From Haliotis asinina (lineage: Eukaryota > Mollusca > Gastropoda > Lepetellida > Haliotidae), in the NCBI RefSeq assembly GCF_037392515.1, contig NC_090295.1, forward strand, positions 25,212,501-25,276,500: a stretch of DNA of 64,000 nucleotides, written 5' to 3'. Of this stretch, positions 1 to 64,000 are shown piece after piece. Below the pieces are notes generated by a model. That model did no database searches. It was not told where the DNA came from and worked only from the letters and a program-made list of their open reading frames with translations. The position numbers were made by a program, and so were the translations under genes. Positions within the stretch are counted from its first letter, which is position 1, and each line of letters opens with the position of its first letter.

Positions 1-1210
1 AATCACAGATATGCTGGAACCATGTTGTGTGACATTATGTGACATGGAATGAGTGGGTGGGGTGGGAAGTTGACTCAACACAGATTTGGACAGAATTGTA
101 GTTACAGTCTGTACCACAAACATCTGCATCTACAAGCTCAAACATGTCTCCTTTGGCATCAATTTTCATGTAGATTTGGTGTCACTATATAACTGTTACT
201 AGCAGGACAAACTAGACTGAACATGTATTTACTTGACTTAGGCAACTACTACTGGCTATATTTTGAAGCTGCACTTTTGATGTAGGAACCACAAAGTGGT
301 ACAAAATGAATGATAACTTGACCTCCTTAGGTGTGATCTGCTACCTTGTACTGACAACTGTCCACTACAGATGGTCAGTTACAGTGGGTACCTCATTTCT
401 ACACACCTTGAGTACATTAAATGTTAAGACACCAAAGCTGGTTTGTTTATGTTCTCAATGCAATGTTCCACCTAATGACATGAATGCTGCTAAACAGCTA
501 TAAAACCAAATTCACGCACATACATTTACCATGTCAGTGATACCTTTCCGTTACCAACCAAATGCCTCTTCATTACCACAAACAAAGGTGCTGAACAAAT
601 TCCTTAACAGATGACTGTCAAACAACTACATCCTCAGAATCTGATTATACACATAAACAATGTTACCCTAATGTTAGCAGACCTATCATTGTACCTTCAT
701 GAAACCACACCAAGGATGTCTTGTTATGAGACCACACCAAGGTTGGCATCTCTCCATGAGACAACTACAAAGATGGTATCTCCATAAGACCAGCTACTAT
801 GGATGATCCCTCTCCATGAGACCACACCAAGGATGCGATCTTTATGAGACCACACCAAAACTGGGATCTTTCAATGAGACAACAATAAGGATGGTATCTC
901 CATGAGAAGATGGTATAGTGGGGATTGAGGGATTGATTTCATCACTTCACCACCACTGAATAATGAAATCATAAGGAATGAAATTAATGTAATATCTCAT
1001 GAAAGACTTCAGTAGTGATGGAAAATTGGCAAAATATCATATCAGTCAAACGAGCAATTAAATATGCTCTTCCTTACTATAGTTTAACAATAATACCTTG
1101 CACCACTTAACCTTCACATACAAAAGTGTCAAAAATGTCTCTCGGTATTTTGGAAGTCTGTGTTATTACCAAGCCAAATTTCTGGACTATTTTGTTGTCT
1201 TGGAGTTATC
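1..1210. other. RNF207 3' UTR / downstream region, no further gene seen
   Basis: This should contain the RNF207 3' untranslated region on the minus strand, but its end cannot be fixed because AATAAA or ATTAAA on that strand was not found. The only structure is the degenerate tandem repeat at 693-905. Short frames on either strand show no family similarity. Confidence 0.5.
693..905. repeat. Degenerate minisatellite, about 32-bp unit
   Basis: Six or seven diverged copies of a unit like ATGAGACCACACCAAGGATG followed by a variable pyrimidine-rich stretch (GGTATCTCTCC). Unit length varies, so the array is old or mutating by insertion and deletion. Confidence 0.7.
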
Positions 1211-1478
1211 TCAACTGGCTGCCTCTTTCTCCAGACAAATATTTTCCTTGTCATCTTCCAGTGTTTCTTTTCCTGGTGCAAAGGGTGGCATTTTGTCCCC
1301 TGCATCTTTCACTGGAACACTTGGCATCGCAGGGCAGTCCTTCTTGGTAGAACTGTCTCGGCGGAGCGATGGAGCCCGGAGCAGTCCCTTAGTTTTGATC
1401 AGCTCATCATCCAAAGGGTTCTTCCGATTGGCTGTGTTTACCTGCCGAATGTCTTCGGCTGTCTGGATGGCATCAACC
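1211..1478 (-). CDS. RNF207: RNF207 exon 15: C-terminal tail and stop
   Basis: Acceptor AACAG/G. It encodes a charged, Lys/Asp/Pro-rich, probably disordered tail ending CLEKEAAS and a TGA at 1213-1211. Sequence conservation with vertebrates is low, as in their own disordered tails. The 3' UTR should follow below 1211, but I see no canonical poly(A) signal there. Confidence 0.82.
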
Positions 1479-4400
1479 CTGTTACAGATTATCAAATATG
1501 TTAGAACAAAGTAACACATTGTTATCAATCTTAGATGTGAAAACAATGTACACAGACATAGGCAGAGTCATTCTAAAAATGGCATGCATTGGGGAGCGTA
1601 ATTGTTTATAGAAGCATCCAAACTGTATGGCCCACCTACTCTGGTTCACAACTGTACTTTAACCTGATGGAGGATCACAATCATTAACAAAGTCTCCAAT
1701 GTAAACAGCTATTTGTTTGCAGAATGTGCTTGTAATAAACAATTGTCTCAATAACACTACTAAATCAAACATTTCGAGACAGAAGAAGAGACTAGAATCT
1801 GTCAGGTGAAGAAGAGACTAGAATCTGTCTCGAAACATTGTGACCTTGTATAATAAAGAAGTGGAACCATAAAGCACTTTTAGTTTGATTCCTCCAACTT
1901 CTAAATGACTTTGAAACAACTAACTCTACTAAATGCCAAGACATTGTGCTGATATCTAACCTCTGTTTTGAGTCTGGGTGCACAGCGTTGATCTCGTCCA
2001 GCAAGGCATGCATCTGACAGTCATGCTCCGCATCATTTGTCGACTGACCAAGCCTGGCGACAGAAACATATGTGACGGGTCAATCATGCTGCAGTGACCA
2101 CAGGAAATACAGGCAAACTGTCATGCAAATGTCTGTGTGTCCTGAGGTGAATGTATTCAGCAGGAATCCAACTAAACACATAGGTCAGAACATGGCAAAT
2201 ACTGGTTCTCTTTACAAGCTGGAGAGAACAGAGCACAGAAACGTGTATTTGGTGTACTGTTGAGAGAAGTAGGTTAGATACAGGTGGGCATAGCAATCAG
2301 CAGTGGCACAAAGAAGGGCAAACAAAGCATCTAATCAGTGTCTATCATTAGGTCTCTCAGACAAAGACTATGTGACTACTACCTGAGTGTCAATCTCTGA
2401 GTCAAATTCTGTGGGAACTGAGAGTCAGTCTCTCAGACAATGGCTATGGGACACCTTCTTGGGCGACAGGGGCTGGGGGTACCTACTTGGGTGCCAGTCT
2501 CTCTGTGACGGAGGCTATTGATGAAACGAAGGAGGTAAGCTGGGCAGTGATGACCTTCAGGTGTTTTGTCTCCTGCTGCAGTCTCACAACATCCTGGCAC
2601 TGAGCTGTAGTTAGAGAAGAGGGAGATGGCAACAAGTGCATGTTTGATAACTCTTCAGGATAACTGCAGCAGAAAGACATTAAATAAAAGACCTTAAAAT
2701 CAGGTTTTGTTAGAATTATTAAAATCTAAATATTTTAGATATTTAAATACTTACCTTACCATAGGTCTTATGCATATTACCTCTAGCTTCGCTAAACGAG
2801 ATCAGACAGTCGTTGATTCGCCATCCCCTCGATGGCTACCTCATGTAATCTACGAATGTAGTCACGGAAGTGACGTGATCTCTCCACTCGCGCGAGAGCG
2901 CAGAATCCAAAATTCACTTTTACCGTCAACCGGAAGGTCCGAAGAGTCCAAAGTGGGGAGGAGCATCCAGCGTTGGGAGGGAGTCACCGCCCTATGGTAA
3001 GGTAAGTATTTAAATATCTAAAATATTTAGATTTTAATAAATTTTTAACTTACCTTACCATAGGTCTTATGCATATGGCTTCGACAGATGGATGGTGGTG
3101 TGGACTCCAGAGGACCATCCCTCAGCAAACAGTGCACATGCATCAGGAGAACTCGGGAAAGCCAATGTCAACGGTCTCAGGATAATACCTGGAACAGGAC
3201 AAAGAGCAACCCAATAGAACTCCAAAGAAAAACCGACGCACCCTGGGGGTGAGGTTAATCTTAAGACCAAAGGTAAGTAGAAGTGTAGTTACCTAATGGG
3301 CGGATGGTCGGGTAAGTTGCTGAGCAACCACCAATGGACCAAATGACTGTAATCCCTCCACGTCTTCAACTGCCAAGTCCCTCAAGTAGTGGGATGCGAA
3401 GACAGTTGATGACCTCCAGAAACAGCCCTCCATGATCTGCGGTACTGTGCAGTTCCGATGGAGGGCCATCGTAGACGCCAAGGCCCTGATCTCGTGCGGG
3501 TTACTTGCTACCGGATGAGGCAGGTGCTTGTCGTCATAGGCCGCCAGGATAGTCGATCTGAGCCAGAGGGCAACAGTATTTCTGTTTACTTCACCTTTGC
3601 AGGACACGGCAAAGGGAATGAATAACCTTTTGCGGGATCGTCTCCTAGAGGCTGACCTTTTAATATAGCATCTGAGAGCCCTGACTGGACATAGCAGCTC
3701 CTCCTCCAAGTCATGATGACCCAAGATCGTAGACAAAGGAGGGATGGAGAATAACCTGTTAGGCTGCCCGGGAAGCTGGTTCTTAGCCACAAAATCCCAA
3801 AGCAAACCCAAATGAGCACGTCCGTGTCTTGACTGTTCAAATCGGATCTGAGTAACGTCAAGAGCATGGATCTCGCTGACTCTAGCCGCTGTTGCCAATG
3901 ATAGTAAGAAAACCGTCTTCTTGGAAAGATGTTCAAAGGAGGCTTCTTCTAATGGCTCGTACGGCGGCCCTCTGAGATGTTGAAGGACAACATTAAGATC
4001 CCAAGCTGGAGGACGAAACTTGGTCTTCTGGTCTTCCAGCTTGAAAGCTTTGAGAAGCGCAATAAGTTCCGGTATCTTGGAGATCTGTGAATCTGACTTG
4101 ATAGCAAGGACAGAATTCAAAGCTGACAAATAGGTGCCTAAGGTACTGCCTTTGAGATGTCTAGAGTTCCGTAGGTAGAGAAGGAACTGTGCCACAAACT
4201 GAGGAGATGCTGCCATGGGATCTTGAGATCTTCGTGCGCAAAAATTCTCAAAAGAGCGCCATTTGTCGTCATATAAAGAACGGGTAGAAACTCTATGCGC
4301 GCGAGCTATAACGTTCGCCACGTGCGCAGAGTAGCCCTTAGCCTTTAATGCTCTCTGCAGATGACCCATGCGTGAAGATGGAATCGCCGTGGATCCGGAT

Positions 4401-7400
4401 GCAGCTGTCGACTGTGTGGATGTCGAAGCAGATGCAACCACTCTGGAAGTTTGTAAGGGTCTCCGCTGGCGAGCCGTCGAAGATCGGGAAACCACGATCT
4501 GGCTGGCCACCAAGGTGCGACCAAAAGCAGTCGGAGGTTCTGCGTCAGTCTGATCTTGGCGATTACATCCGAGAGAAGAATTGGAGGAGGGAACGCATAT
4601 GCGTCCAGTCCTTCCCATGATAGAGACATCGCGTCGACTGCCCACGCCTGTGGATCCGGCACGGGAGATACGTACGTTGGTAACTGGTGATTGAAACTGG
4701 TGGCAAAAAGATCTACCAGTGGTCTCCCGAGTTGCCAGCAAATCTGGCGAAATGCGTCCGGATGAAGCATCCACTCCGTCGGGGATGGTTTGCCGGGGCG
4801 CGACAGGGCATCTGCCAGAATGTTTTTGCAGCCGGGAATGTGACGAGCCGCGATCACGATGCCGTTGCTGTCTACCAGATCCGCTAACAGGAACATCTGG
4901 TCCAGAAGTTGTTTGGACCTGGTTGTACCCTGATTGTGAATCACCCACACGACCGTGGAATTGTCGGACGCTACCAGGAGTCTGGAGTCTGTTAGGACCG
5001 GTAGCCAGTGGCGAACCGCTAGGATGACTGCTTGCATCTCCAGGCTGTTGATATGCCACTCCTTTTCGGCGTCTGACCACAGCCCTGAGGTTGTCTGGCC
5101 GTTCAAATGAGCACCCCATCCCAAGAGGGATGCGTCTACAAACAATTCGTGGTCGTGGTTGAAGTTTGTCAAACAAACACCGGCGCAGACGTTCCACTCT
5201 ACCGTCCACCACCTGAGGTACTGATGCAGGTGCGGGGGTAGAAGAAATGACGACTGGAGGTCGTTCTCTCGAATGAATGGTAATAGGAACCTCTGTAGTG
5301 GGCGCAGCATAAGCCGTCCTCTGAGGGTGAGGTCCTGCGCCGACGTCAACAAGCCCAACAGAGACTGCCATTCTCTGAGGGTGAGAGGTAGGGACAGAGC
5401 TCGATCCGTAAAGGCGAGAATCTTCTGCCATCGATCGGGAGGGACCCTGACTAGATTGAGCCGAGTCAGGAACAACCCCCCAATGAACGTTAACTCCTGC
5501 GTTGGTTTCAGTTGCGACTTCTCGAAATTGATAATCCATCCCAACTGTTGAAGTAGGCGTGTGGAGAAGTCCAGTTGTTTGCGTAGCAACTGAGGATTGC
5601 AGTGATTTAGAAAACAATCGTCGATGTAAGGATCGAAGTCTATCCCCCGGAGGTGCAGAAACCGGGTGACAGGCAGTGTGACCCGAGTGAAAAGCCACGG
5701 GGCCGTAGAAATTCCAAACGGCAGCACTCGCCACTGGTAGTGTACTCCGTTGAATATGAAACGCAGGAACTTCCTGTGGCGTGGGAATACAGGAACGTGC
5801 AGGTAAGCATCCTGTAAATCTAGGCTGGCCATCCAAGCTCCGGGTGACAATTTGGCTCGGATCTGATCCAGTGATGTCATTCGGAAATGCGGGGGCTCGG
5901 CTAAATACAGGTTGTTGAAAGTCGCCATGTTGTGAATCATCCGCATTTTGGTGGAACCTTTCTTGGGTATCAGGAAGATGGGTGAATAGAACCCCGGGGA
6001 GAGATGGGGTTCTGACACTATCTCTATAGCATGTTTTGTTAATAAAATGTTGATGTTTTCTAGGATAAGTACCTGTTGATCTATTGAGTACCCTCGTGAC
6101 AGGGGAGTGGTAGTCAACGGCGGAGCTCTGGCTAGTGGTAGCTTGTAGCCGGCTCTCAGGATCTTGCAAACAAACGGGTCTTCCAGGAATGTCCAGTTGG
6201 CCCAGAAGATCCCTAGTCTCCCACCTACAGGGGTCGGATGAACTGGTACGACTGGGGGTGGGAGGTCCCAGTCGTAGTAGTCCATGGCTTCAGCGGCCGG
6301 AGTAGGGACGCTTGCCCCTACCTCGACCGGACGTAGCTGGGGCATCCCTGCCACGTTCTTGAGGCTTGCGCTGGACATCTGAGTCTTTGGTACGACCTCG
6401 TCCCCTCCCAAACGAGGAACGGATCGACTCTCTCCTGGGTACATATCTTTTCTTGGCATTACCCCTGGCTCGGCCACGAAATGCAGAGCCCAAGGCCTCG
6501 AAAGTTGACAGCGCCACTTCCGTGTTAGTAAGTTCGGCATGTTGTTTATACACCGACGGTATCTTTTCATCAAAGAGGAACTTAGACGTAAATGGTGCAC
6601 GAAGAAGTTGACGTTTAAATTCCTCTTGCCAAGAACAAGCATCTAAAAATCCAGATCGGCGCATAGTAGTAGTCATGGCTAGCGCCGCACGTAAGTGTCC
6701 AAGTAGGTCATGGAGTACTCTGCCTTGCCAAGCAAAAATGGTAGTTAAATGATCCACCCTCGAGGCATTATCCTCTGACAAATCCAAGGCTGCAGCGGAG
6801 GTGGCTGACGCAAGCGCCGAGATAGGTTTAAGCATACGTTTCAGTTCAGTATCAACAGCTGCTAACTTTGAATCCTGAACTCTGTAAGATGACGGAGTTG
6901 AACTTGACAACCTCTTAATTGAATCGTCTAGCGCCGCCCCGTTGTCGGCAAAATCCAGACTGTGCACTTTATAATCTGATTTCTTAGACTTCGACGCTTT
7001 GATGGTCGGATTTAAGGATAACTTCGCAAAGTCCGAGTCTAACAAAGTAATCGCATCCGCCACCATAGGGTGTGGTGGAATAAGTAACTCAGGAGTCAAG
7101 TGAATCGACGCCGGGTTGTTTGAATCCGAAGAAGGGGAAGGACAGTCCGGTAATCTGTCGGCAATCCACTCAAAGACAGCAGTTAAGGGAAGATAGGTGC
7201 CATCACTATCACCAACATTGCCAGGTTCCTCCTCATAGTCTGGGCAAAAGAACTGTTCCTCGTGTTCCTCCCAGGAAATAGAGGTTGATTCTCGTCGCTG
7301 ACTCGAGTTGGAAGCAGAGTTCTTAGTGTTAAATTCTTTGCCGGAAGTCCGCAGTGGTTCCGGCGATCGCGAACGCTGGGATCTAGAGAGACGTCGTGGT

Positions 7401-10400
7401 GATCTTGACCGAGATCGCACTCTACGTCTACTTCTGGTACGTGAGTCTTCCTCTAAGGAGCGCCTTGGAGAGCGGGAAACCGACCGGGAGCGCCGGCGCC
7501 TGCTACGGTGTGGAGAACGAGAGCGCCGACCCTTCGGGGACCTAGAACAAGATCTGCGCCGGGAGCGCTCAGCCTCTAAACGACGAGCGCGCTCTTCATC
7601 CAGCTGGCGCTGTAACATTTCTTCTTTAGTCAGCGTATGAGACACTCTGGGGATCCGATAAGACGTAGTTATAGGAGCAGGGTCCGGCAACAATATTGGC
7701 GCTGGCGTTGGTACAGGCGCTGGCGTCGGAATAGGCGCTGGCGTCGGAATAAGCGCTGACGAAAACACCGGTGCTGATGTAAACAAAGGCGCCGGGACAG
7801 GCAGTGGCGCCGGGACAGGCAGAGGCGCTGGTACAGGCAACGGCGCTGGCGTAAGTCTAGGCGCTGTCGTTGGTAAAGGTGTAGATACCGAGGTAGGGAG
7901 TACAGCAGCGCCCGGCGTCAAGAGAGATCGCAGAAGCCTCTGAACTTCAGGATGGGATAAGGCATCCGGGTGAGATAAATCTACAAAGGCGTCCGAACGC
8001 GTAGGCTCTGGAGAGGAGCGCGCCGGCGTAATAGATGAGCGCTCCACACTCGGCGTTGATAGTGGTATTGAAGGCGGTGGTAGATCTTGGTCGTCAGGTA
8101 AGGATCCCAAGGAAGACGCTGGCGACGACATTCTTCTCTTACGTTGCGTAAAACGTTTCCTCCGAACCGCCAAAAAGGTCTTGAAATCGGTGAGAGATAA
8201 CGCTTGACAGTGTAGGCACCGACTATCGATGGAACAAACAGCGGACGCACAATCCGGACACCAGGGATGTGGGTCCTTGGCTGATTTCTGCCCCTTGCAG
8301 ACAGTACAATAGTGTCGAGTCATACACAGAACTGTAACAGACAAGAAACCACGACTTGACGACATGTTAATACAATACTAGGAGGAAAACCCCCTACATA
8401 AAAATGTAGAAAGTAGTTGCACCCCTACGTAAAAAATAGGCACACCCGTAAGTGCGGGGCAGCGAAAAATAACAACCACAATGGCTGCCTTCGCTACGCT
8501 GAAATTCATGGCAGAAAAAAGTATGCTAAATACCGAAAACACAAGTGAAAATGACCAAGCATGGGCAGAAACATGACGGGCAAACCACCAACAAGATGAA
8601 CTACCCTCATGGACGCCATGTCGTTCTCACCTCCGACATGGCCAAGCCAAGCCTGAGTGAGAAAAGAACAACACGAGGTAGCAAGGTAAGCACATTAAAT
8701 GCTTGTATGACTTGACTTTGATACATAATGAGGGGATACAAACCATACCTACCAAGGAGTAGCAACTTTATTGAAACTACACACAGTAGGAAAAAAAACT
8801 GCAAACCAACACGTCCGTTCGCACGAACGCTAAAGGTAAAAGTGAATTTTGGATTCTGCGCTCTCGCGCGAGTGGAGAGATCACGTCACTTCCGTGACTA
8901 CATTCGTAGATTACATGAGGTAGCCATCGAGGGGATGGCGAATCAACGACTGTCTGATCTCGTTTAGCGAAGCTAGAGGTAATATGCATAAGACCTATGG
9001 TAAGGTAAGTTAAAAATTTATACTTCCAAGAGTATACTATAAAAAAACATTTGTATATCCTGAGATACCGATACTGTCAGATACAAAGACATGTTGATAG
9101 GTCACTGGACAGAGCCAGGCATATGGTCTGAAGGTACAGAATATTGTCTTCAGCCTAAGATGGCCTTCACGTTTTCTCACTTACCCTGATACAGTTCTTG
9201 TTCATTAGCGATTCGTTGCACACTCTCTTCCCAATGCTAGAAAAAAAACACTTCCAAAGTAAGGCACATTTACTACATCTTATCAACACCACTAATACCA
9301 TACAACATAATGTAATTTTTTTAGATAAAATTGATATTTCATCCTTATCCTGACTCATGCTTATTATGCTTATCTCCTTTTTCTATGTGAATGATAGTGG
9401 AATAATTAAATCCCTTGCAGATCCCTTGAAGAAGACATACAAGAATTCAATTGTTCCACTATCATTTGCATAGAAGAGTGAGTGAGTTTAGTTTTACGCC
9501 GCACTCAGCAATATTCCAGCTATATGGCGGTGGTCTGTAAATAATCAAGTCTGGACCACACAATCCAGTGATCAGCAACATGAGCATTGACCTGCGCAAT
9601 TGGGAACCGATGACATGCGTCAACCAAGTCAGCGAGCCTGACCACCCGATCCCGTTAGCCGCCTCTTACGACAAGCTGAGTCGCCTTTCATGGCAAGCAT
9701 GGGTTGCTGAATGCCTATTCTACCCCAGGACCTTCACGGGTCTTGCATAGAAGAAGGAGATAAGCAAAATAAGCATGAACCAACTCTGATGTTATTAGTG
9801 CACATTAGAGTGTTTGTACTACAGACATGATAGTACCTGCTCCTGGCTGTAACTGAAGGAGGAGGAGGGGAGAAGTACAAGACAAGTTGTTACATTGTGT
9901 CAAGGTAAATATAGGGTTTTATCAGTCCCAAGTAAGGTTGTATTCCCTGAGCTGGACAGTTCCAAATAAGAATACAATCTTATGAGGGACTGATAAAACT
10001 GCAAATTTCCCGAGACACAATGTGATGTTTTTACTACATCAAAAGAACACATTGAATTGACTTGGTTTTTGCTTCAATTTCATCCTCAGTTGTGGCAAAC
10101 CGTTTCCTTGCTGTAATGTTGACACCAGCCGATCGATTGACCTCAATGCAGGGAACATCACTAAGACTTGGCAATGAACGCTTTTCACACTTTGTGTGGT
10201 CACCGAGGCATGGCAGGATGATTTGACTTTTGTACTCCCTGCTCATGGATAATAACAGGTGTACCTCGCATTTTATCAGAATGCTTTCATGTGAACCAAT
10301 CAATACTCGATATTCTTACATAAGACTGGATAACATCTATCACACATGTAGGGAGTGCTATAACTCTACTACAGATGTGGAAGTACTATATCTGTAGCAG

Positions 10401-13400
10401 ATGAGGGTATATGATATGTGATAGACATCTCTACTACACATGTTGGTGTATGTTATCTCTACTACAGATGTGGTGTACAATATCTTTACTTCAGCTGATA
10501 GATGTGGGTAGAGTACTATGTCTGTCCTGAAGAGGAATGTACCTTCTCAAGTGCTGGCTGTTTCTCCTCTATGTAACCATGGTGTTTCTCCAGCTGACTC
10601 TCCACACTGTCAATGACATTTTTCAAATCTTCCACGGCCGACCTCCGTGCCAGACACCGTCTGAGGGTGAGATCTCTCTGAAGCTCCTGCACCTGAGACT
10701 TGAGTTTCTCCAGCTTTTGCAGCACATCCTTAACACAGAGAGGAGGGAAAGTGAGTGGCACACCTTAACAAAGAATACATGATTATAGTTAAGGGAAATG
10801 CAGGCTTAGCACAGAGTCAAGATTAGATGCCCAGTCAGCAGAATGCTGTTGTATACTGACAGACTGCATTGTATAGACATGGGGTATATTTATGTCACCA
10901 TCTTGGACACACACTACCTACCCTATGAGAAGTTTCAAACTCCACACAGTGCTCAGCAAAGACACCCTTGGCATCTATAAACTTGACTTTGCCGATGCCG
11001 TTCCTGCGGCCATTGTTCTGTGGTGCCTTGACTGGTGTGTTTCCAGCAGCTGCCGACGGAGTGGGCTGCTTGGGCACTTCCACCCTGCTGTAAAAGTCAA
11101 GCAAAATGAACTCTCCAATACAGTGCACATCAAAAAGGATTTACTTGAAAACAATGAGTATGTAAATGACATGAATAAGCAGGAAGTAAACACATAAAAT
11201 ATGTTTAAAATTGATGATTTCAGATTAGTTTCATGTAAAAAATCTCCTGATTCTGTTGCGATCATGATTATTTCAGTATTTTTGTTATAGTGACAACTGA
11301 GCTTATAATGCCTTAATAATATTCCCGATGTTAATGAAATCTGACTATTGTTGTTCAGTATATTAGTTGGCTTCCTTGGCTACCTACCTGAAACTGGCTG
11401 GGGAAGGCACTGGAGTAGATCGATGTAGAGCTGGGCTGGACGACAGTACTTTCCCACGACCATCATACAACAAGGGCTCCAGACTCCTGTAACCATGGCA
11501 ACACTCATGTGCAACACATGATCTTTGAAAGATATCAACCATTTTCCGTCACACACAAACTTCAAAAGGTTGCCAATCCTTTGAAGGGAATCGTCCTTAG
11601 GGTACATATATGCATTTTCTGCTGCTTAAAAAGTCATGTGACAGCTATATCAATGTTTTAATAAATTATTTGACAACAAACAAAAGTCTTTTCTCTTCAT
11701 TATATGGTCCCTAACTACGTAGAGTCACCCATGTACCACACTTGCCCAGCCAACCAGGTAAGCATCCAAACCTGTATCTTCATTCACTCTGCTGAATAAA
11801 TCAGTGAACAGATTTGCGGGAAGTGGGTGGCCCTACCCTAGATGATTCTCTTCAAAGAACTGGAAACCTCTACAGGTTTGTCTAATTCTTTTTCACAGAG
11901 GACGTCTGGGGTACATATATGCAATAATTTCCAAAGACCACAGGCTAGGAAGGAGTGAATTCTGGCTCAATATGTAATAAATAGTTATCATGATTGTGAC
12001 AATTAACATTCGCCATAACATTCACCTGTGACCTGACCCGAAGCTTCTGCAAGAGGCATTATGGGAGAGAAGCGACAGGGAGGAAATGGAGAGAACCAAC
12101 CTCATAAGTTAAGCAAGTGAGCTCACAAATAGTGTGAATGTGAAAACCCTGCCCATATAGTGAAATCAACAGAGAGCACTGTATTGCGAAAACACAACTC
12201 ACAACCTACATATAAACTAGATGTCTCCTCCTTGCTCTTACCCTTGGCATAGTAGCTTCTCGTCCTACCCCTGCCGAATGGCCAGCGCCAACCCACAGAC
12301 TTCAATGTACGTTGCCCCTAGAGGGAGAGCGCAGTAGGGAGAACAAGGTAGGAAGGAGGTTGCCGCTTCAGCAGGATCCCGAATGACCTGGTGAGCCCCC
12401 CAAAACAATGCCACTCCCAGCCAAAATGGAAGGGCCAGCAAGGTTTGCTGTGCTGCTGCCAAGTACCGAGAGGTAGACAGCACAGCACCAGTGCTCCCCT
12501 CTACCTCCAGAGACGACCTTTGGCGCAAGGAAAGGTATGCCTTGTGGACCATGACCTGCACCTGTTATATGGTATTCCGGTAGACTTCCCCATAGGTCCA
12601 GTATACCTGCTACAGTGTGAACCCCTGATTGGGCAATGGTGGTACTAACTGCTCTTGCTTGGCAGCCGGAGCTGCACCCAACGTAGCCGAAGCCGAGACT
12701 CAATCAAGGGCGACCACAGTCCTCCACCACTGGCACAAGGAATAAAGAAGCCTCTCAAAGCTGATACCTCTTAACTAGTTTGGGAAGACTGAACCATCAG
12801 ATCCTGTACCAGGGAGGACAAGATACCGAGCTGTGTCTGTGAGGGTTGCCAAGGAGCAAACGCCTTTTCTGGCAGGTGAAACTCAGATGAGTCCAGCTTG
12901 GAGTATACATTGGGCAACACATTGCTGCAGCTCCCACAGAGATGAGATAAAACAGAAAGCACTCTCGGGATCCTCAACCTCCCCAACCTCCATACACTCG
13001 GCTCCCAGCATGAGTCAGAATCTGGAACTCCCCATGAAGAGGATCCGGAGCTGAACCCCGATCCGGCAGAGAAGAGCCCAAAGAACCTTCTGCTCTGAAC
13101 TGGCACCTCCGCTCTTATGGGGCAGGGTGGCACGGGGACTGTCGGCATGACAAGCCCATGCCTTAATTACTTGGCTACCCCATCGCCCGACTGACAAGAG
13201 CTCAACACAATTTCTAACAGTATTCACTGTGGGGTAAGCCCAAAGCATGTCTCAGACATTTACCACTTCAGCAAAACCCATGATATGGTGCTACAAGTGT
13301 AGAAATATAATTAGGTGGATCTGTGACTAGATTCCATGATCACAGGGTTCTGACCTGTCCAAGGGAGAGAACTCGGCACAGCAAATCATGCACCTTTGAT

Positions 13401-16400
13401 GATATGCCCCTCATGCCTCCAGAAACACTCTGGTAAACTCACTTGGCAAATTTGTTCTTGAAATCTGTGTCGATCTGGCTGCCTTGTGTTGGATGGAGGG
13501 GATGCTGACGATGGACAATGGACTTGAGTCTTTCCATCATGTCCTGTACAACAGAAGACACAGATAGTGAGGTTGAGCTAGTGCCACTGGCTGGATTACC
13601 TAGCAATGATGAGGCTTTACATAAGTGAGTGTCATATATGGTTGGTAAAAAGAGTATGTGATACTCAAGCATCAAACCATAAAACATCAAGCAATACAAC
13701 ATACTGATTAAATCAGTAAAAATCAGATAGCTTCAATCTGAAAAATGTAAATAACGCTTGACAGAGAATCTATCAAAACACCATTTCTATATAGGTCCTG
13801 TTGCCATGTCATTGTCACTACAACCTGCAAAACCTCAAATGCAGTGATAGTCACCATCTATCCATACACATTAGGCATCGCTGAATATTATGGTCACATT
13901 AACTCAGTATTACTTCACAGCAAGTCACTATCTATCTATCCATGACCAACAAGCATGTATGTATATCCTTTCCCATCAGTATTGTATAACAGCCTTCAAT
14001 TCTTCCTGGAGGGGGTATGTATCTAAATCATAATCACAACTCACATAGGACATATCTAGAAACTCAAACTTATTGGCGGAGCTGGCGAATGCTGCTGATG
14101 TCACAAGATGGACGTGTATGGTGGGCAAGAGTGTGGTCAGGCTGGTCAGCTGGGCCTTGAACGATGACTCCTTGGCCTTGTACTGGCTGTAATATAACTA
14201 GAATGTTAACAGATACACTGGTACATATCTACAGTAAAGCATAGAAATAGCAACCTCACAGTAACCACTGTTATAAGCAAACCACAACAGACACTATCTC
14301 ACCTGTTGGCCTCCTCTAGGAGTGTTTCCATGGTGACTTTGATCTTCTCCTGCATGGAGGTATAAATGTAGGAAACTGCTTCACTCTCTTTCCTGGCATT
14401 CTGTTTGATCTCCTCAAGTAGTGCTCTTAGCAACAAGATTCCATCTTTCACTGAGTTCTGTAGATCCCGTACAGCCTGCAAAGCAGTCAAGTCTCTGAAT
14501 GTTGTACTTTCTTACTTAATACAACTTATGATATTCATATGTACAGTCGAACCCCGTTTATCCAGACGTTTTGGTTTCACTCGAAAATCGTCCGGATAGC
14601 AAGACTTCCGGTTAACTGAATCAAACAAGCAAAATATGAAAATTAAGTGAAAGCAAAAAAAAATGCATGTAAGTGTATCAATAAATCAACAGTCAATAGT
14701 AATAACAGTGAATCGTCAAAACATATAAGTGTACCGATAATACATGCAAAGCAGAACGCAGGTTACCATGTGTCAGGTTGTCTCGGATATAATCGTGTAG
14801 GATGTAGAGCTTCAGATGGTAAGTTAGATGAAAAACATAAATCGATGACAAAAAGTTTCAATTTAGCAAATTGTATATTCCTAATATTTTGATTTTAAAT
14901 GCCCTAAAAACATATGGCATTGTGTCGAACTTATGCTGTCTGCAGAAAGTAAACTTTTTCTCTCTGTCCGCATAACTGGATCATTTTTCAATAGAAATCT
15001 ATGGGAGTGGTTTGAAAATTCGTGCTCCGGGTCCGGAAGCGTGAGGTCCGGTTAAGTGAGTACAATTAATGAACATAAGTTTCGTTTCACATAAAAATCA
15101 TCCGGAAGGCAGGGTTTCCAGATATGTGGGGTCCGAGTAAACGGGGTTCGACTGTATACACAAGAAGAATGAGAAGACTACCTTTGAACATGCTTGAATA
15201 TAACTTCAAAGTCAGCACATGACTTGTAGTGTTGGCAGGGCTCAATTTCATGAGATACTAACCTACTTGCACCAAGCACAATCTAAACTGAAAACTATGT
15301 AGATGCAATTATTTAGATGTTTTATTCAGAAGTATACGCACTAAAAAATTGACTTGCACCTGGTACAAGTTTGACATATAGCTTGGTTACATTTTGTAGT
15401 AGTCAGTTGATAGCAACTGACTTAATTTTTACACAGCTTTCATCAGTCTTCCAGCAATAGCACAGCAGGGTACACCAGAAATGGGCTTCACACACTGTGC
15501 CCATTTGGAGAATCGAACCTGGGTCTTTGACAGGATAAGCAAACACTTTAACTGCTATCCTATTGCCCCACTCAGCTGATAGTTGAGCTATAGCTACCTG
15601 CACACTTTGTTCCAGCTTGCGACAACTCTGGTTGTAAGCAGTTTCCAGGTCCACACAGTGGGTCCTGCTCTCGCTGGGAAAAACACACAGAGCCATTATT
15701 TAACTATCTGCATAAATCCTGAAAATTGTTGGTAACATATAGTCTTTCATTCTCTTCCCACAGAGGTTACTCCTGTCATATCTTTCTATGTAATCTTGGT
15801 TCTAATACCGCCATATTTCCCGGTCATCGAGAAATCCCCTTGCGTCAAAAAATCACAACAGGAATTATCTCCCTTGTTACTATCCAATCAGAACACATGT
15901 TAAATAGACTTAGCTCCAATATGGCGGCCCCCATAAAGTTGGTTCATCAACGTGCGAAGGAAAGATTTGGTATTTCATGTGTAACTGAAAATCAGAAACT
16001 GGCAAGAGAGAGTGCTCGTATCATTCGCTAGGTTGTGTTTGTAGGGACAAAAACCGGTAGTGGTAAGTTTTCCCGATGCATTCGGAAATTACCGAGATCT
16101 TGTGAATGATTACTCTTGAAACAAAATTCTGAATACCTCTAATTGCGAGTCTTGAACACTTGCACCATGAAAGGGCCGTATTAGAACAGAGGTTACATAG
16201 GAAGATATGACAGGAGTAAACTCTGCGGGAAGATTATAGCCCTTGTGACACGTACTGTCTGTGTGATAGGTGTGATACATAAGTAACAGATGTAGCATGT
16301 GACACCCTACAGATTGTCAGTGTGACAGATATAACCTAGGTGGTCACTATGGTGACAAGGGAGGGTGTTTTCGGTGTTTGTTCAGTTTTACGCCACACTC

Positions 16401-18275
16401 GGCACTATTACAACTATATGGCGGTGGTCTGTAAATAATCGAGTCTGGACCAGATAATACAGTGATCAACCGCATGAGCATCGATCTGCACAATGCACAA
16501 TTGGGAACCGATGACATGTGTCAACCAAGTCAGCGAGCCTGACCACCCGATCCCGTTAGTTGCCTCTTACACCTAGCATAGTTGCCTTTTATGGCAAGCA
16601 TGGGTTGCTGAAGGCCTATTCTACCTCGGGACATTCACGGGTAGACAAGGGAGGGGGGGAGGGGGAATACTTACATCCTCATGTCTCTGAAGCAGTTGAT
16701 GCACAGCATGATTTTCTTCTCTGTGGAGAACATGATGTATGGTTCCTTGTGTAGGGCTGAAACAACACAGCTAGAGCTGAACCACAAGACTACCTACATT
16801 CCCCCATACAACCATCGGTAATTCAGGAATTTCCTCGGCAGCCTTGGTCCAAACACACAGCAAATATCTTGGCACAAATTAATTTAGTAAGAGAGTGAGT
16901 AAGTAGGGTTTCACAGCCCATGTCATCAGTGTAAATAGCAAATTCAGCAGAGGAGTCAACTGCTTCTGGTACAAACATAGTTTAATACAAGCAGGGAGTA
17001 TTGAGAAAAAAAATCAACAAAAACAACCTAAGATACTTAAGGGAGGTTGATCTAATATCTAAGAATGGCAGCAAATAACTGAACATAGAGTTGCACATAT
17101 TCAAGTTACTTACAACAACGTTTGTGTATTTCCTTTGTTCTCTTGGATAACACAACAATGTCATGTGCAGCAAACATCTTGGCACGGTGGGTCTCATCTC
17201 TACAGCTGGTACACAGGGGTTGGCAGCAGGTGTTGCAGAAATACATGGGGTTGCAGTCCTGCAGTCAACACAACAGTTGCCTCATGGTATAATCAGTGAG
17301 TGAGTGAGTGGGTGGGTGGGTGAGTGAGTCAGTTTAGTTTTATGCCACTCTCAGCAATATTCCAGCTATATGGGGGTGGTCTGTAAATAATCAAGTCTGG
17401 ACCAGACAACTGTGTGATCAACAACATAAGCATCGATCTGCAATATTGGGAACTGATGAAGTGTCAACCAAATCAAGCGAGTTTGACCACCTGATCCCAT
17501 TAGTCATCCCTATGACAAGTATGGGTTACTGACAATTCCAACATCGATCTTTGTGGGTTGTGTGATGGTACAGAAATACATGGGTTCACTTGGGGTTAAT
17601 GTGTGGAAATATTTACACTGGAAGTAAAGTTAAGTTAAAAAATTTACAGAGAGCAATTATGAATAATACACACTTTATCACAGTTGGCACATGAAGCTTT
17701 TTCGTCAAGGGAAGATTCAACCATGAACTTCAGCAAGGGATCAGGGGGAGGTAATGAGTTTCCTTCCTTCAAGTGTGTGGTTGCCCTGTAATAGAGCATT
17801 TAGCCATCCATCATATTTTTGTTTTTCACTTAAATCAAATATGTTAATGGTAGTATTATTATTACTGAAGATTAAAGTATTACTCATTAAATAAATGTTA
17901 AAAGATATCTGAAGCAGATTTTAAGCATAACAATACTTTTTCAATTGATCGTCAATTATGTAATTACAAATCAACATGAAGGAGCAATATTTCCTCTAAA
18001 TATTGTGATGATTATGAATTCAGAAAGACCAAAAAGATATTCAGTGAAAGATTGCTGGAAATCTCATATTTATGTGTAACTGACCCACAAAGAGGACACA
18101 GCATCTGCGCATCTGCTGCTCGACCCCGCAAGCAGCGCATACAGAAGCTGTGGAAGCATGACAGTATACAGGGGTCATCGTATTGTTCATTGCACAGGTA
18201 GCATAGCAATGGGTTCCTCTTGGCCACATCGGTATCTTCAAGACTTTCCATTGGTTGGAAGATTTCCCCAGACAT
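1211..18275 (-). CDS. RNF207: RNF207 (RING finger protein 207), complete 15-exon gene
   Basis: Complete minus-strand gene encoding 667 residues; human RNF207 is about 634. Coding exons (transcript order): 18275-18085, 17785-17674, 17258-17114, 16756-16675, 15673-15598, 14475-14303, 14186-14045, 13543-13443, 11486-11388, 11087-10922, 10728-10543, 9236-9185, 2604-2487, 2053-1961, 1478-1211. Every junction is AG/GT and the phase holds throughout. Seen: a RING with ligands C25, C28, C40, H42, C45, C48, C60, C63; a B-box with C96, C99, C109, C112, C117, C120, H125, H133; a second Cys/His cluster; then long helical segments and a charged tail. Known: vertebrate RNF207 is a membrane-associated, heart-enriched RING protein that affects HERG potassium-channel abundance and QT interval. 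A ubiquitin-ligase role here is inferred from the RING. The start ATG sits in ACCATGT; no canonical AATAAA was found below 1211. The remaining doubt is exact exon edges, not identity. Confidence 0.95.
1769..1852. repeat. Short tandem duplication inside an inverted repeat
   Basis: GAAGAAGAGACTAGAATCTG occurs twice in tandem. The pair is flanked by inverted copies of a CATTTCGAGACAG-like motif (CTGTCTCGAAACATT at the right). It lies in RNF207 intron 14 and may be a small foldback element. Confidence 0.5.
1961..2053 (-). CDS. RNF207: RNF207 exon 14
   Basis: Acceptor GCCAG/G and donor CAGAG/GTTAGA. It encodes LGQSTNDAEHDCQMHALLDE then INAVHPDSKQR. Similarity to vertebrates is weak in this C-terminal part. 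The call rests on splice sites, phase continuity and an open frame on both sides. Confidence 0.82.
2487..2604 (-). CDS. RNF207: RNF207 exon 13
   Basis: Acceptor CTACAG/CT and donor CCAA/GTAGGT. It encodes AQCQDVVRLQQETKHLKVIT then AQLTSFVSSIASVTERLAPK, matching vertebrate AQLHDLLQLRQENAYLTTIT and the SIAKVKERLEP stretch. It joins exon 12 across the retroelement-bearing intron in correct phase. Confidence 0.94.
2749..2924 (-). repeat. DIRS inverted terminal repeat, 3' side
   Basis: Inverted, identical partner of 8835-9010. Its outer extension 2716-2748 is AT-rich and unlike the other end, the usual unequal-ended terminal repeat of DIRS1-type elements. Confidence 0.93.
2991..3076 (-). repeat. 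DIRS internal complementary region
   Basis: 2991-3040 is the reverse complement of 2716-2765, and 3037-3076 is the reverse complement of about 8982-9021. Together they make a template complementary to the joined outer ends, as in the known DIRS replication model. Confidence 0.9.
3293..6169 (-). CDS. DIRS tyrosine recombinase (958 aa frame; domain in last ~350 aa)
   Basis: The C-terminal part is a tyrosine recombinase with the R...HxxR...Y signature: Arg in AARVSEIHAL (about residue 763), HEIR (about 892-895) and the nucleophile Tyr in SHYLRDL (about 928). It begins with a SAM-like core-binding domain around KWRSFENFCARR. The first 600 or so codons run antiparallel in meaning but in the same direction through the RT region in another frame and have no recognisable domain. 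The functional start may therefore be well inside. The enzyme should integrate the circular DNA copy. Confidence 0.9.
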   Translation of the reverse strand: MQDPESRLQATTSQSSAVDYHSPVTRVLNRSTGTYPRKHQHFINKTCYRDSVRTPSLPGVLFTHLPDTQERFHQNADDSQHGDFQQPVFSRAPAFPNDITGSDPSQIVTRSLDGQPRFTGCLPARSCIPTPQEVPAFHIQRSTLPVASAAVWNFYGPVAFHSGHTACHPVSAPPGDRLRSLHRRLFSKSLQSSVATQTTGLLHTPTSTVGMDYQFREVATETNAGVNVHWGVVPDSAQSSQGPSRSMAEDSRLYGSSSVPTSHPQRMAVSVGLVDVGAGPHPQRTAYAAPTTEVPITIHSRERPPVVISSTPAPASVPQVVDGRVERLRRCLFDKLQPRPRIVCRRIPLGMGCSFERPDNLRAVVRRRKGVAYQQPGDASSHPSGSPLATGPNRLQTPGSVRQFHGRVGDSQSGYNQVQTTSGPDVPVSGSGRQQRHRDRGSSHSRLQKHSGRCPVAPRQTIPDGVDASSGRISPDLLATRETTGRSFCHQFQSPVTNVRISRAGSTGVGSRRDVSIMGRTGRICVPSSNSSLGCNRQDQTDAEPPTAFGRTLVASQIVVSRSSTARQRRPLQTSRVVASASTSTQSTAASGSTAIPSSRMGHLQRALKAKGYSAHVANVIARAHRVSTRSLYDDKWRSFENFCARRSQDPMAASPQFVAQFLLYLRNSRHLKGSTLGTYLSALNSVLAIKSDSQISKIPELIALLKAFKLEDQKTKFRPPAWDLNVVLQHLRGPPYEPLEEASFEHLSKKTVFLLSLATAARVSEIHALDVTQIRFEQSRHGRAHLGLLWDFVAKNQLPGQPNRLFSIPPLSTILGHHDLEEELLCPVRALRCYIKRSASRRRSRKRLFIPFAVSCKGEVNRNTVALWLRSTILAAYDDKHLPHPVASNPHEIRALASTMALHRNCTVPQIMEGCFWRSSTVFASHYLRDLAVEDVEGLQSFGPLVVAQQLTRPSAH
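4345..6642 (-). CDS. DIRS reverse transcriptase / RNase H (765 aa frame)
   Basis: Contains reverse-transcriptase blocks FYSPIFLIPKKG, MASLDLQDAYLHVPV, LPFGISTAPWLFT and the active-site motif YIDD, followed by RNase H blocks (LFVDASLLGWGAHL, LEMQAVILAV, ASDNSTVVW) and ILADALSRP. The RT type groups with Ty3/DIRS-like enzymes. The frame overlaps the gag frame upstream and the recombinase frame downstream; DIRS elements are known to use extensively overlapping frames. The true start is uncertain, and the first 120 or so residues overlap gag. Confidence 0.9.
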   Translation of the reverse strand: MLVLGKRNLNVNFFVHHLRLSSSLMKRYRRCINNMPNLLTRKWRCQLSRPWALHFVAEPGVMPRKDMYPGESRSVPRLGGDEVVPKTQMSSASLKNVAGMPQLRPVEVGASVPTPAAEAMDYYDWDLPPPVVPVHPTPVGGRLGIFWANWTFLEDPFVCKILRAGYKLPLARAPPLTTTPLSRGYSIDQQVLILENINILLTKHAIEIVSEPHLSPGFYSPIFLIPKKGSTKMRMIHNMATFNNLYLAEPPHFRMTSLDQIRAKLSPGAWMASLDLQDAYLHVPVFPRHRKFLRFIFNGVHYQWRVLPFGISTAPWLFTRVTLPVTRFLHLRGIDFDPYIDDCFLNHCNPQLLRKQLDFSTRLLQQLGWIINFEKSQLKPTQELTFIGGLFLTRLNLVRVPPDRWQKILAFTDRALSLPLTLREWQSLLGLLTSAQDLTLRGRLMLRPLQRFLLPFIRENDLQSSFLLPPHLHQYLRWWTVEWNVCAGVCLTNFNHDHELFVDASLLGWGAHLNGQTTSGLWSDAEKEWHINSLEMQAVILAVRHWLPVLTDSRLLVASDNSTVVWVIHNQGTTRSKQLLDQMFLLADLVDSNGIVIAARHIPGCKNILADALSRPGKPSPTEWMLHPDAFRQICWQLGRPLVDLFATSFNHQLPTYVSPVPDPQAWAVDAMSLSWEGLDAYAFPPPILLSDVIAKIRLTQNLRLLLVAPWWPARSWFPDLRRLASGDPYKLPEWLHLLRHPHSRQLHPDPRRFHLHAWVICREH
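6290..8365 (-). CDS. DIRS gag-like protein (691 aa)
   Basis: First frame of the element. The N-terminus has a cluster of CxxC pairs (residues about 14-53), common in DIRS gag proteins. A Pro/Ala/Thr repeat zone follows (PVPAPL repeated, about 165-220), then an Arg/Ser-rich SR-type stretch (about 265-335) and a C-terminal Gly/Arg (RGRG) zone. It is probably the nucleic-acid-binding structural protein. The RT frame overlaps its 3' end by about 350 bp. Assignment is by position and composition; gag sequences diverge quickly. Confidence 0.8.
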   Translation of the reverse strand: MSSSRGFLSVTVLCMTRHYCTVCKGQKSAKDPHPWCPDCASAVCSIDSRCLHCQALSLTDFKTFLAVRRKRFTQRKRRMSSPASSLGSLPDDQDLPPPSIPLSTPSVERSSITPARSSPEPTRSDAFVDLSHPDALSHPEVQRLLRSLLTPGAAVLPTSVSTPLPTTAPRLTPAPLPVPAPLPVPAPLPVPAPLFTSAPVFSSALIPTPAPIPTPAPVPTPAPILLPDPAPITTSYRIPRVSHTLTKEEMLQRQLDEERARRLEAERSRRRSCSRSPKGRRSRSPHRSRRRRSRSVSRSPRRSLEEDSRTRSRRRVRSRSRSPRRLSRSQRSRSPEPLRTSGKEFNTKNSASNSSQRRESTSISWEEHEEQFFCPDYEEEPGNVGDSDGTYLPLTAVFEWIADRLPDCPSPSSDSNNPASIHLTPELLIPPHPMVADAITLLDSDFAKLSLNPTIKASKSKKSDYKVHSLDFADNGAALDDSIKRLSSSTPSSYRVQDSKLAAVDTELKRMLKPISALASATSAAALDLSEDNASRVDHLTTIFAWQGRVLHDLLGHLRAALAMTTTMRRSGFLDACSWQEEFKRQLLRAPFTSKFLFDEKIPSVYKQHAELTNTEVALSTFEALGSAFRGRARGNAKKRYVPRRESIRSSFGRGRGRTKDSDVQRKPQERGRDAPATSGRGRGKRPYSGR
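8835..9010 (-). repeat. DIRS inverted terminal repeat, 5' side
   Basis: Identical in inverted orientation to 2749-2924. The outer 11 bp (9011-9021) differ from the other terminus and are instead matched by the internal complementary region. Confidence 0.93.
9185..9236 (-). CDS. RNF207: RNF207 exon 12 (small, 52 bp)
   Basis: Acceptor TTTCTAG/CAT after a pyrimidine run, donor CAGG/GTAAGT. It encodes HWEESVQRIANEQELYQ, matching vertebrate IWEEAYQRVANEQEIYE. The next intron (9184-2605) is 6.6 kb, mostly because of the DIRS element. Confidence 0.93.
9355..9778. mobile_element. Foldback MITE (about 147 bp) split by a SINE-like insertion
   Basis: 9355-9410 and the segments 9441-9476 plus 9754-9778 form long inverted arms (TCATGCTTATTATGCTTATC against its complement). 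Removing the SINE-like copy and one target duplication leaves a compact hairpin of about 147 bp. It lies in RNF207 intron 11. Confidence 0.75.
9477..9742 (-). mobile_element. SINE-like abalone repeat, copy A (266 bp)
   Basis: Flanked by an 11-bp direct repeat TTGCATAGAAG (9466-9476 and 9743-9753). Read on the minus strand it starts ACCCGTGAAGGTCC and ends in GCGGCGTAAAACTAAACTCA with an ACTC-type tail. Target duplications of this length indicate LINE-type mobilisation. Confidence 0.85.
9892..10023. mobile_element. Foldback MITE (132 bp hairpin)
   Basis: Arms of about 55 bp: ACATTGTGTC...GGTTTTATCAGTCCC...GTATTC on the left, and the complement on the right through GGGACTGATAAAACTG to GACACAATGT. 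It is nearly palindromic over its whole length and lies in RNF207 intron 11. Confidence 0.8.
10340..10530. repeat. Degenerate tandem repeat, unit about 35-45 bp
   Basis: Repeated variants of CTCTACTACAGATGTGG with TATGATAT/TATGTTAT spacers, four or five diverged units, just beyond the exon 11 donor of RNF207. Confidence 0.55.
10543..10728 (-). CDS. RNF207: RNF207 exon 11: coiled coil
   Basis: Acceptor TTAAG/GAT and donor AAG/GTACAT. It encodes KLEKLKSQVQELQRDLTLRR and on through VIDSVESQLEKHHGYIEEKQ, aligning with vertebrate EMQSLKDQVQELHRDLTKHH. This is a clear amphipathic coiled-coil segment. Confidence 0.92.
10922..11087 (-). CDS. RNF207: RNF207 exon 10 with a tandem acceptor
   Basis: It encodes a Pro/Ser/Gly-rich linker and then KGVFAEHCVEFETSHR, matching vertebrate ENTPFAEHCRHYEDSYR. 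The acceptor is a NAGNAG pair (ACAGCAG/G). Either AG keeps frame, starting the exon at 11087 or 11084 and adding or dropping one serine. The donor is AGG/GTAGGT, phase 0. Confidence 0.9.
11388..11486 (-). CDS. RNF207: RNF207 exon 9
   Basis: Acceptor TTACAG/G and donor TCAG/GTAGGT. With the two bases from exon 8 it reads KSLEPLLYDGRGKVLSSSPA, matching vertebrate RCLEPLLLLGPRR. The correct frame is not the longest open frame here, so the exon is easily missed. Confidence 0.88.
11990..13230 (-). mobile_element. Possible broken retroelement gag remnant, family unsure
   Basis: A 1.2-kb GC-richer block in RNF207 intron 8 with fragmentary minus-strand frames in several phases. One fragment is Arg/Gly/Lys-rich (GRGRTRSYYAKGKSKEE), reminiscent of the tail of DIRS gag proteins. 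It is broken in many places and no RT or recombinase is near it. It could equally be another decayed repeat; I do not recognise it. Confidence 0.25.
13443..13543 (-). CDS. RNF207: RNF207 exon 8
   Basis: Acceptor GTACAG/GAC and donor CAA/GTGAGT. The peptide DMMERLKSIVHRQHPLHP then TQGSQIDTDFKNKFAK matches vertebrate ELMERLQGIV and the IASDHRAEFAR region. Ends in phase 2, joined by exon 9. Confidence 0.92.
14045..14186 (-). CDS. RNF207: RNF207 exon 7
   Basis: Acceptor TTACAG/C and donor TAT/GTGAGT. It encodes QYKAKESSFKAQLTSLTTLL, then PTIHVHLVTSAAF and ANKFEFLDMSY. This matches vertebrate QYEEKDKAFKEQLSHLATLL, then PTLQVHLV and ANKAEFLDLGY. Ends in phase 0. Confidence 0.94.
14303..14475 (-). 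CDS. RNF207: RNF207 exon 6: predicted helical region
   Basis: Acceptor TTTGCAG/GCT and donor ACAG/GTGAGA. It encodes AVRDLQNSVKDGILLLRALL and on through SMQEKIKVTMETLLEEAN, aligning with vertebrate AVKALQTATREAIALLQAMV and the SMQDRL region. The composition is heptad-like, as expected for the coiled-coil part of an RBCC-type protein. Confidence 0.93.
14544..15154. mobile_element. pogo/Tigger-like non-autonomous DNA transposon (611 bp)
   Basis: Terminal inverted repeats CAGTCGAACCCCGTTTATCC at the left and a near-complement (GAGTAAACGGGGTTCGACTG) at the right, bounded by TA on both sides, the pogo/Tc1-mariner target duplication. CAGT-start termini of this type are typical of pogo/Tigger elements. 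The interior repeats TCCGG-containing terminal-like motifs (near 15030-15060 and 15110) but encodes no transposase. It lies in RNF207 intron 5. Confidence 0.8.
15414..15572 (-). mobile_element. tRNA-derived SINE, diverged copy
   Basis: On the minus strand it has a pol III box B (GGTTCGATTCTCC) followed by the shared body TGTGTGAAGCCCATTTCTGG and a decayed TATTGCTGGA...tail. Imperfect direct repeats CAGTTGATAG (15404-15413) and CAGCTGATAG (15573-15582) flank it. Confidence 0.75.
15598..15673 (-). CDS. RNF207: RNF207 exon 5
   Basis: Acceptor TCCCAG/C and donor GCAG/GTAGCT. It encodes ESRTHCVDLETAYNQSC followed by RKLEQSVQ, matching vertebrate ESRAHCVDLESAYVQGC. A tRNA-derived SINE lies in the intron about 15 bp beyond the donor; it is not exonic. 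Confidence 0.94.
15753..16233. mobile_element. TIR element (481 bp) with promoter/first-exon-like cargo
   Basis: Inverted repeats of about 60 bp: TCTTCCCACAGAGGTTACTC...TCTAATACCGCC at 15753-15812 and its complement ending at 16233 (CAGGAGTAAACTCTGCGGGA). Inside, on the plus strand, are a CCAAT box (15884-15888), a YY1-type AATATGGCGGC over an ATG (15921), a 36-codon frame MAAPIKLVHQRAKERFGISC... ending TAG at 16031, and a strong donor GTAAGT at 16063. No transposase. It lies in RNF207 intron 4, antisense to the host gene. Confidence 0.7.
16366..16643 (-). mobile_element. SINE-like abalone repeat, copy B
   Basis: Same family as 9477-9742, flanked by a 12-bp direct repeat GACAAGGGAGGG (16354-16365 and 16644-16655). 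The ACTC tail end is at the left, so sense is minus. Confidence 0.85.
16675..16756 (-). CDS. RNF207: RNF207 exon 4: second Cys/His cluster
   Basis: Acceptor TTTCAG/CC and donor GGAT/GTAAGT. The peptide LHKEPYIMFSTEKKIMLC followed by INCFRDMR matches vertebrate LHAEPYLLFSTDKKLLLC and IRCFRDMQ. It lies about 20 bp from the end of a SINE-like copy (16366-16643). Confidence 0.94.
17114..17258 (-). CDS. RNF207: RNF207 exon 3: B-box zinc finger
   Basis: Acceptor CTGCAG/GAC and donor TTGT/GTAAGT. It encodes YFCNTCCQPLCTSCRDETH, nearly the vertebrate YFCNTCGQPLCARCRDETH, supplying the remaining B-box cysteines and histidines. It ends in phase 1. Confidence 0.95.
17293..17560 (-). mobile_element. SINE-like abalone repeat, copy C (older)
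   Basis: Same family but more diverged, with an expanded GTGA/GGTG run at the tail end (17296-17330). No clear target duplication. It lies in RNF207 intron 3. Confidence 0.8.
17674..17785 (-). CDS. RNF207: RNF207 exon 2: linker and start of B-box
   Basis: Acceptor TTACAG/G and donor AAA/GTGTGT. It encodes the linker with LPPPDPLLKFMVESS, matching vertebrate LPPVDRLLQFLVDSS, and the first zinc pair C96/C99 of the B-box. The frame is shorter than a typical ORF-finder cut-off, so it was located by similarity. Confidence 0.93.
18085..18275 (-). CDS. RNF207: RNF207 exon 1: RING finger
   Basis: Starts MSGEIFQPMES, close to the vertebrate N-terminus MSGAIF. It carries the whole C3HC4 RING, with the spacing C-x2-C-x11-C-x-H-x2-C-x2-C-x11-C-x2-C. 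The donor is GG/GTCAGT and the exon ends in phase 2. Reading on past the donor gives a longer frame to 18012 that leaves the family similarity, so it is intron. Confidence 0.95.
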
Positions 18276-18364
18276 GGTTATCACAGTCAGTCTATGTCAT
18301 TGGCTGAAACAACCAAGGAAAACCCGAGGTTGTGGCAACCTCTAACAGAAGGTTTCCTCACAAT
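18276..18364 (-). other. RNF207: RNF207 5' UTR candidate with upstream acceptors
   Basis: On the minus strand a good acceptor TATTTCTTTTCAG precedes 18364, and a second TTGTTTCAG precedes 18303. The first coding exon may thus begin with spliced 5' UTR, implying a separate non-coding first exon upstream. Inference only. Confidence 0.4.
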
Positions 18365-18512
18365 CTGAAAAGAAATACAAGCAATCAGAAAATGAGCATA
18401 CAACATGAGAGATTCAAAAAAGTGGGTCAGTTAAACTTGAACATTGTGAGTTTTCAGCCAAACAGTGATGAAAATAAGTTCATACATATTCACAAATTCC
18501 TCATAAAAATAC

Positions 18513-18774
18513 GACCCGTGAAGGTCCCGGGGTAGAATAGGCCTTCAGCAACCCATGCTTGCCATAAAAGGTGACTATGCTTGTCGTAAGAGGCGACTAA
18601 CGGGATCGGGTGGTCAGACTAGCTGACTTGGTTGACACATGTCATCGGTTCCCAATTGCGCAGATCGATGCTCATGTTGATCACTGGATTGTCTGGTCCA
18701 GACTCGATTATTTACAGACCGTCGCCATATAGCTGGAATATTGCTAAGTGCGACGTAAAACTAAACTCACTCAC
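18513..18774 (+). mobile_element. SINE-like abalone repeat, copy D (sense on plus)
   Basis: The clearest reading of the family: GACCCGTGAAGGTCCCGGGG at the start, TAAAACTAAACTCACTCACT at the end. A perfect 12-bp target duplication TCATAAAAATAC lies at 18501-18512 and 18775-18786. Confidence 0.88.
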
Positions 18775-20167
18775 TCATAAAAATACAAGTAATATGTAAT
18801 ATATGTCGGACCAAGTGATTCGCAAAACTGAAATGAGATTCTCAGTATCTCATAATATGAAAATCATGACAACATGATGAGAATTGAGATGCATCTTTGT
18901 CATCATTGTCCATAACTGAAAATCCACCATACAGAAAACAGATGTGAAGTAACATGCATTAGAGAATGTCATTCACAGCTTGATCAGCAATGTAACAGCT
19001 GCTACAATGTGGTCAGGGGTTCAAATGCTTTTTTCATGGCCACTTGCCACAGGGCAAGTGACTTTAAGAAAGTAGCTTGTCCTGACTAATTTTCCATGTA
19101 CTCTTGATTTCCTTGGCATAATCATTATGATGTGATTATTGTAATTATGAAATAATATATCAACATGGTATTTGGTGTTAATGTTTACTGGACTATTTAC
19201 TGAAAAGCGATAAAGAGCAAAGAAAGCTATCCCAAAGCGAGCTGAATTCGACGTTCTGGTGATTTCGACGATTGCATTGCTAGCGCTATATCGAGGAAGT
19301 ATGTGCGCGATCGGAGTGCACAAACAGTTTCATCGGTAGGGCGAATGCCAAGTTCCTGTCATGAGACGTTTTATTGACAATTGAAATCAAGAAATTAAGT
19401 TATGTAAAGAGCAAATAAACAACAATATTATTTACCCTCGATTGTTAATACCACTTCAGATACAAAATCAATTGACTGTATAACAAAAAATAGCAAGCAA
19501 AATTCAACAAGATCAGTCGTCTGCAAGTGACAGGTTATGTATGAAACAGGAAGTCACATGATCAAAACACTTTCTCGCAGTGCGGAGGGAAAAGTATGGC
19601 TCTGCGTCGAAAACACATACAAAAACACCCGGATGTGACAAGCGACTGCAGTTTCGCTGATACAATGTTACAAACGCTATTTTTGTTGGAAACACATGAT
19701 ACTTTTTTGTGAAATAGATGAATATACCGTTACCACTCAAGGTTTAGCAAAATCAAAACTTAAAATGATATTAAAGATAAAAATTACGTTTTTGTCTTAT
19801 ACCGTCGACAACCCCTAACACTGGGATAACTGTACTGTATTATCACCGTGAAATTTAATAGCTACATTTTTGACATAGAGCAGATATTTGCCATTTGAAA
19901 CTGTAAGCACAAATATTATCTAGTACATGTCAAACACGCCAAAAATGTAAAGGCATACACCCTACTCTTACAACAATACTACAGAGAGAAGAATTATTGG
20001 AAGATTTGTTTTGACATATTTGGGATATTTTCATCTTTGGGTGACACCTGGATATTGTTTCACATTCAGCTTAACGGCAGAACACCTCCAATATAAAAAT
20101 GAGAGCACGACAAATAATTAAAAAGTGTCTGCTTCCAATTCTTCCAAAACTAAAGCCCAGCAGTTAC

Positions 20168-20254
20168 CGAAGGATGCGCTCTAGGGTCATGATTAGTCTC
20201 TTCATGAAGATTCGCCTACTTCCTTTCATGGGCGCCGCCATTTTGAATGACTCA
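20168..20254 (-). promoter_or_regulatory. RNF207: Candidate RNF207 promoter / non-coding first exon
   Basis: On the minus strand a YY1 consensus AAAATGGCGGC (20244-20234) is preceded by an AP-1 site TGAGTCA (20254-20248). A possible donor CG/GTAACT follows at 20167. With the acceptor at 18365 this would make a 5' UTR exon 2 kb upstream of the start codon. YY1 sites at this place are typical of metazoan TATA-less promoters. No transcript evidence. Confidence 0.3.
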
Positions 20255-20889
20255 TATCTGGTTAAAAACATGCCAATTTCTTTTCCGGCCAGAGAGTAAA
20301 AACAACATTGGTATTATTACGTTGACTTGACTTGGTATTATTACGTTGAATTGACTTGACTTTAATCGCTTAATCGTTGCCGGTGTACATATATATATAA
20401 ACATTCCTGACATACATGATACTATCAAACAAAAATAACACTTCAGTCTTGCAGTGTTTTAAGAAAACCGGAAAAGGAATGTACATATAGTGCAGTAAGG
20501 GGGTGGAAAATAACAATGAGATCAATTAAATATTTCAGTCTGCACCTATGCACCATATGTCCTGTGAGCTGCAACAAAACTTGATGTTAGTTAGTAGTGT
20601 ATTAATCTTGACTCTATCAAACTCTCTTCACATAAGTAACCATAGGCCATTTAACTCACGTGAAGCGTCTGTAAAATACAGTTGATTTCGGTAACTGATC
20701 GAATGACTGTCCTTGAGAGCTAGGTTTGGCACATATTTTTCTGATCTAGTGTATTAAAGTAAACTTCAGTTTCTCCAAACGTTTATATCGTTTTGGGGGT
20801 GTCGGGTGTGTTGGTGTGGCGGTGGCGGTTTCGGTGGCGGTGGTGGGAAGAGAGTTGTATTGATGTCATAAATCATTCACACGCAATAC

Positions 20890-20998
20890 TGATGATGTGA
20901 TTGTTGTTTAACGCCGCACCCTGCAGTATCCCAGCCATCGGATCTGGACTAGACGATCCAGTGATCAGCATAATGCGCATTGATTTACGCTATTGGAA
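20890..20998 (-). mobile_element. SINE-like abalone repeat, fragment E
   Basis: About 110 bp matching the tail half of the family (TTTAACGCCGCACC... and TCCAGTGATCAGCAT). The rest is missing. Confidence 0.65.
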
Positions 20999-21730
20999 GG
21001 TAATGTGAAATAGGAGGCTTTCTCTGTGCTGCTCTGGACCTGACCCCCACAACTCGAAACCATAAATGTACCACTTTGCATCAGGATTCAAATGTAGATG
21101 ATGCAATATATTCAATGTGACTGGCCAACATTTGCTTTGCCACAAACTCGGTATCTTCAGCAACACGATAGCTCGATTCGGCCATTTCAGCACCACCTTC
21201 ACCATGCCTGTGGTGTCAGTATGACCGAGAATATGTGAAGGATGTCATGAAGATATATAATTTGTCGGTTTTTCTCTTTGGAATTGGCCCATATACAGTC
21301 TTAGGCGTATCCATGGAAACAAACCCCACTTTATCATATTTGACAAACCCATTGAAATTATTTATGGCATTGAATTCTCTGTCCCTTTTGTCACAAAAGT
21401 GATTGACAAGACTCACTAAAGTCATGGCAAGTACATAGACGTCGCAAATGTTGCACTTCTGTCTGAAGGGCGAAGCCACATTGTTCTCGGTGCCTCAGGT
21501 TGGGTACCTCCCAATGTCTTAACTGACGAAGGGAGAGGAGCCCCTCTAACAGTGTAGAATGTTGTACGGAGAGTCTTCACATTCTCACAACGTTCTTTGT
21601 GGGTTCGACTGCGCATCACTTCCTGAGAGAAGAGTATGATGGGGCGATGGACGATGAGCCCAATCAACCAGGATCACCTGACCCTCCAATGCATATTTTT
21701 CAGTCTGTTCATAACACTAGCAATGACGAT

Positions 21731-21738
21731 AATGATGA

Positions 21739-21772
<34 letters not shown>

Positions 21773-21781
21773 GGTGGTGGT
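21731..21781. repeat. Microsatellite (ATG)n followed by (GTG)n
   Basis: About 9 ATG/GAT units and then about 7 GGT units. In one frame this encodes poly-Asp then poly-Gly, making an apparent 79-codon frame that is otherwise unsupported. Confidence 0.9.
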
Positions 21782-22254
21782 AACAACAAAGTAACAAAGA
21801 TGATAAGAACACAGTTGCTTAAATACCAAGCATATTAGGTTGGACGTGCGTACGTGTCTAACTACTCCCCTTTGTCTGGGGCGACACATCGACATGCAAT
21901 TGTTTATCTCAACAGTCATCAGCAGTTTTGTCAATATTTACTGAGAAAAATCTCATCACTTATGTCGACGCTTCCCAAGTAACATGATAGTAAACACGCC
22001 TGCTATTTCCAGCGCCTGATTTCATTTCTAAAGAGTGGAACTTCAACTGTGGCGTTTTGTCTAGCATACTGCGAACCAACACAATGGCTAGGTTTGAAAA
22101 CCTTCCTATCGTCGGCTCTGAACAAATATTAGCGTTGAAATATACATACAAATAATCCCTTTTCTTATACTGGTAACTCGTTCGCTGCACCAGAAAGGTG
22201 TATGTGTATGTAAGGACAGTGAAAAGTAGTCTTTCTCACACACAAACTGTGGCC

Positions 22255-22443
22255 TAACACACAGACCGTGAGTTTACAAACAAACTGGACTTACTAAAAC
22301 TCTATCTACTAACAAAAACGGTGGCTTTACTATAACAGCAGGTCTCTGATGCATGAATTGTTTCCCTTAATATCACAGCTCTCTAACATATACACTGGGG
22401 CCTTGCTAGCGTAGGATCTCTGTAACACTCACTCACACACACA

Positions 22444-22479
<36 letters not shown>

Positions 22480-22705
22480 CACACACACTCTGTGTGTGTG
22501 TGTGTGTGTGCGTGTGTGGCCTTTGTGGTCTTACTATCACAGGACCTCTTTAACGCAAAAACTGTGACTTTACTCTCACAGGAACTATGTAACACACTAA
22601 CTGTGGTCTTATTCTCATAGGAACTCTCTCACACAAAAGCTGTGACTTTACTCTCACAGGAACACACTAACTGTGGCCTTACTAGCTCAGGAGTTCTCTA
22701 ACACA
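22255..22705. repeat. Degenerate minisatellite, about 45-48-bp unit
   Basis: Diverged units of the form CTGTGACTTTACTCTCACAG followed by GAAC(TCTC)TAACACA. The array is interrupted by the CACG/TG microsatellite at 22430-22518. Confidence 0.7.
22430..22518. repeat. Compound microsatellite (CACG)n / (AC)n / (TG)n
   Basis: CA and CACG runs face a TG run, so the locus can also fold back on itself (ACACACAC against TGTGTGTG, 22483-22518). Confidence 0.9.
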
Positions 22706-24359
22706 GTATGCGGACAGGCATTCACATAAGGATGAGTTCAATAGACTTCGGTTTCATGTGACATTAATAGCAGTGGAGAATTTCGATAGTTAAATGTCCC
22801 GACCGCACCCCCAGTCCGCCCCCAGTACAGCTGAACCTCCACATCCCATGTCTCACTTCGCATGTTGGTAAAGCCTTTACACAAGCAGGACGTGTTTATA
22901 GCATTTTAATGCAACTTTATCATCACCCGGAGTGCAGTTTTATTGTCGTAGAATGATGTCATTTACAAGGAAGAATGATATTAACGCCTCGCCTAAAGAC
23001 ACCGAGCCTGGGAATTTTGTTATTAGCATTAATTCTGTCACTTGGACAAATATTAATGTGATTTTTATTCCTGTGAAGAGCCGCTCCCCAGTGTGGGGCA
23101 GATGTGGTGGAGGAGGGCGTGGTCTTACCACTGGGTCTTACCACTATCAGCCGGATGGAAAACGGGACATTAAAGGGATGCTGATTTCAGGTGAAAGGGG
23201 ACAGGTACATACACATAAGATAGACCCAGTGTCACGCAGCGGGTAAATAATGTCCCATCTGTCTACACTAATTACCTCTGAACTGATGTTCACCTATCAC
23301 TATGGCGACACAATCTCACATTTTTGCAAAGGTTGTCGTCCGACATAAAAACAGAAATGAACAATGATCATTTAGAATTTTCACACTTATTTGTTATGTT
23401 TTGAAAAACATATTGATGCATTCGTTTGCGTGTGAGTATGTATGGTCGTGTTGCTATGCAACATGTCTGAGCCACCACGGGCGTACGGAGGAGAGAAAAG
23501 AAGTTTAGGCAGAAGTGGACCTTTATTCGGGGTTGTGGGCATGTCCCGCCTCCAAAGAAAATCTAAATCTTAAAAAAATGGTTGAGGTAGACAGCATTTG
23601 CTGCTGTAATTTCCTGACTAAATGCATTTCGAACTTTTCATCTAATATACTTCAATAGAGAAGAAAAATTGTATAATAATGACAGCATTTTATTTGGCTA
23701 TAAAAAATAACAAACAACCTTCCATGCATTTTCTTGGAGGCATGTGCGCGCACGCATGCGTGTGCGTGATCGGGGGAGTAACAGTAGTCATTTTATATGT
23801 TAGAAAAACAAAACTGTAGCCTAGTTCTAGTAATATTGGGTCCAATAGCCAATAGTCATATCTAGTGTTCTGTGTAGTGAGTACATATTGAATACAAAAA
23901 TGCTTGCTCCTGATTACCTGATTACTTTTTATAAGAACACAGTGTGAACAAATGACAATTGTGGGGATCAGCAAGAAAACGTCTGTATTCCAAGGAGAAA
24001 GCTTTATGGCTCTCAGCTTGTCTTCTGGGCAGCAAATTGCTTTGTGGACACGGGTAAGTGCAAGTGATGAAATGGGGACATCACCGATGGTGGATCGAAA
24101 GTACGTTTTGAACGAACTACAAGCGTAGCCACGTGCCTGAAGTGTAATGTGGCAGGTACGCTACTGTACATTGCCAACACTCGAAACGTATTCATGGTGG
24201 GCGTGTGTTTTGTGTATTCGTAGAAGTATTTCATGTAACGTGTGTCAGGTAACATGTGTCCCTGGTTGTGTCTGTGTGTGTGTGTGTGTTTGTTTCACAA
24301 AACTGTCATTAAGAATATGCATGTAACAAAGTGTGTGAACTTGTTTGTGTAACTATTAT

Positions 24360-26850
24360 GCGACCTTGCACGTGTCTGCGCGAAATTACCCCAGTGTCTC
24401 TCTACATGTCTGTGTGAAACTAACCCCTGTCTTTCTCCACGGGTCTGAGTGAAACCACTCCACTGCCTCTCCATGTGTCAGTGCGAAAATACCTCGGTCT
24501 CTCTCCACGTGTCTGTGATAAACTACCTCCGTGTCTCTCCACGTGCCTGCTCGAAACTACCTCTGTGCCTCTGTGCCTCTCCACGTGTCTATGTGCAACT
24601 ACCCCAGTGCCCCTCCACACGTCTGTGTGAAACTCACCCAATGCTCCTCCACGTGTCTGTGTGAAACTACCCCAGTGCCCCGCAAGGTGGTGTCTTTGTG
24701 AAACTACCTCTGTGTCTCCCCACGTGTCTCTGTGAAACTACCCGTGTCTCTTCACGTGTCGAACTGAAACAAGCCCCGTGTCTCCACGTGTGTAGGGGAA
24801 ACTAACCCAGTGTCTCTCCACGTGCCTTTGCGAAGCTGCCTCTGTGTCTCTCCTCGTGCCTATGTGAAACTAGCCCAGTGCCTCTCCACGTGTCGATGTG
24901 AACCTGTCCGTGTCCCTATACCTATCTGTGTGAATGGACTCCAGTGTCTCTCCACATGTCCATGTGAACCTACCTGCGTGTCTCTCCACCTAACTGTGTG
25001 AAACTACCCCGGCCAGTGTCTCTCCATGTTTCTCTGTGAATCTATTTGAGTATCTCCACCAGTCTGTGCGAATTTATCCATGTCTCTCCGCGTGTCTGTG
25101 CGAAATATCCCAGTTCTCTCCGTGTGTCTGATTGAAACTACTACTGTGCCTCACCAAATGTCTGCATGAAACTACCCCTGTTTCTCACTACGTGTCTGTG
25201 CGAAAGTATAACAATGTGTTTCTCCTCGTGTAACGTGTCTGTGTGAAACTACCCCAGTGTCTTTCTATGTGTTTGTGTGGGTGGTGGGGTTAAAGTGGTT
25301 AAAGCGTGCACTTGTCACGCCGAAGGCCCGGGTTCGATTCCCCACATGGGTATAATGTGTGAAGCCCATTTCTGGTGTCCCCCACCGTGATATTGCTGGA
25401 ATATTGCTAAAAAGCGGCGTAAAACTAAACTCACTCATTCACTCACTTCTACCTGTTTTTGCGAAACTATGTCTGCGTTTCTCCCCGTGTCTGTGTGCGA
25501 AACTACGTATGCGTCTTTCCACGTGTCTGAGTGAAACGACCCCAGTGTCTCCTCTCTGTCTCTCCACCTGTCTGTGTGAAACTATCTCTATATCTCTCCC
25601 GTGTCTGTGTGAAGCGTCGTCTGTGTCTCTCCACTTGTCTATGTGACACTATATATACCTCAGTGTCTCTCCACTTGTCTGTGTAATGCTACCTGTTTGT
25701 CTCTTCCCGTGTCTGTAAACTACGTATACGTCTCTCCACCTGTGTGAAACTACTTGTGTGTCTCTCCGCCTGTCTGTGCGAAACTACGTCTGTCTCTCCC
25801 CGTGTCTGTGTGAAAATACGTCTGTGTCTCACCGCCTGTCTATCTGAAACTACGTCTGTGTGAAACGACCTCTGCTTGTCTCCGTCTGTCTGTGTGAAAC
25901 TACTTGTGTGTCTCTCCCCGTGTCTGTGTGAAACTACCTCTATGTCTCTTCCCGTGTCTGTGTGAAACTACTTCTGTGACTCACCCCCTGTCTATGTGAA
26001 ACTATGTCTTAGTGAAACTACCTCTGCTTGTCTCTGTCTGTGCGAAACTACCTGTATGTCTCTCCCCGTGTCTGTGCGAAACAACGTATGCGTCTCTCCA
26101 CCTGCGTGAAACTACGCCTGTGTCTCACCCTGCGTGTGTGTCTCCATGTGTCTGTGTGAAACTACTTCTGTGTCTCTCCGCCTGTCTGTGCGAAACTACG
26201 TATGCGTCTCTCCACCTGTGTGAAACTACTTCTGTGTCTCTCCCCGTGTTTGTGCGAAAGTAGGTATGCGTCTCTCCACCTGCGTGAAACTACGCCTGTG
26301 TCTCACCCTGCGTGTGTGTCTCCATGTGTCTGTGTGAAACTACTTCTGTGTCTCTCCGCCTGTCTGTGCGAAACTACGTCTGTCTCTCCCCGTGTTTGTG
26401 TGAAAATACGTCTGTGTCTCACCGCCTGTCTATCTGAAACTACGTCTGTGTGAAACGACCTCTGCTTGTCTCCGCCTGTCTGTGTGAAACTACTTGTGTG
26501 TCTCTCCGCCTGTTTGTGCGAAACTACGTCTGTCTCTCCCCGTGTCTGTGTGAAAATACGTCTGTGTCTCACCGCCTGTCTATCTGAAACTACGTCTGTG
26601 TGAAACGACCTCTGCTTGTCTCCGTCTGTCTGTGTGAAACTACTTGTGTGTCTCTCCCCGTGTCTGTGTCTCCATGTGTCAGTGCGAAACTACTTCTGTG
26701 TCTCTACACGTGTGTGTGCGAAATTGCCTCAGTGTCTCTCCACGTGTCTCTGCGAAACTGCCTCAGTGTTTTCTCCCCGTGTCTGTGTGAAACTACCTCT
26801 GCGTGTCTCAATGTGATACTGGATTTATGCCTCACTATGCCTCAGTGTAC
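24360..26850. repeat. Large minisatellite, unit about 34 bp
   Basis: About 2.5 kb of variants of TGTCTCTCCACGTGTCTGTG then TGAAACTACCTC. Spacing is mostly 33-38 bp. The right part has higher-order structure: a 179-bp block starting near 26097 recurs near 26276, and a block with GTCTGTGTCTCACCGCCTGT recurs near 25815, 26410 and 26559. Translation gives repetitive KLCVSLHVC-like peptides in several frames, so open frames here are artefacts. Confidence 0.92.
25280..25448 (+). mobile_element. tRNA-derived SINE inside the 34-bp minisatellite
   Basis: Box A-like TTAAAGCGTGCACTTGTC, box B GGTTCGATTCC, body TGTGAAGCCCATTTCTGGTG, 3' tail ATATTGCTAAAAAGCGGCGT then AAAACTAAACTCACTC. It interrupts the tandem array, so it is younger than that part of the array. 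Confidence 0.85.
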
Positions 26851-27889
26851 AACGGCTTCTAAATGAGTGTATGATTAGACGTATACATACAGTTATCTAG
26901 AAATGTACCCAAGACTGACAAGTAAATTCAATGTTACATTCATTTACGAAAACACCCCAGAACAGGAAATGTTCATATGAATGATGCTTGACATCAGTTG
27001 TAGATCAAACTTGTCTTTTGAAAAGGGAAATGTTGCCACATGTTGGTGTCTTTTCAGTTAAAGTATTTTACGGGACATCATAAGCGTGAGAATGGAAAGC
27101 CCCTGGACCAGACATTCCACATCGTTCAGACAGCAAAACAACAGAAACACTTTGTTTTAGGAACTAATTCACATGAATCATACCTGTTTAACCAAATGTC
27201 TACTGACTCAGTGTGGCAATGACATCATCTAGGCATGTTCCCATACAACGGTTGTTATGACTTACGAGTTGCGTATACGTGTATGAGTACGTTTTTACTC
27301 AAAAACACCAGTACATATATGTGGTGATTAGAGCAGTGTTTTACAACTACCTGATACATTCACGAGTGTATCGTATGAATTCCGACCTTTGACGAGCAGT
27401 GTGTATTCAAGCAACTTGCAAAGATGTTTTCACGTTTTGACGCCCTCGTTTGACAATGAGACGTGGGCGACAAGAAATAAATAAGATACACGTAGGTTCG
27501 TCACTAAATTAAAGCAATGACGTCACCTGGAGCATGCAGATAGCCACGTGTCCACCTGACGTGTTGCTCCGAGCAACCCCGTGCCGTGTCACCCCATGTC
27601 GTGCAATCCGGGCTGTAAAGATCAACTGTCAGTCATACGAAGCACGCGTATGTATGCTATATCATTTTCAGAGACAACTCAACAGCTTGTTATTCTTGTG
27701 ATTTAAAGAAATGAGGTAATATAACGTTCACGTGGTTGTGATACAAAATGAGCAGACATGCGCACAACAAAGTATACTGACGGACAATAGAGAGTATACA
27801 CCAGAGTGATGAAAATTAAACACACAAGCATAATCTATGGCGATTTGAATCGGGTTTCCTGTTTGTTTCGGACCATAACATTGTAGTTT

Positions 27890-28100
27890 TCCGGCGACTG
27901 TTTTCAGTCAGAGTTGCCACTATTGTTTTCAGTCAGTGTTGCGGGGGACTGTTTTTAGGACGTCTTTCGGCGAATGTTTTCAGTCCGTGTTTCGGTCACT
28001 ATTTTCAACTCCGTGTTTTCACGACTGTTCTCGGCCAATGTTTTCATTTATTGTTGCGGTGACTGTTTTCAGCCCTTGTTTTCGCTTCTGTTTCCAGCCA
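27890..28100. repeat. Degenerate minisatellite, about 25-30-bp unit
   Basis: About seven copies of a TGTTTTCAGTC(AG)GTGTTGCGG-like unit with substitutions and length changes. Confidence 0.7.
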
Positions 28101-29552
28101 TCCGAGTAACCGTTTGATAACATTTATACATGTACAGTTTCTTTCGCCCGGCAGAATAAGTGTCTGTAGGTTGTACGTCTTAAACTCAGGGGAAAAATAG
28201 ACATGTTCTCATCATTTCTCGCATTTTCTAAAACTTGTTGAAGTTGTTTATGTAGTTATAGATGTAAACTGCGTTTATTATACATGGTATTCACTATTCA
28301 CCACCACCACACACGACTCGTTGAGTGGTCTTTTATGTTCAGTTTCATGTGGCTATTTCTACTTAATGTGAAACCTACATGTGGGTCCACGTCAAGTTGT
28401 TATGACAAGACGATTTAAGAGAAACTTTAAACATGGACAATCTCACATGAACTTGAGCGGCACCTCACTTTCAACGTCATGAATATAAACAGTTACATGA
28501 TTCCACGCCATGCAGCCAGCGTGGAGGTGGGTAACACAACAAGCATGTGTTTGTAGCTACCAACAAGATCAAACCTATCTCCCGAGTTTATGAATGACAT
28601 ATTTGTCAGTGCGGATCTCGCGAGAGTACGTGTTAATGGTCACCCCCTTGGAGGGGCTTGTTTCACAAATACTAGGAATTAATGGTCCGTGATTTTCACT
28701 TTTACGAGAATAAATAACAATCAAACATTGGAAGACGTGTCGTGGAGTACAGCACTGACCGCTGCCGACGCATGTCGATTTCAGCGTGTTTATTTCATGT
28801 CATTGTAGATTTCATGGCGGAATGCAACTTGTTCCGGAATTAGATGGAGCATCACAGTGTGTGGCGGATTTCAAGATATAATGAGAGTTTTACGACTCAA
28901 TAAAATCTCTTTCATGAGTCTCTATTCTAGTTAGGATAATGTGTTTATCAGTTCAGTTTTACGACTTTTGTGAAGATTTTGAAACGGAATACGAGGGGTA
29001 GTCGTTGCATGAATAAGTGGATTACCGCTGAATAGGTTTCGGGGTGGGTGGGTGTAAGTTTCATGTCTTTTAGATCTATTTATGTCATAATCAGATTTCT
29101 ATCGCAATGATCAATCGACAATATGTCCAAGTCTGACACAAACAACCTGAAGCACTCGGTATGTCCGCTGGAATGACCATCATGCTCACAAAATGACCAT
29201 CAGTGCACGACGATGTATCAACACACACGATTTGAGAAAAATGATATTATTGTAACAAACTATTTATTGAAAAAAATATTGCTATAGGAACAGATTTGAT
29301 TTATTCCGGGAATGCATTGTTACTTGTAAGGATGGAGTTTTTGCTGGTTGAAGACACCTACAATGATACGTGTGTGAATGATCATCTAGGTCGATGCTCA
29401 CAGCAGCATGTAACTGTGGAGAAATGTCAGGTGTCTGCGGCATACACACAGGTTAGAAACATCCGAGAATGTCATTTACGCACATGGACTCTGGAACTAC
29501 GCTTGAATAAACAATGCCATTTAGAAAGAAGTGAAATGTAACAACTGTGAGA

Positions 29553-29693
29553 TTAGGGATTACACTTCCTAGGAAAAGTACAGATTCCACTACCTTTGTT
29601 AAATTGAGTCTCATCCGGGATTCGACCCCACACCCTCAGAGTCAGGCACCTAATCGCCAACACACAAACTTGTGAGAGAGTGTAATCCCAAAT
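29553..29693 (-). mobile_element. tRNA-headed repeat with terminal inverted repeats, copy 1
   Basis: On the minus strand it has a box A-like TTGGCGATTAGGTG and a box B GGGTCGAATCCC. The ends are inverted: TTTGGGATTACACT against AGTGTAATCCC. It is related to 35196-35366. Confidence 0.65.
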
Positions 29694-30178
29694 ATAAGGA
29701 CTGTTTACTACGTGTGAGTTGCCGTACAGCTGGATTATTACGGAATGCGACGTTAGACAAAAAAACAAACACGAGGAATAATTCGGAATTGGTCGATACA
29801 ATCAGGCAAAATGAATTGTTAATCATGAACTCAAACTTGTCTCTGCTGACATATAGATGTCATTGTGGTTTGGGGAAAAAATGAACACAATCAGAGATGA
29901 TAGTCCTGAAATATCCGTCTGACATCCTTAAACCATATCTTCACACATGTTCATCCCAGACCAACATACAAAATTAAGATAGCTCCGAGATAGCATGTGA
30001 TATTTTATTAGCAGGTTCTCCCTCCTTTGACAGTATCGCTGTAATGTTCCAGCGGAGAACAAAAATGTTTCTCATGTGTTTTTTCTTTGGAGACCCGGCC
30101 CGAGCGTCGACCCCCTGTGCTAAGACATGTCACTTGTGTCGAGGTGTCACATGCGTGCACCTGCTAATGAGCATAACA

Positions 30179-30376
30179 GTTAGTGAGTGAGTGAGTGAGT
30201 GAGCCGCACTTAGCAGTACTGCACCTACATTGCGGGTGTTGAAAATAATCGAGTTTGGACCAGAAAATATGTGATCAACAGCATGAGCATCGATCTGCGC
30301 AATTGGGATGTACGCATAGTCGCCTCTGGTGGCAAGCATGGGTTACTGAAGACCTATTCTACCCCGGATGTTTCAA
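30179..30376 (-). mobile_element. SINE-like abalone repeat, copy F (internally deleted)
   Basis: Tail end (GTGA)n at 30180-30202, then ATCGATCTGCGCAATTGGGA and GGCAAGCATGGGTTACTGAA near the other end. It lacks about 70 bp of the middle of the family. Confidence 0.75.
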
Positions 30377-31349
30377 GTGTAGTTGAGAATAACACATGTT
30401 GTTGGGCGGTGTTCCTGTATGCGGTGTATGTTGGTGAAATGAATATGTTTAGTAAGTGGGTGTGTGAGATGTGTTCATCAATACTTACTGGAAAGCTTAG
30501 GAAGGTAAAGCGAATAGGGCTTTGATGTCTGTCACGTCCCTGAGACACAAGACCAGGCATATGGTGCTGAACAACCTAGAAACATTATCAGAACAAACTG
30601 AGATACCAGGCCATGGTCACGGGATCCTGGAAAGTCTAAGGACCGCAACTCTGCGGAACAGATTGCAGCGCCGTAGAAGTATGGACGTCCACTGTGTGTA
30701 GCAGTATATTGTCAATGTCTACGACATGAGGCAGAGAAGTGTTAACGCCGTGGGAACAGGACATTGGTTGATGACGCCAAAAGTTTGATTCGCAAATAGG
30801 AAAATGCACCATAACATGTGCAGGATACACGCAATACGTTTGAATCATATAGAGAGAAGTACTAACATAATTATATGTGAAACTAGTATTAAGCTTAGTC
30901 TGCCCTACAGACCCACAGTCTGCTAACCTACCCCGTAGATATGTATAATAACTTGTTTACATTACCATGTACTCTCGCATCTGAAGTCTATTACAATCCT
31001 CAACATTTCTTCGTAGTTGCTACGTAGAGTGTAGTTTCCATTAACATTTTATGTGTGCTTGAGTTTCTATTTACAAGCAAGGACTGAACCTCCATAAAGA
31101 CGGGATGGTTGCGGGATGGTTGCTATCTGGTTTTCATTCTACAACTGATTTGGGGGGTCACCGAGTGCGCGTCCGCCATAGGCCGTCCGTCCTAACAGCT
31201 TTACTTTGAACATGTTCGACATGCTCTTCTACACCAACGACTTTGACTGGATAACCTCTACAGGAACCATTCATTTGTTTCACATGCGAGAGATGTACAA
31301 TGTTATCTTATATTGAATCATTCAGCTAAGAGAACAATGAAATGCATTA

Positions 31350-31664
31350 ATTCAATTTCAACAAGTACTAGTTGGTGCTTGGGTTCTAATGTTCCTCTGG
31401 GTGAAGTAATTCCTAGTCCGGCATTTTGTACTGAACAAACACTATTATGCGAGTGGAGCGAGTACTAAGTGATCTGTATGGTTTCTCCACTCAGGAAGAG
31501 GCGGTGAGGCAGTCTTGTGATTTAACTGTTCGCTCGTCAACCCGAAAACTCGGGTTCGATTCCCCACATAGGTACAATGTGTGAAGCCCATTTCTGGTGT
31601 CCCCGCCGTGACCATGTCGGAATATTGCTAAAAGCGGCGTAAAACTACACTCAGATACTCACTC
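31350..31664 (+). mobile_element. Composite repeat ending in a tRNA-derived SINE, copy 1
   Basis: 31495-31664 is the SINE (box B GGTTCGATTCC, tail AAGCGGCGTAAAACTACACT). The preceding 145 bp (TTTCAACAAGTACTAGTTGG, TTGGGTTCTAATGTTCCTCT, TAGTCCGGC, GGTTTCTCCACT) are also found before the SINE copy at 39.96 kb, so the mobile or duplicated unit is longer than the SINE. Confidence 0.7.
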
Positions 31665-31876
31665 CATGACGGAAACACCTGATACAGCGTTGGCCAAGAA
31701 GCAGAGGTCATGTGGCTCATTTGGTGCGTTTCCTCTAAAGGAGGTTTCTTCTATTTCACCTCTCCCAGTGAATCCGTTATGTTATTTTCAGTTTGTGTTG
31801 GACAATCTCTTGTGACGTCATATGTTGTCTTCGGGAGTTTCTGATATTTTCCTCGAATGAGCCTTGTGTGTGCCCC

Positions 31877-34505
31877 AGTCATATGAGAATCGTCTTCCTG
31901 GTCATACTGTATACATCTTGTCACAGTAGCATGTGTACAACTCAGTCGTATCATACTCATCTTCTCATATTACCATGTCTACAGCATGACCCTTATTCTC
32001 GAAACGTTCGTAGCCCTAAGTATTCTTTAACTTTGGTCGTAGCCAATGTGTTAAGAATGGACTTAAGAAGTTCGTAGGGCTACGAACGTTTCGAGAATAG
32101 ATAGCCAGGTCATATCATGTTCATCTTATTATATGACATTGCTATAATACAGTCATATTATGTTCATATTCTCGGATGACATTGCTATAATACGGTCATA
32201 TTATGTTCATCTTCTCATATGACATTGCTATAACCCAGTCATATTATGTTCATCTTCTCATATGACATTGCTATAACCCAGTCATATTATGTTCATCTTC
32301 TCATATGACATTGCTATAACCCAGTCATATTATGTTCATCTTCTCATATGACATTGCTATAATACAGTCATATCATGTTCATCTTCTCGTATGACATTAC
32401 GAGTCATATTATGTTCATCTTCTCATATGACATTGCTATAACCCAGTCATATTATGTTCATCTTCTCATATGACATTGCTATAACCCAGTCATATTATGT
32501 TCATCTTCTCGTATGACATTGCTATAATACAGTCATATTATGTTCATCTTCTCGTATGACATTGCTATAACCCAGTCATATCATGTTCATCTGCTCATAT
32601 GACATTGCTATAATACAGTCATATTATGTTCATCTTCTCATATGACATTGCTTTAATACAGTCATATTATGTTCATCTTCTCGTATGACATTGCTATAAC
32701 TGAGTCATATCATGTTCATCTTCTCATATGACATTGCTATAACCCAGTCATATCATGTTCATCTTCTCGTATGACATTGCTATAACCCAGTCATATCATG
32801 TTCATCTTCTTATATGACATTGCTATAACTGAGTCATATCATGTTCATCTTCTCATATGACATTGCTATAACCCAGTCATATCATGTTCATCTTCTCATA
32901 TGACATTGCTATAATACAGTCGTATTATGTTCATCTTCTCGTATGACATTACGAGTCATATTATGTTCATCTTCTTATATGACACTGCTATAATACTGTC
33001 ATATTATGTTCATCTTCTTATATGACACTGCTATAATACTGTCATATTATGTTCATCTTCTTATATGACACTGCTATAATACTGTCATATTATGTTCATC
33101 TTCTCATATGACATTGCTATAATACAGTCATATTATGTTCATATTCTCGGATGACATTGCTATAATACGGTCACATTATGTTCATCTTCTCATATGACAT
33201 TGCTATAATACAGTCATATTGTGTTCATCTTCTCGTATGACATTGCTATAACCCAGTCACATTATGTTCACCTTCTCGTGTGACATTGCTATAACCCAGT
33301 CATATCATGTTAATGTTCTCGTATGACATTGCTATAACCCAGTCATATTATGTTCATCTTCTCGTATGACATTGCTGTAACCTAGTCATATCATGTTCAT
33401 CTTCTCATATGATATTGCTATAATACAGTCATATTATGTTCATCTTCTCATTTTACATTGCTATAACCCAGTCATATCATGTTCATCTTCTCATATGATA
33501 TTGCTATCATACAGTCATATTATGTTCATCTTCTCATATTACACGGGTACAACCCAGGTGTATCCTATTCATCTTCTCACAGTGTCATCTGTAGAACCCG
33601 GTCATATTGTATTCACCTGTTCATTTTGCATTGTATAACGCATATTGTATTCATCTTCTCATTCTACATTGGTAAAACGCAGTCATAGTATATTCATCTT
33701 CTCATTTTACATTGGTATATCCCAGTCATATTACTATTCATCTCTTCATATTACCGTGTGTAGAACCCGGTCATATTATATTCGTCTTTCCGCAGTACCT
33801 TGATAGAACCAAATCATGTTATGTTCATCTTTTCACAGTACCTTGTATAACCCAGCTACGAGCCTGATATTCATCTTTTCGCAGAACCTTGCGATAACCT
33901 AGTCATAATATATTCATTTTCTAACAGTACCTTGGTATGATCCAGTCAAATAACCTTCATCATCTGACGGTACATTTGTATAGCCTAGTCATATATTCAT
34001 CCTCTGACAGTACCATGTGTATAACCCAGTCAGTCATGTCATCTTCTCACAGTACCTTGGTATAACCCAGTCATGTTATATTCATCTTCTGACAGTACCT
34101 TGGTATAACCCAGTCACGTTATACTCATCTTCTCACAGTACCTTGATATAACCCAGTCATGTTATATTCATCTTCTCACACTACCTTGATATAACCCAGT
34201 CATGTTATATTCATCTTCTCACGGTACCTTGATATAACCCAGTTATGTTATATTCATCTTCTCACAGTACCTTGGTATAACCCAGTCATGTTATATTCAT
34301 CTTCTGACAGTACCTTGGTATAACCCAGTCACGTTATACTCATCTTCTCACAGTACCTTGATATAACCCAGTCATGTTATATTCATCTTCTCACACTACC
34401 TTGGTATAACCCAGTCATGTTATATTCATCTTCTCACGGTACCTTGATATAACCCAGTCATGTTATATTCATCTTCTCACGGTACCTTGGTATATCCCAG
34501 TCAAA
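31877..34505. repeat. Large 43-bp minisatellite with two subfamilies
   Basis: About 60 units of 43 bp. Left part (to about 33.5 kb): CATCTTCTCATATGACATTG then CTATAACCCAGTCATATTAT. Right part (about 34.0-34.5 kb): same period but CATCTTCTCACAGTACCTTG then ATATAACCCAGTCATGTTAT. The stretch between (33.5-34.0 kb) is more diverged. The unit is not a multiple of three, so apparent frames are accidental. Confidence 0.95.
31994..32099. mobile_element. Small foldback element with 25-bp perfect arms
   Basis: TATTCTCGAAACGTTCGTAG...CCTA at 31994-32018 is perfectly inverted at 32075-32099, loop about 56 bp. It sits within the left edge of the 43-bp array and appears to have inserted into it. Confidence 0.8.
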
Positions 34506-34722
34506 GGAGATTTCACGTGTGTCATTAACTGAATCGTCCTGTCACAGTTCGTTGTATCTAACGCTGTGTCTTTGCACATTCACTTGATCAAATAACGAAT
34601 CTGTGTCATAGATCACTGTTATGCCAAGTCATCGAATGAGAAACATGCCAAACTTACAACCGGACATTACTTTTATCAAGATTTTACGACAACAAAGATG
34701 TTCAATGCGACTTTACCGGTGA

Positions 34723-34748
34723 GGGGGGGGGGGGGGGGGGGGGGGGGG
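34723..34748 (+). repeat. Homopolymer run of 26 G
   Basis: Uninterrupted G tract. It may form G-quadruplexes. Its exact length is doubtful because such runs are hard to sequence. Confidence 0.9.
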
Positions 34749-35195
34749 CATACATATTCATGAGTTCATGACGTATATCAGTCATCATGGGAGGTAAGCG
34801 GATCGTGTTATTCAAAACAATACGTGGACTAGAAGAAATAACACGTAATATGTTGAACGGTCGGACCTGGTCGTAATGGCACGATGTGGCGGACTAAAAG
34901 TGCACATGTACTGCACTAATCATCAAAGTATCTACAACGACTGATATTCAAATTAAGCATTTAAATAAATTGTTATAGTGAAATAGTTATGAAAGCGGTT
35001 TGGGGTATTCAAGGGGTAACATTGTAATCAGTTCGTGACAACGGGTGTTAAGAATCAAGTCAACTATATACTGCTGACACACTAGGCTTAAGTTGATACG
35101 CAGTTTAACTGAATTTACTGAATGTGTGGTATAAGTTTTGGTTCAAGGTATATGTCAAGTACAAAAAATATTGCCAAAGAATTCTCGGGACACAT

Positions 35196-35366
35196 GTTAT
35201 ATTTGGAATTACACCTTCTCAGAAAAGTACAGATTCTAGTACATGTGTAGGGTTGAGTTCCATCTGGGATTCCAACGGAAAATCTCCGAGCTAAGCACCA
35301 AATCGCCAGCAATCTAACCCACTCACCCACTTGAACTTTGCTTAGAAAGTGCAATCCCAAATATAA
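35196..35366 (-). mobile_element. tRNA-headed repeat with terminal inverted repeats, copy 2
   Basis: The ends TATATTTGGAATTACACCTT and AAAGTGCAATCCCAAATATA are inverted partners. The body shares AAAAGTACAGATTC and the tRNA-like head with the copy at 29.6 kb but has extra sequence between head and terminus. Confidence 0.65.
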
Positions 35367-37299
35367 CATTGTGCTGCATTTAACCACTTTCTAAATGGCA
35401 TTTGATATAAACTTTCACACACCATTCGCGAATGTACTCGAACTTATACGCGTTTTATGACTGTTTTGTGTTTTCGCACATAACTTTCTTTGACTTCGGG
35501 CCCAGTATCCGTGTAGGTTACGGAAAGGGGCGAGAAATGACGAGTACAATCGTCGGTCTGTGTTGGACTTTCCCATTGTGTACACGAACTGTCCTTCATA
35601 AACCAATTATCTTATTTACTTCTAAGAGGATATACTTTTATGGTATTAAAACCAAGATTGATTCTTTGTATCACCCAAGCTCTATCCATTAATCTCATAA
35701 TTATTGTTAATTTCGGTCTTGCAACAGTTTCTGCATTATGTTCTCACAACAAGATATTAGTATATAGAATCTTCTGTATACAGCATTCAGTGGTGTGTAC
35801 ACAGTTGCTGGATGTGTCTTTGTGCGGCCCACACACGACAGGGGATTACACCAATTATTACACTTGCTGCTGATCGCGGTGTCTTCATCTCTGGATGCCC
35901 GCAAGAAATGTAATCGCCTTAACTGTAATTAGGTCATAAAGAGTGTTGGTCTTCGGTTAATCTGTCAAATATATGGATGTGTATTTGTGTAAGAAGCACG
36001 ATAATTTAATCTCTGACCTAAGCGTTATGGAGTGTCTGTTGCGATATTTGTCAGGCCAGATCAGGCGTATTTAGTCACTTTGAAACCTTTAATCACAAAT
36101 ATATCTGATGAACTAAATGATGTGACAGGTCATTTTGTGTTAGGTCATTTGGCTCAATCTCTACAAATCTAAATCATACAGATATTGAATATTACATCTA
36201 TATTAATAGATACAGAATAACTGCAGTATTTCTGGTAGACCCGTCTGTATTTCCGTATCTGTTCAGTTATCACACCTTGGGGTATGCGGCTGTTTCCCAA
36301 ACATTACATTTGAAATTTAGGCCAATATGTCATTGTCAGTATTGTTACCCGTTCTGTGGGTTTTTTTTCTGGCCCATCATTAACAAATCCCGAACCTTGG
36401 ATTTCTAATTGAATTTTATTATATAGGACTCCTGAACATTGAGTGGTTACGTCAAAGTAGCTTGAGATTTGGCAGTTCTGACTTCCCAACTCTTTGTGAT
36501 CAGAGATACCTAAAACATCTATTTCTCTACTTTGACCGGAATTTTGAGATGTTGTAAAGATGAAAGAAAGTCAAGGTCTAGCCTGGACTGGGTAGCCTAT
36601 TTCTTTACTGCAATGAATGAGATGCTTTGGTGTAGGTACTAACACTGTCATCAAGCAAGTGTAATAACGAAGTCAATTATCCATAGAACCTGTTTTCCTT
36701 CAGCATCTACTTGACTTGTGGATTGACCTGACGGTGACTGTACGATGATTCCAAATGACTGATTTTCATGTGACAAGTTTGTCGTGGCTTAATTGTTGGG
36801 AGAAATATTGCACTTTCCAAAACACCCCTTAAAACCTGTCAGATGAAATATAATTGTTTGAAACTAAGATGTGTCTGAAGTCGATTCTTCGCAACGAATA
36901 ATTTCAAGTTCCAAGCGTCAGTTTCATGGCAACAAACGCCTAAACGCAAAACGGCATACAAATTCCAGCCTCCAGAACTCATTCAGCACAATTTTTACAG
37001 CTTTAATTTCTGCATGTCAGAAAAAATTACCCAACTTCGCCTCCGGCGTGCAATAGTTGAGACACTTCGACTGAGATGTGTGTGTCATTTCACATGTATA
37101 TACACGATAGATTGTGGGCATGGTCAGTGCTCTACGGAGGGAACCCGCAGGGGGGCAACTCAGCTTCATTGTAATTAAAGACCATAAAGGTGTTGTTTTA
37201 CACTTAATTCGCCCATTACAGGTGAGGAGACGCTATACTCACATCACGCCTGTAGCAACACGTGAACAATCTTAAAAATCTTGCTGTGTACATTAATGT

Positions 37300-37450
37300 G
37301 ATATTTAAGTCTACAAAGATACCTTAACCTTTTGCATTTCTCTCTTTATCTGCCATCTTGTCATATATATATCTCTCTATATATTTATATGAACTTGTAT
37401 GCTCATGTACCGCCGTTGGTGGTGTTGAGTAATAAATTGAACTGAATTGA
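37300..37450 (+). mobile_element. Possible 3' tail of a truncated LINE
   Basis: GTGTTGAGTAATAAATTGAA followed by CTGAATTGAC resembles the 3' ends of non-LTR retrotransposons, with a terminal poly(A)-signal-like AATAAA and TGAA-type repeats. No RT coding sequence is attached. Confidence 0.35.
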
Positions 37451-39024
37451 CAAGTTGTTGATACCCTCACTATTGAGGTGTTCAGGGATATTCGTGTTGA
37501 TTTAAACTCGCAATAACTAATTACATAATCAGACTACATTCGATGCAATTTCATAAACACACAGTATACACCTTAAGGGTCTTTGAAAGACTTTTAGAAT
37601 TGATACACATGAGGAAGAGATTTTTCATGGATGCCAGTTTCTTTGTTAGGACTAAGGAAGACAACGTTTCGGAGTATATCCAAACTCCAAATACTGGAGT
37701 ATCTGCCTTATACCTAATGCTGTATATATGATTTCAATCTTACATAAACATTTTCCCTAGGGTATCGACATTCTTAGTATCCTTGGAGGGGAGATTAATT
37801 GATACTGATTTCTACATGTTTAATGTAAAGAGAATTGTACTTAAATATGTACATGTTTCGTGAATATGAAAAGAATTGTCGGCACATTTCTATCTCTACA
37901 AGGATCACACCGGATCTCGATCAATGCGGGTTATTATAACACATGGAACAATTTCAGCAGATATGTACGGATCAAACGGAAAGCTTTTTTTGTATGTCAA
38001 TCACCTTTCACAACAGTTTGTAGTCCGCGCTTTCCGAGAAGTGTCGTGTCGCCACAAGCTAACATCAATTATTGCACTTAGTCATGTAGGTAAGGAATGT
38101 CCGCCAGACAGATAATAGTAATTAAGTGTGATTAAGGCAATAAAAGGTGTTGTTTTTAGGTTAATCTGTCAACTAAATGGATTATAGCAATTATGTCTCG
38201 GATTAATTCACCTTCTAAACAACGCAGTGTAGGTTTTAGTTTGTATAGCGTCTCGACACACCTGACTGGCCAGAGCATCTCGGGGAATGTGTCTTGTCTT
38301 GTCAATCAACAATCAACCTGTCGTCAACCAATTGAAATGGACAGTGCTGTGATAACATTGTCGGAATCTGACATATGGTAGATGTACAGACGGGCCAATT
38401 TGTCAACTACTGCACCACGACAAACAAGTCAAATTTTAAACAAAAACTAATACTTCTTATCGCTTCCGTTGATTAGGAACATTTTAATTGATAGACAATT
38501 TCTTTACTGTCATAGATGAAAAATAAGTGACAAATATATCACTGAATAACGTCTATGAATAACAACAGAAATGGTTCAATTTTAGAAATTCTATTAAATT
38601 TGCGTCAATGCGAATTTTTATCAATTGAAAGAAGCATCTAGGCAAGATGGAATGTCCTGTTTAACTGAATATTAACTTGCTACATAACGATATTCGTCCC
38701 CGGTTTCCAGTTTCTTTTATTTGGCAATCAAGTTAAACAATTTCAACACAAACAGTCGCCGCTCATTCTTTGTAGCCTTGCGCAATTCTGTCACGCTTTT
38801 TCTCTTAATAGTGTTCTTCAGTTCAATAAAAGACTTAAAGAACAGGACATAAAAGACACGTTTAATCCGGCTTTAAGTTTGATTGGGGCAATAAACATGT
38901 TTACATAACGAAATCCGTCAAATACCAGATAGAGTTGGAATGGACTTGATTTAATTATCTCGTCTGATTTTACAATCTCGGGACCAATCTTGATTGTCGG
39001 CTACTGGGTTGTCTCGGTGTTGCT

Positions 39025-39315
39025 GATTGGCAACCAAAGATCATAGGGTCCGGCAATGACGCCGTCTTCGACCTGGCCACTCATCAATCAGTATGACGTC
39101 AACCAATCAGGTTTGATATTGGTGGAACAACATTTTTATATGTCATGGCAGACGGGAAGACACGCAGACAGACAAATTTGACATGATGCGACTTTTTGGA
39201 GACACATGCATTAAGAAGTCACATGCTTTGATTTTCTTGAAGTCGAAATGTAAACAAGTTTGTTTTTGTTACGTTTTCGTGATCGAAACCTTTCACGTCT
39301 CACAAGAAAAATAGA
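39025..39315 (+). promoter_or_regulatory. Promoter-like cluster: CCAAT, CRE, TATA-like box
   Basis: Inverted CCAAT (GATTGG, 39025), ATCAAT (39083), perfect CRE TGACGTCA (39094-39101), CCAAT (39103-39107) and TTTTTATATG (39133-39142). A start about 39165 would be expected. The first ATG after it (39183) opens a 43-codon frame ending TAG at 39314-39316 with no family similarity. The target could be a lncRNA, an alternative 5' exon of Wnt4 9.3 kb downstream, or nothing. Confidence 0.3.
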
Positions 39316-39639
39316 CTAGGAAATGGCTTTGAACCTCCAAGTTGGGAGATACAAATGTGATTCAACTGTTTGAAGTTACATTTTACATTGAAAATGAAGA
39401 AAATAGACACGAGATCAATTTTTTTAATTTATGGAAAATATTTCATTATGTCTGAAATACATTACTACTTTTACTTTGAGTATATATTTTATGTCCATGA
39501 ATGAATTGGCTTACTAAATAATACGGCACCCCACTCTGCATACATGCAATGGTATGACGTACTGAGTGACATGGCACCGCATATTGAATGGCGTGGCTTT
39601 AAATGCTGAATAACATGGCATCCCATACTGAATGATGCA

Positions 39640-40107
39640 CAATTCAATTTCAACAGTTACCAAGTGGTGTTTGGGTTCTAATTTGCCTCTTAATGAACAA
39701 ACTAATTGATAGTCCGGCTTCTCTTTTTCTGTGTGTGTGGCCAAACCACCCAGAATGTGGTACTCACCCTGTTAGGCTTCGCGCTCAGAAAGACAGTCTG
39801 TCTATCTTACTCGTGCTTTGGTAGTATGTCAGTTTTACGCGAAGTCATGGCGATGCATACTATAGAAATGATCCCTAAAAGTATGATCTTTAGTTAGGCA
39901 TCGTGAACTGAGTCGAGCAAGTGCCAACTCATCTGTGTGGTTTCTCCACTTGGAAAGGAGCGGTGGCCTTGTGATTAAAGCGTTCGCTCCTCAAGACTTG
40001 CGTTCGATTCCGCATATGGGTCCAATGTATGAAGCCCGTTTCTGGTGTCCACCGCAGTGATGCTGCTGGAATATTGCTAAAAGCGGCGTAAAACTAAACT
40101 CCCTTAC
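39640..40107 (+). mobile_element. Composite repeat ending in a tRNA-derived SINE, copy 2
   Basis: 39640-39715 and 39915-39960 match the leader of copy 1 at 31350, separated here by about 200 bp of extra sequence. 39955-40107 is the SINE (GCGTTCGATTCC box B, tail AAGCGGCGTAAAACTAAACT). Confidence 0.7.
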
Positions 40108-43100
40108 TATTGGCGTCATCATGGCGACCTCACTACACTCTGATCATTTCAGCGCCATTTTAATAACAAATGACTACATGAGGCACGTTTCACGTATTCC
40201 CAATCAATCACATTAAGAGTCTTCACAGATCGCTGTCAACATGTCAATATTACAAATATGGTACATGGAGTTCCCTGTCGCTATACACAACATGGAGTGA
40301 CCTTGTCACGTCCGACAGGTAGATAGTGTCGCATGAAAGAGGACGTCAGGCCAAATGCATGACATGAAACATCATTTTCAAGTCGGTGTCACTTTAATGG
40401 GGTCAAACGCCATTATTCTAATGTTTGGGGTCAAGAGGACGTGAAGTGGGCAAGCGTTAACCGTATGTCTCTGTCGCATTATTTGGGCAAAATAAAACAC
40501 ACTTAATCTTATCCTTGGCGTGTAAATCAGTTTTCTGTCGAACAGTTGTCATAAAAACAATTGCATGTCGACAAGCCTGCTCCTAAACTACCATAAAAGT
40601 AGGCTATCTGTTTTCAGTTGTATGCTAATACTTGCCCAGCGATAGGCAGATGGTATCGAGTCGACATTTGTCTCCCTCGACTGACCTCTGACCCCGCTGT
40701 CATCGAGGGAGCAGTTATTGTTGGCAATATCTTGATTTATGCATGCCTAGTTCTAATAAGCGGAAACGAAACAGATTCGGCAACTCACTACCAGTGTATC
40801 TAAAATTGTTCTCTTGAACTCAAAGGTTATCGTAGTTTTCAGTTTTTGAATATGTAAATTTGAAGATTGTTGTTTGACCTTCCACGGGTTCCCAGAATAG
40901 ATAAACACGTAACGCCCGGGGTAGACACGTTGTGTTTCTTGCCGTCTTACAAACTTAAAATATGTTGCAGAAGTGAGAAAAAAATTATAAATGTCATGTC
41001 GTGTACATATTCTACATAACGCATCTTTATAAGATGTCCTTATTTGTTTAGTACGTAACAAATAGAATATACATGTACTTAACCAAAGTAAGTTCGATGC
41101 CAAAATACGCTTTAAATGCGTATTTGTGTCCGTATGGACTTTGAGTGTGCGTGTGCGCACCCCTACACATCTCAATAAAGGGCTCGTCATATAAGTCTCC
41201 ACTCATATTTTAACACTTCATGTATTTGTATCTAGACTCCGTCCTTCAGGCACTGTCGATTTCCACATTGACGAATATAAGGTTTTGCATAAAAGACAAA
41301 ACGACAGATAAGAACAACAAGCATATATACAAAGTAAGACTCTCGTGAAATCTAAATCTTGTCACTTTAACATATAAAGGCTGGGCATTTCTCCCTTGAA
41401 TCATTAAAAAACAGGCCGATTGTAAACTGAACACAAAAAGTCAATGATAATACCGTCGTCTAACGAATCATCTAACCAACATAACAAAAAAATACTTCAT
41501 TCACGACATCGACCATTAATTGTCAGTTGAAATTAATCTTTAATTCGTCAACAATCAATGCACATTTCGGGTTCAACAAAGGAATTCTAACGTTAAAATG
41601 ACAATAAAGGCTTATGATATCGTTTTAAAGTCGTAAAAAGTTAATTTCGGAGTTAAAGTAGATGGGCGGCATTTCCAGTTTTCAAATACAAGATCTCATG
41701 CAGTTAATCTGCAAACGATGTATGGAACACAGTAACTGAAGTGGTCAACTCCATACAAAAGAGTCAGTCTACACACTAAACGTTTTTAGATGATATCGCT
41801 ACTCATAGCAAGGTGCTCCCAGTTTCATTTCAATAACAGCTATATGCCCCGGGCCATAACAATCGTGTATCGTGCTTAATATGAACAATTTACCCCGTCT
41901 CCCCTGGTACTGATGGCATTTTAATCGGTGTTGGGGGAAGATAGGCCCCGTCAACATACCCGTCTCACCTCTGTGGCTTCCGACAAAGGAGACGTGCTTT
42001 TTATTTCACATATTTACTTTCTGGTATAAAACTGGCTCGCCAATTACCAGACACTAAATGGAGGCGTAATCTTTGCCGTCGACTTTGTCAATGTGACGGT
42101 ATGTGGCACAGGCTTCATCAGGTACCCTCAGTTTGTATCTTGCTTTGATCTTCCCCGACTTTTGTATGCCTGCCTCTGTATCTTGGATATGCAATCAATG
42201 GATGGAGTCAATCTTGTCTAAAGAGCGTTTAGGGACATTTGGATAGATATACATGCAGTCTACCTTTGTAGAATGTGGACTGTGAGAACTTGTTATAATT
42301 AACAGATTTCGTTCCCCATGAAATCGTATATTTCAGCTTTTGGGTGTTGGATAGATGAATGACGTTAAAGATAGCTAAAGTTTGGACCTGATCCGGAACG
42401 ACAAAAAAAAACTTTTTTATCATGTGTGTGATTTACTCCCCTAAAATAAGAGTCATGAGAAACGAGTAAAACATAAATATATCACTGTTGTCATAGATCG
42501 ACAGTAAAAGTACAGGTTAGAATCTTGTATAATCAGAGGCTGTTGTGTTTCATGTGCCCGTTTATGTTTCACAAACATTGAGAGTCTGGAGGTTGCCTCA
42601 CTGCCATGACGAGGTATCAGCTCCATCTGCCATGCACACTTAGAGTCCAAAGAGAAGGTTCAAGATGTTTTTAACCATAAACCAAACTGTCTCGCAAGCT
42701 GTTCCCCTTGCTTGCTACATTACCTAATTATAACATATTTTATTGCGTCATAAATATGAATATAATAACATTTTTGTAATAAATCATGAGCGTGGCGAAT
42801 GAGGATATGGTGTTTCATTTGTCGCATGTGACACCCAAACACCCTATGTCTGTTACCCACTGACTCACAGGGCATGTGATTATCCAGAAACTACCTTAAT
42901 CTGTGTACTTTGAGCCACCAAACTCCACTTACATAAGCAACATAGTCATACACGCTTTGGTCGCCATGTGCGTATCTACTATACCGATTCTCAAGAAACA
43001 TTATTTTTCGATTATACACCAAGCGAAGCTATGAAATACAGCCTTTACCATTGCAGACAGAAAAGTCGGCGACTACAGATTTTATGGCGTACTTCGAGCC

Positions 43101-45380
43101 GTGAAATAGTGTAAGGAAAGAAGAAGCTTCAAAGCCTTGTATGTGAATCGCTGCTGTTTAACCGTCAAAGAATGAATTCACCGCGGTAACGATTTCCTCA
43201 ACACAAACTGTCTTTACAAACGCTCCTGGTCAACATAAATTGTGTACAATGAATTTAAAAACACAGTAATCTGACGAGACTGGCATTAAAGTTCTATGTC
43301 TCATGTCCATGCACTCCGGACTTGGACAACCAAATCACATACCCCTTTAATCCAAACCGATATGGGGGAATATTGAGGCGCAAACCTTTGATGTGCGTTA
43401 ATGTCCCCATTTCTACCTCGCATTGCATGGTGTACAACGATCCAAAGCTATCTTTCATCTTTCCTTTAAGTAGAAACGCATTTATATGTATATCAACTTT
43501 TCAATCTAGGTTCGTAGCACCTCGTGTTCACGTATGCATCCATCCATATGCATCCTGTGTGAACATGCTACTATATACATCATGTTCATGCATTTCTGAC
43601 AATTGCCTTGCACATTTATGAATCTAGTTTTATCACATGTAACACAATGAAACAGGTCCGGATGTATGATTTTATCTGGAATTTTACTGAACAGGATTTT
43701 AAAGATATTCTTGGTTGATAAGAAGTTCAGTTTTAGAGTTGTCAATGCCATATTATTACACTTGTCAACGAGTGTCTATCACGGCGCCCACACAACCAAA
43801 TCATGTACATTTCACAAGCCTCTCAGTTGATGAGGAAGTACAAGTCACCTGTCAGTGTACCATATCTACTATCAAGCTCTACAACTCGTCGTCTCTCTAT
43901 CCCCGAACTGCCAGTCGAGTCAGCAGTACTGAGATGACAGCCATGTTCTCTGTGACTGGGGTGAAGGCGAGATTACTACACTTCATATTTATGACATCGC
44001 TATCTGCTCCGGCGTCGTGTCAACATCGATAATCCCCCAGTACGGTTAAACCGGCGACCACAGATTACTGAATGATTGAGCAAACTCACAGTAAAGTTTT
44101 TTGTATGTCGATTTCCCTGTCATTGCATTCGTATATATTAGACATTTCACCAATTTGTCTACTTCTGATTACCGGTTTTGATGTTTCATCATGACAATAA
44201 TCTTCCACGCGCTTCTAATACTTTATTTTCGTCTCGTTTCACACAATGTGTTTACTTTTATATGTGATCTAGCTTTCATTTAATATTATATCATATTATA
44301 TAAACTGTGTGTGTCACCTAAAAGTGCCCAATAAGCGGTTTTGTTTATCTCGTTTCAAATGACTTTTGCCATTTGACCCTCGCGTTTCGTATTTTTCTGC
44401 ACTGTGAAACATTTCCCTTTGTGTAGAGCTTTCATGGTGGTTTGATATTACTGAGTAAATAAAACTCGCTTGTCATTATAATTAATGGGGACTGGTGAAG
44501 TAATATACACTGTACACTTTACCATTTTGTCACAGAGGTATAAATGTCAGTTCACTGTGTCCTTAACATCAACGTAAGTGTGAAGAGATTGGTACAGTTA
44601 CGTTATATTCTAAAGCGTCATGTGGAAAATAATTTAGCCAATTTTTGTAACTATGACTCACCGGTATTCGAGCATGAAAGTTCATGGTCACTGAAGGCCA
44701 ATAAACCTGCTAAATGATTTTAAAAAATTATTTACTCTCACCAAAGGATTATCCAATGTTTCGTTAAAATAAATTGTTCAAAAAGCAGACTTTTTGTTAA
44801 AGCAATATATTGCCTATAAAACCGTTTTGTAATCGATTTGAATGAGACTGAAACAGGTATTAGCATGTATGACTGTGTAATGTACATGGATCTTAGTCCT
44901 AGTGACATGTACACCTTATTTACTATATGAGGACCTGCGTCTGTATACATCCCCTACTATTGACAACATAAATCTACAACTGGATTCGGGGATTACCACA
45001 ATGTATGGTGAAATGTACTTGACAGTGACTTATTGGTATAGTTCAGTGTGCTGGCACAGTCGTAGTAACATCCGAAATACATACCATCTATGCTTAAATT
45101 CATGTCAACATCAACACAGACATTTATATGAAAAGTGCATAGGTTATAACACTGAGATGTATTTTCAGTAATAATTATCGATATACAGTATGTTTAGTGT
45201 CACTTAATCATTCGTTTCAAAATAGAACACATTTAACAGCATATATATTTTATTTATATACTGGGAAAATAAGTCAGGGATCTTGGTATTTTTATGACTG
45301 ATATTATATCAGTATGTCAATGAATAAATACATCTTTATTCATAATTTCAAAATTTACAAATATCCCTAACTATTTTAGT

Positions 45381-45620
45381 CCAGAATATTTTTCAAACGA
45401 AATGAGTAAATAAAAAGGTTTCCTTTATGCTGTTTTACAGTTTAAATCGTACAAAAAATATGTTTTCACCTGTCTTGATGTTGTACATATACAGCTGAAC
45501 AGGACGAATATATATATTTGTCAAAAGAAATCAGTAAATAAATAGGTTGCTGTATGCTCTGTTTACATCTAACAAAAACGTTTCACCTGTCTTGATGTTT
45601 CTTATATATGGTAGAAACAG
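45381..45620 (+). repeat. Two-copy degenerate tandem duplication, about 120-bp unit
   Basis: Unit 1 (45381-45503) and unit 2 (45505-45620) share AGTAAATAAA(AA/TA)GGTT, TGTTTACA and TTTCACCTGTCTTGATGTT in the same order. Confidence 0.7.
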
Positions 45621-45774
45621 GTTAACAGAATGAGGTAACAGATGTTCTGATTCACATCTGTTACAGCTGGAGCGTGATGTCCTTGTTTTAGTGATATCTG
45701 AACATACTTTGACAATAAAAGTAAGACACCATGTACATGCAATAAATGTCACAAACACTGTAGCGTTAATAACA

Positions 45775-45960
45775 GTCAGGTTTGGAGCAGGGCGATGAGG
45801 TGAGGTCTATTGGCATCCCCCAACCCCCCGAGGTGAGCATGCCACGAGTAGGATGAGATGGGGGACAGCCCTATCCATCACAGGCCAGGTTAGGATTAAA
45901 GGCCATATAATTCTAATCCCAGCCTCTGGCTGACAAATTGATAACAAGTTAGGTTAAGGG
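45775..45960. repeat. GC-rich island in AT-rich DNA, possible unknown repeat
   Basis: Base composition jumps (CATCCCCCAACCCCCCGAGG, GATGGGGGACAGCCC) against strongly AT-rich flanks, with abrupt edges. Family not recognised. Confidence 0.3.
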
Positions 45961-48040
45961 CCACATTTGACTTGTTTTACATGAATTGTGTTGAAATATT
46001 ATGTTAACGAATTAGTAACGATTAGCTTTGCTTTACACAACATACATATCCTGTGAAGTGCATACCTGTAGTTGAAACTTTGATTTAAATGTGTAATTAG
46101 TACTTAACAAATTAAGTTACAATTATATTTCTATCAGAAGATTACATTTTCATAAATTATCAGAATTATTGATTTGTTAATGTATATCAACCCTTCCTCA
46201 ACCATTGATCCTTATCGACACGACTGCCGGCACTTTGATGCTATTGGATCAACCTGGACAGTGACACATTGTCCTCTCTGATTAAATTTACATTCGTTTG
46301 GATCACAAATACACGTTGCACAAACTATTAACAAATTTGAAAGAAAAATTAATAAATTCCATCATGACTGATCTATATAGTATGGGGTACCAACCCACAC
46401 CCTTTCAGTCTGGTATGTATCTTGCATGTATATCGTAATGTTTCCGCTTTAACGTGTCCGAAGACCGGATGTTTGTGTAATATTTGTTAATTATTAGTAT
46501 CATTATACGTACTGCATGTGACTCGTAAAGAAAAGATATTTCTTTCTCGCTCTTTCTTATCCTGATAGGCGAACCTAGCACCTCACAGGGTGATAAGAGA
46601 AGATACTAGGTAAGGCTAAGGTCCACTTGTTTAGCTTCATGCAGAAAGGAAAGTTATATTTTATTATTGTGTTAGACACTACAATCAAGATTCTACTTAA
46701 CATGATATTAAAATACAAGTAGAAAACTTCAAAACTTAGCAAGCGTTCTATAGCACTGAAATTCGAACACACACGTTTGACTCATAAATACTACAAAACG
46801 TATGTATAATTATTATCCACTTCCCTGTACAGGAGGATATGGTGACATGTTCAAGTCAACAACTCCAGCTTGTAATAATTTGTCAACTAACCACCGTGGA
46901 CGCGGTCGTGTTTAGCCCTCGAACTGTCGTCGGGTCGTCACTGTTGGAGATCCCTGTATGCAGTCATTAGCCACGTCCGGGCATTAAGAAAGTGCAGATT
47001 GTGAATGTTTGACATGTATATTTATTATGATGATCCTTGTGATCGCCATGATCACCATTTTAAGTTTTGTCACGGTCGACATGGTAACGGTGCTGAAATT
47101 GTTTACATTGTTCAGACAAGAGATTGCATGCAAAGAAAAGATACAGAAGGAAAGTTGAATTTTGGCAAATGACAGTTTCATGCGTTTTAAAGATAACTTA
47201 AAATTAACGCCTTATCTAAATAAAAAACAATCTGTAAAACAATTGAATTCTTAAACTCAGAACTGAGATGTTAATAATCTCAGATGACCTTGACATTTGA
47301 TCGGTACAACCTATCGGCAAACCCTGGTTCACTGACAATGCATAACTGTCTGTCTGTCAATAAATAATATTTGTCAACTGCATATACTGAAAATAGCTAT
47401 CCGAAGGTATACGTCCGGCGTTCAAAGTTCGAGCTCATATATCGTGACTTTTGACGTCGATAATACCTCATATGACACTTCCGAAAAGGAATACACCAGA
47501 AACTTTATATCGGTATATGATGTATGGATATACTCCTACTGGTCGCATATACACACTATTCATTTAACGTTTACTATAATGTCTTGTTTACAGGTTTCGA
47601 GATTGCGACTTGGACAAGTTGAGTGGGTGAGTTTTCTTCTACCGCAATGTTTTTAGACAAGAGTCTTCAACATATGTGATAAAGCTTGGTCTACCTCCGT
47701 TATGTTGTGTTTTATTGATATCCGAGACATGACAAAATGAGTTTGAAGAGGGTAGTTCAACTTTGGGGCAGCCGGGGCTAAACTCGGACAATAGACTTTA
47801 GTATAATACTTCATAGTGTAGCGCTAACTGTCAGGGTTTAAACAAGCGACATGCTTTGCTGGTTGTCAAGTTCGTGTATGCAGTTAGACTTTAAGCGGAT
47901 CGTGCCACAGACGGGGACGAATATCTTACAACTTTTCCTCCCCAAGTGTCAAGAAGAGTTGAGGGAATCACCGCGACCAGCCACTGTAACCGAGACAATA
48001 GCGCTAGATTGACGGCGCGACAATTTGCGCACGCGCCGCT

Positions 48041-48170
48041 ACCCCACGTGCAATACCACTGAGCGTGCCTCCGACTGAAGGGGGCGGAGCTTGGTAGGAG
48101 GGCTACAACACTTAGGGTAGCTCGCTGAAATCTAGTCAGAACACTGGTCTCCCTCGGTACACGTGGTAAC
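48041..48170 (+). promoter_or_regulatory. WNT4: Wnt4 proximal promoter region (GC box, two E-boxes)
   Basis: A CpG-rich stretch with a GC box GGGGGCGGAGC ending at 48090 and two CACGTG E-boxes at 48045-48050 and 48160-48165, about 330-450 bp upstream of the Wnt4 start codon. No TATA box was seen. The transcription start is not determined, and 5' UTR probably lies between here and 48496. Confidence 0.45.
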
Positions 48171-48496
48171 AGTTTAAGCAGAGGGGTAAAACTTGTTCAT
48201 TCTTACGGAGTATCATATCTTCATGGAGACTATAGCTGTTATGTTGCTTAGTTTCGTGGGATAAAGTTGTTGACAGCACGGAAGGTAGCGAGGAGGATTT
48301 CACCGTTGTTTAACACATCCTCTTTTAGTATGTGATAGCCAAGAAATGAGGAATAGTAGTCAGTGTATTTCCAGTTGGATGTTTCAAACAGGATCAACAA
48401 GTTCGGATTATCAGCTGATCACTTGTCACTTTCACCTTGTGTCACTCATCTGACGCCTGAAATCAACATCTAGGAAACGTCGGAGAGCTTCAAGCA

Positions 48497-48582
48497 ATGA
48501 ACAAGGACACGCTTTTTCATTTCTTTGTTGGAGTGATATCCATAGTAATCGTTATAAGACTGTCAGAGGGCGTGCGCTGGCT
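48497..48582 (+). CDS. WNT4: Wnt4 exon 1: signal peptide
   Basis: Encodes [20 protein letters not shown] followed by RLSEGVRWL, a clear secretion signal. The donor CT/GTAAGT leaves phase 2. The joined sequence VRW-LALMSS parallels vertebrate NWLYLAKLSS, which fixes this distant exon to the gene although it is 7.7 kb from exon 2. Confidence 0.88.
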
Positions 48583-51500
48583 GTAAGTATATTGATTTCT
48601 TTATCGATACTCTGTTTATTTGCGTTAGTCAGTACGGGAACTGCCATTGTTTAACACTGACACACAATTCCAAACTTTTACAGTTTTTTATCATCATCTA
48701 TTAGAGCAACACGGGTTTACAATGACTACTCTGTTTGAATGAAGTTTTCTGGTCATTCTGGTAGGAAATGATGAAATGTTTCATAGACTATTCTTTTAAA
48801 AAGAGAATATTTAGTACAGGTACATGTTGCAGAACGATTTGTTTATCTTTAACCAGCTAGACATTATAGATCTGTACATTTTATCAGGTAAACATTTTCG
48901 TATTTCTTAAATATAAGTTACAAACAGTTCCAAAATAATTTCATCATTCGTCTGTTCTGGACCAAATGCATTAAGGCGATCTAAACACTGTACTGTGTGT
49001 ATCTGAAATAGCAACCGACCCGAAAAACATCGTGAATCTTGCAAATATGGAAGCCATTTACCGGGTGCCTATCTATAAACACGTAAGATAATGATATATC
49101 ATGCAACCATTTCTACGTGCATGCATCTGATGATCCATTAAAATTAATGCTACATCTTGATAACCTTTTCCATAAACTCAAAAGTCGAAAAAAAATCGTA
49201 GGCACCTTGTTTTGACATTTTCAAAAGACCCTAAGTGGTGGTCCATGACCCTGTGGAGTATGCATGCGATCAAAGAGCATATTTCATGAAATTGACACAT
49301 GTATATGTCAACATGTTCATGTCATGGAATGAAATCGACCAGCAGAACATAAACCCGACAGCAAACCAGCATGCACATCCTCGACATATCACGGAACTAT
49401 CCCAAGAAACATTAATCACAACCCCGAGATTAAACTCTCAGCGTAGTAGAGGTGTAAACTTGTTGAAAAGATATACTTTTTTAAAAGTAGGAAAAAGTAA
49501 GGTTTATCGTCTTGGGTTATCAAATGTGACACAATCATAAATAAACATAGGGGAGGAACTGAAAGGGGGTGAGTGTAATTTGACTCTGGCGCTTGTATTC
49601 GGAATTGGTTTTATGTGCAGCTCATGTCAGAAAGTTGATGTTATCATCCTCTCCTGGATGTAATATGCTTAATCGCATGTAGACCTGCCACACTGGATGA
49701 TGGGTGCACATTTCAGCTGACATAGACAAGAGGGAGAAAGATTTATCGACTCATTCATTCATTCATTCATTCATTCATTCATTCATTCATTCATTCATTC
49801 ATTCATTCATTCATTCATTCATTCATTCATTCATTCATTCGATAGACATTAACTACTTAACAAGACAGTAACAACTTCTAATCAGACAATGCCTAAACAA
49901 ATTAGTCGTGGACTTCTGAGTTATTCTGTCATCAATTGGGTAATTAGACCTAGTTAGTGGCTGTCTACACAAGTTCAATAGCCGGCGGATTGTCTGCTCG
50001 CTACACAGCTGTGACAGCTCGAAGGATTCACGCACCTTTCCGTTTTCGAGTCAAGATAGAGTATTCATAAAAACTCCACCACATGACAGTTAATTTTGTC
50101 CTCATGACAAGGAGGAGATTTATGTAATCTGGAACGTCCATTACATTGCAATCCCTCTAGTAAGCTACAGACTCACGTTGTTTAAACGACACGTCGTTTA
50201 AGACCAAATCAATTATAAGTCTCAATTAGTGATAATGTTATTATTTTATCATATCAATGAAAATCAATAATCCCGCGTGGGGCGGTATGGTAGGTACTGC
50301 CTTGTTTGTGTAGAATACGCTGAATATCTGACGAATTGTTGTCTATATAAGTCGTTGCCGATCACATCAATGAAACTACATTCATTGACGAAAGTTATCT
50401 TATTTCAGCAGCTGCTCTTAAAGATTCTACATGTAATTCCAGAAAGGTTAGATACAAGATTCGCTTCGGATAAGTGCCTCTCATTTTTGTATTATTTATA
50501 AGTTTGTACAGGAAACGTCAATCAGTATATAATGTAAAAATAGTTGATAGCATGTTCGCTAAAGTGCCCGGTACGCATGCATCCTGAGATCACACTTATT
50601 TGTTCCATCCAAGACTTTGATCTAATGACATCGGGCAAAGATTTTTATTTACTTTTGATCTATCAAAATGAAAAAAAAAAACGGAGATAGAATAGATTTG
50701 GCCTTCTCGGGTAAAGCTATAGTGAAATAGTGTTATTCAGGGTAAAGACTCAGCACACCGAAGTCATTGCAGTCTTGGGATGAGTGACATGTGCTATTCG
50801 CATCAATTAGTCGCGAGAGTCACGTGCTGTAATCTATTTCACTTTGAGTGAATCACGTCGAACTGTCGGAGGAAGCGGCTAAATTAGGTAGGGGTGGGTG
50901 TCCTGAGTTATGAGGGTGGGAAGAATTCCGGTTATGTGTCATCTTGTGTGGGCAGGGGCGTGTTTGGGTGGGGCTTGGGGGAAAGGAGAAAGAACGTCAT
51001 GGTTGTTTTGTAAACATCTCAGGAACAAGACGTGTATAAACGTTGGTTTTATTCATTTCCACTAAATCTTATTTTGATCACGCAAATGTCAAAACCTGTC
51101 TAAAAGACACCCCCTCTGATTAATCACGTGGATGGTTATTGACACGGGAATTTGTCCTAAAATGTCAGTTTAACTTCGTTTACTCTAGGTCAGGAAAAGA
51201 CTGTCACGATAAATCAGAAATCCCTCATCAACAAACACCCAAAATACTGTTTCAAATGAAATCTAACAAAGCTGAAGAACCGAAGACACTCCAGAGAAAG
51301 TTAGAACCCACTTCCGAAATGTACATCGCTGCTTGATATAAACAACATGTCTGTTTCATTGTCTGTCAAGTTCTATGCCTGGCGCGGCCAACTCCTTCAA
51401 ACATATCTTTGACTGATGTAGAAATTCGGCTTCCTACATCTACACATGTGTGCGCGCTCTAATTAAAAAACACCAAATATTTGCAGCAAAAGGATAACTA

Positions 51501-54500
51501 ACTTTCAAATCTGTCTCGTTATTATTCAATTAAAATGTCCAAATAAAGAACTTGATTTTAAAATTTATTGCAACTCAGCATCAACATAGGCAAGCTCCTG
51601 GCAAATAGCATCGACAAGAGAAGTTACTGAATCCTATATCCGAGTCTTTTAGTTCAAACATATTTATCTACCACTTTCATCATATTTAAGGTTTTGGTTA
51701 AATTATAAATTAATAAATTATTCTTTCATTCGAATCAAGGCAAACCTAAGAAAAGTCAAACTCCTAGAGAACAATACTTACAAAAATATTGTTCTGTTCC
51801 ACATATTTTGCATTTCTGAAGCAGATTTTCACAATTTGTGTCAAACCCGTTTTCACCAGTACACACATGTATAAAGGTTATCGAGTGCAGGTTGCTGTAG
51901 CATCTCTATTGCTGTATTAATACAGCATTATTAAGTTGAAATCCACGTGCAAATAAAGCCACAATGCTCCCTTTAACTAAACCTTGACAGACACTAGGAG
52001 TTGGGAAAACGACTAGCCGCCAAACAGAGCTCAATGCCTCTGATCCGTTTTATCTTCATATTTACTCTTCCCACAGCGGGAACGTGAAGACCACCCCCAT
52101 CTTACGACAACGACCTCTCTGGATAATTCCAGACAAGTCCGTAATCAGCAGCTGACCTGTTCCTTTCCATACGAGTTCTTGTTTCGTTTTTATTGCAATT
52201 TTACATTCTGTGGACCCGTATGAAACAAATGAAAATGATAGTTAAAATTAACTAAGGCAAACTTGTGTCAGCCTTACATGAAAATAATTCAATAACTTCA
52301 AGGAACTGCAGTAATAACAGGTACAATTATAAGTAACAGTTGGGAGGTTATTTTTATAAGATTGGTACACTTTTCGGTACACCATTGGCACGATTTACCT
52401 ACGTTCTATATACATATGTTCAGTTAGAGATAAGTGCATTGCCTAATATATTTACAACACTTTGAAGTGCGATTCTTAATGTACACAGGTAAGGGAAGTA
52501 TGGTAATTGACATTTATCTGTCAGGTGCATCTTCAATGCGATGTCGATATCACATTGCATCACTCAGGACAGGCGAACCATGTCAATTAAACCCATCTAT
52601 TTCACAAAGGCCCGAGAGCGGTACCTCGGGAACGACTGTTTTCTAAATATACTAAGTGGTCTACAAGTGTCGCATAACCATTTGCAATAAACACGATTGC
52701 AACATGGCTGTCTCTCACAATCCCGATAATTTACACATACGTGAGAAATTGACATATTCTGCATAGTTGACATGATGCGGGATTGGGGTATCGGCTGTTT
52801 ATGGTTATTGTCCCGTGCTTGTCTTTCTTTTGTACACATACATTGTCACACGCGTGTTAATATCATTACGTAAACAGGACAATCGTTAACATATATTTAT
52901 TCAAGTGTCTGCTCTATAGTGTAATTAACACGCAGGTGATGGCACTGTTTATGTATGATAGGTACTTGAGACGACCATAGAGGTATTGTTGGGAAATATA
53001 TCGTAAGGAATACAAATATCAAAGCAATATGTCATGAACAAAGGAAACACTAAGCAAGAATAATGCTGAAGAGTGTCAACAACTGCTGTTAGTATTATAT
53101 CATTCTTTGCCTATTTCATGGTGATCAAAGCAACGCTCCTTACAGACTAAACACAATGGTATAACCTAACCTAGCAAAACGTTATTTAAAATTATAGATT
53201 ATATACAAAATATTTTTGGTTTCCTACAATACATGTACAGTGTATACTCCTTCCCATGTTTTACTCGAAGAGTTTTCTCTTCTTGCTCGCGAGCCTGTGT
53301 GCCTGTTGTCGATTTCATGGCCCTGTTCCACCTTAGAAACGTGAGGAAAGGTACAAGTGAATTTTACGATAACATGCTAGTCTCTGACCTACACATGGAA
53401 ATAGCCACACGACTCCCATCAAGTCAACTTCTGGCGGTGGTGTTTACTAGCTTCCCGGTGGCAGTGCGCCTTCTCGACAAGGTTAAGAGTCACTGACGCT
53501 GACTCTAAAGCATTTTGCTTATTATTACGCTCTGTGTTAACTAACTCATGTGTAGAAAATTTCGGAAGACGTGAAATTATTTCCAAAATTAGAAGAATGT
53601 TAAGCATGCTGATCGCGTCGCGAACAAGTAAATATCATACATTCGTCCACACAGGCAGGCTTCAGTTAGTTGCGTACAAAGTTGATTTTATTTCTCTTTA
53701 TATATCGATACAGAAGACATTTCTTATATTTTGACCGATGGACTCTTCTAATGTTCCACAGAAATGGTGACGTTTTTACCGTCTTAGGTGATTTGTACCA
53801 AACTAAGGTAAATAGTTGGCGGTTACATTGCCAACAATCGCATTACACAAGCGGACTTAAAGGATTCAAAGAGGACACAGTCTTCAATCATTCCCGCGAC
53901 GCATGACAATGCAAGAATGCTTCCAAATCGTGCAATACCGCGAAATAAATATAGTTTAGTCAGCGACGTCACATATTCGGAATGTTTCAGATATTCTCCA
54001 ATTCATGACAAAGCATTCAGGCCCTGAGCGGTGTCGCTGTTTGTGATATGAGGACTTAGATATCATCCAGGGTGGTTACGAATTAGGAATTGACCCGACG
54101 GAACCCTTACACAAAGCCTAACGTCCATCCTGGAACGCCATGCTTAAGCATATATCACCGGGCGCCCAAAGGGTTCTGCTGTTAGCTAAAGGATTATCTG
54201 CTAGAAATTATGAGTGACAGTTTGAAATGTGTTACATGTGGATCAAGAGGACAAAGGGTTATAGATAAAATATTGTATATTGTCGTCTTATTTATGCGAA
54301 ATTTGTATCCTTGTAATTCAGAAACATACATCGTAAATCTCGAAATCTGATGAATATTGCCAATACTTTGTGTTTACTGGTTGTAGATTGTAACAAGGGT
54401 GAAGGATGATAATCCTCAACAAAATGATGTCTCAATGGCAGTTGATCCCCGAATGTGCACAAATGTATTCTTTTCACCAAGTAATTCATTTTGTGATGCA

Positions 54501-57500
54501 TTACCATAATGTCATTGTAATTCCAGAACTAAACCTTTTATGAACATATAAACAGTGCAAATATAAACTACAAATCTGCGAACGTCTCAATCGATTACTT
54601 TCACTTGTTAATATTCCCCAGCTATACCACAAGCACTTGCCACCTTGTAAGTGGTGAGTTAAAACCTATATAGCATTATACATAATTGTTTTGCCTTATC
54701 ATACATGGGTATGCCATTATTCTTTAGCATAGAAACATTTGCATATGCATGAAAAGTAAGCATTTAAGCGGCTTCTGAGAGTAGAATGTAGATTCAGTGT
54801 CGGGTACAGCATCGATAATGTTCCAACAAATTAGTCTTACGCATTGCCCCTTTGTTTTGTTGGGTAGGGCAATGGTTCGGAGGTGTTTAAGGCTGAAAGC
54901 TTGGGTTAAGTAGGTTTGGATTATAATGGCCGACTCGAGAGCACTGATATCCACTTTGCGAGACAGTAGAGTAGTTAGAACAGGCACTATATAATGCAGG
55001 GCCTGGAGCGATTGGAGAGCATTTGCTTGAGGGTGGTATGGCATGAATGGAAGGCCTGGCGTTGAGATGGACCGTCTCCTTACCCTCTTAAATGTTTGTA
55101 TATCAAAGCGTTTGGATCCATTTAAGCCTGGCCCGATTACTGTCTGTTCGTGTGCGCGTCATCGGTTGTATCTATGTAATAGTACTTGTCGCGCACACAC
55201 AGGGGAGTACTATGTGAATGAATTCAACCAGTGACAAAGAATTGGCATTTTTAACTGTGCTGTTCTTTGTCTGTGTATCATATATTCACATTACCAACCG
55301 TTAGACATTGAAACACGTGTGTAGCTGTTTTCTGTCATCATAATTGAAAACTAACGCCCCCAACACGCCGATATTGTAAGTGATATTGACGACGATACTT
55401 AGGAAGTACATGGTGATCTACATATCCACACGTGGTAAGACAGGGCATGTCTATACCATTTATTGTGATCTATAATTAAGAGAAAACCATGTCACACAAT
55501 CCTTATCGACTGCAGCCAGACCCACTTTCCGCCGCTATGTACACGTACCTGTCCTGACTGACAGCAATGTACATATAATGGAAATGTACATCTTTGAAAC
55601 TGATCCGCAAACTGCAGATACAATCTCGACTGTATTTCTTCCTCTGCTGAACGTCTATCATATGCTTTCTGTTATATGAGCGATAGAACTGCAAGAGGGA
55701 CGAAACTCACATCAAAGGGCTCGGTTAAGCCGAATAACAGCGAACAGAAGCAGCAAGGCTTGGTGCCTGTAGTTCTGATTTTGTTAAACGGACAGGAGCC
55801 GTGTGCGTTAAATAACTTTCTGGTATCTCAGTATATCGCTTTGTTTGTCGAAATGAACGTATGTGTAATGGAATCACTCTGACGTCTAGGTGTGTCCCGA
55901 CTGGCAGCCAAACGAATCTAATTGTCTTGTTTGCATTGAATCATGTGCACAATTCTTAGTTAAGTTTATCTTGGAGTATTGACCGAGTCATGTCGACTTC
56001 ATCATAGTCGTCATCGTCGTCATCAGCGTCAGGTTGTCATTAACAGGACTATGAAGTCCCCTCTACAGGGTATTGACATGGATAGAAACACAACTACTTC
56101 AGACAAATATTCTTGGGTACAGTATGTGATGTTCAAAACGGCCATTCCTCGCCCAGTATGGGAACGCCATATTCTGTGTTACGTAATCGAGGATGACGTC
56201 ATATTGCCTCATGTAATAACGATTTCGATTCCTGTTTCAGTGCCCTGATGTCTTCAACAACCACTATACAGAATGAAGAAAGCTGTGACTCTTTAGCAGG
56301 ACTTGTAAAAAGACAAAAGAAACTTTGTAAACGTAATGTTGAACTTATGGAAAGTGTGAAAGTTGGAGCAAAGAGAGCCATAGAAGAATGCCAGTTTCAG
56401 TTTGAAAACCGACGCTGGAACTGCTCAACAACCGACTCTAAAAGACTCTTTGGGAATGTTATTTTAAAACAAGGTAACGACACATACTGAATGAACACAT
56501 CTGTTGAACGTTGATGTCGACTTGATTAAATGGAAAAGTATTATTTAGATATTAGAGTTACTTTCATGAATGACATGTGAAAGGTTTAATCATTGTTTTA
56601 GACTCTTTGCATGAGGTTATTGCTAACTATCTATGTTTCAGTACTGGTTACAGTAGTTAATCCGGTGGTGAGGGATTCACATGATTAAAACAGAGTGGCT
56701 GTCTCATTCTGCTGTTCCGTGCAGCGCAATTATCCAGTATCAGATTCATCGTTGGACCTTGTTAAATAGGCTGCGCTACAGTCTCACGATGTTTTAAGCT
56801 ATCAATGAAATTCGGATAAGTGTTACGGCCTAATTTCAAACGGATCCGATGCTATCTGGCTGGTGTCATAGACGAAATGTCTGTCGATGCGTACATGGAC
56901 AATGAGCTGACTTATTCATGTAGTTTAGAAGCAATTAATACGAAAGTAAAGTGAGAAATGTTAACTATTCTCTATCTTAAGCAAGCAATAAAAATGGCGG
57001 AGGGAAGAATGTTTGCTCTCGCCTTTGTTTTCCTCGTTACTGCTAATCTCGAGGAACTTATTCCAAATGAGAACCGACATGGATTGGTTCTACACAAATT
57101 CCGAGTAGGCTCCCGTCTGATATTACAGATTACACAGACAGCAAAAGAGCTGTTGTCATTGAAAAATTACACTGTTGAGATAGCCCGTCACTTCCGGATA
57201 CAGAAGTAACAGGATTAAACAATAAAATAAGACCCACTTGAAACTTTATTTCCACCAATTTATGGCGCGTGCACCTGCACTAGTTTTGGTGTCTTTTAAG
57301 ACGATATTACGACCGCAGTAAACTGTGACTGCGTTTTCTAGGGGGTTCACATAATTAGGAGAAAACGAGAGCTTTTAGATTATCCAGTATCACGAACTGT
57401 GCCGTGGCACACTGCGGTTTTAACAAGGCTGAAGCAGAATGATATATCAAATAGACAATGAAGGCGATGTACCTGAACAGTAGACACTGTCAGATTTTCA

Positions 57501-58406
57501 AACGCCGACAGGTTTACATGCCGAATAATTGAATAAAGACTATTCACGTATTAGCTGGGTTCGTTACTCAGATAACCCTCACCTTGGCTCACCTTTGCAT
57601 TATCAGTAAGGGTTTCAGGACTACCATCTATTTCTCGCTTTCGGTACGAAAAATCTATGGAGGGAAATGACCTATTTTTACAGTAGCAATCTTTCCAGTT
57701 AAATGAATGACAAATGTGTGACTTAAAGGAATTTGTCAGTGTTAGATGAACGTGACAACTAGTGTTTCTAAATTTTATACACGTATTGTTCACTGAGAAA
57801 ATGGACAGACGATACTACCAGGCTGACTACAGTATAATCCCTGCTAGAGGATTCCTGATTAAATGTCAACTCGCCATCTATTGTAATGTCAAAACGGGAC
57901 TAACTGAATTCAAAAATACCCGTTATTATAAATAGTAAAATTTATGTTTGTTTTAAGGAACAAGTCACACTTATCAGTGGACTTTTAGGCCACCATTAGA
58001 AAGACAATTTGTGAAGAATATTTTCAGGTTTTATTTGTATTGAACTGTATATTCTTTACATATTTTCATATAAAAATTTTGGAATATCTTAGAAAATGAA
58101 CAATATTTTATATATATTTCAGGCACAAGGGAAGCAGCATTTGTACATGCAATTTCATCTGCCGGGGTGGCGCATGCTGTAACACGTGCATGCAGCAGCG
58201 GTCAGTTGCAGAAGTGTGGGTGTGACCGGACGGTGAGGGGGTGGAGCCCCGAGGGTTTTGAGTGGTCAGGGTGTTCTCATAATATTGCCTATGGAACGGC
58301 TTTCTCTAAGGCTTTCGTGGACGCAAGAGAAAAAGGCAAGAAACGCAAACAGAAAAACCCAGCACGTGCGCTCATGAATCTCCATAACAACGAAGCCGGA
58401 AGGAGG
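48497..58406 (+). CDS. WNT4: Wnt4, N-terminal 201 codons in three exons; gene continues past window
   Basis: Coding exons 48497-48582, 56241-56473 and 58123-58406, with GT-AG junctions and continuous phase (603 bp). Wnt proteins are secreted, lipid-modified ligands for Frizzled receptors. Seen: a hydrophobic signal peptide, the conserved RRWNCST block, [29 protein letters not shown] and [11 protein letters not shown]. The order and intron positions fit vertebrate WNT4 best (WLxxLxSS leader, FGNVILKQ before GTREAAF); among Wnts, 4 is favoured over 11 or 16. A Lys-rich insertion ([10 protein letters not shown]) precedes RALMNLHNN. The next exon, with the CHGVSGSC palmitoleoylation site, is not in the window, so this is a partial gene. 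It is divergent from RNF207. Confidence 0.95.
48583..56240 (+). other. WNT4: Wnt4 intron 1 (7.7 kb)
   Basis: No nested gene recognised. It contains the (ATTC)n microsatellite at 49.75 kb, a G-rich stretch near 50.89-50.99 kb and AT-rich sequence. Short frames (for example 53233-53496, 87 codons) lack similarity. Confidence 0.7.
49752..49840 (+). repeat. Tetranucleotide microsatellite (ATTC)n, about 22 units
   Basis: Uninterrupted CATT/ATTC repeat of 89 bp in Wnt4 intron 1; likely polymorphic. Confidence 0.97.
56241..56473 (+). CDS. WNT4: Wnt4 exon 2
   Basis: Acceptor CTGTTTCAG/T and donor AAG/GTAACG. It encodes [19 protein letters not shown], then [20 protein letters not shown] and [10 protein letters not shown], with conserved Wnt cysteines and the NCS glycosylation sequon. 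An ATG within the exon (56248) is not the start, since exon 1 joins in frame. Confidence 0.96.
56474..58122 (+). other. WNT4: Wnt4 intron 2 (1.6 kb)
   Basis: Contains an 83-codon plus-strand frame (56958-57209) with a hydrophobic stretch ([14 protein letters not shown]) and no recognisable homologue. No strong splice sites frame it. I see no repeat family. Confidence 0.6.
58123..58406 (+). CDS. WNT4: Wnt4 exon 3
   Basis: Acceptor ATATTTCAG/GC and donor AGG/GTAAGT, phase 0 at the end. It encodes [56 protein letters not shown] and [13 protein letters not shown]. It matches vertebrate WNT4 almost residue for residue apart from the Lys-rich insert before RALMNL. Confidence 0.97.
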
Positions 58407-60371
58407 GTAAGTGGATATTTGCGCTTGCGCAGTATTTGCAGAAACGTTACATGACTTTATGTTTTAAGAAAGACGTAATTAACACTTTAAAGCAAATGAC
58501 CACAAACACCAAGGGTTGAGTTCACGTCCATGTACACGAGTAAGCATAACATCAGAACTACATGACTTGGCTGTTCATGATCCTGTAACCAATGAAGGAA
58601 ACTGGGTTTTTTTCACTTTTTTTACTCATGTGTGGTTTCCTTTCAAAATTGGATTTTTAGCAATGCTTTGTTCTTTAAAAGATATAACGACATATGGATG
58701 TCTAGTTTAGATCTTCTGAAATGCACAACTGGTACAAATATATTTACCAAATGTTCCTCACTGTACAAAACAGAAATTACAAATGCAACACTTTGTTGTG
58801 CGAAAGGAGAGAAACATGAGGTTGAGACGATACAACGTGCTTTAGCAAGATCTCGCAGAGTCACGTTTATGACCCATAGAAGGGAACTCGACGAGATTTG
58901 CGTTGCCTGTTGAATGAAAAATCGGAAGTGTGCCGTGCTATTGTGGGGTGCTAGAGATTTAATGTCACATTAGTGGTTGTGAGGCGAGGGGCTTTGAGCA
59001 CTCGTGTTCTCAACACTGGTACTGTTATAAGTATATAACGTTACCCAATCCAACAGTCCAAACCTCCACTAACTGTTTAAAAGTACCGTAATACCCCTTG
59101 TTTAAACGAACCGGTCACCAACTAACAGATTAAGATGAAAAAAATACACCACATTAGATCGACCTGTAGAAAATTACTAAGGAGACAGGTCGTGAAATAA
59201 TGATAATAAGCGAGTGATGTTATGTGTGTGAAACACGGTCGTTATCAATTAATACAACTGGCCGAGGCTTTAACTACAGTAACCAAGCGTGTGTTTACGT
59301 CACAACGATTTAAACGTCACCCGAACCATGGTCTCTGCCCGAACGAAGGACAAATCGCGCTCAGGTTTATCTGATTATCAAAGTAAAATGTTACCGCCGT
59401 ACGTTCATTGTTCGAGGAAATTCCTTTAGGAAACAACAATTGTATCTACAAGTAAATTTGTCTAAATTTGTCAACATCTAACAAAGGATCGACGTTGAGA
59501 AATTCACTCGCCAGCACTCGGTTGTGGAAACAAAAACTCGCACTCGTTCATTGACAACAATGGAGTGTGAAATAAATGACCGCTTTCAAAGATTGGTGTC
59601 TGAGGCTTAACACAATACCAGGAGTATACATATACACAGCGCTAGACGGACACCCGAGTCCGCAATTACGGACGGAAGATTGTTGTTTTATTGAGTTGTT
59701 TCACGTAGACAGTTCAATGCTGTATCCCCGGCGTTGACACTCTAGAGTCCCCGATAAGTCAACAGAGGGGTGATTGGTGTTACCTGTCCGACGTACCTGT
59801 AAGTTAGCACCTTGAAAGGTGAAGTGTCGGCCGACAGACAGATTGATATGTCGATAACTGAGAAAGCCATCAGTTGATGGCCACGACAGTCCGACATCTT
59901 GATACGTGAGGTAATTTACTAGGCTACCCTTGACCAATGACATTGTCAATTACACTACACCTGTGTTAGATTGCAATACGTCAATCAAACCCTATGTGAC
60001 TTCCTGCCCAACAGCGCTTGATGGAAATAATGTCGTTAAGATATACGATGTACGGGGAACCTCACTCTGTTGATATATATTGACATATGTACGATGAGCT
60101 TCTCCATATTGAAAATCAGTAAAATGCGAAAAGTACACTTTACGTGTCTAAAAATGTCGAGGCAAAAAAAAACAATAAACATTTTTTTTTTAAAAATTAG
60201 AAAAATAAATTTAAAAAAGGAAGTTTGAATTACTGAATTATCTAGCGGTAATTTTGGCTGAAATGTATCTAACTGGCAAATCAAATATAACATCTTTGTG
60301 GTCATTCTGATTGCACTTATTACCTATACCATACGATGGTACCTTTCTCCAGTACATGAACGCAGCACGTT

Positions 60372-60430
60372 TATGTAAGTGTTATTATACCTTACGTAAG
60401 TGTTATTATATCTTACGTAAGTGTTATTAG
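60372..60430 (+). repeat. Three tandem copies of a 20-bp unit
   Basis: TAAGTGTTATTATACCTTACG repeated with one or two substitutions. Each junction contains the palindrome CTTACGTAAG. Confidence 0.85.
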
Positions 60431-61397
60431 AGTGTTGGTGGACTGAAATACGTCAAGTCGCGAATGTTCGTCACTAGCAACATTTCCGACCCTTTGTTCC
60501 CATTGTTGAAAAATATCTGCGGGCTTGACTCGCGAGGAGGGCGGAGGACGGGTTCCAACCTCCACAGAATCCCCCGTCTGTCGACACCTGATTGTTGCCC
60601 TTCCGTTTAGAGTTACTTCCCTTGGCGTCGAGAAGCACGCTATCCGTTCCAGTTTGTTGACATGGAGATGATAAGATCCATGTAAAATGCTTTCAGGGCT
60701 ATAATGCCAATGAGAGCAATTTGCACATCTGTAGTGCATAGTTTACATGCTGAATGTACACACTGTGTCCCCGAGTCTGTTTGGAAATGCCTAAAGCTAA
60801 GATGGACACGTTTTTAGCCGTTAAGTGCATCTCAGAGAGGGATCGTATTGTCAGCCTCGTTACCTTCACGCCAAAAGTTCACTGAATACGTTTTAAAACG
60901 ACTACCTACAAAATAGGACATTGTGTTGAAAAATACCCAGATAACAGATCATGATATTTCAAACATACCTCCTTAGCGTTTTGAAGAAAAAAACATATAC
61001 AATTACACGATTAAACAATGGCGGGAATTGGGGCAGTGTTTTAAGTGAAAGTATCCATGTCTTATTGTCTGTGTCGTGTCCCCATCTCACGACACACGTC
61101 ATTTCAACCTGTGTTTACGACTCTTAGAGTGTCAACCGAGTCGCCAGTCGAAGTTGGTCGTGCCGTTCAAGTGTCTAAACACGAGTTAATTTGTTTGGTG
61201 ATACCCTTGAAGAGAGGATTACCTCCTCAACAGCCCCGATTAGCCAGACTATCTAAAAATGATAGCGTGGTTGGGTGCGCGGGACGCTGTCACGCAGCCT
61301 CATGTGGTATCCGGTAGGGTACAATTAACGGGAGTGATAAGTTTCAAATGCTTTAAGACGCAAGATCCTATGATGGTGGTATTCGGGGGAAAGTCTC

Positions 61398-61735
61398 GCA
61401 CGTCTAGCTACCAGACTATCTATCTGGCCCCGTCTGTTCATCTCTAGCCGTGACACACAGCTTGCACGTCTAGCTACCAGACTATCTATCTGGCCCCTGT
61501 CTGTTCATCTCTAGCCGTGACACACAGATTGCACGTCTGACTACCACAGTAGAAGTTCATCATCGGACGTGTATGTCTAGCTTAAACACTCAACTTAACG
61601 TCCAACTACCAACAATTGCTCGTGTGAATATCTAACTGAAACATTCAACTTAACTTGCACGTTCAACTACCAACAATTGCTCGTGTGAATATCTAACTGA
61701 AACATTCAACTTAACTTGCACGTTCAACTACCAAC
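61398..61735 (+). repeat. Adjacent tandem duplications (66-67 bp x2, about 61 bp x2-3)
   Basis: GCACGTCTAGCTACCAGACT... occurs at 61398 and 61464, nearly identical. ACCAACAATTGCTCGTGTGA... then recurs at about 61608 and 61669 with a third partial copy. High identity suggests recent duplication. Confidence 0.9.
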
Positions 61736-64000
61736 CTTGGTCCATGTGAATACCTAGCTGATACAGCAACTTAATTCGATTGGGATAGAATCTAACCTAG
61801 AGACAAACGTTTATCATGTCGCATGTGATCGAATGCAATGGTTGGTAAAAGCTCACACGCACAACATGTACACTATGCATTTGATACACATCGGAAATAG
61901 AACAAATTACAACAGTACAGTGTGTTCTCATAACAGCTTTCACATCACATATTTCTATATCTCTAAACTTTTCATGAATAATACATAATCATATTCATCT
62001 CACGACATCAGTTTGAAACAAATCTTTTTTATTTTTTAACTCCATTCTTTACGAAATTTTGAAAAGTTTGTGGAAATGAATTGTAATTGTTACAGCATGT
62101 CGTAATATTGTTGACAGATTGGTGGCTAGGCGTTACAAATACACACCAACTCGCGTTAATATGTTAAGGTCGTTTCCAACCTGCATTCACATTATGCATG
62201 TTTCGGCCTGAACGAGTGTCAACACAATTTGGCATTTTTAGATTTTAAACTTCTCTTTATCTGGCGCAATATCCCAACTCCCGGGCACTTTGATCTGGGG
62301 GTAATTTGTATGAAGTTTATAGCGTTTATCCCGGATATACTCACTTAACAGTACCAAATCTGTGAGCCACAGAGGTATCGCATTCATTGTGCCTGGCACA
62401 ATTGCTTTGAGTTTTAGCTTGTCGGCTATTGTGATAATATCACCAGTAAATTTTGCATGGCGCATCAATGAAATTCTTTCTTTGACTGTTTATTATTCAA
62501 ACAATTTATAAAAAATAAATTCCCAACAGTAATAGATGTTTGATTGCTCTACAGACCGTTATAAAGAGTAAGTCTTGTGATTTCTTTGATGAAAAACTAT
62601 TTCATTATATTAAAAAAATTAAAACAATTACATATGTACTTGTCCAAATTTCCCAGAATATGTCAACGCGCGATTTTGTCCCTTTAAGTTTAACCCTTTG
62701 ATTTAATCTGGAGGCACATTGGTTTTTTTTCACGTACTTGGGGTATATTTCCCCAATATTCGATAAATCTATGTACTACTCTGCTATATAAATACGGGGA
62801 ACTTATTTCAGTGGTGTGAACTGCAGCATTTTGACATAGTGGAGAGGAGCTTGCCAATTAATCTATCCCATTATCCCTCGATACAATCTGTCTGTTTTGA
62901 ACAGAGTAATGTTACCATTCCGCGGATGGCATGGGTATTTCGCAGTCTTTGTATTCTATCCATCATTTGCTGTTGACATATATGTAAATAGCCTCCAGAA
63001 GTAGTGGCTGGCTCTCAGAAGCCGGGAACTAGACCCCTGAGTATTGGGGAGCAGCGAGGAGATAGACACTAGGGTGTGTGTTACATTATTGGCACTTGTG
63101 CATTTCAAAATCCTTCTCAAATGATTCTCTATATATTTTTAATTCTGTGTGTCAGACAGTTAACGCAACGATTCTAACCAAATACCATTCTAAACATTCT
63201 ATGATTACATATCCCAGATAGTTTGAATTTTCTGAGGAAAAGATAAACTTTTTTTCAATGATTTTGTTTGATTTTTTATTGAAACGAAAGGGAATTTTAA
63301 GAGCTTTCAAACGAATTACCACATGTGGTGTTTATTTTTTCAAAATTAAGAAAATAAAAAGTCGGTTCAAAAACATTGATGAAAGTTTGGGTTAAACTGT
63401 AACAGACTCCTCTACAAAGGTAATGCATCTCTGATGCTATGAGTTACTGGCTCGCACAAATAACGCTAGGTCTCCCACCTTCACTCGCGTGTCAAGCCCG
63501 CCCGCTGTTTGTTTGTATACGTAAAGGATACAACTGCACAAGAATATAGGCACGTTCCTCAGTGTCCCAGGGGGATCTCTAGGAAACGGAGACGTTTCAC
63601 AGACAAAAGCTTTTCCCTTACGCTTTCTTCATATCTATTTTGAGTAGAATTGTTCCTCTACGTCTTTTGTAGAAATTGTCACTTTTTCTCATTATATTTA
63701 CATTTGCTTTAGAATAGTTTCAGTGTTAAAACGGTATTGTATTTATTTGCGCGCCCGGTACGACATATCGTGTTTAGGTGGGGTAAAGATCTTTTTATAA
63801 GTGTGATTCACCTCTTGGACGATATTTACATCGATTTTCTTTCAAAGACAGATCCTTAAATGTAAACACTGGCCTAAATAGGGGATTTAGCAAGATATGG
63901 TAGAACCTTCAGTCTAAATCCGGCAACACCCTTCAAAGGAATTCTCTATCCCTTCAATCATCATTGTCAATGTTTAAAAATGTGAAATTTCAAATACTGC

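Follow-up and report, generated by a model that had tools for sequence, protein, structure and literature searches.

A young DIRS1-like retrotransposon with many relatives in the genome of Haliotis asinina, and its possible integration by single-strand exchange

We identified a DIRS1-like retrotransposon of 6302 bp on the minus strand (2716–9017) of a 64,000-nucleotide window, the whole stretch of DNA analyzed here, from the 1.14 Gb genome of Haliotis asinina. It is almost certainly a young element with open frames, and it belongs to a known type, DIRS1. Dozens of very young insertions carrying the same ends constitute a natural experiment that reveals the exact crossover point and the target motif of a DIRS recombinase. 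These shared-end insertions argue against exchange of both strands and against a required identity of 3 bp between junction and target, and we lean slightly towards integration by single-strand exchange, a route whose cDNA and recombination steps are deduced from sequence. Taken together, a DIRS1-like identity and integration by single-strand exchange form a joint reading that we consider evenly balanced. The same copies also yield a testable idea for the translation of the overlapping recombinase frame.

The initial annotation had proposed a DIRS1 layout between positions 2716 and 9021, and the inverted ends, the internal complementary region (ICR) and the frames were all found as expected for this layout (Table 1). 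The two inverted terminal repeats (ITRs) are complementary at 176/176 positions. The ICR is the exact complement of the joined outer ends, since both pairings are perfect: 2716–2765 with 2991–3040 (50 nt, 100%) and, on the gag side, 8982–9021 with 3037–3076 (40 nt, 100%). The annotation had named a lack of complementarity between ends and internal region as a possible refutation, and the alignments gave 100% complementarity. The gag, RT/RNase H and tyrosine recombinase (YR) frames are all open on the minus strand. The start at 2716 was confirmed, but the end at 9021 had to be moved to 9017: the sequence past the terminal TAAAAAT varies among 20 other whole copies and represents target DNA. These last four nucleotides (TTAT) extend the match to the ICR because targets resemble the junction. 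PAT and Ngaro elements possess split direct repeats (A1-[ORFs]-B1A2B2), in place of which we found inverted ends and an ICR; the direct repeats of the element are a tandem repeat in gag, a 58-nt pair (79%) between the left end and the ICR, and a 27-nt pair (74%). The gag repeat consists of tandem 18-nt units (7680–7890) with PAP-type residues. Whole copies span 6115–6397 bp, a length difference that we do not assign to this repeat.

Table 1. Coordinates of the DIRS1-like element and its parts in the window.
Feature	Position	Strand	Basis
Complete DIRS1-like element (6302 bp), sense to host gene	2716..9017	-	Ends, frames, comparison with other copies
Terminal extension at 3' (YR) end, with no counterpart on the other ITR; starts TTATTAAAATC (window orientation)	2716..2748	-	
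Inverted terminal repeat, YR side	2749..2924	-	Pairs with gag-side ITR
Internal complementary region (ICR)	2991..3076	-	2991–3040 against left end, 3041–3076 against right end
Crossover point within ICR	between 3040 and 3041		
YR frame, 998 codons, in phase with gag behind the TGA; 647 codons overlap pol	3293..6289	-	
Tyrosine recombinase part free of pol overlap (R155, H284-x-x-R287, Y320)	3296..4345	-	
pol frame: RT (YIDD) and RNase H	4345..6642	-	Pfam
gag frame, 695 aa, SR-rich and PAP-repeat segments; ends in TGA at 6290–6292	6290..8377	-	
Inverted terminal repeat, gag side	8835..9010	-	Pairs with YR-side ITR
Constant outer end, gag side: TAAAAAT (window orientation)	9011..9017	-	Constant among copies
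Target-derived TTAT, outside element	9018..9021	.	Sequence here varies among copies

Searching pol with Pfam returned RVT_1 (6.9e-17) and RT_RNaseH (1.2e-7), and the same search of gag returned no family. DIRS elements carry a methyltransferase-like domain in the C-terminal part of pol, after RNase H. The last 202 residues of pol gave no Pfam match at E 10; for comparison, the accessible part of PMC9210276 reports it for 38 Xenopus families. The YR frame matched phage-integrase models below cut-offs only (best E 0.00099). Residues R155, H284-x-x-R287 and Y320, which we take to be the catalytic residues of the tyrosine recombinase family (R...HxxR...Y), are identical in the two subfamilies described below. 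Judged by its sequence, the frame with its sub-threshold integrase models and R...HxxR...Y residues is thus a predicted tyrosine recombinase of the kind that defines the DIRS1-like superfamily. A search of the PDB with YR gave 23 weak matches, 22 casein kinases and one RimM, and no recombinase; an AlphaFold model of YR alone, unaligned, was uninformative (pLDDT 35).

The genome contains hundreds of relatives with the same ends, in line with the search suggested in the initial annotation. A 31-nt end motif (at most one mismatch) gave 644 matches and its reversed control none, and because an intact element contributes two matches, the number of elements is of the order of 300. From a YR search of the genome, 116 copies were scored among 5534 first-look candidates: 70 present 97–100% identity, 6 present 88–95% and 40 present 86%. 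The claim that few such elements are readable from end to end was not supported, as 82 of the 116 scored copies lie in frames of at least 990 codons. The claim of a recent insertion was supported: besides the identical ITRs, the element differs by 0.2% on average from the 20 other whole copies and by 0.13% from the nearest. That it is instead a non-functional relic with ends that only appear intact is very improbable, given this proximity, the open frames and the 70 scored copies with at least 97% identity.

Two subfamilies with open frames, A and B, were distinguished. Subfamily B, represented at full coding length by one copy (L169), has the same ends, an open 998-codon YR frame and 73% DNA identity to A over 5.9 kb. 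Two further copies, L170 and L171 (L163 and L167 in the junction comparison), contain stops in gag and, at E 1e-3, have nothing matching the RT part of pol, yet their ends and ICR agree at every position over 76 nt. The genome has 41 matches to a 1001-base piece of L170, 27 of them at least 98% identical over nearly the whole piece and three identical (L170 itself included), RT content having been checked in L170 and L171 only. RT-less derivatives were most likely amplified as well, moved by autonomous elements.

We compared junctions at 77 insertions: the window copy, 20 whole copies and 56 usable copies out of 60 fetched as end pairs (four, L033/34, L041/42, L091/92 and L123/124, were dropped because the right-end motif was absent from the stretch). 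Ten end-motif pairs on contig C1, outside the YR list, brought the total to 87; all of these elements share one set of ends and represent one system in one genome. Left ends begin with TT[A/G]TTAAA in 77/77 copies (TTATTAAA in 69, TTGTTAAA in 8), right ends carry GTTAAAAAT in 74/77 with three variants, and the ten further copies present the same ends. The constant ends are identical in 85 of the 87 insertions, the two deviating right ends bearing small changes (a point change in L051, one A fewer in the run in L077), and the crossover point is the same in all. Where element and target differ and a position is therefore informative, the element base was retained at -1 (54/55), -2 (29/29), -3 (17/17) and -4 (21/21), and at +1 (14/14), +2 (35/35) and +3 (38/38). 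This was true from -10 to +10 on both sides, except for L077 at -1 and L029 at -7, where a point change coincides with the flank base.

The target motif is A/T-rich (AAWW^WT). Among the 77 copies, the most frequent target bases were A at -4 (56) and -3 (60), A (48) or T (26) at -2, A (46) or T (22) at -1, T (63) or A (13) at +1, T at +2 (42) and A at +3 (39). The joined flanks of four insertions (L009, L010, L015 and L025) align without gaps at the junction to uninserted repeats, showing no target duplication. Together with the YR frame, this is consistent with the recombinase-mediated integration claimed in the initial annotation. Relative to paralogous sites, L013 has 6 extra nucleotides (ATATTA) at its left junction, which are either filler or old repeat variation, and L028 aligns weakly to a paralog, the alignment having gaps of one base at distances of 3 and 6 nt from the junction. 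Among the copies compared, these six were the ones with a usable empty relative, and the joined flanks of the window site match no empty allele in this assembly, which represents one genome. Between individuals, the window insertion may be polymorphic, as proposed in the initial annotation. The window also contains a tRNA-like repeat with a tail (25290–25450), presumably of a type known from abalone genomes; the insertions of L009 and L025 lie in its relatives.

The agreement between ICR and ends extends across the copies. Over 76 nt, 71 of the 77 copies had no mismatch, four had one, one had two and one had three; nine of the ten further copies were free of mismatches, and L153, with an altered ICR, had 21. 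In the 21 whole copies, 0 of 86 ICR positions were mismatched. Two substitutions are common to end and ICR. A G at +3 occurs in eight of the 77 copies, and it is these eight that carry G in the ICR too, a co-variation that counts as one event since the five whole copies with this G are mutual nearest relatives; a separate change at +11 in L167 is matched in its own ICR. Folded as single-stranded DNA, the YR-side end pairs with the ICR (z of -10.9), although complementarity requires this and the folding is not independent proof.

Tyrosine recombinases place their two strand cuts 6–8 nt apart. A two-strand exchange would produce a heteroduplex and then segregate into two crossover classes. No alternative crossover was observed among the 87 copies at any stagger from 1 to 8 nt; with the second cut on the left/right, the number of informative copies was 62/16 at 1 nt, 87/86 at 6 nt and 87/87 at both 7 and 8 nt. 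Single-strand exchange followed by replication predicts exactly one crossover class, which fits the single class observed. We give this route a slight preference and picture it as follows. The element cDNA would be single-stranded, and both of its ends would pair side by side with the ICR, used as a splint, to form a closed, double-stranded junction. The recombinase would cut the joined-ends strand only, since a cut in the ICR strand would break the element, and would exchange it with one strand of the A/T-rich target. Resolution of this single-strand product by replication would leave one sharp boundary common to the insertions. More tentatively, we propose that DIRS retrotransposons as a whole use single-strand exchange, with an ICR that may be both the template and the splint folding the cDNA into a recombination site, a eukaryotic counterpart of integron attC. 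In integron cassette recombination (attC x attI), a tyrosine recombinase exchanges one strand of a folded single strand. The likeness lies in the type of recombinase, the single exchanged strand, the sharp crossover and, by our reconstruction, the folded single-stranded substrate; the systems differ in that the DIRS junction would be splinted by an internal copy of the joined ends and inserted into a genomic target, and we claim no sequence relationship.

The main rival is that the one-sided outcomes could reflect biased repair of double-strand products. The accepted model, as given in the accessible part of Piednoel et al. 2011 (PMC3266345), involves a double-stranded circle whose 3-bp junction recombines with an identical target trinucleotide on both strands; here, its heteroduplex would always have to be resolved alike. 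Our targets do resemble the junction at -4, -3, -2, +1, +2 and +3, TTAT directly follows the right end in 9 of the 77 copies when about 2 are expected, and our count of Table 3 in that paper gives equal start and end trinucleotides in 18 of 28 elements. Among the 10 that differ, the junction equals the start in seven and matches the end in AcasDIRS1, whose extension is on the left only, and the 2-nt junctions of BfDIRS2 and AmDIRS1 do not tell. However, the junction trinucleotide AAT occurs in the target of only 11 of our 87 insertions, which led us to reject 3-bp identity as a strict requirement, and no second crossover class appeared even though 86–87 of the 87 copies were informative at staggers of 6–8 nt. 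The accepted model also needs an unexplained strand bias in repair, and we consider it unlikely to apply here. The failed 3-bp identity is a correction to the integration model and not an exclusion of the element from the DIRS1-like superfamily.

Evidence from other hosts bears on single-strand exchange in both directions. Malicki 2020, to judge by its title, reportedly describes 'linear, single-stranded cDNA intermediates' of Dictyostelium DIRS-1 and may already propose a similar integration route; such intermediates would supply the single-stranded substrate, the host there being an amoeba. Counting against our proposal, the accessible part of a review (PMC5633606) states that circular intermediates of Dictyostelium DIRS-1 have been experimentally verified. 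In the accessible parts of the open-licence literature on DIRS integration, single strands and read-through, we found neither the junction argument nor a gag-YR read-through.

We further analyzed how the recombinase could be translated. In both A and B, gag and the 998-codon YR frame are in phase with one TGA between them, and the TGA context was recovered in 19 of the 21 whole copies with a strict search. Over the 647 pol codons, the YR frame contains no stop in either subfamily, compared to means of 20.4 (A) and 24.2 (B) in 2000 synonymous shuffles of the overlap (minimum 6 and 13). The first Met of the YR frame is at residue 251 in A and 287 in B, suggesting that translation probably enters at the gag stop; 8.4 and 11.5 stops would be expected before this Met and stop-free shuffles were 0/2000. 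General avoidance of stop-forming codon pairs was rejected, because stops occur at about the expected number when the frame offset of the overlap is applied to gag and to the YR-only part (observed/expected: 30/33.6, 25/30.6, 19/20.8 and 18/19.7). With the other offset, A has fewer stops than expected, by about 2 sd (17/22.4 and 7/12.1). We likewise rejected a strong constraint on the amino acids of the overlap: YR identity there is 0.534, relative to 0.521 (sd 0.007) in codon-pair shuffles. Weak constraint would be compatible with the third positions of pol, whose divergence in the overlap (0.40) is below that in gag (0.56) and in YR-only codons (0.58); at fourfold sites, the difference is 0.50 in the overlap relative to 0.65 in YR-only codons (P = 0.03) and 0.54 in gag (P = 0.55).

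These patterns make it somewhat probable that the recombinase is produced by read-through of the gag TGA and then of the pol region in another frame, which would be open but nearly free in its amino acids. The overlap frame would thus need to be passable more than meaningful. The context of the gag TGA is not a known strong read-through signal. Alternatively, the YR frame may be open for another reason, with YR translation relying on an internal start or a spliced mRNA, which we regard as rather improbable. The nearly unconstrained amino acids of the overlap would suit this alternative, as would two Met residues, 641 of A, immediately ahead of the recombinase part, and 287, common to A and B. 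Against it, none of the 20–24 expected stops is present, stops at the same offset in gag and the YR-only part are near their expected number, and in B no Met lies between 287 and 506 or between 506 and 692. As for pol, an ATG lies just past the gag TGA in A but not in B, so a start there was rejected as a conserved device, and the pol frame is open inside gag no more than by chance (33% and 90% of shuffles had 0 stops).

In the accessible part of Piednoel et al. 2011 (PMC3266345), DIRS1-like elements share with ours the ITRs, the one-sided terminal extension (termed 'right extension'), the ICR, the gag, RT-RH and YR frames, a coding strand starting with ATT and the absence of target duplication. 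A long pol-YR overlap is found in half of the 28 elements of that paper, whose accessible part reports none in molluscs. At 6302 bp, our element is just above the longest one (6283), and its 3' trinucleotide is target DNA rather than shared sequence.

The surroundings of the element agree, by sequence, with a RING E3 gene as its likely host: two exon-like stretches flank it on the same strand (2450–2620 and 9160–9260) and a RING exon lies at 18015–18296 on the minus strand. This fits the intron placement made in the initial annotation; we assume that the gene is RNF207, the name given there. The ITR tips and the ICR (2749–2765, 2991–3064 and 8990–9010) bear GGTAAGGTAAGT outward, two tandem splice-donor-like motifs that might be usable by a sense insertion in an intron. 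Elsewhere in the window, positions 32001–34000 present a strong strand asymmetry, with a GC skew of -0.27.
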